From NCBI GenBank assembly GCA_021826315.1, contig JAKAZZ010000005.1:1-64000 (forward strand): 64,000 nt of DNA, read 5' to 3'. The position numbers and the translations under genes were made by a program. The notes below the pieces were generated by a model. It saw only the letters and a program-made list of their open reading frames with translations, did not search any database and was not told the origin of the DNA. The number at the start of each line of letters is the position of its first letter. Position 1 is the first letter of the stretch. This document shows positions 1 to 64,000 of this stretch, one piece after another. The DNA is from Actinomycetes bacterium. GTDB lineage: Bacteria > Actinomycetota > Acidimicrobiia > Acidimicrobiales > Acidimicrobiaceae.

Positions 1-206
1 TTTATAACCATAAAAGGCGGTACTCGAAGATCGGTAACGTCTCACCAGTCGGTTATGAGCTAACCTTATTGGAGTCCGCCAAGGCGGCGTAGTCAATGTG
101 TCCATTATTTGTGGGCAACCTCAATCCCGAGGCGCGGATTAGGTCAAAAAGAGTTACCATGCTGTAGCCGGACTTTGGAATCTAGGACGCTCGTCGAGAA
201 AAACTT

Positions 207-242
207 GACGTCTTGTCGGGCTGAATCGCTCGACAAGACGTC
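207..242. repeat. Perfect 12-bp inverted repeat GACGTCTTGTCG / CGACAAGACGTC with 12-nt loop
   Basis: Read directly: arms at 207-218 and 231-242. No clear T-tract, so function unknown. Confidence 0.6.
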
Positions 243-1072
243 TACTACAAGTCAAGGGCTCCCTAGGATTATTCGATAAGGTGTCTTTTACTCGGAGATG
301 TAACCGCTGAAATACACCCTATCCAAGGGGAACCTACGGGAGGCGCCGCATAATGGCAACGCTTGAGATCAAGCGGGGACTTGTGAGGAACAAAAATATT
401 ATTCATACTAATGAATGGGCTTGGAATGATCTGGGCTTCTGAAGAGAAGGAATAACACTAAGCGCCCGATAGATACCGCTGACAAACGAAGAATTGATAA
501 AGTGCAACCTTATAGCTCAATAGCTAAATCAAATCTGGCGAATCAATATCACCGATCAATTAACTAGGGAAGGTAAGCCTTACTGTTGCCTAGTACTGGA
601 TGCTTTCATAAAGGTGGCCATAGATAGTTCTATCGAACGGCACCAGGATGCCGATGTCTTATCCACGCGGTTAGCACGTCGACTCCAGATAGTCCGAGGG
701 GCGAAGCTGTAATCCTGCATTCCACGGCACGCAATCCATTTCCGAGATCGATCTCGAAAGTCATCGCACGTTTGAAAGTCATAGGATCGAGAGGAAACAA
801 TCGGAGATTTGAAGTATATCCAGTTATTCGTGCGGTTCCCCGCCCGAGATTCGATCCGAGGAAAAATTTAATTCAAACTTCTGAACCTGAAAAAATCGAC
901 CACGATAGTCGAGCCCTCTGTAACCAGTGCGAACTACATGGGCAATTTCTACGGTATCAAACGGCGACACAGTGCTAACGACTACCTAGGACCCAAAGAT
1001 TTTGAAGCTCGGGAATCATAGAAAATCCGTCCTTACTCAAATTAGGCCGGTTTTACAAACTCGGGACGTCCA

Positions 1073-3931
1073 ATGCCCACTGACCATTCCCCTTCGACTA
1101 GGGCAAATGCCTTTGCTCCGACCGCTTTGAGTTTGACGCCGCTAAATTTAATTTGCATTGTCGGACGCTCGTACCGCTTAGGCTCCACAAGTGTTTTTAC
1201 AGACTCTAAAAAGGTTAGAACTTGCGTGGCTATTTTGACGAAGAATGAGAAACGATGGTACGAAAAGCCCAACGTGAAGGACAGTGCATCGATAGCGATA
1301 ATGGCCGCACTCATAGCCTTCATATATCGACACGTACTTGACGGATCACAGAGTCTAATAACAAACTCAAGTTTAGGCCCCAAGGGCCCACTGTTTATTG
1401 GCGATCCAGCTGCTGGCGGAGAAATTACCGCGTACAAACAGTACGCAGTAACGCATGCTTGGATGCACCTCCACCTTCCTATATGGCTGCCGACTGAAGG
1501 CTATGGTATTAGCCTCGATAGCAACCAGGCTGCACCGTGGTTTTTTCCCGAATCGATACTGCACGTCCTATTTCCTACTAACCTGTCAGTCTGGAACGTT
1601 TTAGCTCTATTTTTGGGTTCTCTTGGCGCATATTTACTCGCACGAGATCTCAAGATAAACAGGCCCGGCTCGATTGCGGCTTCCCTGGCGTATACCCTCG
1701 TTGGCCCAGCGGTCTCAAACTTAAACCTTGACATGATCAACCCGCTGATCGTCCTACCTTTTGCATTATTTTCATCAAAACGCTTTGTCGAAGCCGTTGC
1801 CCAACGTCAGTCAGCCATGAAATGGTTTCTAATATTCGCATTCGTGATGTCGCAGCTATTCCTCTCAGGATTCGCAGAAGTACTGCCCCTCGAGGCGCTA
1901 CTTATTGGGATATTTACAATTGCACGGATAATTACGCTTAGGCAAAAACCAAAGATCGCAATAAGAATTGTCCTATTTTGGTCATTAGCAATTCTCATAG
2001 CTCTGTTAGGATCCCTAATTGCATTAGTTCCTCTTTGGGAAACGCTCAAAACATACTCACTGTTTCAACCTCCGGGTTCATCGCTTGCACACGAACCAAA
2101 TTATTTCCTGATCGATGTATTCGATTCCTGGGTATTTGGTAAAGGTATTGCAGGTGATCCGCTAGAACTCGGAAACACAATTTGGGTTCCAGGAAACCCG
2201 GTGATATACGCTATCGCGGTAGGTGCCGTAATCAACTTAGCTATTTTTTGGAAGCGAATTGATGTTTGGATCAAAACGTGGATTACAGTATTTACTGTAT
2301 TCACAGTAATTGGATTGCTCGGTTTCAGCAACCTTTTGGGAATACTAAATATATTCAAGTTTCCCCCATTCGATCTCATCTATACGCCAAGGTTCTTACC
2401 ATTTATGTGGTGGCTCCCATTTGTCCTGTTGGTTGGATATGGAGTAGACATAGCAACAAAAGCTAATAAAGTAGTCGTTCTATCCGGCTACGTAGCGCTC
2501 GCTGCATTCACTGCATTACTGGTCGCAAACCTATTTCAAAAGGGTCCATCCGTCTTTGCAATCCTCAATTCGCAAAATCTCGATGCAACTATCGTTAGAA
2601 ACACTCCGGTCTTACTCCTTTTTATTGGCGCACTTGGAGCAACCCTTTCTACGCCCAAAAAACACCGCTCGAGAATCGCGGCATTGTTTGTGGCAATAAC
2701 CATCTTTGTGATGCTACCGAAGAACTTTTTCAGTTGGTACAACGCGCCACAACAAGCAAGACCATTAGCAAACTTTTTGATAAGGAACGACCTAAGCAAA
2801 GGACTCACGTTCTCACCTTATGACTACGTTCTCCCTTCCGGAATATTGGGGAACTCGATACCTAGCATCCAAGCATTTGACGTGTTCTTCCCACCGGGTT
2901 ACACCGTAACTATCGAACACTGGTTTGGAACCGAAGACCCTTTTTCAGTACAATCGCCCCTAAACCCTGGAGCTCCCGCGCTAGAAAACGTCGCACTGAA
3001 CTACAGTTCACTTAACGCCCTCGTTCGCATCGGAGTCGAAACTCTGATAGTTCACTCCCCAATAACGGTGAGTTCGATTTCCAAAATCAAAATACTCCCA
3101 GAACCTCCAGGAATGGGGAATATTTCAAGTGAAAAATACAAAGCGGCAATGGCAGCATTGCTAAACACTTACCTTTCGCGCCCAGACCTACAAACTGCAT
3201 TCACCCAGAGCGAAATCAACTCAATGTTATTCAAATGGGCACTTGGAACACCACAAGCCGGCGACGGCGCAAGTGTCACCTTATCGCCATATTTTCCGAT
3301 CTACGCCCGCTACTTATCGCTTTCCGCAACGCAGCCATCAAGCGCTGCATTTGCGGCAAGCTCGACATTACCTAGTAACTCCTTGGTGGGTCTAAGGTTC
3401 ATTGGCAAAACATTTTTTGGACCAACGCCTGAATATGTTTACGATATCGGCAAAGGTGCAAATAAATTTCCATTCTGGGTGCCCAAGACGCTTCACTTTT
3501 ACAAGAAATTGAATCCAAACCACCCAATAGCCCTGAATAAAGAATTCGCCGCGGTCCCCTACAACTTTGCAGGATCCACCTCCAATCAAAAATCTCTTTC
3601 AGCTCGATTGATCTCACTCCAGGAAAATGAGTCTTCACTGACTGCAACAATCGTCGCCAATCACGGAGGATTAGCTGTTATAGGAGGTCAAGCAGCTCCC
3701 GGTGAAAGGCTTTTCATAAACGGAAAAAGGGAACCGATTACGTTGGTCAATGGGTTTCTAACAGCAATATCCTTACATCGGGGTTCCGATCACGTGGTTA
3801 TAGAGTTCGCATCAACGCAAATACTTGGCATATTCGCCCTTTCAACCTCGGTAAACGTTCTTTTGCTAATACTGTTGGGAGTTGTCACTATCAAGCCAAA
3901 GTATTTCAGAAGACCACAAACAGCGCCTTAA
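1073..3931 (+). CDS. YfhO-like multi-pass membrane protein (exact start uncertain)
   Basis: 952-aa ORF with many hydrophobic segments. Motifs such as GDPAAGGEITAYKQY, PFFxP-like segments and a large C-terminal extracytoplasmic region resemble YfhO/DUF-type membrane glycosyltransferase-like proteins. Confidence 0.75.
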   Translation: MPTDHSPSTRANAFAPTALSLTPLNLICIVGRSYRLGSTSVFTDSKKVRTCVAILTKNEKRWYEKPNVKDSASIAIMAALIAFIYRHVLDGSQSLITNSSLGPKGPLFIGDPAAGGEITAYKQYAVTHAWMHLHLPIWLPTEGYGISLDSNQAAPWFFPESILHVLFPTNLSVWNVLALFLGSLGAYLLARDLKINRPGSIAASLAYTLVGPAVSNLNLDMINPLIVLPFALFSSKRFVEAVAQRQSAMKWFLIFAFVMSQLFLSGFAEVLPLEALLIGIFTIARIITLRQKPKIAIRIVLFWSLAILIALLGSLIALVPLWETLKTYSLFQPPGSSLAHEPNYFLIDVFDSWVFGKGIAGDPLELGNTIWVPGNPVIYAIAVGAVINLAIFWKRIDVWIKTWITVFTVFTVIGLLGFSNLLGILNIFKFPPFDLIYTPRFLPFMWWLPFVLLVGYGVDIATKANKVVVLSGYVALAAFTALLVANLFQKGPSVFAILNSQNLDATIVRNTPVLLLFIGALGATLSTPKKHRSRIAALFVAITIFVMLPKNFFSWYNAPQQARPLANFLIRNDLSKGLTFSPYDYVLPSGILGNSIPSIQAFDVFFPPGYTVTIEHWFGTEDPFSVQSPLNPGAPALENVALNYSSLNALVRIGVETLIVHSPITVSSISKIKILPEPPGMGNISSEKYKAAMAALLNTYLSRPDLQTAFTQSEINSMLFKWALGTPQAGDGASVTLSPYFPIYARYLSLSATQPSSAAFAASSTLPSNSLVGLRFIGKTFFGPTPEYVYDIGKGANKFPFWVPKTLHFYKKLNPNHPIALNKEFAAVPYNFAGSTSNQKSLSARLISLQENESSLTATIVANHGGLAVIGGQAAPGERLFINGKREPITLVNGFLTAISLHRGSDHVVIEFASTQILGIFALSTSVNVLLLILLGVVTIKPKYFRRPQTAP

Positions 3932-4756
3932 TCCACCTGTATCCCACCTACGTCCAAATGAAGTTGGAAAGTAATAGCACTGTTGTCTACCAAATAAGAA
4001 AGCTGAAGTGATGTGGTTATGAATCTTCAGACGCACGTATTCAAGCAAGTAAGCACACCGAACTTTTCATTTAAAACCGATCGAGAAACCAAGCAGCGTC
4101 TTTAAATGAGAAATATTTCCTGAACGAACATAAACCTCTTCGAACGGCTGCGGTGAAGAGGGGTCGATTTTCCCAACACAGCCAATGAGTGGAGCTACAA
4201 GACATTAATATAATTAAGAGCAACCACAGCGAAGCGTCGAATTCTCTACTTTAGTTATTCGAAGAGTTATGGATAAGACCACGATTTATCAAAGACTTTC
4301 CTCAGCATTTTTGGTCATTCAATACGATGCCGAGCGCAAAGTACAGAACCGTCAAATCCCGCCGCACGTAGCTGCCGACGCCTTGTCGCCTCTTTGCAAA
4401 AATCACCGGAATGGCAACGACTAATACTGTCCTGAGTTTCTTTCAATTTAAGTTTCGCGTGTCTTTGCTGAACCTCCAAATAAAGCTAGATTGCGCCATC
4501 CTACTAAGAACCTCAAACCACACCATAAAGCCGACGGACGGGTCAACGCCTGCTTCAACAAATCTGAAATCATCATTTTGAAATCAGCGTATAGTAACCT
4601 TCGAACTTTGGTTTCCTTCGCGACGGCTAATCCCAGTTCCGCAAATATGGGAACCGATCCTGGGCGCAAATTAACCAATCAAAAGCACATATAAGGTTGA
4701 TCGGAGTTGATGCAAATGCAAATCCCATTGAAAGCCACCAAAAATGTTTCCGTAGG

Positions 4757-5884
4757 CTAGCCTTTCGCTACTGTAGCAAAAAGTACCCCGCCCTCAATGT
4801 TCAGACGCACTCTGTCACCGCCACGAATCATCTCACCTTCACGGAAAGTGATTGCAGCCCTAACAAGCGTTCCGTCGTCGGTAGCTGCCATAACATTGAG
4901 AGTGGAACCCATGAAACCAACAGCCGAGACAGTCGCGTTTGAGTTCTCGCTACGCGATATCGAAATCGACTCGGGCCTAACTAGAACCTCTAGTTCTTCT
5001 CCAACGGAGTAACGGTCGAAGCGATCGCTGGAGACTTCAACCCCGAAGACGCTCGCACGCCCTTGCGATATAACCCGGCCCCGAAGGTGATTCACGTGGC
5101 CGACGAAGGATGCAACAAATGGAGATGCTGGATGAAGATAGACCTCATCGGGAGTCCCGAATTGCTCGATATTTCCTTGGTTCAATACAGCGATACGGTC
5201 CGCAATGGCAAGTGCCTCATCCTGATCGTGGGTGACGAAGATAGTCGTAATACCAAATTCAAGCTGAATACGTCGAATCTCTTCCCTCAACTGAACCCGA
5301 ACCTTAGCGTCCAAGGCAGAGAGCGGCTCATCAAGTAGAAGCACCTTGGGTGAGATCGCAAGGGCGCGAGCTAACGCTACGCGCTGTTGCTGGCCGCCAG
5401 AGAGTTGCTTTGGATAGCGATCGGCTTGCTCGCCTAGGCGGACGAGCTTTAGCATCTCAGCTACCCGACCATCGATCTTCGACTTATCAAACTTTCGAAG
5501 CTTCAAACCATATGCGATATTTTGCGCAACCGTCATATTTGGGAAAAGGCTATAGGCCTGAAAGACCATGCCCATCTCGCGCTTAGAAGTCGGGGTACCC
5601 GAGATATCCTGCCCCTCGATCTCAATGCGGCCACCGTCTAAAGGCTCGAGCCCCGCAATTGCGCGAAGTGCCGTAGTCTTACCGCACCCAGATGGGCCCA
5701 AGAAAACTACAAGTTCACCGGCTTTGACCGAAAGAGTCAAACCATCGAGCGCGCGAGTAGCACCAAAGCTGCGCTCTAACCCTTTGAGCTCGAGGCCAAC
5801 CCCCTTGCGACTCCACGCCTCTCCAGGATTACTTCCAGTCGTTGCACTTTCAACCTGGCTTAATTCATCTCCAACCATCTTCAA
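4757..5884 (-). CDS. ABC transporter ATP-binding protein, putative aminophosphonate (2-AEP-type) uptake
   Basis: Walker A GPSGCGKTT, signature LSGGQQQR, Walker B VLLLDEPLSALD, C-terminal TOBE-like region. Operon with two permeases and a binding protein. Confidence 0.9.
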   Translation of the reverse strand: MKMVGDELSQVESATTGSNPGEAWSRKGVGLELKGLERSFGATRALDGLTLSVKAGELVVFLGPSGCGKTTALRAIAGLEPLDGGRIEIEGQDISGTPTSKREMGMVFQAYSLFPNMTVAQNIAYGLKLRKFDKSKIDGRVAEMLKLVRLGEQADRYPKQLSGGQQQRVALARALAISPKVLLLDEPLSALDAKVRVQLREEIRRIQLEFGITTIFVTHDQDEALAIADRIAVLNQGNIEQFGTPDEVYLHPASPFVASFVGHVNHLRGRVISQGRASVFGVEVSSDRFDRYSVGEELEVLVRPESISISRSENSNATVSAVGFMGSTLNVMAATDDGTLVRAAITFREGEMIRGGDRVRLNIEGGVLFATVAKG

Positions 5885-5903
5885 AACCTTCCTTGATCAA
5901 AAC

Positions 5904-6794
5904 TTAAAGCTGCTCACCGAAGGCGAACAATTCATCTTCTATTACTGCAGATCGCCTACGGGTACTTCTCAGCCCCGCAATAGAGACCGCTACCAAACCA
6001 CCCCACGTAAGAAGGAGCGCCACTACCGAAAGTGCTACAGACTCAGAGGCGCGATCCTGCCCGACTTGCACGAGCCACACCGGAAACGTAGAAAAGCTCA
6101 TCAACGACGCAACTGCAAATTCACCAAAGACGAAGGCCGTAGATAAAAAGACCGCAGATAGTATTCCGGATTTCAGATTCGGTATGATGACTCTCATCAA
6201 GGTTGCGATCCATCCTCCACCGAGCGACCGCGATGCCTCTACCAATGTCCTTATGTCTATCGCTCCAGCGCCAGCGTCTATTGAACGGAATGTATACGGA
6301 AGGGCCAACACCACATACTCGAGGGCCAAAATAACCGGCGAGCCCATGATGATGTTTGGAAGCGACGCAAAGGCTGACAGGATACCAAGGGTCACCACTA
6401 CCGATGGAACTATCAACGGCAGCAAGGCGACGCTCTCGAGGGCGCTCATTAGATCCGGGCGTCGAAGGCGAGCCCACACAACTGTAGGTGTTACCAAAAA
6501 TACAGTTATCGCAACCGTGCCAATTGCAATCTTAAAGGATGTAAACAACGACGAAAAAAACTGAGGATCGGAAAATATCGCTCCATACGAAGAAAAGGAG
6601 ATTGAGTTATTGTTACCCACGACCGAGTAGCGCAAAGAGGCAACTACTGGCACCAAGAAAAACAGAGCGGTTAGAACCAATACCACGGTTCGATAGCGCC
6701 GCCCTACTCCTAGAACCCTACCGTGGACGGCTTTTACACTTTTTTCACTGCTACCTTGTAGCGAGCCTTGAAGCGAGGTAGTTATCGTAGCCAT
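5904..6794 (-). CDS. ABC transporter permease, putative aminophosphonate uptake
   Basis: Multi-TM protein with an EAA-loop-like motif (VEASRSLGGGWIATLMRVIIPNLKSGI). Overlaps the next permease ORF by 13 bp. Confidence 0.88.
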   Translation of the reverse strand: MATITTSLQGSLQGSSEKSVKAVHGRVLGVGRRYRTVVLVLTALFFLVPVVASLRYSVVGNNNSISFSSYGAIFSDPQFFSSLFTSFKIAIGTVAITVFLVTPTVVWARLRRPDLMSALESVALLPLIVPSVVVTLGILSAFASLPNIIMGSPVILALEYVVLALPYTFRSIDAGAGAIDIRTLVEASRSLGGGWIATLMRVIIPNLKSGILSAVFLSTAFVFGEFAVASLMSFSTFPVWLVQVGQDRASESVALSVVALLLTWGGLVAVSIAGLRSTRRRSAVIEDELFAFGEQL

Positions 6795-7690
6795 CTGTTC
6801 GACCTCCTAGAGACAAAGACGTAAGCAATCGCGACAACGCCGACGATGACAATCATTCCAAGGCCAAGTGCCGCGCCTAAGTTTCCCTGATTGGCGACGA
6901 CATTTCCTTGAATGAGCGACCCGATCTGGATTGGAACGAGCGGGATGGTACCAGATGTTAGAGCTGCCGCCGTGGCATAAGCAGCAAAGGCATCGGTAAA
7001 CAAAAGTAATGACGCAGCTATAAAGGGAGGCATGATGACGGGTGCAACAATGCTTCGCCACATCGTCGGCCAACTCGCGCCGAGAGTCTGTGCGGCCTCA
7101 AACCACTGACTGTTCAATCCTTCCAGTGGAGGAATCATGACGAGAACCATCAGCGGAATCATGAAGTACTGATAGACGATGACTAAACCAGTGACTGAAT
7201 AGAGGGTAAAGCCTCCAGAGTAGATATTGACTCCACCGCTTAGCAGAATCTTGGTAATCAGTCCAAAATTTCCAAGTGTGGCGACAAACGAGAAGGCTAA
7301 CGGAACGCCACCGGTGTTGGCAAAGACACCAGAGGCTGCCATTATCGCCCTCTTTAACGCACCATCTTTCATACCCACAACTGCAACGGCAACGAGGAGG
7401 CCCGCAATCGCCGCAATTACTGTAGCGATAACCGACAACTTGAGACTTTGAATGAACGATTGCCGATACCCTCCAGATAGGGCCGAGTGAATATTGCTGA
7501 GGGTAAACGATCCTGACTGAGATCTAAATGCATTCAGGACTACTGAACCTGCTGGAATTCCAAGAAATATCCCAACATAGGCAACGAATGGCACCGCTCC
7601 CAAAATCGGCTTTCGTCTCCTAAGAACTTTTATAGCCAAATCACTCTCCAAAAAATTAAAGAGTTCCCGCGAGCTATCGCGGGAACTCAA
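6782..7690 (-). CDS. ABC transporter permease, putative aminophosphonate uptake
   Basis: Multi-TM protein with EAA-like loop FEAAQTLGASWPTMWRSIVAPVIMPP. In operon. Confidence 0.88.
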   Translation of the reverse strand: MSSRDSSRELFNFLESDLAIKVLRRRKPILGAVPFVAYVGIFLGIPAGSVVLNAFRSQSGSFTLSNIHSALSGGYRQSFIQSLKLSVIATVIAAIAGLLVAVAVVGMKDGALKRAIMAASGVFANTGGVPLAFSFVATLGNFGLITKILLSGGVNIYSGGFTLYSVTGLVIVYQYFMIPLMVLVMIPPLEGLNSQWFEAAQTLGASWPTMWRSIVAPVIMPPFIAASLLLFTDAFAAYATAAALTSGTIPLVPIQIGSLIQGNVVANQGNLGAALGLGMIVIVGVVAIAYVFVSRRSNRWLR

Positions 7691-7712
7691 AGATACCTGA
7701 GACTAGCTACTA

Positions 7713-8849
7713 CTAGCCAGAGACGGATGCCCAGTTGCTTAGGACAACTTGCTGTGCGGCAGTTAGCTGAGACTGGGTTGGGAAGGTAGCGGTTCCACTA
7801 ACAGCTGGAAGTGTCGCCAAGAATCCCTGGTTCACAGTTCCGGCAGTCGTCATGGCAGTTAGCTCCGCGGGACGAGCAAACCCCTGAAGGAAGAGGTTTT
7901 GTCCAAGCGAAGAGTAAAGGAACTCTTCCCATAGTCTTGCTGCTGCTGGGTGTGGAGCGTACTTCGAGATGGCTTGCGCATAATACGATGCGTAGAGTCC
8001 ATCGCTAGGAACAACGACCTTCCAGTCGACCTTGCCGGCAACTGCTTGTTGGGCTGCAACCTGTAGGTAGTCCCAGTCGATTGTCGCCTTGACCTGACCT
8101 GATTCGATAGCAGCTGGTGTAGCAGCTACAGGAATGAAGTTGCCGATCTGGCTTAGGTGCTTGAAGAAGTCAACGCCAGGCTGAATATTGTCCAGCGATC
8201 CACCGTTTGCCAGCGCAGCGGCATATACCGCACCGAAGGCGGCGCCAGCTTGAGTTGGGTTACCATCGAGTGCGATTCCGCCCTTGAACTCTGGGTTGGT
8301 TAGGTCAGCAAAGCGGGTTGGAGGAACCGAGATTACACCAGCGTTATAACCAATTGCGATATAACCGCCGTAATCGTAGTACCAGTCACCATTTGACTGC
8401 TTCATCGTCGATGGAAGTTGATTCCAACTCGAAACTTGATACGGAGCGAATAGGCCAGCCTGATCTCCAGCTAGTGCAAAGGAGGGGCCAACGTCAACGA
8501 CGTCTGGACCGCGGGACGAATTCTTCAAGCTCTTGATCGAGCTGAGCTCGTAGGCTGAGCTTCCGTTTGGATTTACATCTTTGATCTTGATACCGTACTT
8601 CTTGGTGAAGTCCGCCATGATCGTACCGTAGTTAGCCCAGTTGGCAGGAAGGGTGGTAACAGTTAGTGTACCTTCCTTTTGTGCAGCTGCAATAAGCGCG
8701 TTCATGCCGCCGCCGGCCATTGCCGAGGACTCCATCGCCCAATTAGTCGATGATGTAGAACTCGTAGTCGACGAACCGCACGCCGCCGCGAGCGTTCCCA
8801 AGGAGCCGAGCACTCCCAACGTGACAACCTTTGAAGAAATCTTCTTCAT
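7713..8849 (-). CDS. Extracellular solute-binding lipoprotein of the same ABC system (start at MKKISSKVV rather than the longer ORF start at 9023)
   Basis: Signal peptide plus lipobox LAAACGSS at the N-terminus of the shorter start. Purine-rich RBS-like sequence just upstream of the ATG at 8849. Fbp/PotD-type binding-protein sequence. Confidence 0.85.
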   Translation of the reverse strand: MKKISSKVVTLGVLGSLGTLAAACGSSTTSSTSSTNWAMESSAMAGGGMNALIAAAQKEGTLTVTTLPANWANYGTIMADFTKKYGIKIKDVNPNGSSAYELSSIKSLKNSSRGPDVVDVGPSFALAGDQAGLFAPYQVSSWNQLPSTMKQSNGDWYYDYGGYIAIGYNAGVISVPPTRFADLTNPEFKGGIALDGNPTQAGAAFGAVYAAALANGGSLDNIQPGVDFFKHLSQIGNFIPVAATPAAIESGQVKATIDWDYLQVAAQQAVAGKVDWKVVVPSDGLYASYYAQAISKYAPHPAAARLWEEFLYSSLGQNLFLQGFARPAELTAMTTAGTVNQGFLATLPAVSGTATFPTQSQLTAAQQVVLSNWASVSG

Positions 8850-9429
8850 TATACCTTTAAACCCCTTTTGGTTTTGAACCCTTAGTATCGAGACACTCCG
8901 AGAATTGCCTCGAAGACCTCGAGAAGCAAAGCTATCTTCGAAACATAAACAGTACGTAACCCAAAAGTCAACGCTGGCAAAATCCTTAGATAATGCATGC
9001 TGTATCTTTGGTGAACGAATCATTAAATTTTTTACGCTACTTCAACCGAAAAGCGCGTGCGACTACCACTAGGTTCGATATAACTCTGCATCTAGCTGCA
9101 TTATCTTTGCACTGCTGGAATCAATCCAAAGGGTTCTAAAAATTTATATTCTGACAGAGCAGCAAGGGTAGCCAAATAAGACCCACCCGTGCCCGGAAGT
9201 TGTTCGTGAGATTAAAGGCGATCGTTTACCCAATATCAAACCCGCAAAAAGTAGATCCAAAGCACCTTATTATCTCCCTTTGGTCCAACTATTCCTACAA
9301 TTTACCGAGAATTAAGGATCGCGATAATCGTCGTTGTGGCTCTGTTGCATGGACGAACTATAGGATCAGAGATAATTTTGTGATCGAAGAAAGATACAAC
9401 CCTTGGACGCAGCAAACCAACTAGGCCAA

Positions 9430-10578
9430 ATGACGACAACAACCGCCAGTAGACGCAAGGTTGCGATCGTTGGGGCGGGGATAATGGGAACGGCAATCGC
9501 CTACCAGCTCTCAAAGGGAGATGCAACCGTCACGATCTACGAGAAAGACGATGCTCCTGCTGGAGCATCGGTAAGAAACTTTGGCTTGGTCTGGATCTCA
9601 GGCCGCAGAGGGGGAGAAGAGCTCCGCCTTGCCCTCCATTCAAGGGAGAACTGGAAGGATGTCGCAGGAAATGTTCCGGAGATATCACTACGCGAATCTG
9701 GATCTCTCACTCTCCTATCGAGTCAAAGTGAACTAAACGTAGCCGAAGAGGCGATCGAATCAGATCCTGCAAACCAGAGAGACCTCCACCTCCTCACTAC
9801 CGACGAGGTCTACGACAAGTATCAACTTCGTCTGGCAAAAGGTGTTATCGCGGCCTTAGAGTGTGGCCTCGACGCGATGGTCGATCCGCGAAAGGCAGTT
9901 GGCGCAGTCCTGCAATACCTAACAGACCGCCCCAATGTCGACGTCCGACTTTCGACGCAGGTAACGTCAATCATCGACCGATCGATCACAACCGCACGCG
10001 GCGATAGGGAAGAGTTCGACGTTATCATCGTGACGACCGGAGCAGCCGGAGTGGAACTTATATCTCCATATGCACTGCCAGACGATATCGGAGTATCGAC
10101 CACCACCCTGGTTATGACCTCCTCGTACCATACGGAACAAGTAATCTCCCCTGCCATAGCAGACGGAGATTCACTCAGGTACTACCCGTTCTTTCAACCC
10201 TTCGCAGCAAAGCACCTTGGCGAACAGGACCACCTTCCAAAGAGCCACGGTGCCCAGCTACTCGCCCGACAGTTAGGTGATGGGACCCTAATCATGGGCG
10301 ATTCCCACTACTACGACGACCCGACGCGATTCAAGATCGATATCGAGATCGCAAGCTACTTTAGAGACCGCCTTGACGGACTCCTTGAGGCTGAGATCCC
10401 ACGAATCGAAAAAGTGTGGCTAGGAACCTATGCCAGAGCAACCGATCCTATTAGGCCATATGTCGCCCACCCGGTTGCTGATGGCGTACTTTACGTAACC
10501 GGCGCCGGGGGAATGGGAATGACCATTAGCTGGGCTATAGCAGATGAAGTCGTCTCCTGGATTAACGCACGTCCATGA
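9430..10578 (+). CDS. FAD-dependent oxidoreductase (DAO family, resembles TIGR03364 phosphonate-associated clade)
   Basis: N-terminal Rossmann motif VAIVGAGIMGTAIAYQLSKGDATVTIYEKDDAPAGASVRNFG; C-terminal GAGGMGMTISWAIADEV. Adjacent to a phosphonatase-like HAD and an ABC importer. ORF opens at 9403; the ATG at 9430 looks more likely. Confidence 0.85.
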   Translation: MTTTTASRRKVAIVGAGIMGTAIAYQLSKGDATVTIYEKDDAPAGASVRNFGLVWISGRRGGEELRLALHSRENWKDVAGNVPEISLRESGSLTLLSSQSELNVAEEAIESDPANQRDLHLLTTDEVYDKYQLRLAKGVIAALECGLDAMVDPRKAVGAVLQYLTDRPNVDVRLSTQVTSIIDRSITTARGDREEFDVIIVTTGAAGVELISPYALPDDIGVSTTTLVMTSSYHTEQVISPAIADGDSLRYYPFFQPFAAKHLGEQDHLPKSHGAQLLARQLGDGTLIMGDSHYYDDPTRFKIDIEIASYFRDRLDGLLEAEIPRIEKVWLGTYARATDPIRPYVAHPVADGVLYVTGAGGMGMTISWAIADEVVSWINARP

Positions 10579-11411
10579 ACGAGCACGACCCTATTTACAC
10601 AAACGACAGCAACAACCCAGTGAAAGGTTCCGATTCAGTGATAAACCCACCCGAAGTACGCTCGTATCCCAAGATGATCTTTGGGAGCAATACCACAATC
10701 CTCAACATTGAGGAGACCATATTTAACGCAGGACTTGTGGTCCTCGATATGGCTGGAACAACTGTGGCAGACGATGGAGCTGTGCTCGCTGCCTTCCACG
10801 ATACCGCTGTTGCCATGGGAGTAAACGTATCATCTCCGAACTTCGACCAGATGATGCAGTATGTGAAGGAGACCATGGGCCAATCGAAGATTACAGTCTT
10901 CGAAGAGATCTTCAAGGACAAAGGCGCTGCCACTAGAGCAAACGACTTGTTCGAAGGCTTCTACAAGGATCAAGTCCAACGCTACGGAGTAACTGAAATA
11001 GAGGGAGCATCACAGCTATTTTCTACTCTTCGTGATAGGGGAATCAAAGTCGCCCTCACCACAGGATTCTCCTATGAGACCATGTCACTACTGCTCGAAA
11101 AGCTCTCCTTTACAATCAAGATCGACTCCGCCATCTGTCCTAGTGCGACTATCAAAGGCCGACCAGAGCCCGACATGATCCTCCATACGATGAAGATCCT
11201 TGGCATCGACGATCCGCGAAGAGTTGTGGTTCTAGGCGATACTCCTAGCGACATGATGAGCGGAAAAGCAGCACACTCAGCTCTTGTAGTTGGAGTACTG
11301 AGCGGAAGTGGCGAAGCTGATGAACTCTTGAATGCGGGTGCAGACGTCGTGATCAACTCTGTCGCCGATCTCGCCACCCTCTTCTACGCCTTCGGAAAAA
11401 GCATCCTATAG
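10575..11411 (+). CDS. Phosphonatase-like HAD hydrolase (PhnX-like, TIGR03351-type); true start may be the ATG at 10674
   Basis: DMAGTT nucleophile motif (DxAGT of phosphonatases), cap-domain MGQSK lysine, KGRPEPDMIL with Arg, GDTPSDMM motif. Confidence 0.85.
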   Translation: MNEHDPIYTNDSNNPVKGSDSVINPPEVRSYPKMIFGSNTTILNIEETIFNAGLVVLDMAGTTVADDGAVLAAFHDTAVAMGVNVSSPNFDQMMQYVKETMGQSKITVFEEIFKDKGAATRANDLFEGFYKDQVQRYGVTEIEGASQLFSTLRDRGIKVALTTGFSYETMSLLLEKLSFTIKIDSAICPSATIKGRPEPDMILHTMKILGIDDPRRVVVLGDTPSDMMSGKAAHSALVVGVLSGSGEADELLNAGADVVINSVADLATLFYAFGKSIL

Positions 11412-11444
11412 ATCGTCTTTGTCGCTAAGTTAGCCATCGGACAT

Positions 11445-11491
11445 AAAGATATGCCCCTACGTCACCGTACGACATAGGGGCATATCTTTTT
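11445..11491. terminator. Bidirectional intrinsic terminator between convergent genes
   Basis: AAAGATATGCCCCTA...TAGGGGCATATCTTTTT hairpin (core stem 11448-11463 / 11471-11486, one mismatch) with flanking A/T tracts, between the convergent HAD gene and rdgB. Confidence 0.85.
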
Positions 11492-11531
11492 CACCAAATT
11501 CGCCGAAGCTTCAACTTCGCATCTTTTTCTT

Positions 11532-12137
11532 CTATGACAGGATTGATGGGTCCTCTGATATGGCTTCAATCAACTTCGAAAGGGCGCGCGATCTATGTGA
11601 TATCGTCGACTTTTCGAAGCTCTCCATCTCTCCGAAGGTTCTTCCATCACCTTCATCGGGGATGAACATCGAGTCGTAGCCGAATCCGTGCGTGCCGCGT
11701 TCAAAGGTAAATACCTTGCCCTCAACGACCCCTTCAAAGGTCGCAATGCGACCACTCGACCCCTTCAAAGCCATTAAGCACATAAACCGGGCGGTAGAAA
11801 AGTCAACTCCTACTCCATTGAGACCTTCTATCAACGCTGCTCGATTTCGCTTATCATCACCTTCTACCCCGCCAAAGCTGGACGAATAGACTCCGGGGGA
11901 TCCATCGAGAATATCTACAAATAACCCTGAATCATCTGCCAAAACAGCGCTTCCTTCGACGAATTCGAAGTCATAGTTAGCCTTTATGATGGCATTTTCG
12001 GTGAGGGTAACGCCGGTTTCAACTGGTGCAGCAATATCTGAACTCCTTGGCAATACTGCCACGTCAAAGCGCGCAAGGAGTTCAGATATCTCTCTTACCT
12101 TGCCGGGGTTCGATGTTGCTAGGTAAAGGCGCTTCAC
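11532..12137 (-). CDS. rdgB: XTP/dITP diphosphatase (RdgB/HAM1)
   Basis: LYLATSNPGKVREISELL, ADDSGLFVDILDGSPGVYSSSFGG, GFGYDSMFIP, SHRSRALSKL motifs. Confidence 0.95.
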   Translation of the reverse strand: MKRLYLATSNPGKVREISELLARFDVAVLPRSSDIAAPVETGVTLTENAIIKANYDFEFVEGSAVLADDSGLFVDILDGSPGVYSSSFGGVEGDDKRNRAALIEGLNGVGVDFSTARFMCLMALKGSSGRIATFEGVVEGKVFTFERGTHGFGYDSMFIPDEGDGRTFGEMESFEKSTISHRSRALSKLIEAISEDPSILS

Positions 12138-12877
12138 TAGATCGACCTCTGTCGAGGTGGCTCCAGAGTTGCAGCGAGTTGAAAGTCAAGTAGCTGGGCA
12201 ATTCCGTGTTCGGCTAATGAGAGCATCTCATCTAGTTGATCCCTGGAGTAACTAGCCTCTTCACCAGTGCCTTGAATCTCCACGAATCTACCGTTGTTCA
12301 ACATTACGACGTTCATATCGACTTCGGCTCGTGAATCTTCGCTGTAGTCCAAATCCAAAAGACACTCATCGTCAACGATTCCAACCGATACCGCTGCACA
12401 CTGACCAGTTATAGCCGACTCGCTAATCCTTCGCTCCAAGCTGAGACGCTTGATCGCATCGGAAAGTGCTACAAATCCACCGACGATTGAAGCACAACGC
12501 GTGCCACCGTCTGCCTGTATGACGTCGCAGTCAACTGTGATCTGGATCTCGGGCAAAGCTTCGAGTTTGACAACGCTTCGAAGCGACCGGCCAATTAGAC
12601 GCTGAATCTCCATTGTCCGACCGCTCTGCTTGCCTTTGGCCGCCTCACGCGTAGACCTCTCTGGGGTCGACCCAGGAAGAAGTGAGTACTCTGCCGTTAC
12701 CCACCCCTTTCCGGTTCCTCGAAGCCACGCAGGAGCTCGATCCTCTATAGAGGCAGTGCACAACACCTTTGTACGCCCCATAGAGATCAGCGCTGATCCA
12801 TATGCCATAGTTGTAAAGTCTCGCTCTATCAATACTCCGCGCAGGTCATCTGCTCCCCTGCCGTCACGACGCGCCAA
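12137..12877 (-). CDS. rph: Ribonuclease PH
   Basis: GSALISMGRTKVLCTASIEDRAPAWLRGTGKGWVTAEYSLLPGSTPERSTREAAKGKQSGRTMEIQRLIGRSLR is diagnostic. Confidence 0.96.
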   Translation of the reverse strand: MARRDGRGADDLRGVLIERDFTTMAYGSALISMGRTKVLCTASIEDRAPAWLRGTGKGWVTAEYSLLPGSTPERSTREAAKGKQSGRTMEIQRLIGRSLRSVVKLEALPEIQITVDCDVIQADGGTRCASIVGGFVALSDAIKRLSLERRISESAITGQCAAVSVGIVDDECLLDLDYSEDSRAEVDMNVVMLNNGRFVEIQGTGEEASYSRDQLDEMLSLAEHGIAQLLDFQLAATLEPPRQRSI

Positions 12878-12938
12878 TTTATTTCCTTCTATTCATGATT
12901 AACATTTTGAAATTATCTTCGACTGAAAGGTTAGAAGA

Positions 12939-13742
12939 TCAACGATCAACCCTGTGGCTTGTAACCGTCGAAAAGTCAAGACCCAAAAGAGTTCTTCCAA
13001 TACGGCGAAATTCATCTACGTCACCGGATGTAATCGCCCTAAAACTACCCACGCTTCGCATTGCCGCGAGATTAAAGTCAAATAGGAGCTGACGCACCGA
13101 GAATGCCGTCTCCTCTGCTGAAGATATGAGTGTGACACTTTCGCCGAGGACCTTTGAAATCGTGCGAGCAAGGAAGGGGTAGTGGGTACATCCAAGAAGG
13201 AGCGAGGAGACGTTACCATCTAATATCGGACGAAGGAGTCGTTCTGCGAGGACCAAAAGTTGGTCGCTCTCGAGCTCTCCCCGTTCTACAAATTCAACGA
13301 AACCTGGCATGGCAGCACAAGTGACCTCAAGATGTGGAGCTATTGCCCCTAGCATCTCCTGATAGGCTCCCGATGAGATGGTTCCGACGGTTCCAATGAC
13401 ACCTATACGGTCGGTCGTAGCAGCGCTGACAAGTGATCGGGCCCCTGGCTCAATCATTCCAACCACCGGCACCGAATACTTTTCCACGATCGTATCGAGG
13501 GCAAAAGCACTCGCAGTATTACAGGCGACGACGATCATCTTTACATCAAAAGCATTGATCAAGTAGTCGCAAATTTCAAGACTAAAGGCAAGAACCTCTT
13601 CACGCGGCTTGGGTCCATAAGGGTATCTGGCACTATCTCCGAAGTAGATCAGGTCCTCGCCGGGCATCAAGTCCGCAATCGCCTTTACGACGGTCAAACC
13701 ACCAAAGCCACTGTCAAAGATTCCAACTGGCCTTTCATCCAC
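12939..13742 (-). CDS. murI: Glutamate racemase
   Basis: GIFDSGFGGLTVVKAI, YFGDSARYPYGPK, VACNTASAFALD, LLLGCTHYPFL motifs. Confidence 0.96.
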   Translation of the reverse strand: MDERPVGIFDSGFGGLTVVKAIADLMPGEDLIYFGDSARYPYGPKPREEVLAFSLEICDYLINAFDVKMIVVACNTASAFALDTIVEKYSVPVVGMIEPGARSLVSAATTDRIGVIGTVGTISSGAYQEMLGAIAPHLEVTCAAMPGFVEFVERGELESDQLLVLAERLLRPILDGNVSSLLLGCTHYPFLARTISKVLGESVTLISSAEETAFSVRQLLFDFNLAAMRSVGSFRAITSGDVDEFRRIGRTLLGLDFSTVTSHRVDR

Positions 13743-13794
13743 GTCCTACAGCATATTTACCGAGATACTAAGTTGCGACGAAGTATGCCCACAA

Positions 13795-13823
13795 CCAAAG
13801 GAGAAGTTGGTTTCCACCTTTGG
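13795..13823. terminator. Possible hairpin terminator downstream of the alpha-hydroxy acid oxidase gene
   Basis: CCAAAGG (13795-13801) / CCTTTGG (13817-13823), perfect 7-bp arms; weak T-tract. Confidence 0.35.
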
Positions 13824-13831
13824 CGAAACAC

Positions 13832-14971
13832 CTAACCTTCGAATATGATCTCTCGGGTTACCTCCGCTACCGATTGAGCACCAACGAGAGCCATTGCGAC
13901 TTGGAGCTCCTCCTTGATAAGTGAGATGGCCTTTTTGACTTCAGATTCGCCTCCCTTTCGGAGCGCCTTGGCAAAGGCTTTACCCACCATCGCTCCATCG
14001 CCGCCGAGGGCAATTGCCCTCACGACATCCGATCCGAAGGTAACTGCTCCGTCCATCCAAAGTGACTTAGGAAATTGCCGATCGCAGCGGCCGAAGATCT
14101 TCATTGCATCGACCGCCGTAATTGCGCCATCGAGTTGTCTGCCACCGTGATTCGAGACGACTACGCCAGACGAGATAGAGCCTCCTAATTCGATGTCCTG
14201 GGGCGCCATAACACCCTTGAGGATGAGTGGCATCGGAGCACACGCCCTTGCTACATCTGCGATAACGCCGACGTCAATCGTCGGGTTTTGCACCAGTGAA
14301 TCGTCAAAGGCAGCAGCCGATCGCCCCATCGAAAGATCGCCAGCTAAAGCTGACTCAGCGTTTGGGATAAAGCTTGGTGGCAGGTTGCCTCGAACCATCT
14401 TTTCCGGAATCGAAAAGCCATTAGCCCGATCTCGCCTCCTCGGAAAGATATAGGGCGTGTCCACGGTCAAGACGAATCCGTCAAATCCAGCCGACTTAGC
14501 TCGATCGATAAAGCTAAATGATAATTTGCTGTCCTTCATTAGGTAGATCTGGAAGAAGAGTCCCGCCATAGCTTGCGAGGTCGCTATCGCACGACGATTT
14601 GCAATGAAAGTTTCAGCTACCTTCTCTAAAGGAATCGCACTCCGAACAGAAAGTACAAAAGAGACTCCCGCCTTTGCCGCGGTTCGCGCCATCGTCTCCT
14701 CTCCTCTTTCTGCTAAAAGCGAAAGGTAAGCCATTGGTGCAACCGCGATTGGAAGCGGAACTACCACACCGCCCAAGTTGGTCGTGGTGTCGCAACTTAA
14801 ACTTCCTTGAAACGCTCGCGGTATGAGGCGAAGTGAGTCGAGGCCTTTACGATTTTCCCTTAGAGTACGTTCTCCACCCGAGCCTCCAAAGTAGTATTCG
14901 TCTATCCGTCGATTCAACTTCTTCTGACTATCTTCCATAGCACTATCCTTATCCACCCGAGTAAACGACAC
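13832..14971 (-). CDS. FMN-dependent alpha-hydroxy acid dehydrogenase/oxidase family
   Basis: VVSNHGGRQLDGA active-site motif, PIAVAPMAYLSL, DGAVTFGSDVVRAIALGGDGAMVGKAF FMN-binding region. Confidence 0.9.
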   Translation of the reverse strand: MSFTRVDKDSAMEDSQKKLNRRIDEYYFGGSGGERTLRENRKGLDSLRLIPRAFQGSLSCDTTTNLGGVVVPLPIAVAPMAYLSLLAERGEETMARTAAKAGVSFVLSVRSAIPLEKVAETFIANRRAIATSQAMAGLFFQIYLMKDSKLSFSFIDRAKSAGFDGFVLTVDTPYIFPRRRDRANGFSIPEKMVRGNLPPSFIPNAESALAGDLSMGRSAAAFDDSLVQNPTIDVGVIADVARACAPMPLILKGVMAPQDIELGGSISSGVVVSNHGGRQLDGAITAVDAMKIFGRCDRQFPKSLWMDGAVTFGSDVVRAIALGGDGAMVGKAFAKALRKGGESEVKKAISLIKEELQVAMALVGAQSVAEVTREIIFEG

Positions 14972-15361
14972 CTTTTACGTAAGTTGAAATCGAAGTAAAG
15001 ACGGTTCACATTGCGAAGTCATATCTCACTCCACCAAGGAAAATGCCCTCTTCAACGTAGTTACCGCATTGACAGCAGCCGAATGATAAGGCCACTTCTC
15101 ACTACTTCAAAAGGAAAGTCGAAGGTACCTGCCTTTTCGAAACCTGTGGCGCATAATCTACAAATATTCGGCCCCCTGCGAAGACGTTATCGATATCGTT
15201 CATCTGCTCTATCCATCTACAAGCGCATAGATTTCAGAGAGCAAAGATTGCTCGGTTGGGCATTGCATAAGTCTCTGAAAAAGCTTTACTTCAGCGCGAT
15301 TTATGCCGATTAACAAAGGGAGAGATTTCACCGCCGCCATCTCGACATCTTTGGAGGAAGC

Positions 15362-18300
15362 TTGTCCTGGCCCTTCAAAAACCATAAATTTGCCCCTGTG
15401 AGTAGGCGACGTAGAAGCAAAATCGTCTCTGTCTTTGTAGTAGTAGCAATTATCTCAATAGCTTTACTTTCTCTGATTGAAGTTAGCGCCTTTGCAAAGA
15501 GCAATAGCTACCTAAAGGCCCGCTTTACCAACCAGCTTAAGACCGAAGACAGGCAGATCACCTCCAAACTCACCTCGACCTTCCAAGAACTTCGCTTTAT
15601 ATCAACGACCCTCACCGCCCTTCATTTTCCCAACAACAAGGTATCGCCCGAAGTCCTAAAGTCGATTTCGGCATATGCGTCGATGACTCCCGGGGTAAGG
15701 GTAATTCGCATCTTAGACTCGACAGGATCAAAGGTGCTGTGGAGTGCGGCGGATGTCATAAACCAAAGCCCCCTCGAAGGTGACAACTCCTTTACCTCCT
15801 TTGATGGCCACGGCGAAGAACTAATTGGCAAGCCAACCTTTGCCCCAGAGTTTGGTGGCTACGTCCTCGCTACCAGACTTAGGGTTCACTCGGCATATGG
15901 CTCGTTCTACGTAAGTGCTCCAATACTTACAAAGTTCCTACTAGGAACTTTAGGTAACATTGAAAGTGGAGTTAGATTCACGGTCTACGATCAATCGACA
16001 GGCGAGCCCTATTCGTCTTCCATGGGCTTTGGAACTTCCGCACAACCATCGCCATCGGTACCGGAACAACACGCAGGGCTATTTACTTCGGTGTTGGACT
16101 CAACGGCAAGTCTTCCGTGGCGCTCAAGTATCTCGTGGGATCTCACAACAATTAAGAGCGAGTATATGGAGAGTGCGCCGACTCGGTGGATGGGTGAGTT
16201 AGCGCTCATCATCTTCACACTTGTTCTAGTAGGATTTGCCCGCTTCATCGGAAAGACTAGGAAGTATGGCCAGAAGGTAACCGGGGTAGCTCAGATCCTC
16301 GAATCGGCAGAGATACGCGACTTTAACGACTATCAAGAATTGCTTCGATTCGCGGGTGCTACCATTGCAGATGAACTCGATCTAACGATCGTCGAATTTC
16401 GCTCTCCTCCAACGCGTCTTTTAGACACTGAAAGGGTCGGACGCGATCGTGCTCTGGCTGAATTCTTAGGGTACTTTCCCCGTCCAGAACCGATTCGAAT
16501 CGAAAGAGACGTCCATACCAAAAGAAGGCTTCGCTCTGCCCAAGCACCGATTAACTCTAAGGCTGAGGGGTACGATGATCTGACGATTGAAATTTCGTGC
16601 CGTCGCTTCGGTCCATCACGAAGTGCCATGATCGACGGAGCGATCGCACTATCACTCGCAATCAAGACGATCCTTGACATCTTCCAAGACCATATCAAAT
16701 CTAGTAGGGTTGACTTTCTCTTTTCAGTCTTAGCCCAAGGAGGAGAGGAGGCACTAAATGCAACAGATGAACACTCCCTCCTTCAAATGGCCTGTGATGC
16801 TATCACTCAAAGCGCCGAGTTTTCACATTGCCTTATCGTAATGGGCGATGGGCCCACCGATCAAAGACTGCTAGCTGCGGCATCTCACGACGGAGTCAAT
16901 GATCTCGTCTACCCAGAGAATGGCAGCAAATCGAGCGTCATAGACCAAATCGCTCAAAGTCAAGCTCCTGTTGTTATCGACGACCTAGTGCTCGAGAATA
17001 GGTTTGAGGCGGAACGCCGATTCGCCCAGACGTACCATCTGCGATCTCTATTGGCTCTTCCAATCATCGTTGAAGGGCGACTATTTGCTGTACTGCTGAC
17101 GTTCTCGCCGCACGTAGCAGTATTCGAGTCGAGCGTCGTCGATGTTGAAAACAGAATTGTAAATCTCTTATCAAAAGGCGTAAAAGAGATAAATCGAAAA
17201 CTGCTAAAGGACAATGAGTTGATCGAGGCCGCCACCCTTGCGCGCTCCGATCAACTAACTGGACTTCCCAACCGTTTAGCCCTCTATGAACACTCAGCGA
17301 CCAAAATCGAAGGCGTCGAGGGTGCTAAAAGATTCATGTTAGGCATATTTGACCTCGACGACTTCAAGTGGATTAATGATCGATTTGGCCACGCCGAAGG
17401 CGATAATGTTTTGATCGAATTTGGCCAACGCATGTCCACTCTCTTGGACGACGGCGACATCCTCGCCCGCATTGGCGGCGATGAATTCGTTCTTGTGGCA
17501 GACGTACCAACTTACAGTCGAATCGACAGGATACTCAAGTCGATAGATAAGGTTCTCGCCGATCCATTGATGGTCGGCGACTTAGCTACAACCTTCAAAT
17601 TCAGCTTTGGATATTCAATCTTTCCAGATGACGGCGATGACATGAAGTCGTTAATGAAGCACGCGGATATCGCCCTGTACCAACTCAAAGATATAAAAGG
17701 AGCGCGACGCAACTGGTACCGAAGGTGGAGGTCAGGCGAGGACGACTCCATAATCAACCACGATATCGCGGCCGAGCCATACGGGAGACGAGCGAACGAA
17801 TTACTTTCGGAGATCGAGCCCGACCTACGTGAAATTGCCGGCAAGACGTCAGAGGAGGCCTTCGGAATCTTCGCGTCCCTTATACCGTCAAGATTTTCAG
17901 CAAACCTATCCGACGACGATATCCATCGCCTTTACGTGGTAACACAAGGTCTTATTGAACAATTGCTTGCATCTAGCGCAACTCTCGAGCACATCGCATT
18001 TGCAACCCGCAACTTCTGCCAGGCTTGGACTCTGACGACCGGCGTCGGAGAGATCGCCTTCAAAGCGGGTGATACAATCCGAACTTCAATCGAATACAAC
18101 CTTCACGGCAGCGACGTTCCAACCCAGCTAATTAGCGAACTCCTTGCAGTTGTAAAGGCGAGAGTGGTCGACCTAAACGACGCCCAAGGCGCTTTTTCGT
18201 CACTGATAACGAATCGCTACTCAGAATATTCATCGCGACCAATTCCATACAAGGGCCACGATTGGACGACAACCTTGGCAAGTGAGATCGAGTCGACCCT

Positions 18301-19837
18301 TAGACTTCCAGGTATTATTGGCGCGGGTCTCTTCGTCAAGGGCGACGGTAGCTCTCTAGAAGCTGCCTTACTACGCCTTCCATCAGCCTACGACGCGGTG
18401 ATCACAAAGAATGGATTTGCAAATCCACTTGGCCAAAACTGTATGTCTCTCGTAAATACCGCCTTCGTAGATGGAATATCAATCTCAATCCCTTCGACTC
18501 GGTGTGATGACAGTGAAGTCGCGATATCGACTCCAGATTTTGATCACGATATTTCAACCGCAGTGGCAATTGCGATACTCGACGATCGCGGTGATGCTGT
18601 TGCTGTAGCGAGCCTCTTCGGAGAAGTTGCAAACATCTTCGAGACACCCCTTGGCGCTCAATTGATCGCCTCGATCCAGACTAGAGGAATGCTCATTTGG
18701 CAACAGGCTCACTCCACTACCCCTAGTTTTCGTCTAGCCGACGTATCAAATATCAAAGGTGCATTCAATCCCAAGGGAGTAGTTCCTCACTTTCAGCCGA
18801 TCGTTGATCTAACAACTGGCAAAGTAGAAAAACTCGAGTTACTGTCACGCCTTCGACTCGAAGACGGCACCCTGCTTTCACCCGCAGTTTTTCTTCCTCT
18901 CCTAAACGAAAAGGATCTCTTCAATCTGCTGCGCTGGTCAAGCGAGAGCGCACTTGAGACCCTCCATGGTTTACAGCGCGACGGCCACGAAATTGGCCTA
19001 TCTATCAACCTCCATCCAGCGACACTTATCGACCCAAATCTCATTAGGTGGCTGGATCGATATATTGAGGCGGCCCAAATTCCACCGGCGGCGCTATCTG
19101 TTGAGATTCTAGAAGACGCTGACGAGAGCGACAGGAGATTGAGAAACGACAACATTAGGAGGATCAAAGATCTCGGGGTTCAACTGGTAATGGACGACTT
19201 CGGAATCGGATACTCCAACATTGCAAGGTTGCGCGAGCTACCCTTCGATGTAATCAAATTAGACCGATCCATCATTGCAAGCGCATTCATCGATCCTGTA
19301 AAAGTGATCGAGCTAATTGGGATCTCAACAACCATCGGCCGAGATCTCGACATAGCAGTTGAGGTCGAAGGTATTGAACGAATTGAACATCTCGAGGTCG
19401 CACGTGCCCTCAGCGCAAATCGAGGACAAGGGTATCTATTTTCTAAGCCAATACCGGGCGATGAGATACGCCTACTTCTTGGAAGAGAACACCACTTCAA
19501 GACCTCAGAAGATGTAACCTCGGAGCTAGGTGCCCTCGCCTTTCACTGGGCGATGACCCATACCAACCGGATCTCCGGATGGCCGAAGTTGCAAGAATGC
19601 CGCCTATACGAATTTTCGAAGCGGTCCAAATACGCCGGCACTCGTATCTTTGAGATCCACAAGTTGATGCACGCTGCCATCGCGATCGGAGATGACGCCA
19701 TATATCGCCGTAATGCGGGTGAATTTACACAACTTCTTCGCTCGTTGATCATCGCCTCGAATGACCGCGATAACTTTGACGCTTCATTGCCTTCAAGCAA
19801 AATCGACCAAGCGACTGGTAAATCTTCTACTGCATAG
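15362..19837 (+). CDS. Large membrane-anchored GAF-GGDEF-(helical insert/GAF)-EAL protein, cyclic-di-GMP metabolism
   Basis: Two N-terminal TM segments; GAF-like region; GGDEF at 17474-17488 (ARIGGDEFVLV); EAL-type domain with ELL at 18836-18844 (FQPIVDLTTGKVEKLELLSRL), DDFGIGYSN, KLDRS, QGYLFSKP. TTG start preceded by GGAGGAAG. Confidence 0.92.
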   Translation: MSWPFKNHKFAPVSRRRRSKIVSVFVVVAIISIALLSLIEVSAFAKSNSYLKARFTNQLKTEDRQITSKLTSTFQELRFISTTLTALHFPNNKVSPEVLKSISAYASMTPGVRVIRILDSTGSKVLWSAADVINQSPLEGDNSFTSFDGHGEELIGKPTFAPEFGGYVLATRLRVHSAYGSFYVSAPILTKFLLGTLGNIESGVRFTVYDQSTGEPYSSSMGFGTSAQPSPSVPEQHAGLFTSVLDSTASLPWRSSISWDLTTIKSEYMESAPTRWMGELALIIFTLVLVGFARFIGKTRKYGQKVTGVAQILESAEIRDFNDYQELLRFAGATIADELDLTIVEFRSPPTRLLDTERVGRDRALAEFLGYFPRPEPIRIERDVHTKRRLRSAQAPINSKAEGYDDLTIEISCRRFGPSRSAMIDGAIALSLAIKTILDIFQDHIKSSRVDFLFSVLAQGGEEALNATDEHSLLQMACDAITQSAEFSHCLIVMGDGPTDQRLLAAASHDGVNDLVYPENGSKSSVIDQIAQSQAPVVIDDLVLENRFEAERRFAQTYHLRSLLALPIIVEGRLFAVLLTFSPHVAVFESSVVDVENRIVNLLSKGVKEINRKLLKDNELIEAATLARSDQLTGLPNRLALYEHSATKIEGVEGAKRFMLGIFDLDDFKWINDRFGHAEGDNVLIEFGQRMSTLLDDGDILARIGGDEFVLVADVPTYSRIDRILKSIDKVLADPLMVGDLATTFKFSFGYSIFPDDGDDMKSLMKHADIALYQLKDIKGARRNWYRRWRSGEDDSIINHDIAAEPYGRRANELLSEIEPDLREIAGKTSEEAFGIFASLIPSRFSANLSDDDIHRLYVVTQGLIEQLLASSATLEHIAFATRNFCQAWTLTTGVGEIAFKAGDTIRTSIEYNLHGSDVPTQLISELLAVVKARVVDLNDAQGAFSSLITNRYSEYSSRPIPYKGHDWTTTLASEIESTLRLPGIIGAGLFVKGDGSSLEAALLRLPSAYDAVITKNGFANPLGQNCMSLVNTAFVDGISISIPSTRCDDSEVAISTPDFDHDISTAVAIAILDDRGDAVAVASLFGEVANIFETPLGAQLIASIQTRGMLIWQQAHSTTPSFRLADVSNIKGAFNPKGVVPHFQPIVDLTTGKVEKLELLSRLRLEDGTLLSPAVFLPLLNEKDLFNLLRWSSESALETLHGLQRDGHEIGLSINLHPATLIDPNLIRWLDRYIEAAQIPPAALSVEILEDADESDRRLRNDNIRRIKDLGVQLVMDDFGIGYSNIARLRELPFDVIKLDRSIIASAFIDPVKVIELIGISTTIGRDLDIAVEVEGIERIEHLEVARALSANRGQGYLFSKPIPGDEIRLLLGREHHFKTSEDVTSELGALAFHWAMTHTNRISGWPKLQECRLYEFSKRSKYAGTRIFEIHKLMHAAIAIGDDAIYRRNAGEFTQLLRSLIIASNDRDNFDASLPSSKIDQATGKSSTA

Positions 19838-20288
19838 GTATGTGCTCGCCTCTAATTTGCGGCAGCTGGATCAACTCATGATGGATAGAAAAATAGTTGG
19901 CTCGCACAGGATGCAACTTCACAGAGTGAACACAGTCGCGGCGACCGCAGTTAATGCCCCAACAAATTAAACGCTTCATCTTGTCGATACCAGCTAATAG
20001 CATTCAATTAGGCAACGTACCGTTGATTCCATTTTGGAATGGCTAGATGCACCACGGAAAATAGAGTTACATCGGATACGTATTTGATAAGTTCCGTACC
20101 AGTCCAATACTCGTTCGGTTGAACCCTTATCTTGGAGCTGACGGGGTCTCCCATTAGAAGCCCAGAGAACAATCCATCGACTCTTACCGCAGCAGGAAAA
20201 ACCAGACTACGACGAACACCAAAGGTTGGTAGTTGCGATCTAAGTCCATTGAGGCAAGTACCCACGCTTTTACTTCGTATGGAACCCT

Positions 20289-21176
20289 CTAGATATCGAG
20301 ATAGCGACGAACTGCTAGGAGTGATCCAAGTGCCCCAACTACAGTTCCGATGACTACTACGAACACCTCAGTCATAATCACGTCGTGGCTCGATAAGACA
20401 AACGACGATAGAAGTTGAGCCTTAAAGTGGTGAATGATGTAGTTGAAGAGGCTTCTCACTCCGATGACGGCTATGGCAGCCACAGTTGCACCAAGAAGAC
20501 CCTGAATCAGCCCCTCTAACATGAACGGAATGCGTATGAACCAGTTGGTAGCTCCAACCAACTTCATGACAGTCACTTCGCGCCTTCGAGAAAAGATCGC
20601 CACCCTGATAACGTTCAAGATGAGAACCGAGGCCGAAAGAAGAAGGATCGTTGCAAGGCCCAAAATCACTACCTGAGCGATCGATGAGATCTTAAGCATC
20701 GTGTCGATGGCACTCCGGTTGTATTGAACCTTCATGACTCCGGCCTGCTGTTCGAAGATCTGCCCTACAGTCGCCGCCTCGGCAGGATCTTTGAGTGCAA
20801 CTCTAAAAGAGGGTGGAATCTGGCTCTCGGTAACCGAGGTGAGAAAGTCTGGCTGGTTGGCCTCAAGTCGCTTGAATTCGACGTAAGAGGCTGCTTGGTT
20901 TACGTAAAAGAAGCTCTTAACTGCAGCGGTGCCTTTGAGCTGAGTATCGATTGCACTCGTTTGAGCCTTCGTAGCATTTGGCTGCAAAAATATCAAAAGC
21001 TGAGTACCACCCTGCCACTGCGAAGTAGCAACGCTAACCCCTTGCTTTATCAACAGAGCGGAGCCAACAAGAGCAAGGGAAACGGCGATCGTCAAAATAG
21101 CAGCAAGGCTCATGAGGCGGTTGCGCCACAAGTTAGATGCCGTCTCTTTGACGACGTAATCTACTGAAAATGCCAT
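20289..21176 (-). CDS. ftsX: Cell division protein FtsX
   Basis: FtsX-type 4-TM permease (LWRNRLMSLAAILTIAVSLALVG; RREVTVMKLVGATNWFIRIPFMLEGLIQGLLGA) directly after ftsE. Confidence 0.95.
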   Translation of the reverse strand: MAFSVDYVVKETASNLWRNRLMSLAAILTIAVSLALVGSALLIKQGVSVATSQWQGGTQLLIFLQPNATKAQTSAIDTQLKGTAAVKSFFYVNQAASYVEFKRLEANQPDFLTSVTESQIPPSFRVALKDPAEAATVGQIFEQQAGVMKVQYNRSAIDTMLKISSIAQVVILGLATILLLSASVLILNVIRVAIFSRRREVTVMKLVGATNWFIRIPFMLEGLIQGLLGATVAAIAVIGVRSLFNYIIHHFKAQLLSSFVLSSHDVIMTEVFVVVIGTVVGALGSLLAVRRYLDI

Positions 21177-21214
21177 CTAGTAATAGTTCCTTTCAATCCA
21201 ACGCACTCTCAGAG

Positions 21215-21898
21215 TTAGCTGAGGCCGTAAACGCCTCTAACTTGGTCGCGAGTAATAACACCGTGGTCAAGTTCAATGACGCGACGGCGCATGGAGTCCA
21301 CGATCCCCACGTCGTGTGTTGCCATCAGAACAGTGGTTCCAGTTCTATTTATTCTCTCTAGGAGTCGCATGATCGACCACGAAGTATCTGGATCGAGGTT
21401 ACCAGTAGGTTCGTCCGCAAGCAGGATGAGTGGCTTATTGATAAAGGCTCGAGCGATTGCAACTCTCTGCTGCTCGCCGCCAGAGAGTTCATTGGGAAGT
21501 CGACCTGCCTTGTCGTCAAGGCCAACTAATTCGAGCATCTGAGGTACTTGTGACTGTATCTGCCGCTTGGGATTACCCGTGACCTCAAGAGCAAATGCTA
21601 CATTTTCAAAGACAGTCTTATTCGGAAGCAACCTGAAGTCTTGAAAGATGGCGCCGATGTTACGTCTAAAGAATGGAACCTTCCAATCTGGCATAGCTCC
21701 AAGGTCTTTGCCCGCAACGAAGATATGGCCACCATCTGGACGATCCTCACGTAGCATCAAACGTAGGAGCGAACTCTTTCCCGATCCAGAAGGGCCGACC
21801 AAAAAGACGAATTCACCCCTTTGAACCATGAGTGAGCAGTCTCGGAGAGCGTACTGCCCTGTCTTGTAGGACTTTGTAACATTGTCAACTTTGATCAT
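21215..21898 (-). CDS. ftsE: Cell division ATP-binding protein FtsE
   Basis: Walker [35 protein letters not shown]; adjacent to ftsX. Confidence 0.96.
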
Positions 21899-21943
21899 CT
21901 GCGCTCAAACTTTCTTGGGCGAAACCGCCCAGATTGTGCACCC

Positions 21944-23041
21944 CTAGAGTGCCTTTGACCAACGTAGGTAAGTCTCCATGAATTGACCGACATCACCGTC
22001 TAAAACGCCGTCGACGTTCGCCGTCTCATGCGATGTCCTCAAATCTTTTACGAGGCGATATGGAGCCATAACATAAGATCGTATCTGATTTCCCCAACTC
22101 ATTTCAGTTGAATTGCCGGCCAATGACTCTCTTTGAGCGCGCATATTCTCCCGCTCGAGATCTGCCAACTTTGCCGCCAACACCTTCATAGCTTTAGCCT
22201 TGTTTTGCAACTGAGATCGCTCGTTCTGACAAGATACGACGATATTGGTCGGAATATGGGTGATACGAACCGCTGAATCGGTCACGTTTACATGCTGACC
22301 GCCAGCTCCCGACGATCGATAAGTATCGATACGCAGGTCTTTCTCATCGATATTGATCTCGATATTTTCATCAACCATTGGAAATACTTGGACTAGGGCA
22401 AAGGAGGTTTCGCGGGAGTGCTTGGAGTTAAATGGAGACATTCTCACCAGTCGGTGGATACCTCTTTCTCCTTGAAGCAAACCATATGCGTATCTGCCTT
22501 TGATGATCATCGAAACCGAAAGAATTCCAGCCTCTTGACCAGGGGATACATCGTCAACTTCAACAGAAAATCCACTTTGATCAGCCCATCGCTGATACAT
22601 ACGCATGAGGATGTCAGCCCAATCTTGGGCATCGGTTCCCCCCGCTCGAGGCTTAATTTCTACGACTGCGTCACTTTCGTCATCGTCACCAGAAAAGAGC
22701 GAGCGAAGTTCGACTTCATCAATTTTGCGTGACAACTTAGCAATGAGACTCTCGTACTCAGTGCTGAGCGAGTCGTCATCGCCCTCTGCGAGCATCTCTT
22801 CCAAGGCACCTAGGTCTGCAATTGCAGCATCAAGAGATTCAAATTCATCTACATCACTCTTGAGTCGGTTGAATTCCGTCGTAACCCGCCTGGCGCCATC
22901 GACATCATCCCAAAGGTTGGGAGAGGCAATAACAGGTTCAAGCTCGGTCATACGTACAATTGTACGACCGAGCTTTAAGTAGACTTTAGCTTCCTCAACT
23001 CGCTTGGCTATCGCCTCGAGTTCGTCACTGTATGATCGCAA
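21944..23041 (-). CDS. prfB: Peptide chain release factor 2
   Basis: GGQ motif in SSGAGGQHVNVTDSAVRITHIPTNIVVSCQNERSQLQNK; RF2 N-terminal WDD region. Uninterrupted ORF without a frameshift. Confidence 0.96.
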   Translation of the reverse strand: MRSYSDELEAIAKRVEEAKVYLKLGRTIVRMTELEPVIASPNLWDDVDGARRVTTEFNRLKSDVDEFESLDAAIADLGALEEMLAEGDDDSLSTEYESLIAKLSRKIDEVELRSLFSGDDDESDAVVEIKPRAGGTDAQDWADILMRMYQRWADQSGFSVEVDDVSPGQEAGILSVSMIIKGRYAYGLLQGERGIHRLVRMSPFNSKHSRETSFALVQVFPMVDENIEINIDEKDLRIDTYRSSGAGGQHVNVTDSAVRITHIPTNIVVSCQNERSQLQNKAKAMKVLAAKLADLERENMRAQRESLAGNSTEMSWGNQIRSYVMAPYRLVKDLRTSHETANVDGVLDGDVGQFMETYLRWSKAL

Positions 23042-23109
23042 CTATACAAACCGCCAGATAGGAAGGTGTGTGGATAGGCGCATAGACGCCTCCACGTTAC
23101 CAAACGATT

Positions 23110-25812
23110 CTAGTCGCCATTTTTGCCATGGCAGTGCTTGTACTTCTTTCCGCTACCGCACCAGCAGAGATCGTTGCGTCCTATCTTGGCCGCCTCGACG
23201 TCAATCTCCTGCTCAGCGTCGCCTCCTAAGTGAGCCGCCTTTACATCCAAGATATTGCCGAATTCACTTGAATCGACGTTTCCTGCTTGATAAAAGGCTT
23301 CAGATAGGTCGGTACCGATTGCGAGGTTAGGTTGCGCAGGGGCCATTACCTCGACCCTCATAACGATGCGGATGTAGTCACTATCGATAGCCTTCATCAA
23401 CGCGGTAAACATCTCAAAGCCTTCACGTTGCCAAGCAACTAGAGGATCCTGCTGTCCCATAGCCCTTAGGTTGATACCTTCACGGAGGTAGTCCATCTCG
23501 GCTAGGTGTTCACGCCACTTGGTATCGATGACATTCAGCATGATCTCACGCTCAACAGCGCGCATCGTAACTTCTCCACCCGGAATGTCTACCTCTCTAC
23601 GGAAGTAGTAGTCTTCGGCCTCTGTTACGATACTTCCGATGATTTGATCCCGAGAGACCGCTTCATTCAGATCAACGGGTAGAAATCCCGTCGGATAGAT
23701 CATGTGAATCTCTTGGATGAGACGATCGAGATCCCACTCCTCCGGAAAATCACTATCGGTATCGCTCGTCACGATATCGGTAATGTTCTCTTCGAGCACC
23801 TCGAGGGTGTGTTCCCGAAGATCTTCGCCACTCAAGATTGCATAACGCCGCTCGTAAATTACTTTACGCTGCTCATTTAGAACCTCGTCGTACTTGAGAA
23901 CCTCTTTACGAATCTCGGCATTTCGACCCTCAACGGTGGTTTGAGCCTTCTCGATGGCGCGAGATACCATCTTGTTCTCTATTGGTAGATCGTCAGGGAA
24001 GGTTCGCTCCAAAATTGAAGAGACTGCTCCCGATGCGAATAGGCGCATAAGATCATCCTCTAGGGAGAGGAAGAACCTGCTCTCGCCCGGATCGCCTTGA
24101 CGACCAGAACGACCGCGAAGCTGGTTATCTATTCGTCGCGACTCGTGTCGTTCGGAACCTAGGACGTAGAGTCCACCAAGTTTACGGACCTCGTCGCCCT
24201 CTTCCTTGCACTCAACTTTAAACTTATCGAGAAGTTCATTTCGAGCCTCTTGGTAGCCCTCATCCTCCTCTGACACGCCTCGAGCCCTTAACTCACTTGC
24301 GGCAAGGAGTTCGGGGTTTCCTCCCAAGATGATGTCTACGCCTCGACCAGCCATGTTGGTAGCAACCGTAACGCCCTTGAGGCGACCTGCTTGGGCTACT
24401 ATCTCGGCCTCTTGTTCGTGAGCCTTGGCATTCAAAACTTTGTGAGGTATGCCCTTCTTTTGAAGGTAGAAGCTGAGCAACTCTGACTTAGCAACCGAGG
24501 CGGTTCCGACGAGGACCGGTTGGCCCTTTACGTAACGCTCGGCAATGTCATTTACAATGGCCCAAAACTTTGCCTCTTCGGTCTTGAAGACATAATCGGA
24601 AAAGTCAGATCGAGCGGGGGGCATATTCGTCGGAATAGGGATGACCGGCAGGTTGTATGTCGAGGCAAATTCAGCAGCCTCTGTCTCTGCAGTACCAGTC
24701 ATACCAGCGAGCTTCTCGTACATCCTGAAGTAGTTCTGTAGTGTGACGGTCGCCCAGGTGTGATTCTCCTCTTTGATCTTCACTCGCTCTTTAGCCTCGA
24801 CGGCCTGGTGAAGGCCCTCAGACCAACGACGGCCTTCCAAGATTCGTCCCGTGAACTCGTCGACAATCTTTACTTCGCCCTTATCAACGATGTAATCCTT
24901 GTCGCGCTTGAAGAGCTCCTTGGCACGAAGCGCTTGGTTTAGTTGATGAAGGAACATCGTCACGCTTGGATCGTAGAGGTTCTCGATTGAGAGTGCTCTC
25001 TCGACCTTAGCAATACCATCTTCGGTCGGGTATACGATCTTCTTCTCTTCATCGACCTCATAGTCGACTACGGCCTTCAAGGTCCTGACAATTGCCGCAA
25101 AGTCATAGTAGATCTTTGGTGGCGCACCCGTTGGTCCAGCGATAATAAGGGGGGTTCTAGCCTCGTCGATGAGGATGGAGTCGACTTCGTCAACGATGCC
25201 ATAGACGTGGCCTCGTTGGACCATGTCGTCTACGGATTTGGCCATATTGTCGCGAAGGTAGTCAAAGCCAAATTCTGTATTTGTACCATAGGTAACGTCA
25301 CAGTCGTAGGCCTGTCTACGTAACGTTGCATCCTCGATCGTAGGGGTGATCAACCCTACTGAGAGACCTAAGAAGTTGTAGATTCTCCCATTTAGTTCAG
25401 AGTCACGGGCTGAGAGATAGTCGTTTACTGTAACTACATGCACTCCTAAGCCATTTAAGGCATTTAGATAGACCGGAAGGGTCGACACCAAGGTCTTTCC
25501 TTCTCCAGTCTTCATCTCAGCTATCCAGCCAAAGTGAAGGGCCATACCACCCATGAGCTGAACGTCATAGTGGCGTTGACCAATCGTTCTCTTTGCTGCT
25601 TCGCGAACGACCGCAAAAGCCTCAACCATCAGATCATCGAGGGTCTCCCCATCTTCAATGCGTTGCCGAAACTCATCGGTCTTCGCACGAAGCTCCCCGT
25701 CAGAGAGGAGAACCATCTCATCTTCAAGGGCGTTTATGTCGGGGACTAGCTCCGCTAACCTACGTACCTTTTTACCTTCGCCAGCGCGAAGGACTTTAGA
25801 AAAAACACTCAT
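23110..25812 (-). CDS. secA: Preprotein translocase subunit SecA
   Basis: Full-length SecA ([54 protein letters not shown]) with C-terminal CxC-x8-CH zinc motif ([14 protein letters not shown]). Confidence 0.97.
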
Positions 25813-25975
25813 CGTTATCAATCGTAGTAAAGAAATGTGGAAATGTATTCGACGGCCGCTCCAAATACAACCACATTAAAGATAAAGAGGGCTTAAAGAT
25901 TCCTTGATACTCCATGCAAATGCGTATCGGTACTCTTTAGCGCCCTCTTTACCCTACGTCAATAAGGGATTTTCT

Positions 25976-26542
25976 CTATGCACCCTTAGCATCAATTAGG
26001 CCAACATCTCCGTCTTCACGCATGTACACAATGGCTGGATTACCAGTCTCCGAGTTGGTAAAGAAGTAGAAGTCGTGGGAGAGGAGTTCCATCTGCTGAG
26101 CTGCCTCCGCGGGATCCATCGGAGGAATTGCAAATGACTTCTCCTTCACAATGCTGGTTCCACCCAATAGGGCAAGCTCCTCTTTGCCGTCACCATCAAA
26201 TAAATTAGCGCCGACCTTGGGAGTCCGGTGGTGGGGATGGGTCTTCGTGATTATCTTTCCTTTGAACTTTTCAATTCGGTGTTCGATCTTATCTACTACC
26301 CTGTCGGCAGCTTCGATCTGAGTCGTACCTGAGGCTTTTGCCCTCACGACCGCCCATCTGGTGTGCATTGTGATCTCGCACACCTCTTTTTCGGCGATCC
26401 TTCGGTTCTTCTCCTCTGCAAAGGCAATCTCGACTCGCAACGCACCGTCAGCCAAGTGGCTAAGGTGATCGATCTTGTGCCTGATCAACTCACGATCAGA
26501 CTCAGGAAGATTGACGTGCTTAGTTCGGAAAGATATCTCCAA
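25976..26542 (-). CDS. hpf: Long-form ribosome hibernation-promoting factor
   Basis: S30AE N-terminal domain plus C-terminal dimerisation domain (MELLSHDFYFFTNSETGNPAIVYMREDGDVGLI). Confidence 0.92.
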   Translation of the reverse strand: MEISFRTKHVNLPESDRELIRHKIDHLSHLADGALRVEIAFAEEKNRRIAEKEVCEITMHTRWAVVRAKASGTTQIEAADRVVDKIEHRIEKFKGKIITKTHPHHRTPKVGANLFDGDGKEELALLGGTSIVKEKSFAIPPMDPAEAAQQMELLSHDFYFFTNSETGNPAIVYMREDGDVGLIDAKGA

Positions 26543-26739
26543 TTTTCCTCCTTTAATTCGGCCACTACTTCTTCTAGGGTCTCTCTGCTCCTATCTCAAT
26601 GACGACCTACTAACCACAAACTACCGAATTTATTAACCGCTGGCAAATAATTCGATAACTAATTGATAAATCGGGACAAAGTTAACTTTTTATTAGGGGT
26701 ACAAAGGCCTTTTGGAAAAATCTCCCTTTAAAAGTTGAA

Positions 26740-26768
26740 TCCCCGCCGCAGCAACGCCACGACGGGGA
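26740..26768 (-). terminator. Candidate terminator downstream of ahcY
   Basis: TCCCCGCCG (26740-26748) / CGACGGGGA (26760-26768) hairpin with one mismatch. On the minus strand it is followed by a loosely T-rich stretch. Confidence 0.45.
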
Positions 26769-26987
26769 ATTGAATAGCTGACCTGGTCTTTGACCCCACA
26801 CTCGCCCTTAGTTCAAAATGAACCGTTTAAGCAGTTGAAGACCCCCTGTAGATCTAGCAAAGCCGGGACTTACATCTAAGCCGCACCATGATCACTAACG
26901 CGAGTTAGCTTACGTGGATCGTTTCGCCTACGGCTGGCATCGATTTTCAACCACAGACCTATTCAACAACTGAAAGGCTAGACCAAA

Positions 26988-28268
<1,281 letters not shown>

Positions 28269-28341
28269 TCAATTTTTCTACCATTACAACGATAATTCGC
28301 TAAATCATGACATTTACAAAATCTGTGCCACAATCGCATTT

Positions 28342-28359
28342 GTGTAACATCTGTTACAC
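28342..28359. promoter_or_regulatory. Candidate operator palindrome GTGTAAC-ATCT-GTTACAC upstream of ahcY
   Basis: Perfect 7-bp inverted repeat with 4-bp spacer, 85 bp upstream of the ahcY start; a further GTTACA half-site at about 28378. Confidence 0.5.
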
Positions 28360-28388
28360 CATAGACCTCGACCACCCGTTACATCGAG

Positions 28389-29471
28389 CTAGATTGAAGG
28401 ATCCTTGAGGCGAGACTTCAATGTATTCAAGACGCTTATAGGACCTGGGTCCACGCCATATGCTCCTGCAAGGTGAAGTGAGACGAAGTCTCCAACTATG
28501 GCGAGGTCAAAGAATTGCGCCAACTCCCCCTCGCCCTGAGCATTCACTTCAAAGGCATCGGCAACATTAGGATCGATAAATTCGCTCGTTATCTCGTAGC
28601 GCCTATTGACCTGTGGGTGCTCGTTATCGTGGCGTAGACGAACTACGGCGAGATCCTTCTTGGTCACATCCGCGAGCGACTCCCATCCAGCCAACTCGTT
28701 ATGGCAATTCTCTGGATAGAGCGAGGAGAACGCCATCGCCTTTGAGTTTTCATTGATTTGAGCACGCCACCTAGTGGTAGCAGCGCTTCCAACGGAACCC
28801 GACGAGTGAAGGAGGGTCATCTTTCCAAGTAACCGATCGGCTATCTCTTCGGCAACTGACTTCTTAGAGATCAGTTGATCACGACGACGTTGCAACTGCG
28901 ATATCGTCTGGTCGATCCAATAGCGGCCACCTGGGAAGAGGCCAAGGCTATCTAGGACCATGAGAGGAGGAATCGATAGCGCACCTAACGCTGCCCTTGG
29001 TTGAGGAATGTCATCTGGTACCGAGACATAGGCCATGCCAGTCTCTATCGCCATATTCGCCAATTCGCCACCAGTTGAGACGACTACTACCTGTGCACCC
29101 ATCTCTATCGCCATACCGACGGCTTCTTGCGTCTCCTCGGTCTCACCGGAGAATGACATTGCAAAGACCAAGGTCCCAGGCGAGATGTACGCAGGTGTCG
29201 TATAGGACTTGACTACAGTCGCAGGAACGGGCAGTACTGGCCCTGCTGCAGCTACTAAGACATCCCCGGCGATTCCACTTCCACCCATTCCGAAGACGAC
29301 GATGTTCTCGATCAACTCTCGATCTGGGAGGTTTTTGAGATTAGTAGCGCTTTCGGCGGCTGCGATTACTTGCTCTGGCAAAGATGCAGTTACATCCCAC
29401 ATCGAAAATTGGTCAGAAACCTGATAGGGCCATTCGCTGGTCATCGAAATTCCTTGCATAAAGGTCGCCAA
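28389..29471 (-). CDS. Bifunctional phosphoglucose/phosphomannose isomerase (SIS domain)
   Basis: SIS domain (VFGMGGSGIAGDVLVAA; VFAMSFSGETEETQEAV), next to manB and a Trm112-like gene as in other actinobacteria. Confidence 0.88.
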   Translation of the reverse strand: MATFMQGISMTSEWPYQVSDQFSMWDVTASLPEQVIAAAESATNLKNLPDRELIENIVVFGMGGSGIAGDVLVAAAGPVLPVPATVVKSYTTPAYISPGTLVFAMSFSGETEETQEAVGMAIEMGAQVVVVSTGGELANMAIETGMAYVSVPDDIPQPRAALGALSIPPLMVLDSLGLFPGGRYWIDQTISQLQRRRDQLISKKSVAEEIADRLLGKMTLLHSSGSVGSAATTRWRAQINENSKAMAFSSLYPENCHNELAGWESLADVTKKDLAVVRLRHDNEHPQVNRRYEITSEFIDPNVADAFEVNAQGEGELAQFFDLAIVGDFVSLHLAGAYGVDPGPISVLNTLKSRLKDPSI

Positions 29472-29534
29472 GGGCGATTTACATACTGATAATTACTACC
29501 ACTGCAATTGAGTGTTTCAAAAACAAAGTCTGAG

Positions 29535-29759
29535 TTAGCTACCGGTACCGGTAACTCGGTGAGGAAGTGCGGCGAGTCGTGCCGCCTCATCTTCAGATAC
29601 GATCGTACTTTGATCGAGCAACATCACCGGGATACCGTTTTCAATCCGGTAGAGGCGTCGGCTCCGGGGGTTGAGGAGGACATTTTCGGATTCGACATAG
29701 AGAAGTGACTCTTTGTCATCGGCGCACACTAGGAGCTTTACGAGCGTTTCACTGAGCAT
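29535..29759 (-). CDS. Trm112-like protein
   Basis: LLVCADDKESLLYVESENVLLNPRSRRLYRIENGIPVML matches the actinobacterial Trm112-family pattern; syntenic with manB. Confidence 0.8.
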   Translation of the reverse strand: MLSETLVKLLVCADDKESLLYVESENVLLNPRSRRLYRIENGIPVMLLDQSTIVSEDEAARLAALPHRVTGTGS

Positions 29760-29768
29760 ATTGTAAAT

Positions 29769-31187
29769 TTAACCCTTCGACTCAGCCTTGGATATGACTG
29801 CTACCACTTCGGCAAGTTTATTAGCTACTTCTTCTGGACTCTTTGCCTCGAGGTTCAACCTCAAGAGTGGTTCGGTGTTGCTTGGTCGTACATTAAACCA
29901 CCAGTCACCAAAGTCAACCGTCAAGCCATCCATTTCGCTCATCTTAGCCCTACCGTCGTAGGCATTTTTGATAAACGCGATGACATTTAGGGCGTTATTA
30001 ACACGAGTATTGACCTCGCCCGATGCGCTGTAGCGCTCAAATGGCTTACGGATCTCAGAGAGGGGCTTTCCAGCCTTTGAGATCTGCTCCAAAATGATAA
30101 GGGCAGCGATAATTCCGGAGTCGGCCCTAAAGTTATCGCGGAAGTAGTAGTGACCAGAGTGCTCGCCTCCAAAGAGGGCACCCTCTTCGGCCATAACTGC
30201 CTTGATAAAGGAGTGGCCAACTCTTGTAACTATCGGAGTACCACCATTTTCACGGACGATCTCAGGTACAGCCTTAGAACAGATCAGGTTGTGAAGAATG
30301 ATTGAGTTGGGCGAACGCTCCAACATCGCCTTTGCGACCAAAGAAGTTGTCAGTGAGCCAGAGAGTGGCGCTGCATTATTGTCGACCAAAAATACACGAT
30401 CGGCGTCCCCGTCGAAGGCGAGACCAACATCTGCCCCACTCGCCAAGACGGCGCTCTTTAGATCTTGAAGGTTCTCAGGTTGGATTGGGTCTGCTGGGTG
30501 ATTCGGGAAGTTTCCGTCAAGCTCAGGGAAGAGAATTGTCACATCAAAAGGAAGGCCAGCAAAGACGCGAGGCGCAACGTATCCACCCATGCCATTGGCG
30601 GTATCTGCGATCACCTTTAAAGGCTTGAGTGCATCTAAGTCTACAAATGAACGAACGTGGTCTGCGAACTTATCGAGCAGATCCAGCTCCCTATTTTCAA
30701 CCTCTGATGGTAGATCATTGAATGAAATTTCACCATCTAAGTACTTGACGACCGTCTCTTTGATCTCGACTAATCCGGTCTCTTCTCCTACGGGCGCAGC
30801 CCCCGCGAGACATAGTTTGATTCCGTTATAAGCAGCTGGATTGTGCGAAGCTGTAAATGTGGCACCGGGTTGATTCAAGTGGCCTGACGCGAAATAGAGC
30901 ATGTCGGTCGAGCAAAGTCCGATGCGGTCTACTGAGACACCAGCAATATTCGCACCCTTTATGAAGGCTTCTTCCATTGCAACACCAGATGGACGCATAT
31001 CGCGTCCTACCACAATTCTGCGACTACCCGCAAATACTGCAAATGCGTAGCCAACCGCCTCTGCGATCTCGAAGTTCAACTCTTGCGGTGCAAGTCCACG
31101 GATGTCGTAAGCCTTAAAGATTTTATTTAATCGTTCAATCGTTGAGCTTTTATCGCCCGCGTTTACGTCATTCATTCGATTCTCCAT
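29769..31187 (-). CDS. manB: Phosphomannomutase/phosphoglucomutase
   Basis: TASHNPAAYNGIKLC catalytic Ser loop, DGDADRVFLVD metal loop, GGEHSGHYYFRDNF, RPSNTEPLLRLN. Confidence 0.94.
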   Translation of the reverse strand: MENRMNDVNAGDKSSTIERLNKIFKAYDIRGLAPQELNFEIAEAVGYAFAVFAGSRRIVVGRDMRPSGVAMEEAFIKGANIAGVSVDRIGLCSTDMLYFASGHLNQPGATFTASHNPAAYNGIKLCLAGAAPVGEETGLVEIKETVVKYLDGEISFNDLPSEVENRELDLLDKFADHVRSFVDLDALKPLKVIADTANGMGGYVAPRVFAGLPFDVTILFPELDGNFPNHPADPIQPENLQDLKSAVLASGADVGLAFDGDADRVFLVDNNAAPLSGSLTTSLVAKAMLERSPNSIILHNLICSKAVPEIVRENGGTPIVTRVGHSFIKAVMAEEGALFGGEHSGHYYFRDNFRADSGIIAALIILEQISKAGKPLSEIRKPFERYSASGEVNTRVNNALNVIAFIKNAYDGRAKMSEMDGLTVDFGDWWFNVRPSNTEPLLRLNLEAKSPEEVANKLAEVVAVISKAESKG

Positions 31188-31299
31188 GGACTAAATACCA
31201 TCTACTCCCTAGCTGATCTTGGACCAAGGGCGGTAGATAGGCTAGTCGACCGTGACATAGATGTCGATGAAATAGTGCCACTAACGGGAATATGTCGAA

Positions 31300-33729
31300 C
31301 TACTTTGAAACCTTACGAGAACTAAATGTCTTGGGGCGAAATAGCCCAATAAGTACTATCAACAGCGAGAGACCTGATATAGCCTCACCGAGGTTGTCAG
31401 CTCCACTATTTTGATATGAGATCACCACGTGGTTGGAGGTCGGAAAGACTACCATCTCGTTTGGAGTAGCACGATACGGCCCTTTAGCGCCAGTCGCTTT
31501 GAAGTTCGGAAAGTATGACTCTTTTATTAGCACCGGCACCTTGGGATTCGTCACGTCAAATGAGACCGAATCGTTCGTGATAACAACCTTGCTTATTGCA
31601 TCCGCACCATATGAAGACGTTGACGATATCTTAGACGATGCGGAGACCGATTCGAGGCTAGATGGTCCGTTCAAGAGGCGCTCGACGGGATATAACGACG
31701 GGTTTTGGTAGAAGTTGAGTGCAGCAGGAAGCCACGACGATTGTCCCTGGCTTACGCCTTTAAGATTGACGGGCGCTTGCGTCAGAGGTTGAACCTCTTG
31801 AGAGTTGAGGACCTCATAGATATTCCAGCTCTCAGATAACACTGGGGTCACGGACGAAGTCGAATACGCCGGAACTTGAGCGATCAGCTTGAGAGATGGA
31901 TCTGCATTTGCAGCCTGCTTGATACTAGGAGAAAAAGCCATGTAGTACTTGACCCCTAGAAGCTGCAGGTGTTGAACTCCTAGCGTTACATTCGTCCCAG
32001 CATACGGTAACCCCGCCATTGCATCAGAGGGCGCTACCGAGAGTTCGCTTTGATTCAGAAAGTGATATGGCGTAGTCGCCGAAGATTCGAAGTAGAGCCC
32101 CTCCATGGAGTCAACGCAGTTGTTAGTCCAATAAGGAAGGAGCATGAGCGCCATTGGAGTGCCGTAGTCGTTCTGGTTCGAGTTGTACTCCCACATCGCC
32201 CTACCGCAACCGTAGGTATTTCCGACTTGGAGCATCTTTAGCATGAGTGCTCGGTAAGCGGGAAATCCGACCTTTGCCTCGTACCCGGTATAGTTCCACT
32301 TAATCCAAGACTGAACAAAGCCAGGCGCAACCTTGATGGGCAGCCAGCTAGGACTTCCCACGCTCTGGATAGCTACCACGAAACCGATCGCCAAAGAGAT
32401 CAGGATCGTGACCGCCCTACCGCGTACTTTGCGACTGCCGGCCCCATTTGTAGAGGAAACTCGACCATCGATATTTCGGTTTAGAGCGACTGCATCATAG
32501 CGCCCCTCAGCCATCGAAATGGTGTCATCATCGAGGTCACTCATGGCCGCCGCCATGCCGGGCGTTGCTACTTTGACTTTGCCTAACTTCGAAAGAATTA
32601 AAGGTATCGAGTCAACGATGACAAAGACGCCTATGCCTGCGAGAATGTAGATGGAAAGAACGTAAAAAGGGAGCACTCGTCCGTTGTAGACGGCCTTTAA
32701 CGGAAATAGCACAAAGGTGATTGCCGAGAAGATCGCAACCGTTCCAAAGAGGGCACCGATTTCGATTCTAAGAATGAGAGATGCCACGAATCCGACTGCA
32801 GCTAGAACGATAAAGGCTCTAAGTTCAGTTGGGAAGAGGCTGGTCGCATATGTAGTGATCCTCGACCACCCCATCGAGGTTGAGAGTGAGTAATTTGCGA
32901 TCAGCGGAAGCTCCCATATCGCACATATCGCACCCATAACGACCACGGATATGGTCGACCCAAGGGTGATATCGCGCCTTCTACGCAGAACAACCAAGAA
33001 GAGAAGTACCGCTACCGCAAAGGCGGCGGGAAGGATATGCGATAAAAGACTCAAGGCGAGAATAGTTCCAGATCCCAAACGTCGCCGAAGCGAAGAGGGG
33101 TTCACAAGAAGAACAGCTAGTCCGAAGAAGGCTAGCGACAACGATATCGAGAAGGAGAATTCTCCTGCGAGAGTGGATGCGATATTGCCACCGTCGATTG
33201 TGAAGCTCCTATCGAAGAGATAGGCAAGGGCCATCACCGATGAAAGCGCAGAGAGGAGGTAGCCCACCTTCATTGAACGCGCGAAGTAGTAGATGGCATA
33301 AGGCAGGGAGAAGGTGCCAATCACCGTTGTCAGTTTGAAGGCAACTCCGTAGTGGAAAAAGACGGATAGCAGAGCAGTTATTACACCGGGAAATGGGAAG
33401 TAGAAGACGTACAGTGGATATCCCGCGTACCAAGACGAACTCCAACCAGTGAGTCGGAAGTGATCAAGTATGTTGTGGATGTAGAAGTAGGCGACTGAAA
33501 AGTGTGCGCCAGTATCTCCACCGGTCGTCGTGGTATTCGAAAAAAGAAGGGTTGGATGATACTGCCAGAGCAGGAAAACCGAGGTAGCTAGGACGAGCAG
33601 ATAGGCGATAACGCGATCAGGGCTGAAGTGGCGATCGTCTTGCTGCGAGATGGGTCTATCTCCTCCACCGTCTTCGATTTTTACCTCGTCTTGGGGCACA
33701 AGGGCCTCGGTGACCATCAATTCTCCCAT
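31300..33729 (-). CDS. Large polytopic membrane protein (6-pyruvoyl-tetrahydropterin synthase-related/YfhO-like)
   Basis: 809 aa, about 10+ TM helices; GGDTGAHFSVAYFYIHNIL...GWSSSWYAGYPLYVFYFPFPG motif typical of PTPS-related/GT-C-like membrane proteins. Confidence 0.8.
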   Translation of the reverse strand: MGELMVTEALVPQDEVKIEDGGGDRPISQQDDRHFSPDRVIAYLLVLATSVFLLWQYHPTLLFSNTTTTGGDTGAHFSVAYFYIHNILDHFRLTGWSSSWYAGYPLYVFYFPFPGVITALLSVFFHYGVAFKLTTVIGTFSLPYAIYYFARSMKVGYLLSALSSVMALAYLFDRSFTIDGGNIASTLAGEFSFSISLSLAFFGLAVLLVNPSSLRRRLGSGTILALSLLSHILPAAFAVAVLLFLVVLRRRRDITLGSTISVVVMGAICAIWELPLIANYSLSTSMGWSRITTYATSLFPTELRAFIVLAAVGFVASLILRIEIGALFGTVAIFSAITFVLFPLKAVYNGRVLPFYVLSIYILAGIGVFVIVDSIPLILSKLGKVKVATPGMAAAMSDLDDDTISMAEGRYDAVALNRNIDGRVSSTNGAGSRKVRGRAVTILISLAIGFVVAIQSVGSPSWLPIKVAPGFVQSWIKWNYTGYEAKVGFPAYRALMLKMLQVGNTYGCGRAMWEYNSNQNDYGTPMALMLLPYWTNNCVDSMEGLYFESSATTPYHFLNQSELSVAPSDAMAGLPYAGTNVTLGVQHLQLLGVKYYMAFSPSIKQAANADPSLKLIAQVPAYSTSSVTPVLSESWNIYEVLNSQEVQPLTQAPVNLKGVSQGQSSWLPAALNFYQNPSLYPVERLLNGPSSLESVSASSKISSTSSYGADAISKVVITNDSVSFDVTNPKVPVLIKESYFPNFKATGAKGPYRATPNEMVVFPTSNHVVISYQNSGADNLGEAISGLSLLIVLIGLFRPKTFSSRKVSK

Positions 33730-34688
33730 CGCGCAACTTGAATCTGCAAAAATCTCTTCGGAGCAGACACTCTACTTGCTCACTCTCTCAAGAAAAAACT
33801 ACAACAGATTTTACGATAACTGTCACTACGCCCACAATCAAGGAGCGGACCAGCAGAGCCACCAATAGGTCTAACCCTATACCGAGACTAGGCGAACACC
33901 CTAATAGAGGCTATATCCCTAGAGATATTGGCCCTAATAACACGCTCCACGGCGCCCTTTTGAAATCACCTCTCGGAAGCGGCAACCTTTGAAGGCTAAT
34001 AGGTAATACGACAAACTTTATTCGAAACTAAAAGCGAATAAAGATTATCTAAAATACCAGAAAAATACGAATCACTTTTCTATCTTCAGTGACTTCTAAT
34101 GAGCACGAAGAACAAGGAATTCGATGCGCAATAGTGAAAACTGGTCGGCTCAATATGAGCAAATACGAATTTGTGTTATCGATTACCTGACGCAGAGTTA
34201 AAAAACCGCCTATCAACTGGCCAACGTACCATCTTGAACTCCGACATCTAAGGAACGAGGAGGACACCTCTTACGTGCCTACCTCGCAAACAATGACCCG
34301 CTACAACACGAAAGGGTCAAAAAAGGTGCCTGTTGGGCCTACGTGCATGAGATATCGGACACAGGTGCGTATCGAAGAAGTTAATGTGGTTACAAAAAGA
34401 GGCTCCAGATACTGGCAACTCCATCGAAATATCGACCCGAAGCCACATTGGCGAGGGCAAATCCTCCACTTAGTTGCCGCCTTCCGGTACCACTTCTGCT
34501 ACCTGATGGCCAACATCGGTTCAAAGAAATCATCCCAAGGTTAAATTCTCATACCTAGACGACTTGAGGCTGGCGATAGGTGGCTGAACTCGGCCAATTT
34601 GCGGCACATTCGCCTACTGAAAGTCAACCAGAACACAGAGATCCGAGATGAGCTTACGAGGGAAGGCCGTGCCTATATGGTTATGTGG

Positions 34689-34862
34689 CTATTTTCTCAT
34701 TCCATTTGCCATGGTGAGAACGTGATTTACCTCGACACCCTTACCGTCTGCTTGCCAAATCCTTTTATCACAGTGAGAACAAGAGACTAATGAAACTAGG
34801 TGCCCACCAACGGTGAGCGATATTTCAACGGTCGTTCCTAAACGGCAATTTTCACAGAGCAT
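34689..34862 (-). CDS. Small CxxC...CxxC zinc-ribbon-like protein
   Basis: MLCENCRLGTTVEISLTVGGHLVSLVSCSHCDKRIWQADGKGVEVNHVL; two CxxC knuckles and the pattern of a small conserved actinobacterial protein. ORF opens at 34883. Confidence 0.6.
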   Translation of the reverse strand: MLCENCRLGTTVEISLTVGGHLVSLVSCSHCDKRIWQADGKGVEVNHVLTMANGMRK

Positions 34863-35034
34863 TTTTCCCCACTTCTCCGGCAACTTCGAGAATTGTAAGA
34901 GTTTTTACATCCTTAGACTTCGGCCTATTTGAGAATAACCTTTAGGAATTAGTCCATAATTGGGGTAAAAAGTCCATCTCGAATAGGGACATGATCCCAA
35001 GGACAAAATAAATTAGCCGTAAATAAGGAGAAAT

Positions 35035-35772
35035 TTAAAGGATTTTAGCCATAGTTGCGAATGTAATCAAGTTAAATGCGGCGTGTGCAACGATCGTAGG
35101 ACCAAGTCGGTTGAAGCGGTAGCGCATAACCGCAAATACGAGGCCTACCACAAATAGCCCGAGCGTCTGTAGTGGTTCGAAGTGAGCAGCGGCAAAAAGT
35201 ACGGCGGAGCCACCGTTGACAACGATCGCCCTCAGCATTGAATTTGAGATCTTGTAGCTCCTGAGCGACTGCCACGCCAACCCCCTAAAAAAGATCTCTT
35301 CGAAGAGTGGCGAGAACCCTACCAAAATCAGCCCTACAACCAAGGTATCAACTGTAAATCCATGAGCCGACGAGGTGAGTCGCTGTGCGGGTTGGCTTAT
35401 TGCGGTCTTTATCGAAGGCGATAATGCTTCAAGCGGTAGATACAGAACTGGTATAACGACAAGTTGAAGGCCGACGCCCACAACTATGCCTATGACAAGA
35501 TCAAGTGGTTTGAATGAAATGTGGAAGATCTCCACCAGGGATCGGCCACGCCTCCTAGCTACGAGAAGTGGAGCGCCAAGAAATCCTAGATAGACACCCA
35601 ACGAGGAGACGACTAACTCTCCGGTTGAGATCGTCGTGGTCGATGTCACGTTATCAGCTAGGAGGTAGATGATTGCAAAAACGTTCGAAGCTACGAGTGC
35701 TGCCGCTAGGCCCCACAGGGTCGAACCAATCGCCTTTACCTCGCCAAAATCCTTTTCATCCAAAGTATCCAT
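35035..35772 (-). CDS. CPBP-family intramembrane metalloprotease (CAAX protease-like)
   Basis: EEIFFRG motif, HFEPLQTLGLF, RLGPTIVAHAAFN motifs. Confidence 0.88.
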   Translation of the reverse strand: MDTLDEKDFGEVKAIGSTLWGLAAALVASNVFAIIYLLADNVTSTTTISTGELVVSSLGVYLGFLGAPLLVARRRGRSLVEIFHISFKPLDLVIGIVVGVGLQLVVIPVLYLPLEALSPSIKTAISQPAQRLTSSAHGFTVDTLVVGLILVGFSPLFEEIFFRGLAWQSLRSYKISNSMLRAIVVNGGSAVLFAAAHFEPLQTLGLFVVGLVFAVMRYRFNRLGPTIVAHAAFNLITFATMAKIL

Positions 35773-35957
35773 CAGATAAAACCCTACATCCTTGCCGCAA
35801 ATCGGGCACCTGCAACCCGTGTTCGCAACAAGTTACGAAGTCACAATAAAAGGCAATTGAAGATTTTTACTTGACATTCGCCACAAATTGAACTAACCAC
35901 GCCCAAAGTAGCGTTGATATAGATAACATACCGGAACACCTCGCATAGATTGGATGT

Positions 35958-37943
35958 ATGAGCAGACAAATGCCAGATATGAAAAAAACCGGCCCAAACG
36001 GCATGAAGCGTGCCCAAGGAAACCAAGAACAGGCCTGGAAGTGGCTGATTGGCGTCAGTGTGGCTGTCATTTTCATTTTGATTTTGACTTTGAACGTCCT
36101 AAAGGCGACTCCATCGACAGCACTAAATTACTCCACATTCCTAAAGGATGCCTCGAGCAAACAAGTCGCGACCGCCGTCGTCGATAACACCACTGGGAAG
36201 ATCACGGGCACATTCAAAGACGGTACGTCCTATATGGTCAATGGCCCCTCCCCTTCGGTTCCAAACGACCTAACGGCGTTGAGAAACGAAGGTGTCCAGC
36301 TCGACTTCGGGACGTCATCCTCGTCATTGCTCACACTCGCGATTACTTGGCTCGGTCCCATTCTCCTTCTCGTACTCCTCTTCGCCTTCCTAAATCGCAG
36401 GGCGCAGGGTCAGATGAGCGGAATCATGTCAATTGGCAGATCGCGTGCGAAGGTTTACACGACAGAACGTCCGAAGACAACATTCGATGACGTAGCTGGC
36501 TACACCGGCGTAAAGCAGGAGATAACTGAGGTCGTTGACTTTCTCAAGAATGCTTCGCGATTCAAAGAGATCGGCGCTCGCGTTCCAAAGGGAATGCTGT
36601 TAGTAGGACCACCAGGAACAGGAAAGACTCTACTAGCCCGAGCAGTCGCTGGGGAGGCTGGGGTACCGTTCTTGTCAGTTACTGGCTCAGATTTCATGGA
36701 GATGTTCGTAGGCGTTGGCGCGTCTCGCGTACGCGATCTCTTCCAGACCGCACGGAAGCAGGCACCGGCCATCATCTTTATCGACGAAATCGACTCCATC
36801 GGCCGCAAGCGCGGCGCGGGCCTTGGTGGAGGCCACGATGAGAGGGAGCAAACCCTCAACCAGATGCTCTCCGAGATGGACGGGTTCGACCCAACTGAAG
36901 GAATTGTCATGATCGCGGCGACAAACCGCCCTGACATCCTCGATCCAGCCCTTCTCCGCCCAGGAAGATTCGATCGCCAAATCGTAGTACCTCTCCCCGA
37001 CCTAGAGGAGAGACTCCCAATTCTGAAAGTTCATAGTCTTGGGAAAAAGATGTCCAAAGACGTTGATCTCCAACTCGTAGCACGTGGAACTCCCGGGATG
37101 AGCGGTGCAGACCTTGCGAACCTCGTGAACGAGGCAGCACTTCACGCTGTTCGAAGAGGCGACAAAGAGATCCACATGGAAGACTTTGAAGCGGCTCGTG
37201 ACCGAGTACTTATGGGACAACGCAGAGACAGCGTAGTACTCTCGGATTCGGAGAAGGAAAGGGTTGCCTTCCATGAGGGCGGCCACGCCGTACTCGCCTA
37301 TCTACTTCCCCACGCCGATCCAGTGCACAAGGTCACGATCCTGCCAACTGGAATGGCCCTAGGCGTCACTCAACAACTCCCCTTGGAAGAAAAGCACATT
37401 AACTCTAAGGACTACATCGAAGACTCACTCGTCGTCCGTATGGGCGGTAGAGCGGCTGAAACGATCATCTACGGCGACCTCTCGACCGGAGCCTCGAACG
37501 ACCTAGTGCGAAATACCGAGCTAGCTCGAAAGATGGTTCGTGAATGGGGAATGAGCACGGAGGTTGGTCCCATGGCGTGGGGAAGCCAAGAGATGGTCTT
37601 CCTTGGCGACGACCTTATGCACTCCCGCGACTACTCCGAGCAGACGGCACGGATTATCGACATAGAAGTCGAGAAGATCCTCCGCGAGCAAGAAGACCGA
37701 GCCATGGTACTACTTACCAAACACAGAAGTGGTCTAGAAGCAGTCGCCAAGGCGCTCCTTGAGCGAGAGACGATCGACGGTGCTGAAGTTGGCAGATTAG
37801 TTGACGTCGCATATGGAACAAAAGTCCATGAAGACGACAAGACTAGGTGGGTTCCAAAGATCGACTACCGCAGCGAGCAGAGCGCCAAAACGGTCGAAGC
37901 AACCTCAACTGAAGAGGCCGAGGCGACTACAGATGCGAACTAA
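35958..37943 (+). CDS. ftsH: ATP-dependent zinc metalloprotease FtsH
   Basis: [49 protein letters not shown] region; [10 protein letters not shown] zinc site. Confidence 0.97.
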
Positions 37944-38001
37944 CCAGTAAAAGAAGTAGCGGGCACGCCAGTGCGCTTTCCGCGAAAGAACCGAAGTGAG
38001 T

Positions 38002-38037
38002 AATTCGACCCGGCAAATCAAAATGCCGGGTCGAATT
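38002..38037 (+). terminator. Hairpin terminator after ftsH
   Basis: Perfect 14-bp stem AATTCGACCCGGCA (38002-38015) / TGCCGGGTCGAATT (38024-38037), followed by an AT-rich stretch. Confidence 0.7.
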
Positions 38038-38063
38038 CATTTAATTCCTAGAATTTTTTCGCC

Positions 38064-38079
38064 TAGAACACTTGTTCGA
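38064..38079. promoter_or_regulatory. Candidate LexA/SOS box (TAGAACACTTGTTCGA)
   Basis: 15/16 match to TCGAAC-N4-GTTCGA, the sequence of the two boxes upstream of dnaE2 and imuA' in this window. Lies 34 bp upstream of the small ORF start codon. Confidence 0.7.
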
Positions 38080-38113
38080 TAAAGTGTTACACCCTTGTGA
38101 CATACTTGTCTAC

Positions 38114-38305
38114 ATGAGAGAACAACTTTCACTTTTCGAAGATCATCAAAATGTCGACAATGACAAGGTCAAGCACCTTAAAAACTTGCGGCACCTAAAC
38201 GAAGTACGACGAATTCTCGCATCAACCCCAAGCTACGAAGAGAAGCTAAGGCTGAACCGCCTCACGGCGTCGATAAGCCGCGGCGATCGCCAGATCGCTT
38301 CTTAA
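38114..38305 (+). CDS. 63-aa protein with N-terminal beta-clamp-binding-like motif QLSLF, putatively SOS-regulated
   Basis: MREQLSLFEDHQNVDNDKVKHLKNLRHLNEVRRILASTPSYEEKLRLNRLTASISRGDRQIAS; QLSLF codons at 38123-38137; SOS-box-like operator upstream. Confidence 0.65.
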   Translation: MREQLSLFEDHQNVDNDKVKHLKNLRHLNEVRRILASTPSYEEKLRLNRLTASISRGDRQIAS

Positions 38306-38376
38306 TCAATCCGAAACAAATCGTCGGGCTAGAATCGTTATTAGAGAGATTGAGCCTGTATCGAGAAGTGGAAGAG

Positions 38377-39222
38377 ATGTCGAACGTTCAAGGATTGAAA
38401 AGACGACGCATCATAATCGCAACTGAACTTGCGGGGCTTACTCACGGTACTACTAGAGCTTCAATTGAGTTATTCGAAAGTGGCGTAGCCACGACTACAA
38501 GAATCGTCACTGTTGGCCCGTGGGCCAACTTCGCAGCTCGTCACTTGGCATCCTTTGACTGCGGAGTTGCCCTCTGCTTCACGTCGGAAAATAGACTCTT
38601 CCCCCTTTCGCCGATCACCGCCTCACCCTCATTAACGGATGGACGAGGATTTTTTCCAGCATCGAGAGCCGAATTTTGGGAATTCGCTGAACACGGTGAG
38701 GTGCTACGTGAATGCAGAGCACAAATTGAACGCGCAATCGATCTCGGCATAAGACCAACCCACATATCATCCCTAGACGCCGCGCTCGTACTTCGCCCAG
38801 AGTTCTTTGACGTCTTTACCGAAGTTGCATCGGAGTTTGGAGTCGCTCTTCATCCGGGACAGTCCACGACCATTACCAATGCGGGATACTCACCTCGCGA
38901 AATCATTGCCGAGGAGAACCTCATAGCAGCCGATGCGGCACTAAATTTTACGGATTTGAATCTGAACTCTACGATTGAGGCACTCATGAGCTTCGAAAAA
39001 GCGCTTGAGAACATAGCCACTGATACCTGTGAACTCACGATTGAGGCGGCTATAGATAGCCAAGAGACTCTAGATATCTTTGGAGCCGAACGCGCCGCCT
39101 CCCAGCGAATAAGCCTTGAGGCACTTACATCAAATCGAGCGAGGCACCTAATCGATGAGTACCAGATCGAGACCATATCGTACCAAAGGTTGATAGAGGA
39201 GTCATCTCCAGAGGACCTCTGA
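38377..39222 (+). CDS. ChbG/YdjC-like (carbohydrate deacetylase fold) protein, probable pseudoenzyme
   Basis: IIIATELAGLTHGTTRASIELFESG / GVALCFTSENRLFPLSP / RPTHISSLDAAL align by eye with ChbG/YdjC motifs NADDFGLTxG, GVHLxLTSE and PTHLDSHxG. ATG at 38377 preferred over TTG at 38350. Confidence 0.75.
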   Translation: MSNVQGLKRRRIIIATELAGLTHGTTRASIELFESGVATTTRIVTVGPWANFAARHLASFDCGVALCFTSENRLFPLSPITASPSLTDGRGFFPASRAEFWEFAEHGEVLRECRAQIERAIDLGIRPTHISSLDAALVLRPEFFDVFTEVASEFGVALHPGQSTTITNAGYSPREIIAEENLIAADAALNFTDLNLNSTIEALMSFEKALENIATDTCELTIEAAIDSQETLDIFGAERAASQRISLEALTSNRARHLIDEYQIETISYQRLIEESSPEDL

Positions 39223-39248
39223 AACGAAGATATCAATATAAAGGTCAA

Positions 39249-39278
39249 TTGCAAGAAGAAAATAACTTTTACTTGCAA
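39249..39278. repeat. Inverted repeat TTGCAAG / CTTGCAA, possible terminator after the ChbG-like gene
   Basis: Arms 39249-39255 and 39272-39278 with AT-rich loop. Confidence 0.4.
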
Positions 39279-39299
39279 ATGTAATTGAAGTAGGATTTC

Positions 39300-39320
39300 A
39301 ACTAAGCAACGGGCTTAGTT
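39300..39320. repeat. Short hairpin AACTAAGC-aacgg-GCTTAGTT just upstream of tatA
   Basis: Perfect 8-bp arms 39300-39307 / 39313-39320. Confidence 0.5.
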
Positions 39321-39345
39321 GCCAAAGTAATAAAGGAATAGACAA

Positions 39346-39519
39346 ATGCTCGCAGAAGTTATCGGAACCGATGCCTTAATCGTACTCCTAGTCATCGTTG
39401 TAATCTTCGGTGCATCACGACTTCCGAAGATGGCTAGGTCGTTAGGACAAGCTAAGTCGGAGTTCGAAAAGGGTATCAAAGAATCAGATCCCCAAAATAC
39501 CGACACCAAAAACCAATAG
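39346..39519 (+). CDS. tatA: Sec-independent translocase protein TatA (57 aa; absent from the ORF track)
   Basis: Hand translation MLAEVIGTDALIVLLVIVVIFGASRLPKMARSLGQAKSEFEKGIKESDPQNTDTKNQ*: single TM, FGASRLPKMARSLGQAKSEFEKG amphipathic hinge typical of TatA. Confidence 0.92.
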   Translation: MLAEVIGTDALIVLLVIVVIFGASRLPKMARSLGQAKSEFEKGIKESDPQNTDTKNQ

Positions 39520-39540
39520 ATTCCTTATTCCAAGTAAAGA

Positions 39541-39740
39541 CCTGGGCTGCAATACTGATAAGCCGCATTCTAGGTCACCGATTTGTTGCAGGGCTCGTAA
39601 CGGTAGTTACCCATGTGATGAGTAGCCTACCTAAACCGTCCGCTGAGGCGTGTGCAAGCGTCTAAAGCATATCGACGTAGACACCCACGCTTAGCCGCAC
39701 TTTCTGTGGTCGCTCAGATAGAGCAGAATGCCTTAAAGAG
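39541..39740 (+). ncRNA. Candidate structured non-coding segment between tatA and a strong terminator
   Basis: No convincing ORF. Several short complementary pairings read by eye: GTAAC/GTTAC 39597-39610; GCGTG 39648-39652 / CACGC 39686-39690 enclosing GTCTA 39660-39664 / TAGAC 39678-39682; GCTC-agata-GAGC 39712-39724. Ends at a perfect hairpin. Confidence 0.3.
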
Positions 39741-39773
39741 ATAATGGGAAGGAGCAGGCTCCTTCCCATTATC
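39740..39773. terminator. Strong bidirectional hairpin terminator
   Basis: Perfect 15-bp stem GATAATGGGAAGGAG (39740-39754) / CTCCTTCCCATTATC (39759-39773), 4-nt loop, between converging tatA and SCP2 genes. Confidence 0.85.
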
Positions 39774-39799
39774 ATTTGGTCAATCTATATTCTTGAGAC

Positions 39800-40222
39800 T
39801 CAGAACGAAGTGATCTCTAAGATCGTCTTTTGTAGCTCACGGTACTCCGCAGAGTTTGTAACGGGTAGAAGCGACATCAGCTTTCCGATGTTTCCTTCTA
39901 CCTTTATCTTCCCTTGCATGAATGCGGCGTTCGCATCGAGCTGCTGCTTTTGAATCTTGACAGCGTCTTCGTAGCTTTGAATCAACGTGATCTCAGCTCC
40001 GTCCAGTTCGCCTAGGTCGCTCTCGACTAACTTTCCGTTCTCAACTATCCAGTAGTAGTTGATGTCTTCCCCATCGGGCACTTCAACAACGTACTGAATT
40101 CGTGCAGTAGCCCCAGCGCGCTCTGGTTGATCTGCAGCCAGACGAACAACTTCATCAATCCACTCTTTAGAAAGCCACTTCAACAACGCAATCCTCGTTT
40201 CCACCGGATGGATTCCGGCCAT
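39800..40222 (-). CDS. SCP2 sterol-binding domain protein
   Basis: 140 aa with SCP2-like YYWIVENGKLVESDLGELDGAEITLIQSYEDAVKIQKQQLDANAAFMQGKIKVEGNIGKLMSLLP. Confidence 0.8.
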   Translation of the reverse strand: MAGIHPVETRIALLKWLSKEWIDEVVRLAADQPERAGATARIQYVVEVPDGEDINYYWIVENGKLVESDLGELDGAEITLIQSYEDAVKIQKQQLDANAAFMQGKIKVEGNIGKLMSLLPVTNSAEYRELQKTILEITSF

Positions 40223-40362
40223 ATTCCTAGTCGAAGACCTTCTAATTACGAGGGTGGGCTAAATACCGCACCGTCTCCATCTTCGAACCTTTTCAACAAT
40301 ATCAAACCAGCTAAATAGCCGTGACGGTAATCGACGAAAGGTCGATACTAAATCTTGGATCC

Positions 40363-41223
40363 CTATTCGAGGCCAGCGAAGAGATCATCCTCAAAGCCAC
40401 CGAATTCGTATCCCCTCGGCGCCTTAGCTAAAAATAGGTCCTCCGTAGGATAGGCCTCAGCTTGCTCATTGTCGGTAAGTCCAAACCAAAATGGAGATTC
40501 TGGATCGATCTGGGTGGCATGAGCCCTTAGGGCATCTGACTTGACTGAAATAAAGTCGCTAATGTCGATCTTGGTCGTCGCCTCATAGTCTTGCTTGGCA
40601 TCCACAAACCAACCATCATCAAATGGCGACGCTTTGCCTACTTCAGCAAACTTCGCGTGAAGGGCTTCGATTCGGCCTTTGGTCCATATGTGATAGTAGA
40701 TCTTGGGAACGTCGTAGGCCTCAAGGCCCTCGATCTCAACGGTGAAATCCGCTGCTAACTCAGCTGCGCGCATCGTAACCTGATAGACGCGGATATGGTC
40801 TGGGTGAGGGTAGCGATCCTGTATTTCGGGATAGGTAAGAATAACAGACGGTCGCTCCTTGCGAATGATCGCGGCTAACTTCAACGAAGATTCGTCGAGG
40901 TCAATATTGCAGAATGCATTTGGATTTGCATTAGCTTCGCTCTCTGCCATGCCAGAGTCACGATAACCAAGTGAGATCGCGACGTCGTAACCGATTACCT
41001 CAATCGCTCGTGCGAGTTCGGCCGACCTGATTGATCCGAGATTTTCCCGTACCTCAGGACGATCCATCGCCTTATTCACGATGTCGCCCTCCTCGCCACC
41101 GGTGGCGGTAACTAGAACGGTTCGAGCACCATATTGCTTCTTGTATTTTGCAATTATCCCAGCGCCCTTCGACGATTCGTCATCGGGGTGAGCGTGTACG
41201 GAGAGTATCGTCTTTGTCTTCAT
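40363..41223 (-). CDS. mca: Mycothiol S-conjugate amidase / LmbE-PIG-L family deacetylase
   Basis: HAHPDDESSKGAGIIAKY, GGEEGDI, GYRDSGM, PHPDHIRVYQVTMRA, typical Mca arrangement. Confidence 0.9.
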   Translation of the reverse strand: MKTKTILSVHAHPDDESSKGAGIIAKYKKQYGARTVLVTATGGEEGDIVNKAMDRPEVRENLGSIRSAELARAIEVIGYDVAISLGYRDSGMAESEANANPNAFCNIDLDESSLKLAAIIRKERPSVILTYPEIQDRYPHPDHIRVYQVTMRAAELAADFTVEIEGLEAYDVPKIYYHIWTKGRIEALHAKFAEVGKASPFDDGWFVDAKQDYEATTKIDISDFISVKSDALRAHATQIDPESPFWFGLTDNEQAEAYPTEDLFLAKAPRGYEFGGFEDDLFAGLE

Positions 41224-41390
41224 ACATTAAAACGTTATCGCCGAAAAAGAATGAACCGCCCAAATTTACCTCATTCAAGGAATTTAGACGGCCATTGTAA
41301 TGACATTGAAACATCTATCCATCGCCCGTACGTTCAAGTACCAACGATGGATAGATGCCAGATTATTGTTGGAATAACATGCCTAGCGAA

Positions 41391-42740
41391 TTAGCCGAGG
41401 TTAGCTGGAACCTGTGCCTCCACCGAAGCGTGCGTCGTTACAGGCCCATTTACGTTGGTAACGTAAATCGGACTCGTTGACGTAAGGGAACCACTCGCAC
41501 CAATCTGCATCACTTCAGCCCCTAGGAAGCCAAGGTGAGAGGTTGAAGAGTATCCGAGCGGAGTGAGTCCCGGTCCTGTAAATGACCCTGCTTGGGTGTT
41601 CATGGCGTTGATTAGCGACTGACGAGTTGGGTTTTGCCCAGCCGCCTTGATCGCTAGTGCCGTGTAATAAGCCATGGACATTCCGAAGATGGTGTTTCCA
41701 TCGAATGGCTGGCTCGCATCGTACTTATCGTGGATGGTCTTGAAGAGCGCCGTCCAAGGATCGGTCAGATCTGTAGGAGCTGGCAGGTATGCAAGAGTCT
41801 GCATGCCTGTCAGAATGGAGGCTCCGACCTTACCCTTAGAGAAGTTCGATACCAAACCGCCAAGGGTATAGGGATCTGCCGACACCGAGGATGAAAGCAA
41901 GGTTGGCTGGAAACCCGTTGATGCCATAGCTAGAAGCGCAAGGGCCGTTGCCGCAGGGATCGTTAGCAGTACGACCACTTGTGCGCCGGCGGCTTGAAGG
42001 GCTGCTACTTGGGTACCAAGGCCATTTGTCAGTGTGGTTGGGTCGTATGGCTGTGCCGATACGATTTGACCACCCGTCAAAATCTGCTTCAAGCCCGTAA
42101 GACCGCCGCCACCGAAGTCGTCGTTCTGGTAGAGAACACCGATCTTCATTCCGGCATACTTAGAGGCGATGTAGGTTCCAAGAACCTTACCCTCGATGAT
42201 GTAGTCGGGTTGGAAGCCGTATGTATAAGGATGTACGGTTGGTTGGTTCCAACAGTCACAACCAGAGGCTACGAAGAGGTCTGGGACCTTATTTGTATTA
42301 AGGAAGTTAACGACTGCTTGGTGCGTAGGAGTACCCAATCCTCCAACGATTCCAAAGACGTTATCTTGAAGTACCAGCTTTTGAACAACCTGAGTCGTGT
42401 TTGCAGGATTGTAGCCGTCATCTTCGTACTTGAGCGTAATGCTACGTCCATAGACCCCACCATGAGCATTCAAATAGTCAAAGTAAGCCTGGGCTGCAGG
42501 TGCTATCTCAGAGTAGCCAGGCGCAGCTGGACCAGTTAGAGGCTGGTGAGATCCCAGAAGGATACTCGTAGCGGTTATTCCCGGTGCCGACGCCGTATTC
42601 GCCGTCGTTCCCCCACTCGACGATGAACCCGATGATGATGACGATGATGAGCTTCCACAAGCTGCTGCAATCAACGAAAGTGACGCAGCGGCAACAGTTA
42701 CTCGAAAGCGCTTCGAAAAGTGTGAGCGCTTATTCCCCAT
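41391..42740 (-). CDS. Branched-chain amino-acid ABC transporter substrate-binding lipoprotein (LivK-type)
   Basis: Lipobox LIAAACGSSSS; periplasmic-binding type I fold sequence (ILLGSHQPLTGPAAPGYSEIAPAAQAYFDYLNAHGGVYGR); last gene of a liv-type operon. Confidence 0.92.
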   Translation of the reverse strand: MGNKRSHFSKRFRVTVAAASLSLIAAACGSSSSSSSSGSSSSGGTTANTASAPGITATSILLGSHQPLTGPAAPGYSEIAPAAQAYFDYLNAHGGVYGRSITLKYEDDGYNPANTTQVVQKLVLQDNVFGIVGGLGTPTHQAVVNFLNTNKVPDLFVASGCDCWNQPTVHPYTYGFQPDYIIEGKVLGTYIASKYAGMKIGVLYQNDDFGGGGLTGLKQILTGGQIVSAQPYDPTTLTNGLGTQVAALQAAGAQVVVLLTIPAATALALLAMASTGFQPTLLSSSVSADPYTLGGLVSNFSKGKVGASILTGMQTLAYLPAPTDLTDPWTALFKTIHDKYDASQPFDGNTIFGMSMAYYTALAIKAAGQNPTRQSLINAMNTQAGSFTGPGLTPLGYSSTSHLGFLGAEVMQIGASGSLTSTSPIYVTNVNGPVTTHASVEAQVPANLG

Positions 42741-42886
42741 TTTTCCCCCTTATTGTTATCGATGCACCAAAGTCTCTTTGGCCGTTAGGCCATATTTGCC
42801 ATTGGTGCTAATGCGATTTCACTACAATAATCGAAAAGCTCAACAAATGCATGTAACTATCGATTATTGACTCTTGATGTCGCAAC

Positions 42887-43993
42887 TTATCCTTTGGTAG
42901 CCCTCTGTCTACCTCGACCACTGATAAGCCCCTTGAGGCGCATCAGGATCCCTTGGATACCGCCAGGTGCGGCTAATACGATCACGATAAGCAAGATACC
43001 GTAGATCGCCAACGCAATATTTGCCGCAATGCCCTGATTCATATTGAACTTTTCGGTAAGCGTCGTAGCCCATTGTGGAACATAGACCATTACCGCAGCG
43101 CCCCAGAGGGCCCCGGCCATCGTTCCAATTCCACCGATGACCAATCCCGAGAGGAGCGATATTGAAAGAGTTACCGAGAATGCTCCTGGCGACACGTTCG
43201 AGGCGACTAAAGCCAGCAGTCCACCACCAAGGCCAGCTAGTCCCGATGAGATTGCGAAGGTAAAGACCTGGGTTCGTTGGACCGAGATGCCAGCAAGGCG
43301 AGCAGCTATCTCGTCGTCTCGTACGGCCCGCATGTCGCGACCGATACGTGAGTTCACAAGATTGGCGACGAAGATAAATGCGATAACAATCACTATCACG
43401 TCTATCACGGCTAGATATTGTTGTGGCGTGAAGTTAGCTCCGAGGAATGCCGGAGGAGATGGCGGATTGATCTGCAACCCCTGGTATCCACCGAAGAGGC
43501 TTCGATACCGCGTAGCAATATCGGGAACTCCTAACGCTAGTGCGAGGGTAGCACCAGCGAGGTAAGGACCCCTTAGACGAGCAGCAACTAATCCAAGCAC
43601 ACCACCTATGGCGGTCGTAATCAAAGTGGCCAAGAGCAAGATGACACCCAAGGGCAGTTTGGTATGGATCTGAAGTAGTGCCAACGACCAAGCGCCAATA
43701 GCCATGAGGGCGCCGTGGCCAATTGAGATCTGACCATTTTGCCCAATCAATACCGAAAGACCAAGGATGGCTAGAACATATGGCCCAACTTGTGAAAGCT
43801 GGTAGTTGCGATAGGCCGAGAGGTGCCCTGAGAGGAAGAAGAAGATAACCACTGCAACGATCGCGAGTAGCAGATTCCTAAGGATTGGAACGGGAATCAA
43901 CCTCTTTAGCGAAAGTTTAGATCCGCCCTCAATAAGCGTCTCTTTTTTCACCTTCGTCTCCTCCGCCTTTAAATCGATCTCTTCAACGCCCAT
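42887..43993 (-). CDS. livM: Branched-chain amino-acid ABC transporter permease (LivM-type)
   Basis: LSVLIGQNGQISIGHGALMAIGAW; RAVRDDEIAARLAGISVQRTQVFTFAISSGLAGLGGGLLA. Confidence 0.92.
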   Translation of the reverse strand: MGVEEIDLKAEETKVKKETLIEGGSKLSLKRLIPVPILRNLLLAIVAVVIFFFLSGHLSAYRNYQLSQVGPYVLAILGLSVLIGQNGQISIGHGALMAIGAWSLALLQIHTKLPLGVILLLATLITTAIGGVLGLVAARLRGPYLAGATLALALGVPDIATRYRSLFGGYQGLQINPPSPPAFLGANFTPQQYLAVIDVIVIVIAFIFVANLVNSRIGRDMRAVRDDEIAARLAGISVQRTQVFTFAISSGLAGLGGGLLALVASNVSPGAFSVTLSISLLSGLVIGGIGTMAGALWGAAVMVYVPQWATTLTEKFNMNQGIAANIALAIYGILLIVIVLAAPGGIQGILMRLKGLISGRGRQRATKG

Positions 43994-44872
43994 CTAGACC
44001 CTCCTCTCCGCAATCGACGAGAAGATACCCTGGGGCCTCGCCATTAGTACTACTACCAAGATCACGAATGCGCCAGGATTTTCAAGGTCGGAGCCAAGGT
44101 AGCCACCGATGAGCGATAGCGATATACCCATAACCAAAGCGCCGATGAGAGCACCGACCGGCGAATCGAGACCTCCGATAATTGCGGCGGTAAAGGCAAA
44201 GACTAAGACCGCATCCATATTGTTTGGAAACAGAAAGACTCTAGGTGCTGCCAGCATTCCAGCAACTGCACCGGCGGCGCTAGCGAGAGCCCAACCGAGG
44301 GTAAGCATTCTTCCTACCCGAATTCCCAGAAGGCGAGAGACCTCAGGGGCAAATGCGGAGGCACGCATCATCATACCGAGCTTGGTGTATTGAAAGAGAT
44401 AGACAAGAGCTAGCAGAAGTACCAGGACTGCGACAAAGATGTAGATGTCGAAGGGTGAAATCCCAAGCTTTACCCCACCGGTCTTGATCTCGACCAATGA
44501 GAAGTGGCTTGGAAAGTTCCTCAAGTTGGCACCCCAAATAACCCCAGCGAGGGCTTCAAGAGTGATCAGTACACCCACCGCTACGATGACTGAGCTGATC
44601 GGAGTGCCCTTAGCCGCCTGTCGCATCAAAGTTCTCTCTATTACCGAACCCATAATGAATGCGAAGACAATGGCGAGGATGAAGGCCAAAAAGTATGGCA
44701 CCTTCCTATCGATCAATGAGGCAGCGATATAAGTCGAGAACATCGCCATAGCGGCTTGTGCAAAGTTGACAACACGCGTCGAACGCCAGATCAGAACTAG
44801 TCCAATCGCGACAACTGCATAGATCAAACCATTGCTAGCTCCGATGAGAAGTAGCGTGATTAGCTTGGTCAA
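43994..44872 (-). CDS. livH: Branched-chain amino-acid ABC transporter permease (LivH-type)
   Basis: GASNGLIYAVVAIGLVLIWRSTRVVNFAQAAMAMFSTYIA; MMMRASAFAPEVSRLLGIRVGRMLTLGWALASAAGAVAGML. Confidence 0.92.
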   Translation of the reverse strand: MTKLITLLLIGASNGLIYAVVAIGLVLIWRSTRVVNFAQAAMAMFSTYIAASLIDRKVPYFLAFILAIVFAFIMGSVIERTLMRQAAKGTPISSVIVAVGVLITLEALAGVIWGANLRNFPSHFSLVEIKTGGVKLGISPFDIYIFVAVLVLLLALVYLFQYTKLGMMMRASAFAPEVSRLLGIRVGRMLTLGWALASAAGAVAGMLAAPRVFLFPNNMDAVLVFAFTAAIIGGLDSPVGALIGALVMGISLSLIGGYLGSDLENPGAFVILVVVLMARPQGIFSSIAERRV

Positions 44873-44921
44873 TTTCCCCCCAAGATAAAACTGATAAAAA
44901 ATGTAAAAATTCTATAAAAGA

Positions 44922-45647
44922 CTAAAAGCCCAAGTAGTGGTGGCGTAAGTTAGAGTCACTCATGACCTTCTTGGCATCATCGGCCACCACGACCTCACCA
45001 AGAGATAGCACTACAGCGTCGTCAGCGACCGAGAGGGCGCTTCGAGCATTCTGCTCGACCAGCAGGACCGAGAGGCCCTGTTCGTCACACAACCTGCGAA
45101 GAAGAGCCATGATATTCGAGGTAACCAGCGGTGCGAGTCCAAGTGACGGCTCATCGAGTAGTAGTGTCCTTGGCTCAGCCATCAACGCCCGCCCAATTGC
45201 TAGCATCTGCCTCTCGCCACCCGAGAGTGTAAATGCTGCCTTTTGAGCTCTTGGCTCAAGTGGAGGAAAGAGTTCATATACCCACTTAATCTTGGACTTT
45301 ACATCCACGTCACGCTTCCACACCGCCCCCAATCGAAGGTTCTCTTCGATGGTCATCTCTTGGACGACGCCCCTACCCTCAGGAACGTGGGCAACTCCGC
45401 ATCGCGCGATATCTTCCGGGCTTTTATTTACGATCTCATTACCATCGACTGAAACATTGCCATTGGTAGCTTTGACCAAACCCGAAAGAGTCCTAAGCAA
45501 GGTCGTCTTACCCGCACCGTTCGCACCGAGTACTGCTGTAATCTTCGCTCTATCTACCTTGAGCGAAACTTCCTTGAGCGCTTTTACAGGCCCATAGCTA
45601 GCGCTCAACTTTTCAATAACCAGCAACCATTCCCCCCGGTTCGCCAA
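44922..45647 (-). CDS. livF: Branched-chain amino-acid ABC transporter ATPase (LivF-type)
   Basis: GANGAGKTTLLRTLSGL; LSGGERQMLAIGRALMAEPRTLLLDEPSLGLAP. Confidence 0.93.
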   Translation of the reverse strand: MANRGEWLLVIEKLSASYGPVKALKEVSLKVDRAKITAVLGANGAGKTTLLRTLSGLVKATNGNVSVDGNEIVNKSPEDIARCGVAHVPEGRGVVQEMTIEENLRLGAVWKRDVDVKSKIKWVYELFPPLEPRAQKAAFTLSGGERQMLAIGRALMAEPRTLLLDEPSLGLAPLVTSNIMALLRRLCDEQGLSVLLVEQNARSALSVADDAVVLSLGEVVVADDAKKVMSDSNLRHHYLGF

Positions 45648-45687
45648 ATTCTTATCTCTATAAATGAATAACTAAAGTTATCGAATT

Positions 45688-46461
45688 TTAGTTAGTGTTG
45701 ACCTCTTCACCAAGGTACGCTTCGGTGACCTGTGGGTTCGAGCGAATCTCATCTGGCGTTCCCTCTGCGATTACTCGACCGAAGTCAAGGACCGTAATGA
45801 CGTTGCAGACGCGCATGACCAGGTCCATGTGGTGCTCAACAAGAACGATGCCCATCTTCTCCGATAGCTTCAAGATAAGGTCTCCGAGCTCATCCATCTC
45901 GTCATTACTCAAGCCCGAAGCGGGCTCATCGAGCATCAGAAATCGCGGTTCAAGAACTAGAGCACGTGCTAGAGCTACCTTCTTTTGAATGGCGTAAGGT
46001 AGCGAAGGTGGCATCCGGTCAACGTATTGACCAAGGCTAAGCTCGTTCAACTTCGAAAGTGCATGCTCCCTAAAGATTCTCTCTTCTTTGACTGGACGGC
46101 CGAAGCCTAACATTCCAGCGAAACCCTTGGTCTTACCCGTTGAAGTCAGCCCTATCATCACGTTTTCAAGGACGGACATACGCGCAAAGAGGCCAAGGCC
46201 CTGAAGTGTTCTGGCGACACCATACTTACTCAGCTTTTCAGGACGATGCGAAGTAACCTCTTCACCAAAGAAAGCCAACTTACCTGAATCGGCCTTAACA
46301 AAGCCCGAGACCACGTTGAAGAGTGTCGTTTTCCCAGCTCCATTGGGGCCAATTACGCCGTGTACCTCACGCTCTTTGAATGTTGCGCTCACCCTATCTA
46401 GGGCTACGAGTCCGCCAAAGCGTACGGTAATCTCCTCGACTTGCAGGCTTGAATTTTCCAT
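45688..46461 (-). CDS. livG: Branched-chain amino-acid ABC transporter ATPase (LivG-type); start at MENSSLQVEE preferred over 46506
   Basis: GPNGAGKTTLFNVVSGF; LARALVLEPRFLMLDEPASGLSNDEMDEL. The NBD signature loop is atypical (MPPSLPYAIQKKVALARA). Confidence 0.92.
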   Translation of the reverse strand: MENSSLQVEEITVRFGGLVALDRVSATFKEREVHGVIGPNGAGKTTLFNVVSGFVKADSGKLAFFGEEVTSHRPEKLSKYGVARTLQGLGLFARMSVLENVMIGLTSTGKTKGFAGMLGFGRPVKEERIFREHALSKLNELSLGQYVDRMPPSLPYAIQKKVALARALVLEPRFLMLDEPASGLSNDEMDELGDLILKLSEKMGIVLVEHHMDLVMRVCNVITVLDFGRVIAEGTPDEIRSNPQVTEAYLGEEVNTN

Positions 46462-46881
46462 AGCAAATAATGCCACGTGAACCAATAAATTGCACCCCAT
46501 AAACAAGATTTAAGTGAAATTGTTCACAAAAGTACTATTCTCCGATCCGCTGGGGCGAAGATTGGCGAATTTAGGTTCTTGTGTTGAAGACCCCATAGAG
46601 CGATCACGAACATTTACGAAACACTTTCATGTGGAAAAGTTGTTGATCTCGTAGTCGTAACCCTCATCATCTACTATCTCATGTCCAACCGTATCTAATT
46701 TAGATGAAATCGGTCATAATTTCGTTGTATGTTGCAACTACTTTGATGAATCGAATGCTCCTCTCAATTAGCCTGTACCAGAGAAGATTCTTGCCTAGTC
46801 ACAGCCTCGATGAGGTATTTGGCTGGCAGGTAAAGATGATTAGCACGAATTAGATATTTGAAACGGTTGTAGTAAAACAAG

Positions 46882-47763
46882 TTGTCGACTGAAACTTTGA
46901 AGAAGAACTCCCCTATCGGTGTCAGCGCCACCCTCTACGCAGTAGCAGTTTGGGGTTTTGGTAATGTACTCGCCAATGTAATCCCACTTCCCGGCCCCGA
47001 ACTCTCCTTCATCCGAATGGTTATGGGAGTTGCAATGGCATACGTCTTGCTAAGTGCAACTAAAGGCAAGCTAACTAGAGACGGGATGAGAAAGAGCCTC
47101 TTTGGAGGGCTCTCCTTTGCTGTAAACTCCGCGGCCTTCTTTACAGCAGTTAAATACACTTCGCCCAATACGGCAACGATCATCGGCACCCTCCAGCCCT
47201 TTCTCTTGATGCTGGTATCAAGTCGCCTCTTTGGTGAGAAGGTAGAGAAGAAGGCGATCCTTGCCGGCTTCATAGCGATTATTGGAACCTCTATTGCCAT
47301 CTTTGGTGCGCCAAAGTCAGGTCACGATACCCTCTTCGGAGACTTCTTGGCGGTGATCGCTCTCATTTCGTATGCCGCTTACTTTATATTTTCTAAGCAA
47401 GCCAGAAAGAGCGTATCTACCCTCGAGTATCAGTTGGGCCTACAGATTTGGGCGACGATATTCTTGCTTCCGCTGGCCCTGTTTTCGCACACAAATTCAG
47501 TCCCCACGATCTCGACCTTCGCACTTGTCCTGCTACTTGCGGCAGTACCTGGTAGTGGCCACTTCGCCTTCAATTGGGCTCACAAACACACAACCCTTGT
47601 CACGGCATCGCTTCTTACCCTAGGGGCCCCAATAGTTACGATTATCTTCTCGTACATAATGCTTGGCCAAAACGTCTCTATCTTTCAAATTCTCGGAACC
47701 GCGATCACCATCGTCTCGCTCTCCTTTGTGGTCATCTCTAGATCTTCAGTAGTAGAGGAGTAG
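46882..47763 (+). CDS. EamA/DMT-family transporter (TTG start)
   Basis: About 10 TM helices with duplicated EamA-like halves. Confidence 0.88.
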   Translation: MSTETLKKNSPIGVSATLYAVAVWGFGNVLANVIPLPGPELSFIRMVMGVAMAYVLLSATKGKLTRDGMRKSLFGGLSFAVNSAAFFTAVKYTSPNTATIIGTLQPFLLMLVSSRLFGEKVEKKAILAGFIAIIGTSIAIFGAPKSGHDTLFGDFLAVIALISYAAYFIFSKQARKSVSTLEYQLGLQIWATIFLLPLALFSHTNSVPTISTFALVLLLAAVPGSGHFAFNWAHKHTTLVTASLLTLGAPIVTIIFSYIMLGQNVSIFQILGTAITIVSLSFVVISRSSVVEE

Positions 47764-47770
47764 CTCGGGC

Positions 47771-50700
47771 TTATCTAAAGTCCCGTGACATTGAAAAGAT
47801 GTCTATCTCTAGTGATGCGATCCTCTTAGCTACGACGTTGATCACATTCGACTTAGCTTCAAGTTGACCATCGATTACCAATGCGCTTGAGGCTCTAACA
47901 ACAGACCGATACTTATCCCAAGTGGCAATAGATACGACTACATTAATCAGTCCACTCTCATCTTCAATGGATAAAAATGTGACTCCCTTAGCGGTAGCCG
48001 GCCTCTGTCTATGGGTAACCACACCCGCGATCCTAACGAACGAACGGTTTCTCGCATCTTTTAGATCCTTAGCTGCGACCGCTCCAATTGAAGTTAAGTA
48101 ATCTCTGTGGTAGCCGACTATGTGCATCTTGGGGGTGATGCCATAGGCCTCTAGATCCATATAGCTCGCCTCCATCGTCGATGGTTCTTCGAATGAAGGC
48201 GCCCTATCACCAAGAACCATACCGGGAAGAGCCTCTCTCCCTCGACCTGCCAAGGGGGCAGAGACCCAAATGGCTTGGCGTCGATTCAATCCGCCCGTAG
48301 ACCCACTTGCCGGTAGTGAGTCCAGAGCTCCCGCTTTAGCCAACGACTCCATCTGATCTTTGTCTATATTGACCGCGATAGCGAGCTCCTCAATAGAGCC
48401 ATATGGACCCTTATCTGCGATCTCTTGTGCCAACTCACCGCCGATCTTACGGATGGAAGAGAGGCCGATCCTTACATGTGGCCCCCTCTTCGCATTCTCA
48501 TAGATCTTCCATAGGTAACCATCTGCCTCCAGGGTCAGCTCCCTATCTCCCTCGGCCTCCATAGGTTCAAGGCTGGTCTCACCCTTAGAGAAGTTGACGT
48601 GGGGGCCAAGTACTCCTACCCCATGGCGCTTAGCATCCTCGATCAGCGTCTCAGGGGACCAAAAACCCATCGGCTGAGAGTCGATGATCGCAGCCACAAA
48701 TGCGCCAGGATAGTAAAACTTAAACCACGCCGAGACATAGACCAGGTACGCAAATGAGGCTGAGTGGCTCTCTGGAAAACCAAAGTTAGCAAACGCCTTT
48801 AACTTAGAGAAGATCTCATCTGCAATATCGCCTACGATGCCATTCTTCTCCATGCCCACATAGAAGCGCTCCCTCAGCCTCTCCATCCTCTCAGTGGAGC
48901 GCTTAGAGCCCATAGCTTGGCGCAACTGATCAGCATCTGAGGGGGAAAATCCACCTACATCTATGGCCATCTGCATGAGTTGCTCTTGGAACAAGGGAAC
49001 ACCTAGCGTCTTTTTGAGCGACTTCTCAAGGAGTGGATGAAGGTAAGTAACCTCCTCCTCGCCATTTCTCCTACGAATATAGGGATGAACCGAGCCTCCT
49101 TGAATGGGACCAGGCCTAATAAGGGCAACCTCAACGACTAGGTCATAGAAGCATCTTGGCCTAAGTCGAGGCAAAGTCGCCATCTGCGCCCTACTCTCAA
49201 CTTGAAAGACCCCTACTGTATCGGCTGCCGCCAACATCTCATAGACGTCGCTATCTTGCTCCAAAAGCGCCAGGTCGACCTCTACACCGTGAAAGTGCTT
49301 CACGAGATCGACCATACGGTGAAGGGCTTCCAGCATCCCCAGACCCAGTAGGTCGAATTTGACTAAACCCGCAATGGCACAGTCGTCTTTATCCCACTGC
49401 AAGACGCTACGGTCGGACCTTCTCGCCCATTCGACTGGACAAACTTCGACTATTGGACGGTCGCAGATGACCATACCTCCGGTATGAATTCCAAGGTGTC
49501 GCGGTGCCCTGTCGATACTTCGAGCAATATCAGCCATCTTTGAGGGAATCTCAACCAGTGGCCTACCGCTACGGTCCTTCGCCTCAAGAAGGTCACTAAC
49601 TGACTTATACCTATCGATACTCTTAGACCACTTTGAAAGCACCGAAGAGGGATAGCCAAAGACCCTGCCAAGGTCACGAACTATAGAGCGAGAGCGATAG
49701 GTTATGACATTTGCAACCATCGCCGCTTTGTCACGACCGTACTTGTTGTACACGTACTGGATTACCTCCTCTCGAGCCTCGCTCTCAAAGTCGACGTCGA
49801 TATCGGGAGGGCCGTCACGCTCAGTCGAGAGGAACCTCTCGAAGAGGAGGCCGAGTGAAACTGGATCTACATTTGTAATTCCAAGGGCGTAGCAGACCGC
49901 TGAATTTGCCGCCGAACCTCGCCCTTGGCAGAAGATATTTGACCTCTTTGAAAATTGAACGATATCCCATACGATCAAGAAGTAACCCTCAAAGCCGAGA
50001 CGTTCTATGATTTCGAGTTCATATTCAATCTGCTTATAGGCTCCCTTTATCCTTTCGTTCGATCTAGGGCCATACCTCGTCAATGCACCATCGTAGGTAA
50101 GTTGCCTCAAGTAGCTAGCCTCACTTATTCCATCTGGACGCTCAAATGAAGGCAGCTTGGGGGCAACCAACGATAGGTCAAAGGCACAGAGATCGCCGAT
50201 GTCGTAGGCATTTTCTAAGAGGCGCTCGTATCTTCTAAATCTCCGATACTGCTCCTTTGGTGAGCGAAGGTACGCAAGGTGAGAAGGGGGAAGCCACCCT
50301 TCTATCTCTTCGAGAGTCCTATTTGCCCTAATTGCAGCCACCGTGGCAAAGGTGCGGGCACCAGTCGATCGAGCATAATGAACGTTATTGGTCGCAAGAA
50401 CATTCAATCCAGCACGATCTGCAATCTTTATAAGTTCATCATTTCTTACTTCATCTACTGGATCTCCATGGTCCCAACACTCAATTGCAAAGTTATCCCT
50501 ACCGAGTACCTCCCTTAGTCGAAGAGCCTCCTTCAGGGCAGCCGAAGGGCCACTTTCGTAGAGCGCCTGCGATATCGCCCCCTTGCGACAACCGCTCAAA
50601 AAGTAGATGTCGTCGAGGTTGCTTCGAGAAAGATCATCGAGTGTCAAGACGAAAGATCCCTTTTCCCTATTTGCCATATGCCCCTCAGAGATCAGACGAG

Positions 50701-51010
50701 ATAGCTGTCCATAACCCTTTGGCCCCTTGGCTAAAGCCACTATGTGGCTGCCGCTTGGATCTTCGACGTTGTCACGCGGTCGGCCACTATTTAAAGTGAG
50801 CTCCGCACCAAAGACGGTACGCAGAGGGGTTCCTTTGGCAGCGGAGGAGAAGGCGACTACGCCATAAAGGCCATTGTGATCCGTCAGAGCACATATGGGA
50901 AGGTCGAGTTCAACAGCTCTCTCTACGATCTCGACTGGAGATGAGACGCCATCTAAGAAGCTGAAGTTGGAGTGACAGTGCAACTCGGCATATCGATATT
51001 CATAGGCCAT
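47771..51010 (-). CDS. dnaE2: Error-prone DNA polymerase III alpha-type subunit DnaE2 (ImuC)
   Basis: PHP domain (AELHCHSNFSFLDGVSSPVEIVERA), catalytic GPPDIDVDFES, DnaE2-type 1079 aa length, SOS box upstream. Confidence 0.96.
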   Translation of the reverse strand: MAYEYRYAELHCHSNFSFLDGVSSPVEIVERAVELDLPICALTDHNGLYGVVAFSSAAKGTPLRTVFGAELTLNSGRPRDNVEDPSGSHIVALAKGPKGYGQLSRLISEGHMANREKGSFVLTLDDLSRSNLDDIYFLSGCRKGAISQALYESGPSAALKEALRLREVLGRDNFAIECWDHGDPVDEVRNDELIKIADRAGLNVLATNNVHYARSTGARTFATVAAIRANRTLEEIEGWLPPSHLAYLRSPKEQYRRFRRYERLLENAYDIGDLCAFDLSLVAPKLPSFERPDGISEASYLRQLTYDGALTRYGPRSNERIKGAYKQIEYELEIIERLGFEGYFLIVWDIVQFSKRSNIFCQGRGSAANSAVCYALGITNVDPVSLGLLFERFLSTERDGPPDIDVDFESEAREEVIQYVYNKYGRDKAAMVANVITYRSRSIVRDLGRVFGYPSSVLSKWSKSIDRYKSVSDLLEAKDRSGRPLVEIPSKMADIARSIDRAPRHLGIHTGGMVICDRPIVEVCPVEWARRSDRSVLQWDKDDCAIAGLVKFDLLGLGMLEALHRMVDLVKHFHGVEVDLALLEQDSDVYEMLAAADTVGVFQVESRAQMATLPRLRPRCFYDLVVEVALIRPGPIQGGSVHPYIRRRNGEEEVTYLHPLLEKSLKKTLGVPLFQEQLMQMAIDVGGFSPSDADQLRQAMGSKRSTERMERLRERFYVGMEKNGIVGDIADEIFSKLKAFANFGFPESHSASFAYLVYVSAWFKFYYPGAFVAAIIDSQPMGFWSPETLIEDAKRHGVGVLGPHVNFSKGETSLEPMEAEGDRELTLEADGYLWKIYENAKRGPHVRIGLSSIRKIGGELAQEIADKGPYGSIEELAIAVNIDKDQMESLAKAGALDSLPASGSTGGLNRRQAIWVSAPLAGRGREALPGMVLGDRAPSFEEPSTMEASYMDLEAYGITPKMHIVGYHRDYLTSIGAVAAKDLKDARNRSFVRIAGVVTHRQRPATAKGVTFLSIEDESGLINVVVSIATWDKYRSVVRASSALVIDGQLEAKSNVINVVAKRIASLEIDIFSMSRDFR

Positions 51011-51016
51011 ACATAT

Positions 51017-51022
51017 ATTTTA
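51017..51022 (-). promoter_or_regulatory. Candidate -10 element TAAAAT of dnaE2, 6 nt upstream of the ATG
   Basis: Minus-strand sequence TTCGATAAAATATATGTATG; identical spacing to the imuA' promoter. Confidence 0.6.
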
Positions 51023-51040
51023 TCGAACATATGTTCGATA
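51021..51040. promoter_or_regulatory. LexA/SOS box: perfect 20-bp palindrome TATCGAACATATGTTCGATA
   Basis: Perfect palindrome containing TCGAAC-N4-GTTCGA, 10 nt upstream of the dnaE2 ATG. Confidence 0.92.
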
Positions 51041-51141
51041 AGGAAGAGTGAAATATTTATCGTAAGATCCCAAGGCCTTAGTCGATACGAAATGACACAC
51101 GTACGTGCTATAAAAGAGGGAGGCTACCAGACGGGGTTGAG

Positions 51142-51801
51142 TTGGAACTTTTCAAAGGAATCAAAGAGAAGCACGATTACGAGCAGGCAAAGGCTGTGGT
51201 CGATGCGTGGAACCACCAGCATGAAGAGCTACAGAAGGCTCTGAATCTGATTAAGCAGGGTGGAGACTTTACAAATAACACTCTGAACCTTCAAAAGGGC
51301 GAAGGGGTCTACATACAGGTCCACAACGTATCGCTCCTAGGGGATGTCAAGTCAGCCGGCCACTACGTATCAGGCCACCAAGGTATCTCAATACCCATAG
51401 GCTCCCTAGGAGGGAGGTCTGTTCGCTACAACGTGGGGCGATCGAAGGGCCACTACGAGGCGGGCGCCACCCATGAAGCGGGGGTAGATACAGGGCAGTT
51501 CTACATAACTAATACCCGAATCATCTTTGTCGGCACAAAGAAGACCACGGTCATCCCAATATCAACGGTGATTTCGGCAAATGTAGCAAGCGGAGCCGTT
51601 ACCGTATCATCGAGCAAGCTAACAAAGACCCTTCGCGTCTGGATCGGTAGCGAACTCGAAGAGTGGGTTAGCGAATGGATCAAACTTGCCTTAGCTGTAA
51701 ATAGCGAAGGCAAGGACAAAGTAGCAGAAGACCTAACCAATCAAATCGTTGAGCTCGAAGCAGCTAAACCCAATGACCCCATCAACCCCAACGGTGCCTG
51801 A
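51142..51801 (+). CDS. Conserved PH/GRAM-like domain protein (TTG start), inserted between dnaE2 and imuB
   Basis: 219 aa; GISIPIGSLGGRSVRYNVGRSKGHYEAG...DTGQFYITNTRIIFVGTKKTTVIPISTVISA resembles bacterial PH/GRAM-fold proteins. Confidence 0.75.
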   Translation: MELFKGIKEKHDYEQAKAVVDAWNHQHEELQKALNLIKQGGDFTNNTLNLQKGEGVYIQVHNVSLLGDVKSAGHYVSGHQGISIPIGSLGGRSVRYNVGRSKGHYEAGATHEAGVDTGQFYITNTRIIFVGTKKTTVIPISTVISANVASGAVTVSSSKLTKTLRVWIGSELEEWVSEWIKLALAVNSEGKDKVAEDLTNQIVELEAAKPNDPINPNGA

Positions 51802-51823
51802 TCCCACGAGATAGCTAGAACTG

Positions 51824-53509
51824 CTAGTCGTAGATGGCCTCAAGGTGCCACTTGGAAGCCTCCATTACTGCATTTAGCGCAACTCCATCACGACTTACAA
51901 TCTGGACTCGAGCTAGCCGGCGGCGGCGAGCATCATCCCACCATAGCTCGTTCATGGGCCATGGCCCCAAAATACGCTCGATCTCTCTCTTTTTCCACCC
52001 CAAAGACGGAACGGAGAAGAACTTCGGGCTGCATGTCAACTCCCCGCCCGAACTAACACCAACTACTAGCCCACCCTCTGATGTCATCTCCATCTCAACC
52101 ATAGGATCAAAGACCATCGATGGTTTAACGTTGGGAACTTGGCCTGGCCACGGCGGAGTATCTTTCGCACTATCTCCCTTTGGCTCCTCTTCAAAGAGGT
52201 CTAGTTGCCAGTTGAGAAGCTGGAATTGGTCTCTAGGAGATCTCCCCGCTCTCTTACGAGGGACTTTGATGGCGCCATCTCCTACCTTGTCTCTAGCCCG
52301 TTCTATGGCACGCAAAACCCTATCTTGAGGATGTACAGCCACCTGATATAGGTCAAGTTGGACAAATGGCGTCGAAGTGATCTCCATGACTTCAATATCA
52401 CAGTAGATAACTCCAGATCTTGGAGGATCCTGCCCTATCGCAGGATTCTGCCACCCCTCCAACTGCCTTCTGACATAACTAATCAAAAAAGATGGCGAAA
52501 TTGGAACTGAGCTCGACCAAACCCTACTGATGGCCTCCGTGGTCTCGGTCTCAAAAGAGATCCTGACTCGAAGAGGATAGATACCCTCGTTCGTTAGGGA
52601 CGAGAAGAAGTCGTCGACCTTAGCTCTAATGGCAAAGGATATAGCTTGGCTCAAAGTCTCTGGAGGATCTAGGTCTATACGAACATGGTGGCGCTTTTTG
52701 ACCTCTCTAGCCTCGACTAGGTCACCGTCTACCCCTCGAGCTAGCTCATAGAGGCGACTCCCGACCTTCCCAAAACGCTCCACCATCAAATCTCTTGGGA
52801 TATCTAGGATCTGACCCACGTGGTTCACCCCGACCTTAGACAAGGTATCGACCTCCCCCTCATCTATCAAGATCCCAATTGGAAAGGGGGCGATAAATTC
52901 CCTAGAGGACCCGGCTTCAACGACGGCCGAGAAGGTCGATGCCACCTTGGCTACGAATGGACCGTCTGCTAAACCGACCCCAAAAGAGAGGTTCGAAAGC
53001 AGCTCAGAGACGAGGTGGTAGCCTTTGGCGGTAGTTGGGGGTTTGACAATAGAGGTAGCGCTACTGCCTCTAGATACAGATAGCTCACTTAAGGCATCGA
53101 TAACTTTAGATAAAAGAGCCTTCTCCCCACCAAAGTAGCGCGATGGTCCTTTTACATTAAATCCACATACTCCGGGTGAAAAGACCTCGACCTCCGGACA
53201 AAACGACTCAGCTACTGCAACTACCTCTTCAAAGGCTGCCATATCGAAGTCAAAGTCATCGTCGATACAGATGAGATCAAAGGAGGCAGATGCAAGGGTG
53301 ATGGCTCGATCACCAATAGATACGCCTAGCTTCCTAGCGGTACTCGTAAGAGCAACAACTCTTGCATCCTTTATGACGACTGCCGCTTGATCATCTGGGA
53401 TCGACCTCGACAGAAAGGGCCATCCACGATAAGAGATAACCAGAGTCCTTGCCAAAGGCTTGGTCTCTAATTCAAATAACTCTCCTCCGCTAAAAGATCT
53501 CCGCCTCAT
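51824..53509 (-). CDS. imuB: ImuB, catalytically degenerate Y-family polymerase-like mutasome subunit
   Basis: Y-family-like fold; actinobacterial ImuB C-terminus NELWWDDARRRRLARVQIVSRDGVALNAVMEASKWHLEAIYD; clamp motif QLDLF at 52193-52207; ATGA overlap with imuA'. Confidence 0.93.
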   Translation of the reverse strand: MRRRSFSGGELFELETKPLARTLVISYRGWPFLSRSIPDDQAAVVIKDARVVALTSTARKLGVSIGDRAITLASASFDLICIDDDFDFDMAAFEEVVAVAESFCPEVEVFSPGVCGFNVKGPSRYFGGEKALLSKVIDALSELSVSRGSSATSIVKPPTTAKGYHLVSELLSNLSFGVGLADGPFVAKVASTFSAVVEAGSSREFIAPFPIGILIDEGEVDTLSKVGVNHVGQILDIPRDLMVERFGKVGSRLYELARGVDGDLVEAREVKKRHHVRIDLDPPETLSQAISFAIRAKVDDFFSSLTNEGIYPLRVRISFETETTEAISRVWSSSVPISPSFLISYVRRQLEGWQNPAIGQDPPRSGVIYCDIEVMEITSTPFVQLDLYQVAVHPQDRVLRAIERARDKVGDGAIKVPRKRAGRSPRDQFQLLNWQLDLFEEEPKGDSAKDTPPWPGQVPNVKPSMVFDPMVEMEMTSEGGLVVGVSSGGELTCSPKFFSVPSLGWKKREIERILGPWPMNELWWDDARRRRLARVQIVSRDGVALNAVMEASKWHLEAIYD

Positions 53510-54132
53510 AGCCCAACCACCGACTTGGATCTGACATTAGGCCACTTCGCAGAGTCGGCTTGAACGACCAAAGACCTGTTAGATACAGGGGTCGAACCCA
53601 AAAGTTCCCATCTACTTGCCTTGGTCCATATTGAAAAGTCAGCCCCGTAAGGAAGATGGTTTAGCACCGATGTACCACTGTAAAGATAGACAAGTATCGA
53701 CTTAGAGACCCTTGCCCTATTAGCCAAGGAACGAGAGTTCTTATAGTCGATATCCCTGTTCAGGGAAAGGACTACGATATCAAACCCGTCTAGCAGAAGA
53801 GAGGCCGCCTCAATTGCTTGATTTGAGCCACACTCTACAACTAGAAGGCGGCGCAGATCTATCCCCATATCGGCAGCTGCACCAAAACCCCAACTATGGA
53901 GACCAACCAACCCAACAAAACTTCCCCCTGATATGGCTTGGGATATGAGCGAGAAGATCATAGAGGTTGCACCGCTGCCAAAGTCGCCGTAGACGACCCC
54001 CACTGAACCGCGCTTTAGAGATCCACCTGGGAGTAGATCTCTAAGATGACCAAGGACATCGATGCGCTGATCCATGAGAAGGGACGCTGGCTCTACAACT
54101 CCCTGCAACTTAGTCAGATTGGTAACCTTCAT
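53506..54132 (-). CDS. imuA': ImuA' (RecA-like mutasome accessory protein)
   Basis: 208-aa RecA-like protein immediately upstream of and overlapping imuB; SOS box upstream. Confidence 0.88.
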   Translation of the reverse strand: MKVTNLTKLQGVVEPASLLMDQRIDVLGHLRDLLPGGSLKRGSVGVVYGDFGSGATSMIFSLISQAISGGSFVGLVGLHSWGFGAAADMGIDLRRLLVVECGSNQAIEAASLLLDGFDIVVLSLNRDIDYKNSRSLANRARVSKSILVYLYSGTSVLNHLPYGADFSIWTKASRWELLGSTPVSNRSLVVQADSAKWPNVRSKSVVGL

Positions 54133-54138
54133 ACCTAA

Positions 54139-54144
54139 ATTATA
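54139..54144 (-). promoter_or_regulatory. -10 element TATAAT of the imuA'-imuB operon, 6 nt upstream of the ATG
   Basis: Minus-strand sequence CGAACATATGTTCGATATAATTTAGGTATG. Confidence 0.7.
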
Positions 54145-54160
54145 TCGAACATATGTTCGA
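54145..54160. promoter_or_regulatory. LexA/SOS box TCGAACATATGTTCGA upstream of imuA'
   Basis: Perfect 16-bp palindrome, identical core to the dnaE2 box. Confidence 0.92.
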
Positions 54161-54180
54161 GAAATTTAGCTGAGGCTCAA

Positions 54181-54639
54181 TTACTTTGCGACCTTGCTCC
54201 TCAGATAGGCAAGGGACTTATCGGCATGAAGGCTCATATTCAGCTCAGAGGCCAATATGAGTTCGACCTCCATCGAAGGAGATATCACAAAGGTGTGACG
54301 CTTCACTGGGATGGGACCAAAGCGCCTCTTTACTCCAAAGTCTGAGGCCACCTGCCCATCTATGTCGGCCAAGAGTGGGTAATCGAATGAGTTAGTAGTC
54401 GAAAATTCAAGTTGCTTAGCGACCGGATCGGCGCTGATGCCAACTCGTTTGGCTCCAACCTCTTTGAACTCTGCGCTCAAGTCTCTAAAGTGGCACGATT
54501 CGGCGGTGCACCCCTTGGTCATCGCGGCAGGGTAGAAAAACAGAACCATGTAGCCACCACCTAAATTCTCACTTAGCGTAAATGGCTTACCGTACTGATC
54601 TAAGAGGGTAAAGTCCCTTACCTTATCTCCTACTTGCAT
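54181..54639 (-). CDS. Peroxiredoxin (AhpC/TSA, BCP-like)
   Basis: FYPAAMTKGCTAESCHFRDLSAEF active-site Cys region; start at MQVGDKVRDFTLLDQYG (54639) preferred over 54723. Confidence 0.9.
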   Translation of the reverse strand: MQVGDKVRDFTLLDQYGKPFTLSENLGGGYMVLFFYPAAMTKGCTAESCHFRDLSAEFKEVGAKRVGISADPVAKQLEFSTTNSFDYPLLADIDGQVASDFGVKRRFGPIPVKRHTFVISPSMEVELILASELNMSLHADKSLAYLRSKVAK

Positions 54640-54748
54640 AATACGATCCAATCTAGGATTGCCAAAGTGGCTCTTCAAAGAAGGAAGCAAGAAATAGAGG
54701 ATAATTATTTCAATTCGCCACAAAAGACCAGCTAGAGATAGTACCTAG

Positions 54749-57700
54749 CTATAGAAGCTCAGATGTGGCGCCATCCGACTCATAGTTACGCCAAAGCTTC
54801 TCGTACTTGCCGCCGCGACTAATCAACTCTTCATGCGTGCCATCTTCAACCACCATGCCATCTGCCACAACGAGGATACGATCGGCCAAAGTAGCACTCT
54901 GAAGACGATGAGCGATCATGATGGTGCTCACTCCGTTTGCAACCTTCGTAATCGCATCGGTGACGATCTTCTCAGTAAAGAGGTCAAGGTTAGCGGTAGC
55001 CTCATCGAGGATGAGGATCTTTGGATTGGCCAGATGAGCCCGCGCGAGGGCGATCAATTGTCGTTGGCCAGCAGAAAGCGAACGCCCTCGCTCGCTAACT
55101 TGACAATCAAAACCATCTTTCAGTCCAGCGATAAAGTCATATGCACCCACCGCCTTAGCCGCAGCGACTATCTCATCCCTAGTGGCGTCGGGGCGAGAAA
55201 ATGAGATATTGGATGCGATTGTTCCAGAGAAGAGAAAGGCCTCCTGCGGAACGTATCCCACTCCAGAGTGGTAACCCTCTAAGGTAAAGCGACGGAGATC
55301 AACCCCGTCAACCTTGACTACACCTGATGCTGGATCATAGAAGCGAGCGATCAACTTCACTAAGGTCGACTTACCAGCACCAGTCTCACCTACGACCGAC
55401 ACCATCTCACCTGGAGGAATCGTCAGGGATAGATCGTGCAAGGCTATCTTGTCACCGTATTTGAATATAACATCGTCGAAATCGACCTCTCCTTCGGTGA
55501 CTCGATGGGCATCATCAGCCTCATCAAAGCTGAGCGAGGTTTGAGTATTGAGCAGATCGTCGATACGGTCTCGTGCAACCTTTGCCTGCAAAAATGAGTC
55601 AAAGGTCTGCGAAAGCTGCTGAACCGGAGAGAAGAGTTGATCGAGGTAGAGGGTAAAGGCGATAACCACGCCAATCGTCACCAAGTGGGCGTGGATCAAC
55701 AACGTACCGTAGTAGAGGACCGAGGCCGAGGCGACCTCTGATAGCAATAACAAGAGTGGAAAGTAAATCGCAACGAGTCTCTGCGAAGCAACTCTTGAGT
55801 CGCGATAACGTCCAGAAAGGACCTCAAAGTTTTTGCTATTCTCCCTCTCCATTCCAAAGGCCTGCGTTACTCTTACGCCAGTAATTCCCTCCGCCAAGTT
55901 GGCATTTACCTGAGCCACGCGCTCTCGCGAAATGGTATAGGCCCGATTTGACGCCTTTGCGAACCACATCGTCGCAATCGTCATAGGAATAAGTACCCAG
56001 AGACCTGCAAGAGCTAGCTTAAAGTTGCTAATGAGCAGCAGTCCACCTACTGCAACAAACGAAAGGACATTGACGATAAAGCTCGTTACGCCATTCTGCA
56101 AGAGATCACTCATCGCATCTAGATCGGTTGTCATACGCGTCTGAATTCGCCCGGAGAGCTCAGACTCGAAATAGTCAAGACCGAGGCGCATGAGATGGGA
56201 GAAGATCTTGATCCGAAGGCCATAGAGGATCTTTTCAGAGGTAGAGACAGCAACAACCACTTGGACATATTGCACTACCGAGTCGACGGTGTTGACGATG
56301 ACATATAAGGCGGCAACCACCAAAATCGCACTCGAAGATCCCGCTATGACACCTTTATCTATGCCACTCCTTACCAGCGATGGTCCAACCAATTGCAGCA
56401 ACGTATCAGCAATTAGGAGAAGCGCCGCCACCGAAAGACGTCTAGAAAAAGGCCTCAGAAACTTAGAGAATCTAAAGCCACTCTTCGACTCCTCTAGATA
56501 AGGTGCTTCATCCAAAGGAGACTCAAAGGAGGATCTCTTCTTTAGTAATCCAACCGCATGCGTATCTTCCTCGACGCCAACAGAAGGTCGCCTGCTCGTT
56601 CCCATAGCTAGGGCGACTTGCTGAGCCTCGATGTCACCTTCGTTATCTACAACTTCTTCGATTACAAGATCGAGTGACTCATCAGCGCCAGAGACCATCC
56701 GTCGAAATAGCTCGGAGGTTGCAACGAGGCTATCGTAGCTCCCATCGGCCACTACCACACCGCGATCGAGAACCACTATTCGGGTTGCAAGTGAAAGCGT
56801 CGACTTCCTGTGGGCCACCATCAATACTGATCGGCCTTTAGAAAATTCGACTAACGCCCTATTGATCTCGGCTTCGGTCGAGACGTCTACCGCTGAGGTA
56901 GCATCATCGAGGATCAATATGTCTGGGTCAGTTATAAGTGCCCGCGCTAGCGAGATTCGCTGCCTCTGCCCACCAGATAGCATGACCCCATTTTCACCGA
57001 CCAATGTATCAAAGCCATTGGGCAAACCTTTTATAAAGTCGAGAGCTCCGGCGCGTAGAGCCGCAGTTTCGATCTCAATTTGCGAAGCATCCGGTCGACC
57101 AAAGGAGATATTTCTCGCAACCGAGTCAGAAAAGAGAAAAGTATCCTCAAAGACGACGCCGATACGACTTCTAAGATCAGCGATAGCTACGTCTTTTATA
57201 TTTTGACCACCCAAGGATATCGTTCCTCGCTGCGGATCGTAGAAGCGAGGTAGAAGAAGGGCAAGTGTCGACTTTCCCGAGCCACTTCCGCCAACAATCG
57301 CTACAACTTCGCCCCGTCCTATCTCTAAGTTCAAACCCTTCAAGATCGGATCAGCTGGGTCGTAGCCAAATTCCACGCCCGAGAAGCTAATGCGGTCAAA
57401 GTCACCGTTTACAACCTCCGCGGTGGCTGGGTCATTCACCAATGGATTAGCGTCGAGGACTTCGAAGACACGACTAGCTCCTGCTCCTGCCCTCTGAATG
57501 TAAGAGATAAAGACACCGAGTTGGCGAATTGGCGAAGCGATCTGAACGATATAGGCGAAGAAGACCAAAAAGGTACCGATCGTAATAGTATGCGAACGCG
57601 CTAGGTAAGCGCCGACTAACAGGACTCCACCTTGAACTGCGCCAACGATGAAATTGAGCGTCGACTGCATGGTCGCATCCTTCTTCTCAAGACCAAGGCG

Positions 57701-58405
57701 TGACCAGAAGATCCCCCTCGCCCCCGAGATCAAGGTGTTCGTTCTGTCTCTCTCTCGACCAAAGCCCTTGACGACTCGAATTCCGGTTATCGACTCTTCG
57801 ACTACGACCGAAACTTCTCCGGTCTTCTGTTGCACCTTGGCAGAGGCTCCGTAAAGGGGACGACGAAGTCTATTTGCCGCCACCGCAACAGTTGGAACCA
57901 TCACTAGCTCTACCAGTGCTAACGGTAACGAGAGGCTAAACATCACTACAAGGCTGATAACGAGCATCACTAAGTTGCCAGCAAGCATTGGCAAAAACGA
58001 TAAAAACCCCTGTACGAGTCCTACGTCGGAGTTGGCACGAGACATCAACTGTCCAGATTGCATCTCGTCATGGTGGGAGAAGTCCAACCTTTGGAGGTGA
58101 CGAAAGAGATCCACCTTCAACTGGTGCTGAACGTCGAATGCTAGGCGTCCTCCAAAGAATCGTCGCAGGAAAGAGAGGCCAAACGTAATAAATGCCAAAG
58201 CAATGACGATTACCACAAGGGTTGCTACTGACGACTTAGGGTAGGTGAGAGTTCGATCAACAATCGTACGTTCGTAAAGCGGGATGATCACTTGGCTACT
58301 CATACCAAGGATCGAAGCGCCATATGCCAGAAGGAAGTTCCTCCTGTTAGATAAGACTATCTTGGCTAGGCGCCTAGCCCATTTAATCGAGACTTCACTG
58401 TTCAC
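54749..58405 (-). CDS. Fused full-length ABC exporter (TMD1-NBD1-TMD2-NBD2), 1218 aa
   Basis: Two TMD/NBD units in one ORF: NBD1 GGSGSGKST / LSGGQRQ / ILILDDATSAVD; NBD2 GETGAGKST / LSAGQRQ / ILILDEATANLD. Confidence 0.95.
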   Translation of the reverse strand: MNSEVSIKWARRLAKIVLSNRRNFLLAYGASILGMSSQVIIPLYERTIVDRTLTYPKSSVATLVVIVIALAFITFGLSFLRRFFGGRLAFDVQHQLKVDLFRHLQRLDFSHHDEMQSGQLMSRANSDVGLVQGFLSFLPMLAGNLVMLVISLVVMFSLSLPLALVELVMVPTVAVAANRLRRPLYGASAKVQQKTGEVSVVVEESITGIRVVKGFGRERDRTNTLISGARGIFWSRLGLEKKDATMQSTLNFIVGAVQGGVLLVGAYLARSHTITIGTFLVFFAYIVQIASPIRQLGVFISYIQRAGAGASRVFEVLDANPLVNDPATAEVVNGDFDRISFSGVEFGYDPADPILKGLNLEIGRGEVVAIVGGSGSGKSTLALLLPRFYDPQRGTISLGGQNIKDVAIADLRSRIGVVFEDTFLFSDSVARNISFGRPDASQIEIETAALRAGALDFIKGLPNGFDTLVGENGVMLSGGQRQRISLARALITDPDILILDDATSAVDVSTEAEINRALVEFSKGRSVLMVAHRKSTLSLATRIVVLDRGVVVADGSYDSLVATSELFRRMVSGADESLDLVIEEVVDNEGDIEAQQVALAMGTSRRPSVGVEEDTHAVGLLKKRSSFESPLDEAPYLEESKSGFRFSKFLRPFSRRLSVAALLLIADTLLQLVGPSLVRSGIDKGVIAGSSSAILVVAALYVIVNTVDSVVQYVQVVVAVSTSEKILYGLRIKIFSHLMRLGLDYFESELSGRIQTRMTTDLDAMSDLLQNGVTSFIVNVLSFVAVGGLLLISNFKLALAGLWVLIPMTIATMWFAKASNRAYTISRERVAQVNANLAEGITGVRVTQAFGMERENSKNFEVLSGRYRDSRVASQRLVAIYFPLLLLLSEVASASVLYYGTLLIHAHLVTIGVVIAFTLYLDQLFSPVQQLSQTFDSFLQAKVARDRIDDLLNTQTSLSFDEADDAHRVTEGEVDFDDVIFKYGDKIALHDLSLTIPPGEMVSVVGETGAGKSTLVKLIARFYDPASGVVKVDGVDLRRFTLEGYHSGVGYVPQEAFLFSGTIASNISFSRPDATRDEIVAAAKAVGAYDFIAGLKDGFDCQVSERGRSLSAGQRQLIALARAHLANPKILILDEATANLDLFTEKIVTDAITKVANGVSTIMIAHRLQSATLADRILVVADGMVVEDGTHEELISRGGKYEKLWRNYESDGATSELL

Positions 58406-58997
58406 TTCATTAGCTGAAATAATTCATACCTCATCGAGTTTTCGAATACGAACGACGGTTTAAACAGTTGAAAATACCTCTTGCTTCCCGCCTGTCACGC
58501 AACAAAGTTGCTTTCGTCAGAAATTTATAGCGACCCTCAAGCTGAAGATAAAGCCAAATCATGAAGAATCTGCGAGCCGGCACGAAATAAGGGTAAACAA
58601 CGAGCCTAACCTGCGACTAATGGATGCGACCCTTAAACGTAGGACAAGGAACGCAAAGAGAAGAGGTCCATCAACGCATTGTGACGAGAGAACATAGCGC
58701 ACATATTCCACCAACCGCAAAACTCCACCAATACAAAACAAGGTCACGGTCACTGCAAACTTCACTTTGACTAACACTTCAAACCCGATGCAGTTGATCG
58801 AAGCGAGAGTCCCGACCGAGTGGGGTAAAACAGGCGCCAAATATAAGGTCGCAATAATTGACACCTTAAAGGCATTTGTCGGACCAAAATCAGGTCAAGG
58901 TTCTAAGTGCCACGACCACTGTTACCTAATTGCATTGACCGACCTGCATCGAAGCTGAAGGAGCAAACCAAGAGTCGAATCGATACAAATTCACTGC

Positions 58998-60362
58998 CTA
59001 AGTAAACCAGAAGTTCAAAACTATAAGGAGTTGTCCCATTATGCACAAGGAAAAAAGGCCGATAGCGATTGGTCCAGCGAGGATCCACAATCTCTTGAGG
59101 ACCACGTAACCGATGGGGTAGATCGCGAACACTTCTCCAAGAAGGCGCGCGAGGGCCTCGGTTGATACAAATGTTCCGAACGTTGTAATGACAGTACTGT
59201 TTATCACTATCGTAGAAACGACCGCGAATATAACCCATTCGAGAGGAATCCCAAGCAAAGATCTCTCACGGATCGCGAAAAATAGATACGCGATGACGAT
59301 AAAAACTACGATCAACGCGGTTAAGTCGTCGATTACCCACGCGGTAACCATGTTTTTATTTGTAGCGGGCAATGGAAGCACCGAGAAATGAATACGACCG
59401 GTGACAATATTGACGATATTTGCATAAAGACCCGTGAATGGAACGACGGCGTGACGGAACCAATTTTTCTGTGCAACCAAGTTCTCTAGAGGATTGTTGA
59501 ATCTACTCCACAAATATCCGGCGTAGAGAAAAGATCCGGTCTCGCTCAAGAGCCCTATCAAAACCGCCCGAAAAAATTTCCTCTCTCGCAGGAGATACCC
59601 CAAAGCAATACTTAACCCAAATACCGCTCCCACTGATCCAGTTAGACTTGCTAATCCCGCAATGGCCGCCCCAGCAAACGGGTGCTTCTTCACTATTAGA
59701 ATCGCCGATAGCGCACACAGTAAGACTGTCGTAGATTCGCTATAAGCACTTACAGAAAATACCGAAGCCGGAGCAAAGGCGTAAAAGACCGCTACTACCG
59801 CTCCTCCAATTTCGGAGGTAACTAGCGAAGTTGCAATATACAACGCGATTATTGAAGCTATAAAAGCGGACCAGTCAACCAGAACGGCGACGGTATTAAT
59901 ACTTGTATTCGCACCGACTAGCACATGAGCAAGCCTGATAAGGAGCGGATAACCGGGATAAAATGCGGTTGACTGAATAGAGAAATATCCGTGCTGAGCT
60001 ATTTGAATAAACCAGCCGCTATCCCAATGCTCGAAGATTTTCAAGTTTCCACGGTAAATCGCGACAAACGGACCCGACGTTAGCGTCGACTTGCTCATGA
60101 AATCCATTAGAAAAGCGACTAAAATTCGCGTAATTCCTACGATAATTCCGAAGATTACAGCTTTTATAAGCGAGCTCTTACCTTTGCACATGCTCGCGAA
60201 ACTTTCACAAATACTCCGAAAACTTCGCTCGGGAACCAAATTCTCAATTCGTTGAGAATCAGCATGAACATCAGCGTCTTTGAATTGCACGTAAATACTA
60301 TAGCCAAAATTCCTACCTCGTAGGATTGGCACTATCGGATAACTCTTTGTCACAAGCAACAA
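58998..60362 (-). CDS. PIG-V-like/GT-C mannosyltransferase family membrane protein
   Basis: HWDSGWFIQIAQHGYFSIQSTAFYPGYPLLIRLAHVLVG is the PIG-V-type motif; polytopic membrane protein. Confidence 0.8.
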   Translation of the reverse strand: MLLVTKSYPIVPILRGRNFGYSIYVQFKDADVHADSQRIENLVPERSFRSICESFASMCKGKSSLIKAVIFGIIVGITRILVAFLMDFMSKSTLTSGPFVAIYRGNLKIFEHWDSGWFIQIAQHGYFSIQSTAFYPGYPLLIRLAHVLVGANTSINTVAVLVDWSAFIASIIALYIATSLVTSEIGGAVVAVFYAFAPASVFSVSAYSESTTVLLCALSAILIVKKHPFAGAAIAGLASLTGSVGAVFGLSIALGYLLRERKFFRAVLIGLLSETGSFLYAGYLWSRFNNPLENLVAQKNWFRHAVVPFTGLYANIVNIVTGRIHFSVLPLPATNKNMVTAWVIDDLTALIVVFIVIAYLFFAIRERSLLGIPLEWVIFAVVSTIVINSTVITTFGTFVSTEALARLLGEVFAIYPIGYVVLKRLWILAGPIAIGLFSLCIMGQLLIVLNFWFT

Positions 60363-60916
60363 CTTGTTCCAACCAAATCCATGATCGAAAGTCGCTACGA
60401 GAGATTACTCCAAGGTGATATTGACTTAAGCTTCCATGCGAGGTGAACCTCGGTGGTTTAGCAAAGCCTCTTTCAGAAGCGTTATCGACACTGCTTTACC
60501 ATCGAGTTCCGCATTTTTAGATATCGTGAAAGCTCCCTCTTCACGAGTGAACGCTCTACCGCTTCTAGCCGACCGGCACCTATGGAGCACGAAATGGGTC
60601 CGTAATCTCACAAACAATCTCCCTCAATCCCCAACTATCTCTCCACAAGCCGATTGAATTGCCAGACGTGAAGAACAAATACTTAAATCACAACTTCACC
60701 GCTGAACTGATAACAGCATCAACGCTTCGTGATTCTCCTCGGATTTGGCCAACGAACTGAAAGATCCCGCCTAACCAATGGCACGAGTTGCAACATCGCC
60801 TACCAATCAAGAATGTGAAAATGAGGTGGAGCACTCGTCGATGGCGGCTTTTATCCATAAATCACTTACACAGAATCCAAAACTTAGATAGATTTGAAGA
60901 AGTTCGCAACCAAACC

Positions 60917-62050
60917 ATGTCGATCGGAGAGTTAATGAACTTCGCATTTTCTGAGGAGCAAGAGGAGCTTCGCAAATCCGTGCGACGGTTTATGGAAGAG
61001 AAGTCCTCGGTAAAGACGGTTAGAAGTCTCATGGAGAGCACTACCGGATACGACCTTGACACCTGGAAGCAGTTGTCAGAGCAACTTGGACTTTGTTCTC
61101 TTGCCATACCTGAAAAATTTGGAGGTGCCGGTTTCGGTGCCCTCGAAACGACCGTAGTCTTTGAAGAGATGGGGAGAGCCCTCTTCGGCGGACCTTTCTT
61201 CTCAACAGTCGCAGTAGCTGCGAATGTTATCCTCTCTTCCGGCGATGAGAGTGCATGTGAGGAGTACCTTCCATCCATTGCAGCCGGCGAAAGCTTGGCC
61301 ACTTTGGCCTCGGTTGAGGCAAGCGGTTCCTGGGACCTAGAAGCAATTGATACAACTGCAACCAATGACGGGGGCACATGGAAGATCAATGGCGAAAAGA
61401 GATTCGTTCTTGATGGCCATAACGCCAATTTGATTCTTGTGACTGCGAAGACAGAGAAGGGCGTCTCGCTCTTTGCCGTCAACTCAGGTGACGCAGGTGT
61501 GACCACAACTTTGGTGGAGACCCTCGATCAGACTCGCAAGATGGCAACGGTCACCCTAAATGGCGCAACGGGACGATTGATCGGTGACGAGGGCGAGGCG
61601 ATTGAAGGCATCGAGACTGGCCTCGACCTAGCCTGCGTAGCATTAGCCGCAGAGCAAGTCGGCGGCGCCTCGAGATGTCTCGATATGGCAGTCGACTATG
61701 CAAAGGTGAGGATCCAGTTCGGAAGGCCAATTGGTAGCTTCCAGGCAATCAAGCACAAGTGCGCCGACCTGCTCCTAGAAGTCGAATCTGCAAAGTCCGC
61801 TGCCTACTACAGCGCATGGGCAGCTAGTGAGATGAACGAAGAGTTCAAGATGGCTGCGCCGCTAGCTAAGTCCTTCTGCTCTGACGCCTACTTCAAGGCA
61901 GCAGCTGAGAACATCCAAATTCACGGTGGCATTGGATTCACCTGGGAACACGATGCTCACCTCTACTTCAAGAGAGCAAAGTCATCCCAACTACTATTCG
62001 GTGACGCAACCTTCCACAGAGAGCGTCTCGCAAGCCGTATCGGTCTCTAA
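60917..62050 (+). CDS. Acyl-CoA dehydrogenase (start at MSIGELMNF or MNFAF; ORF opens at 60788)
   Basis: FSEEQEELRKSVRRFMEEKSS; LAIPEKFGGAGFGALETTVVFEEMGRAL; VRIQFGRPIGSFQAIKHKCADL; IQIHGGIGFTWEHDAHLYFKRAK. Confidence 0.93.
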   Translation: MSIGELMNFAFSEEQEELRKSVRRFMEEKSSVKTVRSLMESTTGYDLDTWKQLSEQLGLCSLAIPEKFGGAGFGALETTVVFEEMGRALFGGPFFSTVAVAANVILSSGDESACEEYLPSIAAGESLATLASVEASGSWDLEAIDTTATNDGGTWKINGEKRFVLDGHNANLILVTAKTEKGVSLFAVNSGDAGVTTTLVETLDQTRKMATVTLNGATGRLIGDEGEAIEGIETGLDLACVALAAEQVGGASRCLDMAVDYAKVRIQFGRPIGSFQAIKHKCADLLLEVESAKSAAYYSAWAASEMNEEFKMAAPLAKSFCSDAYFKAAAENIQIHGGIGFTWEHDAHLYFKRAKSSQLLFGDATFHRERLASRIGL

Positions 62051-62066
62051 CGGGATTTAAATGTGA

Positions 62067-62097
62067 GTTTGCCGAATACGACTTGTGTTCGGCAAAC
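62067..62097. terminator. Hairpin downstream of acyl-CoA dehydrogenase
   Basis: Perfect 10-bp arms GTTTGCCGAA (62067-62076) / TTCGGCAAAC (62088-62097); no strong T-tract. Confidence 0.5.
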
Positions 62098-62370
62098 GCC
62101 ATGAAAGTGTTATATCTCTTACAGCCGGGCTCGAGCGGAGCTTTACTGCGGATATCCTTTCAAGGCAATCTCGGTGCATAACTGCAAAGATCCTAAACTC
62201 CGCACATTCAAAGATAGAGCGGATCATAATCATTAGAATTGAATGAAATTCCAGCAAAGCGCAGTCACTCTCGACTGCGCTTTGCTATTGCATAAATTGA
62301 AGGCAAAGATATAGGTGCCCACGTTCGTTGACGCACACCATCGCCGAAGTTAAAAAAGTGAGATGATCAG

Positions 62371-62745
62371 ATGACAACAGAAGGCCACTACCACGAGGTA
62401 CTCTCGGAGCTATCACCGGCGGTCAAAGAACTCCGATCGATGACCGGTGAAACTTGGACCGCATTTGCAAATCTCAATCGAGCGGCAATGGCAGAGGGTG
62501 CCATAGATAGCGCTCACAAAGAGCTGATCGCTCTTGCAATTGCGATAACTCGAGAGTGCGATGGCTGCATAGCATCTCACGCACGGGGTGCCGTTAAAAA
62601 AGGTGTCACTCGCCAACAAGTAGCAGAGATGGTAGGAGTCGCGATCCTATTGAATGGCGGGCCCGCTACGGTCTATGGGCCGCGCGCCTACGACGCCTTT
62701 GTCGAGTACGAACAGGCGATGCGAGGAACTACACCGCAACCCTAG
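62371..62745 (+). CDS. Carboxymuconolactone decarboxylase (AhpD-like) family protein
   Basis: ECDGCIASHARGAVKKGVTRQQVAEMVGVAILLNGGPA (CxxC-x3-H CMD motif). Confidence 0.9.
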   Translation: MTTEGHYHEVLSELSPAVKELRSMTGETWTAFANLNRAAMAEGAIDSAHKELIALAIAITRECDGCIASHARGAVKKGVTRQQVAEMVGVAILLNGGPATVYGPRAYDAFVEYEQAMRGTTPQP

Positions 62746-62854
62746 AGCAACAGGGCTTCAGGCGATGTTCGTTACATGATTGCATTCGACCTGCATAACG
62801 CCAAGGGCTAGATTAACTAGGTGTAGATGAACTCATCGACATGAAAGGTCTCAA

Positions 62855-63616
62855 TTGCACTCAACGATAACCAGAGGAGAGACCTCTCTCACAATTTTTA
62901 CCGCCGATGAGATAACCTTCGACCAAGGCGAGGGGCTTCCTAAGCCCGTCTCCCTCATCATCTATGGAGCCCCCGTCGCTCCAAGACCGGCTTCAGTGAC
63001 AGTTGACTTTGTCAATGAAAACTTCGCAAAGAGGCTTTCGAGTGCAACTAATTCAATGGTAGTCGTGGCCAACCTATCGGGAACCGCCGATAGTGGAGGC
63101 TACTACACCCCCCTCACTTGGAAAAAAGACATTGAAACTCTTATCGAAGAGGTGAGCAGGCAGTTTCATGGGGCATTTGTACACCTCATTGCCTTTGAAT
63201 TAGCCGGCACCGCAGCCCTTGCAGCAGCCGTACAAAATCCTCTAATCCAATCGATAGTTTCAGTCGGTATTACCACCTCGCCGATACCATTTTCGCTAAG
63301 CGTCTACGAACTCGCCGATCAAATAGAGGCACGGGGTGTGAGAATATCCTCTTCAGTAGAGCAGATCAAGCAATGGAACTTAGAGTTCGAAGCCATCGAC
63401 CCATTCCTCTCAATCCCACTATTGAAGTCGATTCCGTGGCTGATCATAACCCAACAGACTAACGACGAAGAGATCTCAAGAGTTAGGCGACTCACCGATG
63501 AATTAGATGGCCACAGCGAAGTCCATACCATCATCGGCACCGGCGAGACTCTTCGGGCAGATCCGCGAACATTCGCACTAATTGTGGGGTGGCTTGCACG
63601 CGCCGACGAAGACTAA
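62855..63616 (+). CDS. Alpha/beta-hydrolase-fold-like protein lacking the Ser nucleophile (TTG start)
   Basis: Overall fold-like spacing (VVVANLSGTADSGG ... VHLIAFELAGTAALAAAVQNPLIQSIVSVG ... PWLIITQQTND ... GWLARA). Glu occupies the expected nucleophile-elbow Ser position. Confidence 0.55.
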   Translation: MHSTITRGETSLTIFTADEITFDQGEGLPKPVSLIIYGAPVAPRPASVTVDFVNENFAKRLSSATNSMVVVANLSGTADSGGYYTPLTWKKDIETLIEEVSRQFHGAFVHLIAFELAGTAALAAAVQNPLIQSIVSVGITTSPIPFSLSVYELADQIEARGVRISSSVEQIKQWNLEFEAIDPFLSIPLLKSIPWLIITQQTNDEEISRVRRLTDELDGHSEVHTIIGTGETLRADPRTFALIVGWLARADED

Positions 63617-63729
63617 GAGGCTTACTTCTTAGGAGGTCAAGCCTCCTACGAAAGAATCGCTACCTAAAAGAACCGCGCAGCTGCAATAACAGACATGAAG
63701 GGTTGAAAAAACCTAAGCCTTTTACTTGC

Positions 63730-64000
63730 TTACAGGGAGTCGATTGCGACCCTCAATCGACTTGCAGCAGCAAAGGGGTCGTCGCTATCGGCGATGTAAC
63801 GGACCACAACGAAGTGACGTACTCCAACTTCACCCAAAATTAGTACCTTATCTGGATCAACACCACCAGTTACAAATACCGGCTGACTACTACGAAGTAC
63901 AGCATCTTCTACGTATTCAATACCCGTACCTTCCCTTTGGGGCTTTGTCGGAGTTGGATCGACCGGCCCTGCAGAGATGTAGTTTGTCCTCTCTTGGAGA
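63730..64000 (-). CDS. thiE: Thiamine-phosphate synthase, C-terminal part (truncated by window edge; absent from ORF track)
   Basis: Hand translation of the minus strand: ...TNYISAGPVDPTPTKPQREGTGIEYVEDAVLRSSQPVFVTGGVDPDKVLILGEVGVRHFVVVRYIADSDDPFAAASRLRVAIDSL*, a ThiE-like GPVxPTxTK signature and GG phosphate loop. Confidence 0.82.
   Translation of the reverse strand, partial: LQERTNYISAGPVDPTPTKPQREGTGIEYVEDAVLRSSQPVFVTGGVDPDKVLILGEVGVRHFVVVRYIADSDDPFAAASRLRVAIDSL

Follow-up and report, generated by a model that had tools for sequence, protein, structure and literature searches.

The ORF at positions 38114-38305 (+) of the window, the whole 64,000-nucleotide stretch analysed here, encodes a 63-aa protein (MREQLSLFEDHQ...RQIAS) that belongs to a new family. 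From its sequences the family appears to be undescribed, spread through the Acidimicrobiia and present at about one copy per genome. Damage-type control, a clamp motif, an -AA end and a single helix together make a short-lived occupant of the DnaN cleft the best reading. The protein is probably induced by damage and rapidly degraded, and would either compete at the clamp or tether a partner there.

The ORF opens with an ATG, has 63 codons, and lies between ftsH (which ends at 37943) and a YdjC/ChbG-like gene. A preliminary description of this DNA had placed 34 nt between a palindrome and the ATG of a small ORF, and QLSLF at residues 4-8 of its product; both agree with the sequence and the ORF translation. 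A search with the single protein found no homologue in 299 genomes of the order or in GTDB contigs, as might be expected of a spurious ORF, or of a box and a peptide that came together by chance. This explanation has next to no probability, since the orthologue in genome G305 starts with MRDQLSLFEET and has a LexA box identical to that of the window, the gene is under purifying selection, and the family extends through the class. Between orthologues, most substitutions are at codon position 3, and dN/dS is 0.16-0.28 in the five pairs with an estimable dS; for the window/G305 pair the synonymous sites are saturated, and 39 of the 77 differences are at codon position 3. These patterns mark it as a real coding gene under purifying selection, and on conservation and dN/dS the chance-ORF reading was rejected.

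Homologues do exist, and were reached by reading downstream of ftsH in relatives and then by profile. Other positional orthologues downstream of ftsH begin with MSKQLVLLED, MKDQIALLDQ, MTNQLPLIEDD or MRNQLPLIEDE, and all then carry a helix of the form WK[LI]DxxTRRIGLxQxxxARxxLL. The profile matched 135 of 396 Acidimicrobiia genomes, usually once per genome, a count that may include false matches near the threshold and that misses short divergent members. Across the phylum it matched 17 of 398 genomes, 16 of them within Acidimicrobiia. A DNA pattern joining the family promoter (see below) to M-x-x-Q-L-x-L, run against 264 Gb of genome sequence from bacteria and archaea, identified 56 loci, whose titles name Actinobacteria/Actinomycetota or Acidimicrobiia lineages in all but two cases. 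These two (L187 and L208) are lake MAGs deposited as Bifidobacterium breve; their family members differ very little from those in lake MAGs of Acidimicrobiia, and the two are probably mislabelled. A strict regular expression for the helix fits 39 of the 56 loci, and the same helix region is visible by eye in the remaining 17, where one member is shortened by a stop and one lies at a contig edge. In 22/22 loci whose downstream flank reaches 3 kb or more, YdjC and/or PIG-L deacetylase genes, as in the window, are neighbours within the fetched DNA, with the YdjC match on the opposite side in one locus. Because these neighbours are shared, the window gene is orthologous to the distant members. Searches of Pfam, NCBIfam and the PDB returned no family match for the members, nor did Foldseek against the PDB, and PHROGs gave one weak match (E 0.0018) for one of 37 members, consistent with the earlier view that this is not a described family.

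The LexA/SOS box TAGAACACTTGTTCGA at 38064-38079 (+) has perfect GAAC-N4-GTTC half-sites and is a palindrome of the actinobacterial type near the start of the gene. It had been described as a 15/16 match to the window's own SOS palindrome; the actual figure is 13/16 against TCGAACATATGTTCGA, which occurs as two perfect boxes at 51023 (before dnaE2) and 54145 (before imuA'-imuB). Across the 2.8 Mb genome, YCGAACAYNTGTTCGA is matched with one mismatch or none upstream of dnaE2, imuA', lexA and this ORF, and at one further, unassigned site (C60); sites with two mismatches include recA, and lexA is preceded by two related boxes. The reversed pattern, used as a control in the same genome, gave 6 sites in total at up to two mismatches. 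The box upstream of the small ORF thus exceeds chance, and is a good member of the SOS set because related sites in the genome precede lexA, recA, dnaE2 and imuA' as well as this ORF. In the window's genus GAAC-N4-GTTC starts 50-51 nt 5' of the ATG in 10/10 members found, just 5' of the -26 element discussed below. The box is apparently an addition of this genus and not a class-wide control, so that the SOS-box control first proposed stands for the genus and fails for the class, where a leaderless PafBC-type promoter is conserved. The perfect SOS boxes of dnaE2 and imuA' (window 47771-54160, -) end about 12 nt from each ATG, and this position suggests leaderless or near-leaderless mRNAs for these genes as well.

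The family promoter is TGTCAC-N10-nAnnnT, and since its -10 element stands 6-7 nt 5' of the ATG, a leaderless mRNA is expected. Of 48 distinct members identified independently of the promoter, 44 show TGTCACAC with no more than one mismatch within 80 nt upstream (43 of these at -28/-29 from the ATG), and in 42 it is followed at the expected distance by nAnnnT. For the first element, shuffled upstream sequences give 1.1 on average and 5 at most. PafBC regulon promoters have the form TGTCGG/TGTCAG/TGTCAC-N10-TANNNT (PMC8151990), and the family spacing equals that of TGTCAC-N10-TANNNT, a variant of this motif described in M. tuberculosis (PMC8151990); the first -10 base in the family is usually C or G, not the T of TANNNT. 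Once activated by ssDNA, PafBC works as an activator by redirecting sigma-A RNA polymerase (PMC11804915). Of 60 genomes of the order, 57 encode PafB/PafC-like proteins, most relatives showing two adjacent matches, while the window genome (G000) encodes PafB and PafC as a single 651-aa fusion protein (L159, G000:C56).

The strict promoter pattern was matched in 84 of the 299 genomes of the order and its reversed control in none. Genes outside the family that lie behind the same promoter include rmuC (Pfam E 7e-62), dinB (IMS, 4e-47), an SbcD-like metallophosphoesterase, DUF222/HNH genes and LysM proteins. This order-wide strict pattern is the basis of the regulon claim, because the loose pattern is not clearly enriched in the window genome (30 sites, with 24 for the control). 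In the window, the -26 element at 38085-38092 (+) has decayed to TGTTACAC from the family consensus TGTCACAC, and in G305 it reads TGATACAC; the -10 element CATACT (38101-38106, +) is 7 nt 5' of the ATG and again implies a leaderless mRNA. On the simplest reading, the window's genus added LexA control to the gene, and in the window species and G305 the gene may depend chiefly on LexA. These sequence patterns give good support to PafBC and LexA as the regulators, which would be expected to act in vivo.

Several other small proteins are encoded behind the same leaderless promoter. A second small family, rich in Cys/His, has an -AA end in 5/5 members seen (L232, L233, L234, L239 and L247). A family of 100-143 aa with an RFAxxARxLG...SFRSPP-like sequence (L222, L223, L269-L271 and L300) has several members that end in -ALAA or -SSAA, and a Pfam search with L222 found no match. 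Small CDxC...ACDDC proteins (L263, L298 and L299) also occur, with no Pfam match for L298. One genome, G224, has 15 copies of the promoter, of which those at L226 and L249 stand ahead of ORFs similar to the DUF222/HNH protein at L224. In a promoter-only scan of viral contigs the pattern is also present outside the clade among the matches listed.

The clamp-binding-type motif QLSLF (residues 4-8; 38123-38137, +) lies in a region predicted to be unstructured and so accessible. In the family as a whole the N-terminal peptide is QLxL[L/I/F], or [L/I/F/V] at the last position across most members, and MREQLSLFEDHQ and MERQLILLDDDG are putative DnaN-cleft peptides of this kind. Conservation of Q4, L5 and L7 in the set found with the promoter-plus-QL pattern is given by construction and is not evidence; the set found by promoter only serves instead. 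Here Q[LI]x[LF] is present in 23 of 25 members, including those with an N-terminal extension that moves the motif to about residue 20, whereas a motif of this type occurs within the first 25 residues of 1 in 303 long ORFs; the family sequences are related, and neither this count nor that of the -AA ends below is one of independent events. Conservation of QLSLF had been proposed earlier as a check: homologues retain QLxL, and among those seen, QLSLF with its F is confined to the window species and its nearest relative.

It is rather improbable that the motif targets a partner other than the clamp, with a merely convergent likeness, and that the protein is some other damage-induced regulator. 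The two remaining promoter-only members have KLPF or ALPF in place of the motif, as such a regulator would allow, and in several lineages position 5 is not hydrophobic: 19 of the 52 members of the pattern-found set have T, R, A, P or S there, and 13 of these 19 also lack a hydrophobic residue at position 6. This appears to be a weak point for a classical clamp peptide. Against a different partner, the motif is retained when its distance from the start varies, QLSLF is almost the same as QLDLFEEE in the nearby ImuB (a related QLDLF had been correctly noted there), and in the window it is the published, textbook consensus for clamp binding (PMC9690074). Binding of the small protein to the DnaN clamp is likely. 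In the ImuB proteins of the order (L308-L336), QLGFWG is accompanied by another peptide, GGRxPxxQ[LV]xL[IV]P, which is similar to the small family's motif; [ED]Q[LV]xL[IV]P as a clamp motif in ImuB is suggestive only.

Members of the family are mostly 44-90 aa and consist of the N-terminal motif, a linker, an amphipathic helix (LDxxTRxxGRxGVAxARxxL) and then, in most, a terminal -AA. The AlphaFold2 model of a core member has one helix at residues 19-44, with pLDDT of about 98 over residues 21-40. For the window member, in which the C-terminal half is divergent, AlphaFold2 predicts an unstructured start and helices at residues 12-37 and 41-62 (mean pLDDT 77.5, pTM 0.39; pLDDT 85-87 over residues 21-50), the first of which (38147-38224, +) includes the family helix region. 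The -AA end is found in 23 of 25 members of the promoter-only set and 42 of 52 of the pattern-found set, and in 11 of 289 background ORFs. The tmRNA tag of the window genome is AEPQLALAA, and the -AA end may be a ClpXP-type degron through which the protein would be degraded. In the window's genus -AA is mostly lost, and the window member ends in -IAS (38294-38302, +), which is why this conserved feature escaped the preliminary description, as did the conservation of the helix.

Since the helix is about as well conserved as the motif, the protein could be a recruiter and not a brake, with the motif anchored on DnaN and the helix bringing a repair partner (a translesion polymerase, a nuclease or ClpXP, for example) to stalled forks. 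The 45-aa core members, which have QLxLL, a short W-bearing linker and a single helix running to the C-terminus, barely exceed a peptide, a linker and a helix that ends at the degron, as would suit a tether. Recruitment as the main role is nevertheless unlikely; the shared neighbours are the YdjC/ChbG-like and PIG-L deacetylase genes, and there are no repair genes among them.

Parts of this architecture are found in known proteins. Hda has a QLxL-type clamp motif near its N-terminus, and clamp clients such as ImuB and DinB have one also, ImuB of the window among them. These are enzymes or polymerase-like proteins, whereas the new protein is made of a peptide, a linker and a helix only. SidA, DidA, YneA and SosA are short division inhibitors induced by SOS or damage, presumably short-lived and usually acting at the membrane. 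The new protein is also short, has a damage-type promoter and is presumably short-lived, but they target cell division, and it has a clamp motif and no evident membrane segment. E. coli RecN is damage-induced, ends in -LAA and is turned over by ClpXP; it is a large SMC-like protein that is unrelated to the new family.

SocB of the Caulobacter crescentus SocAB system is similar in idea, since it uses a clamp motif to bind the DnaN cleft and ClpXP degrades it (PMC9690074, PMC5422525). The union of a clamp motif and a ClpXP-type end in the new family would fit a toxin-like replication inhibitor of the SocB type that is held low by proteolysis. SocB, however, is the toxin of a toxin-antitoxin pair and depends on an adaptor, SocA, while no partner gene is evident for the new family, and no antitoxin or adaptor gene stands out in its conserved neighbourhood. 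The new family also differs in that it mostly bears its own -AA, has a damage promoter and is conserved through the class; its gene resembles a core damage-regulon gene and not a mobile module. The promoter-plus-QL pattern had 0 matches in viral contigs, and protein searches found no member in phages. A SocB-type toxin is thus a distinctly poor candidate. RipA, a toxin of Streptococcus pneumoniae, also targets the clamp and affects replication (PMC12795458); it is part of a toxin-antitoxin system in another phylum and is set beside the new family by description.

As a short-lived occupant of the DnaN cleft, the protein would act as follows. Damage would generate ssDNA and RecA filaments, and the leaderless transcript would be switched on by PafBC in most Acidimicrobiia and/or by LexA cleavage in the window's genus. 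The unstructured QLxL[L/I/F] N-terminus would dock in the hydrophobic cleft of DnaN and displace DnaE1, ImuB and other clients by competition, while the conserved C-terminal helix may strengthen the hold or tie a partner to the clamp. Most relatives expose an -AA end that would make the protein a ClpXP-type substrate, so that its effect would stop soon after its expression stops. The net outcome would be a transient brake on clamp traffic under damage, or a re-routing of it. In a bolder and quite tentative version, the family would be a clamp regulator that times itself and is present throughout the class: it would plug the DnaN cleft, bear a ClpXP-type degron of its own, and brake replication or hand it to repair polymerases for only as long as the damage signal lasts. 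Such a regulator might also deliver clamp-bound proteins to ClpXP, a form of clamp-coupled proteolysis.

To our knowledge, few regulators of the bacterial sliding clamp are known, and inhibitors come mostly from phages and toxin systems. The family described here appears to be new; a regulator that binds the clamp is of a kind already known, and its physiological role is one that we infer. The promoter results would extend a PafBC-type damage regulon to the Acidimicrobiia, and the presence of several small regulon products with ssrA-like ends suggests a damage response built for quick switch-off. The 45-aa core makes the idea of a clamp regulator directly testable, and since the clamp cleft is an antibiotic target, natural peptides that bind it would be of practical interest. 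If the reading is true, a conserved chromosomal clamp regulator under damage control would give the Acidimicrobiia a dedicated control of polymerase access at damaged forks.
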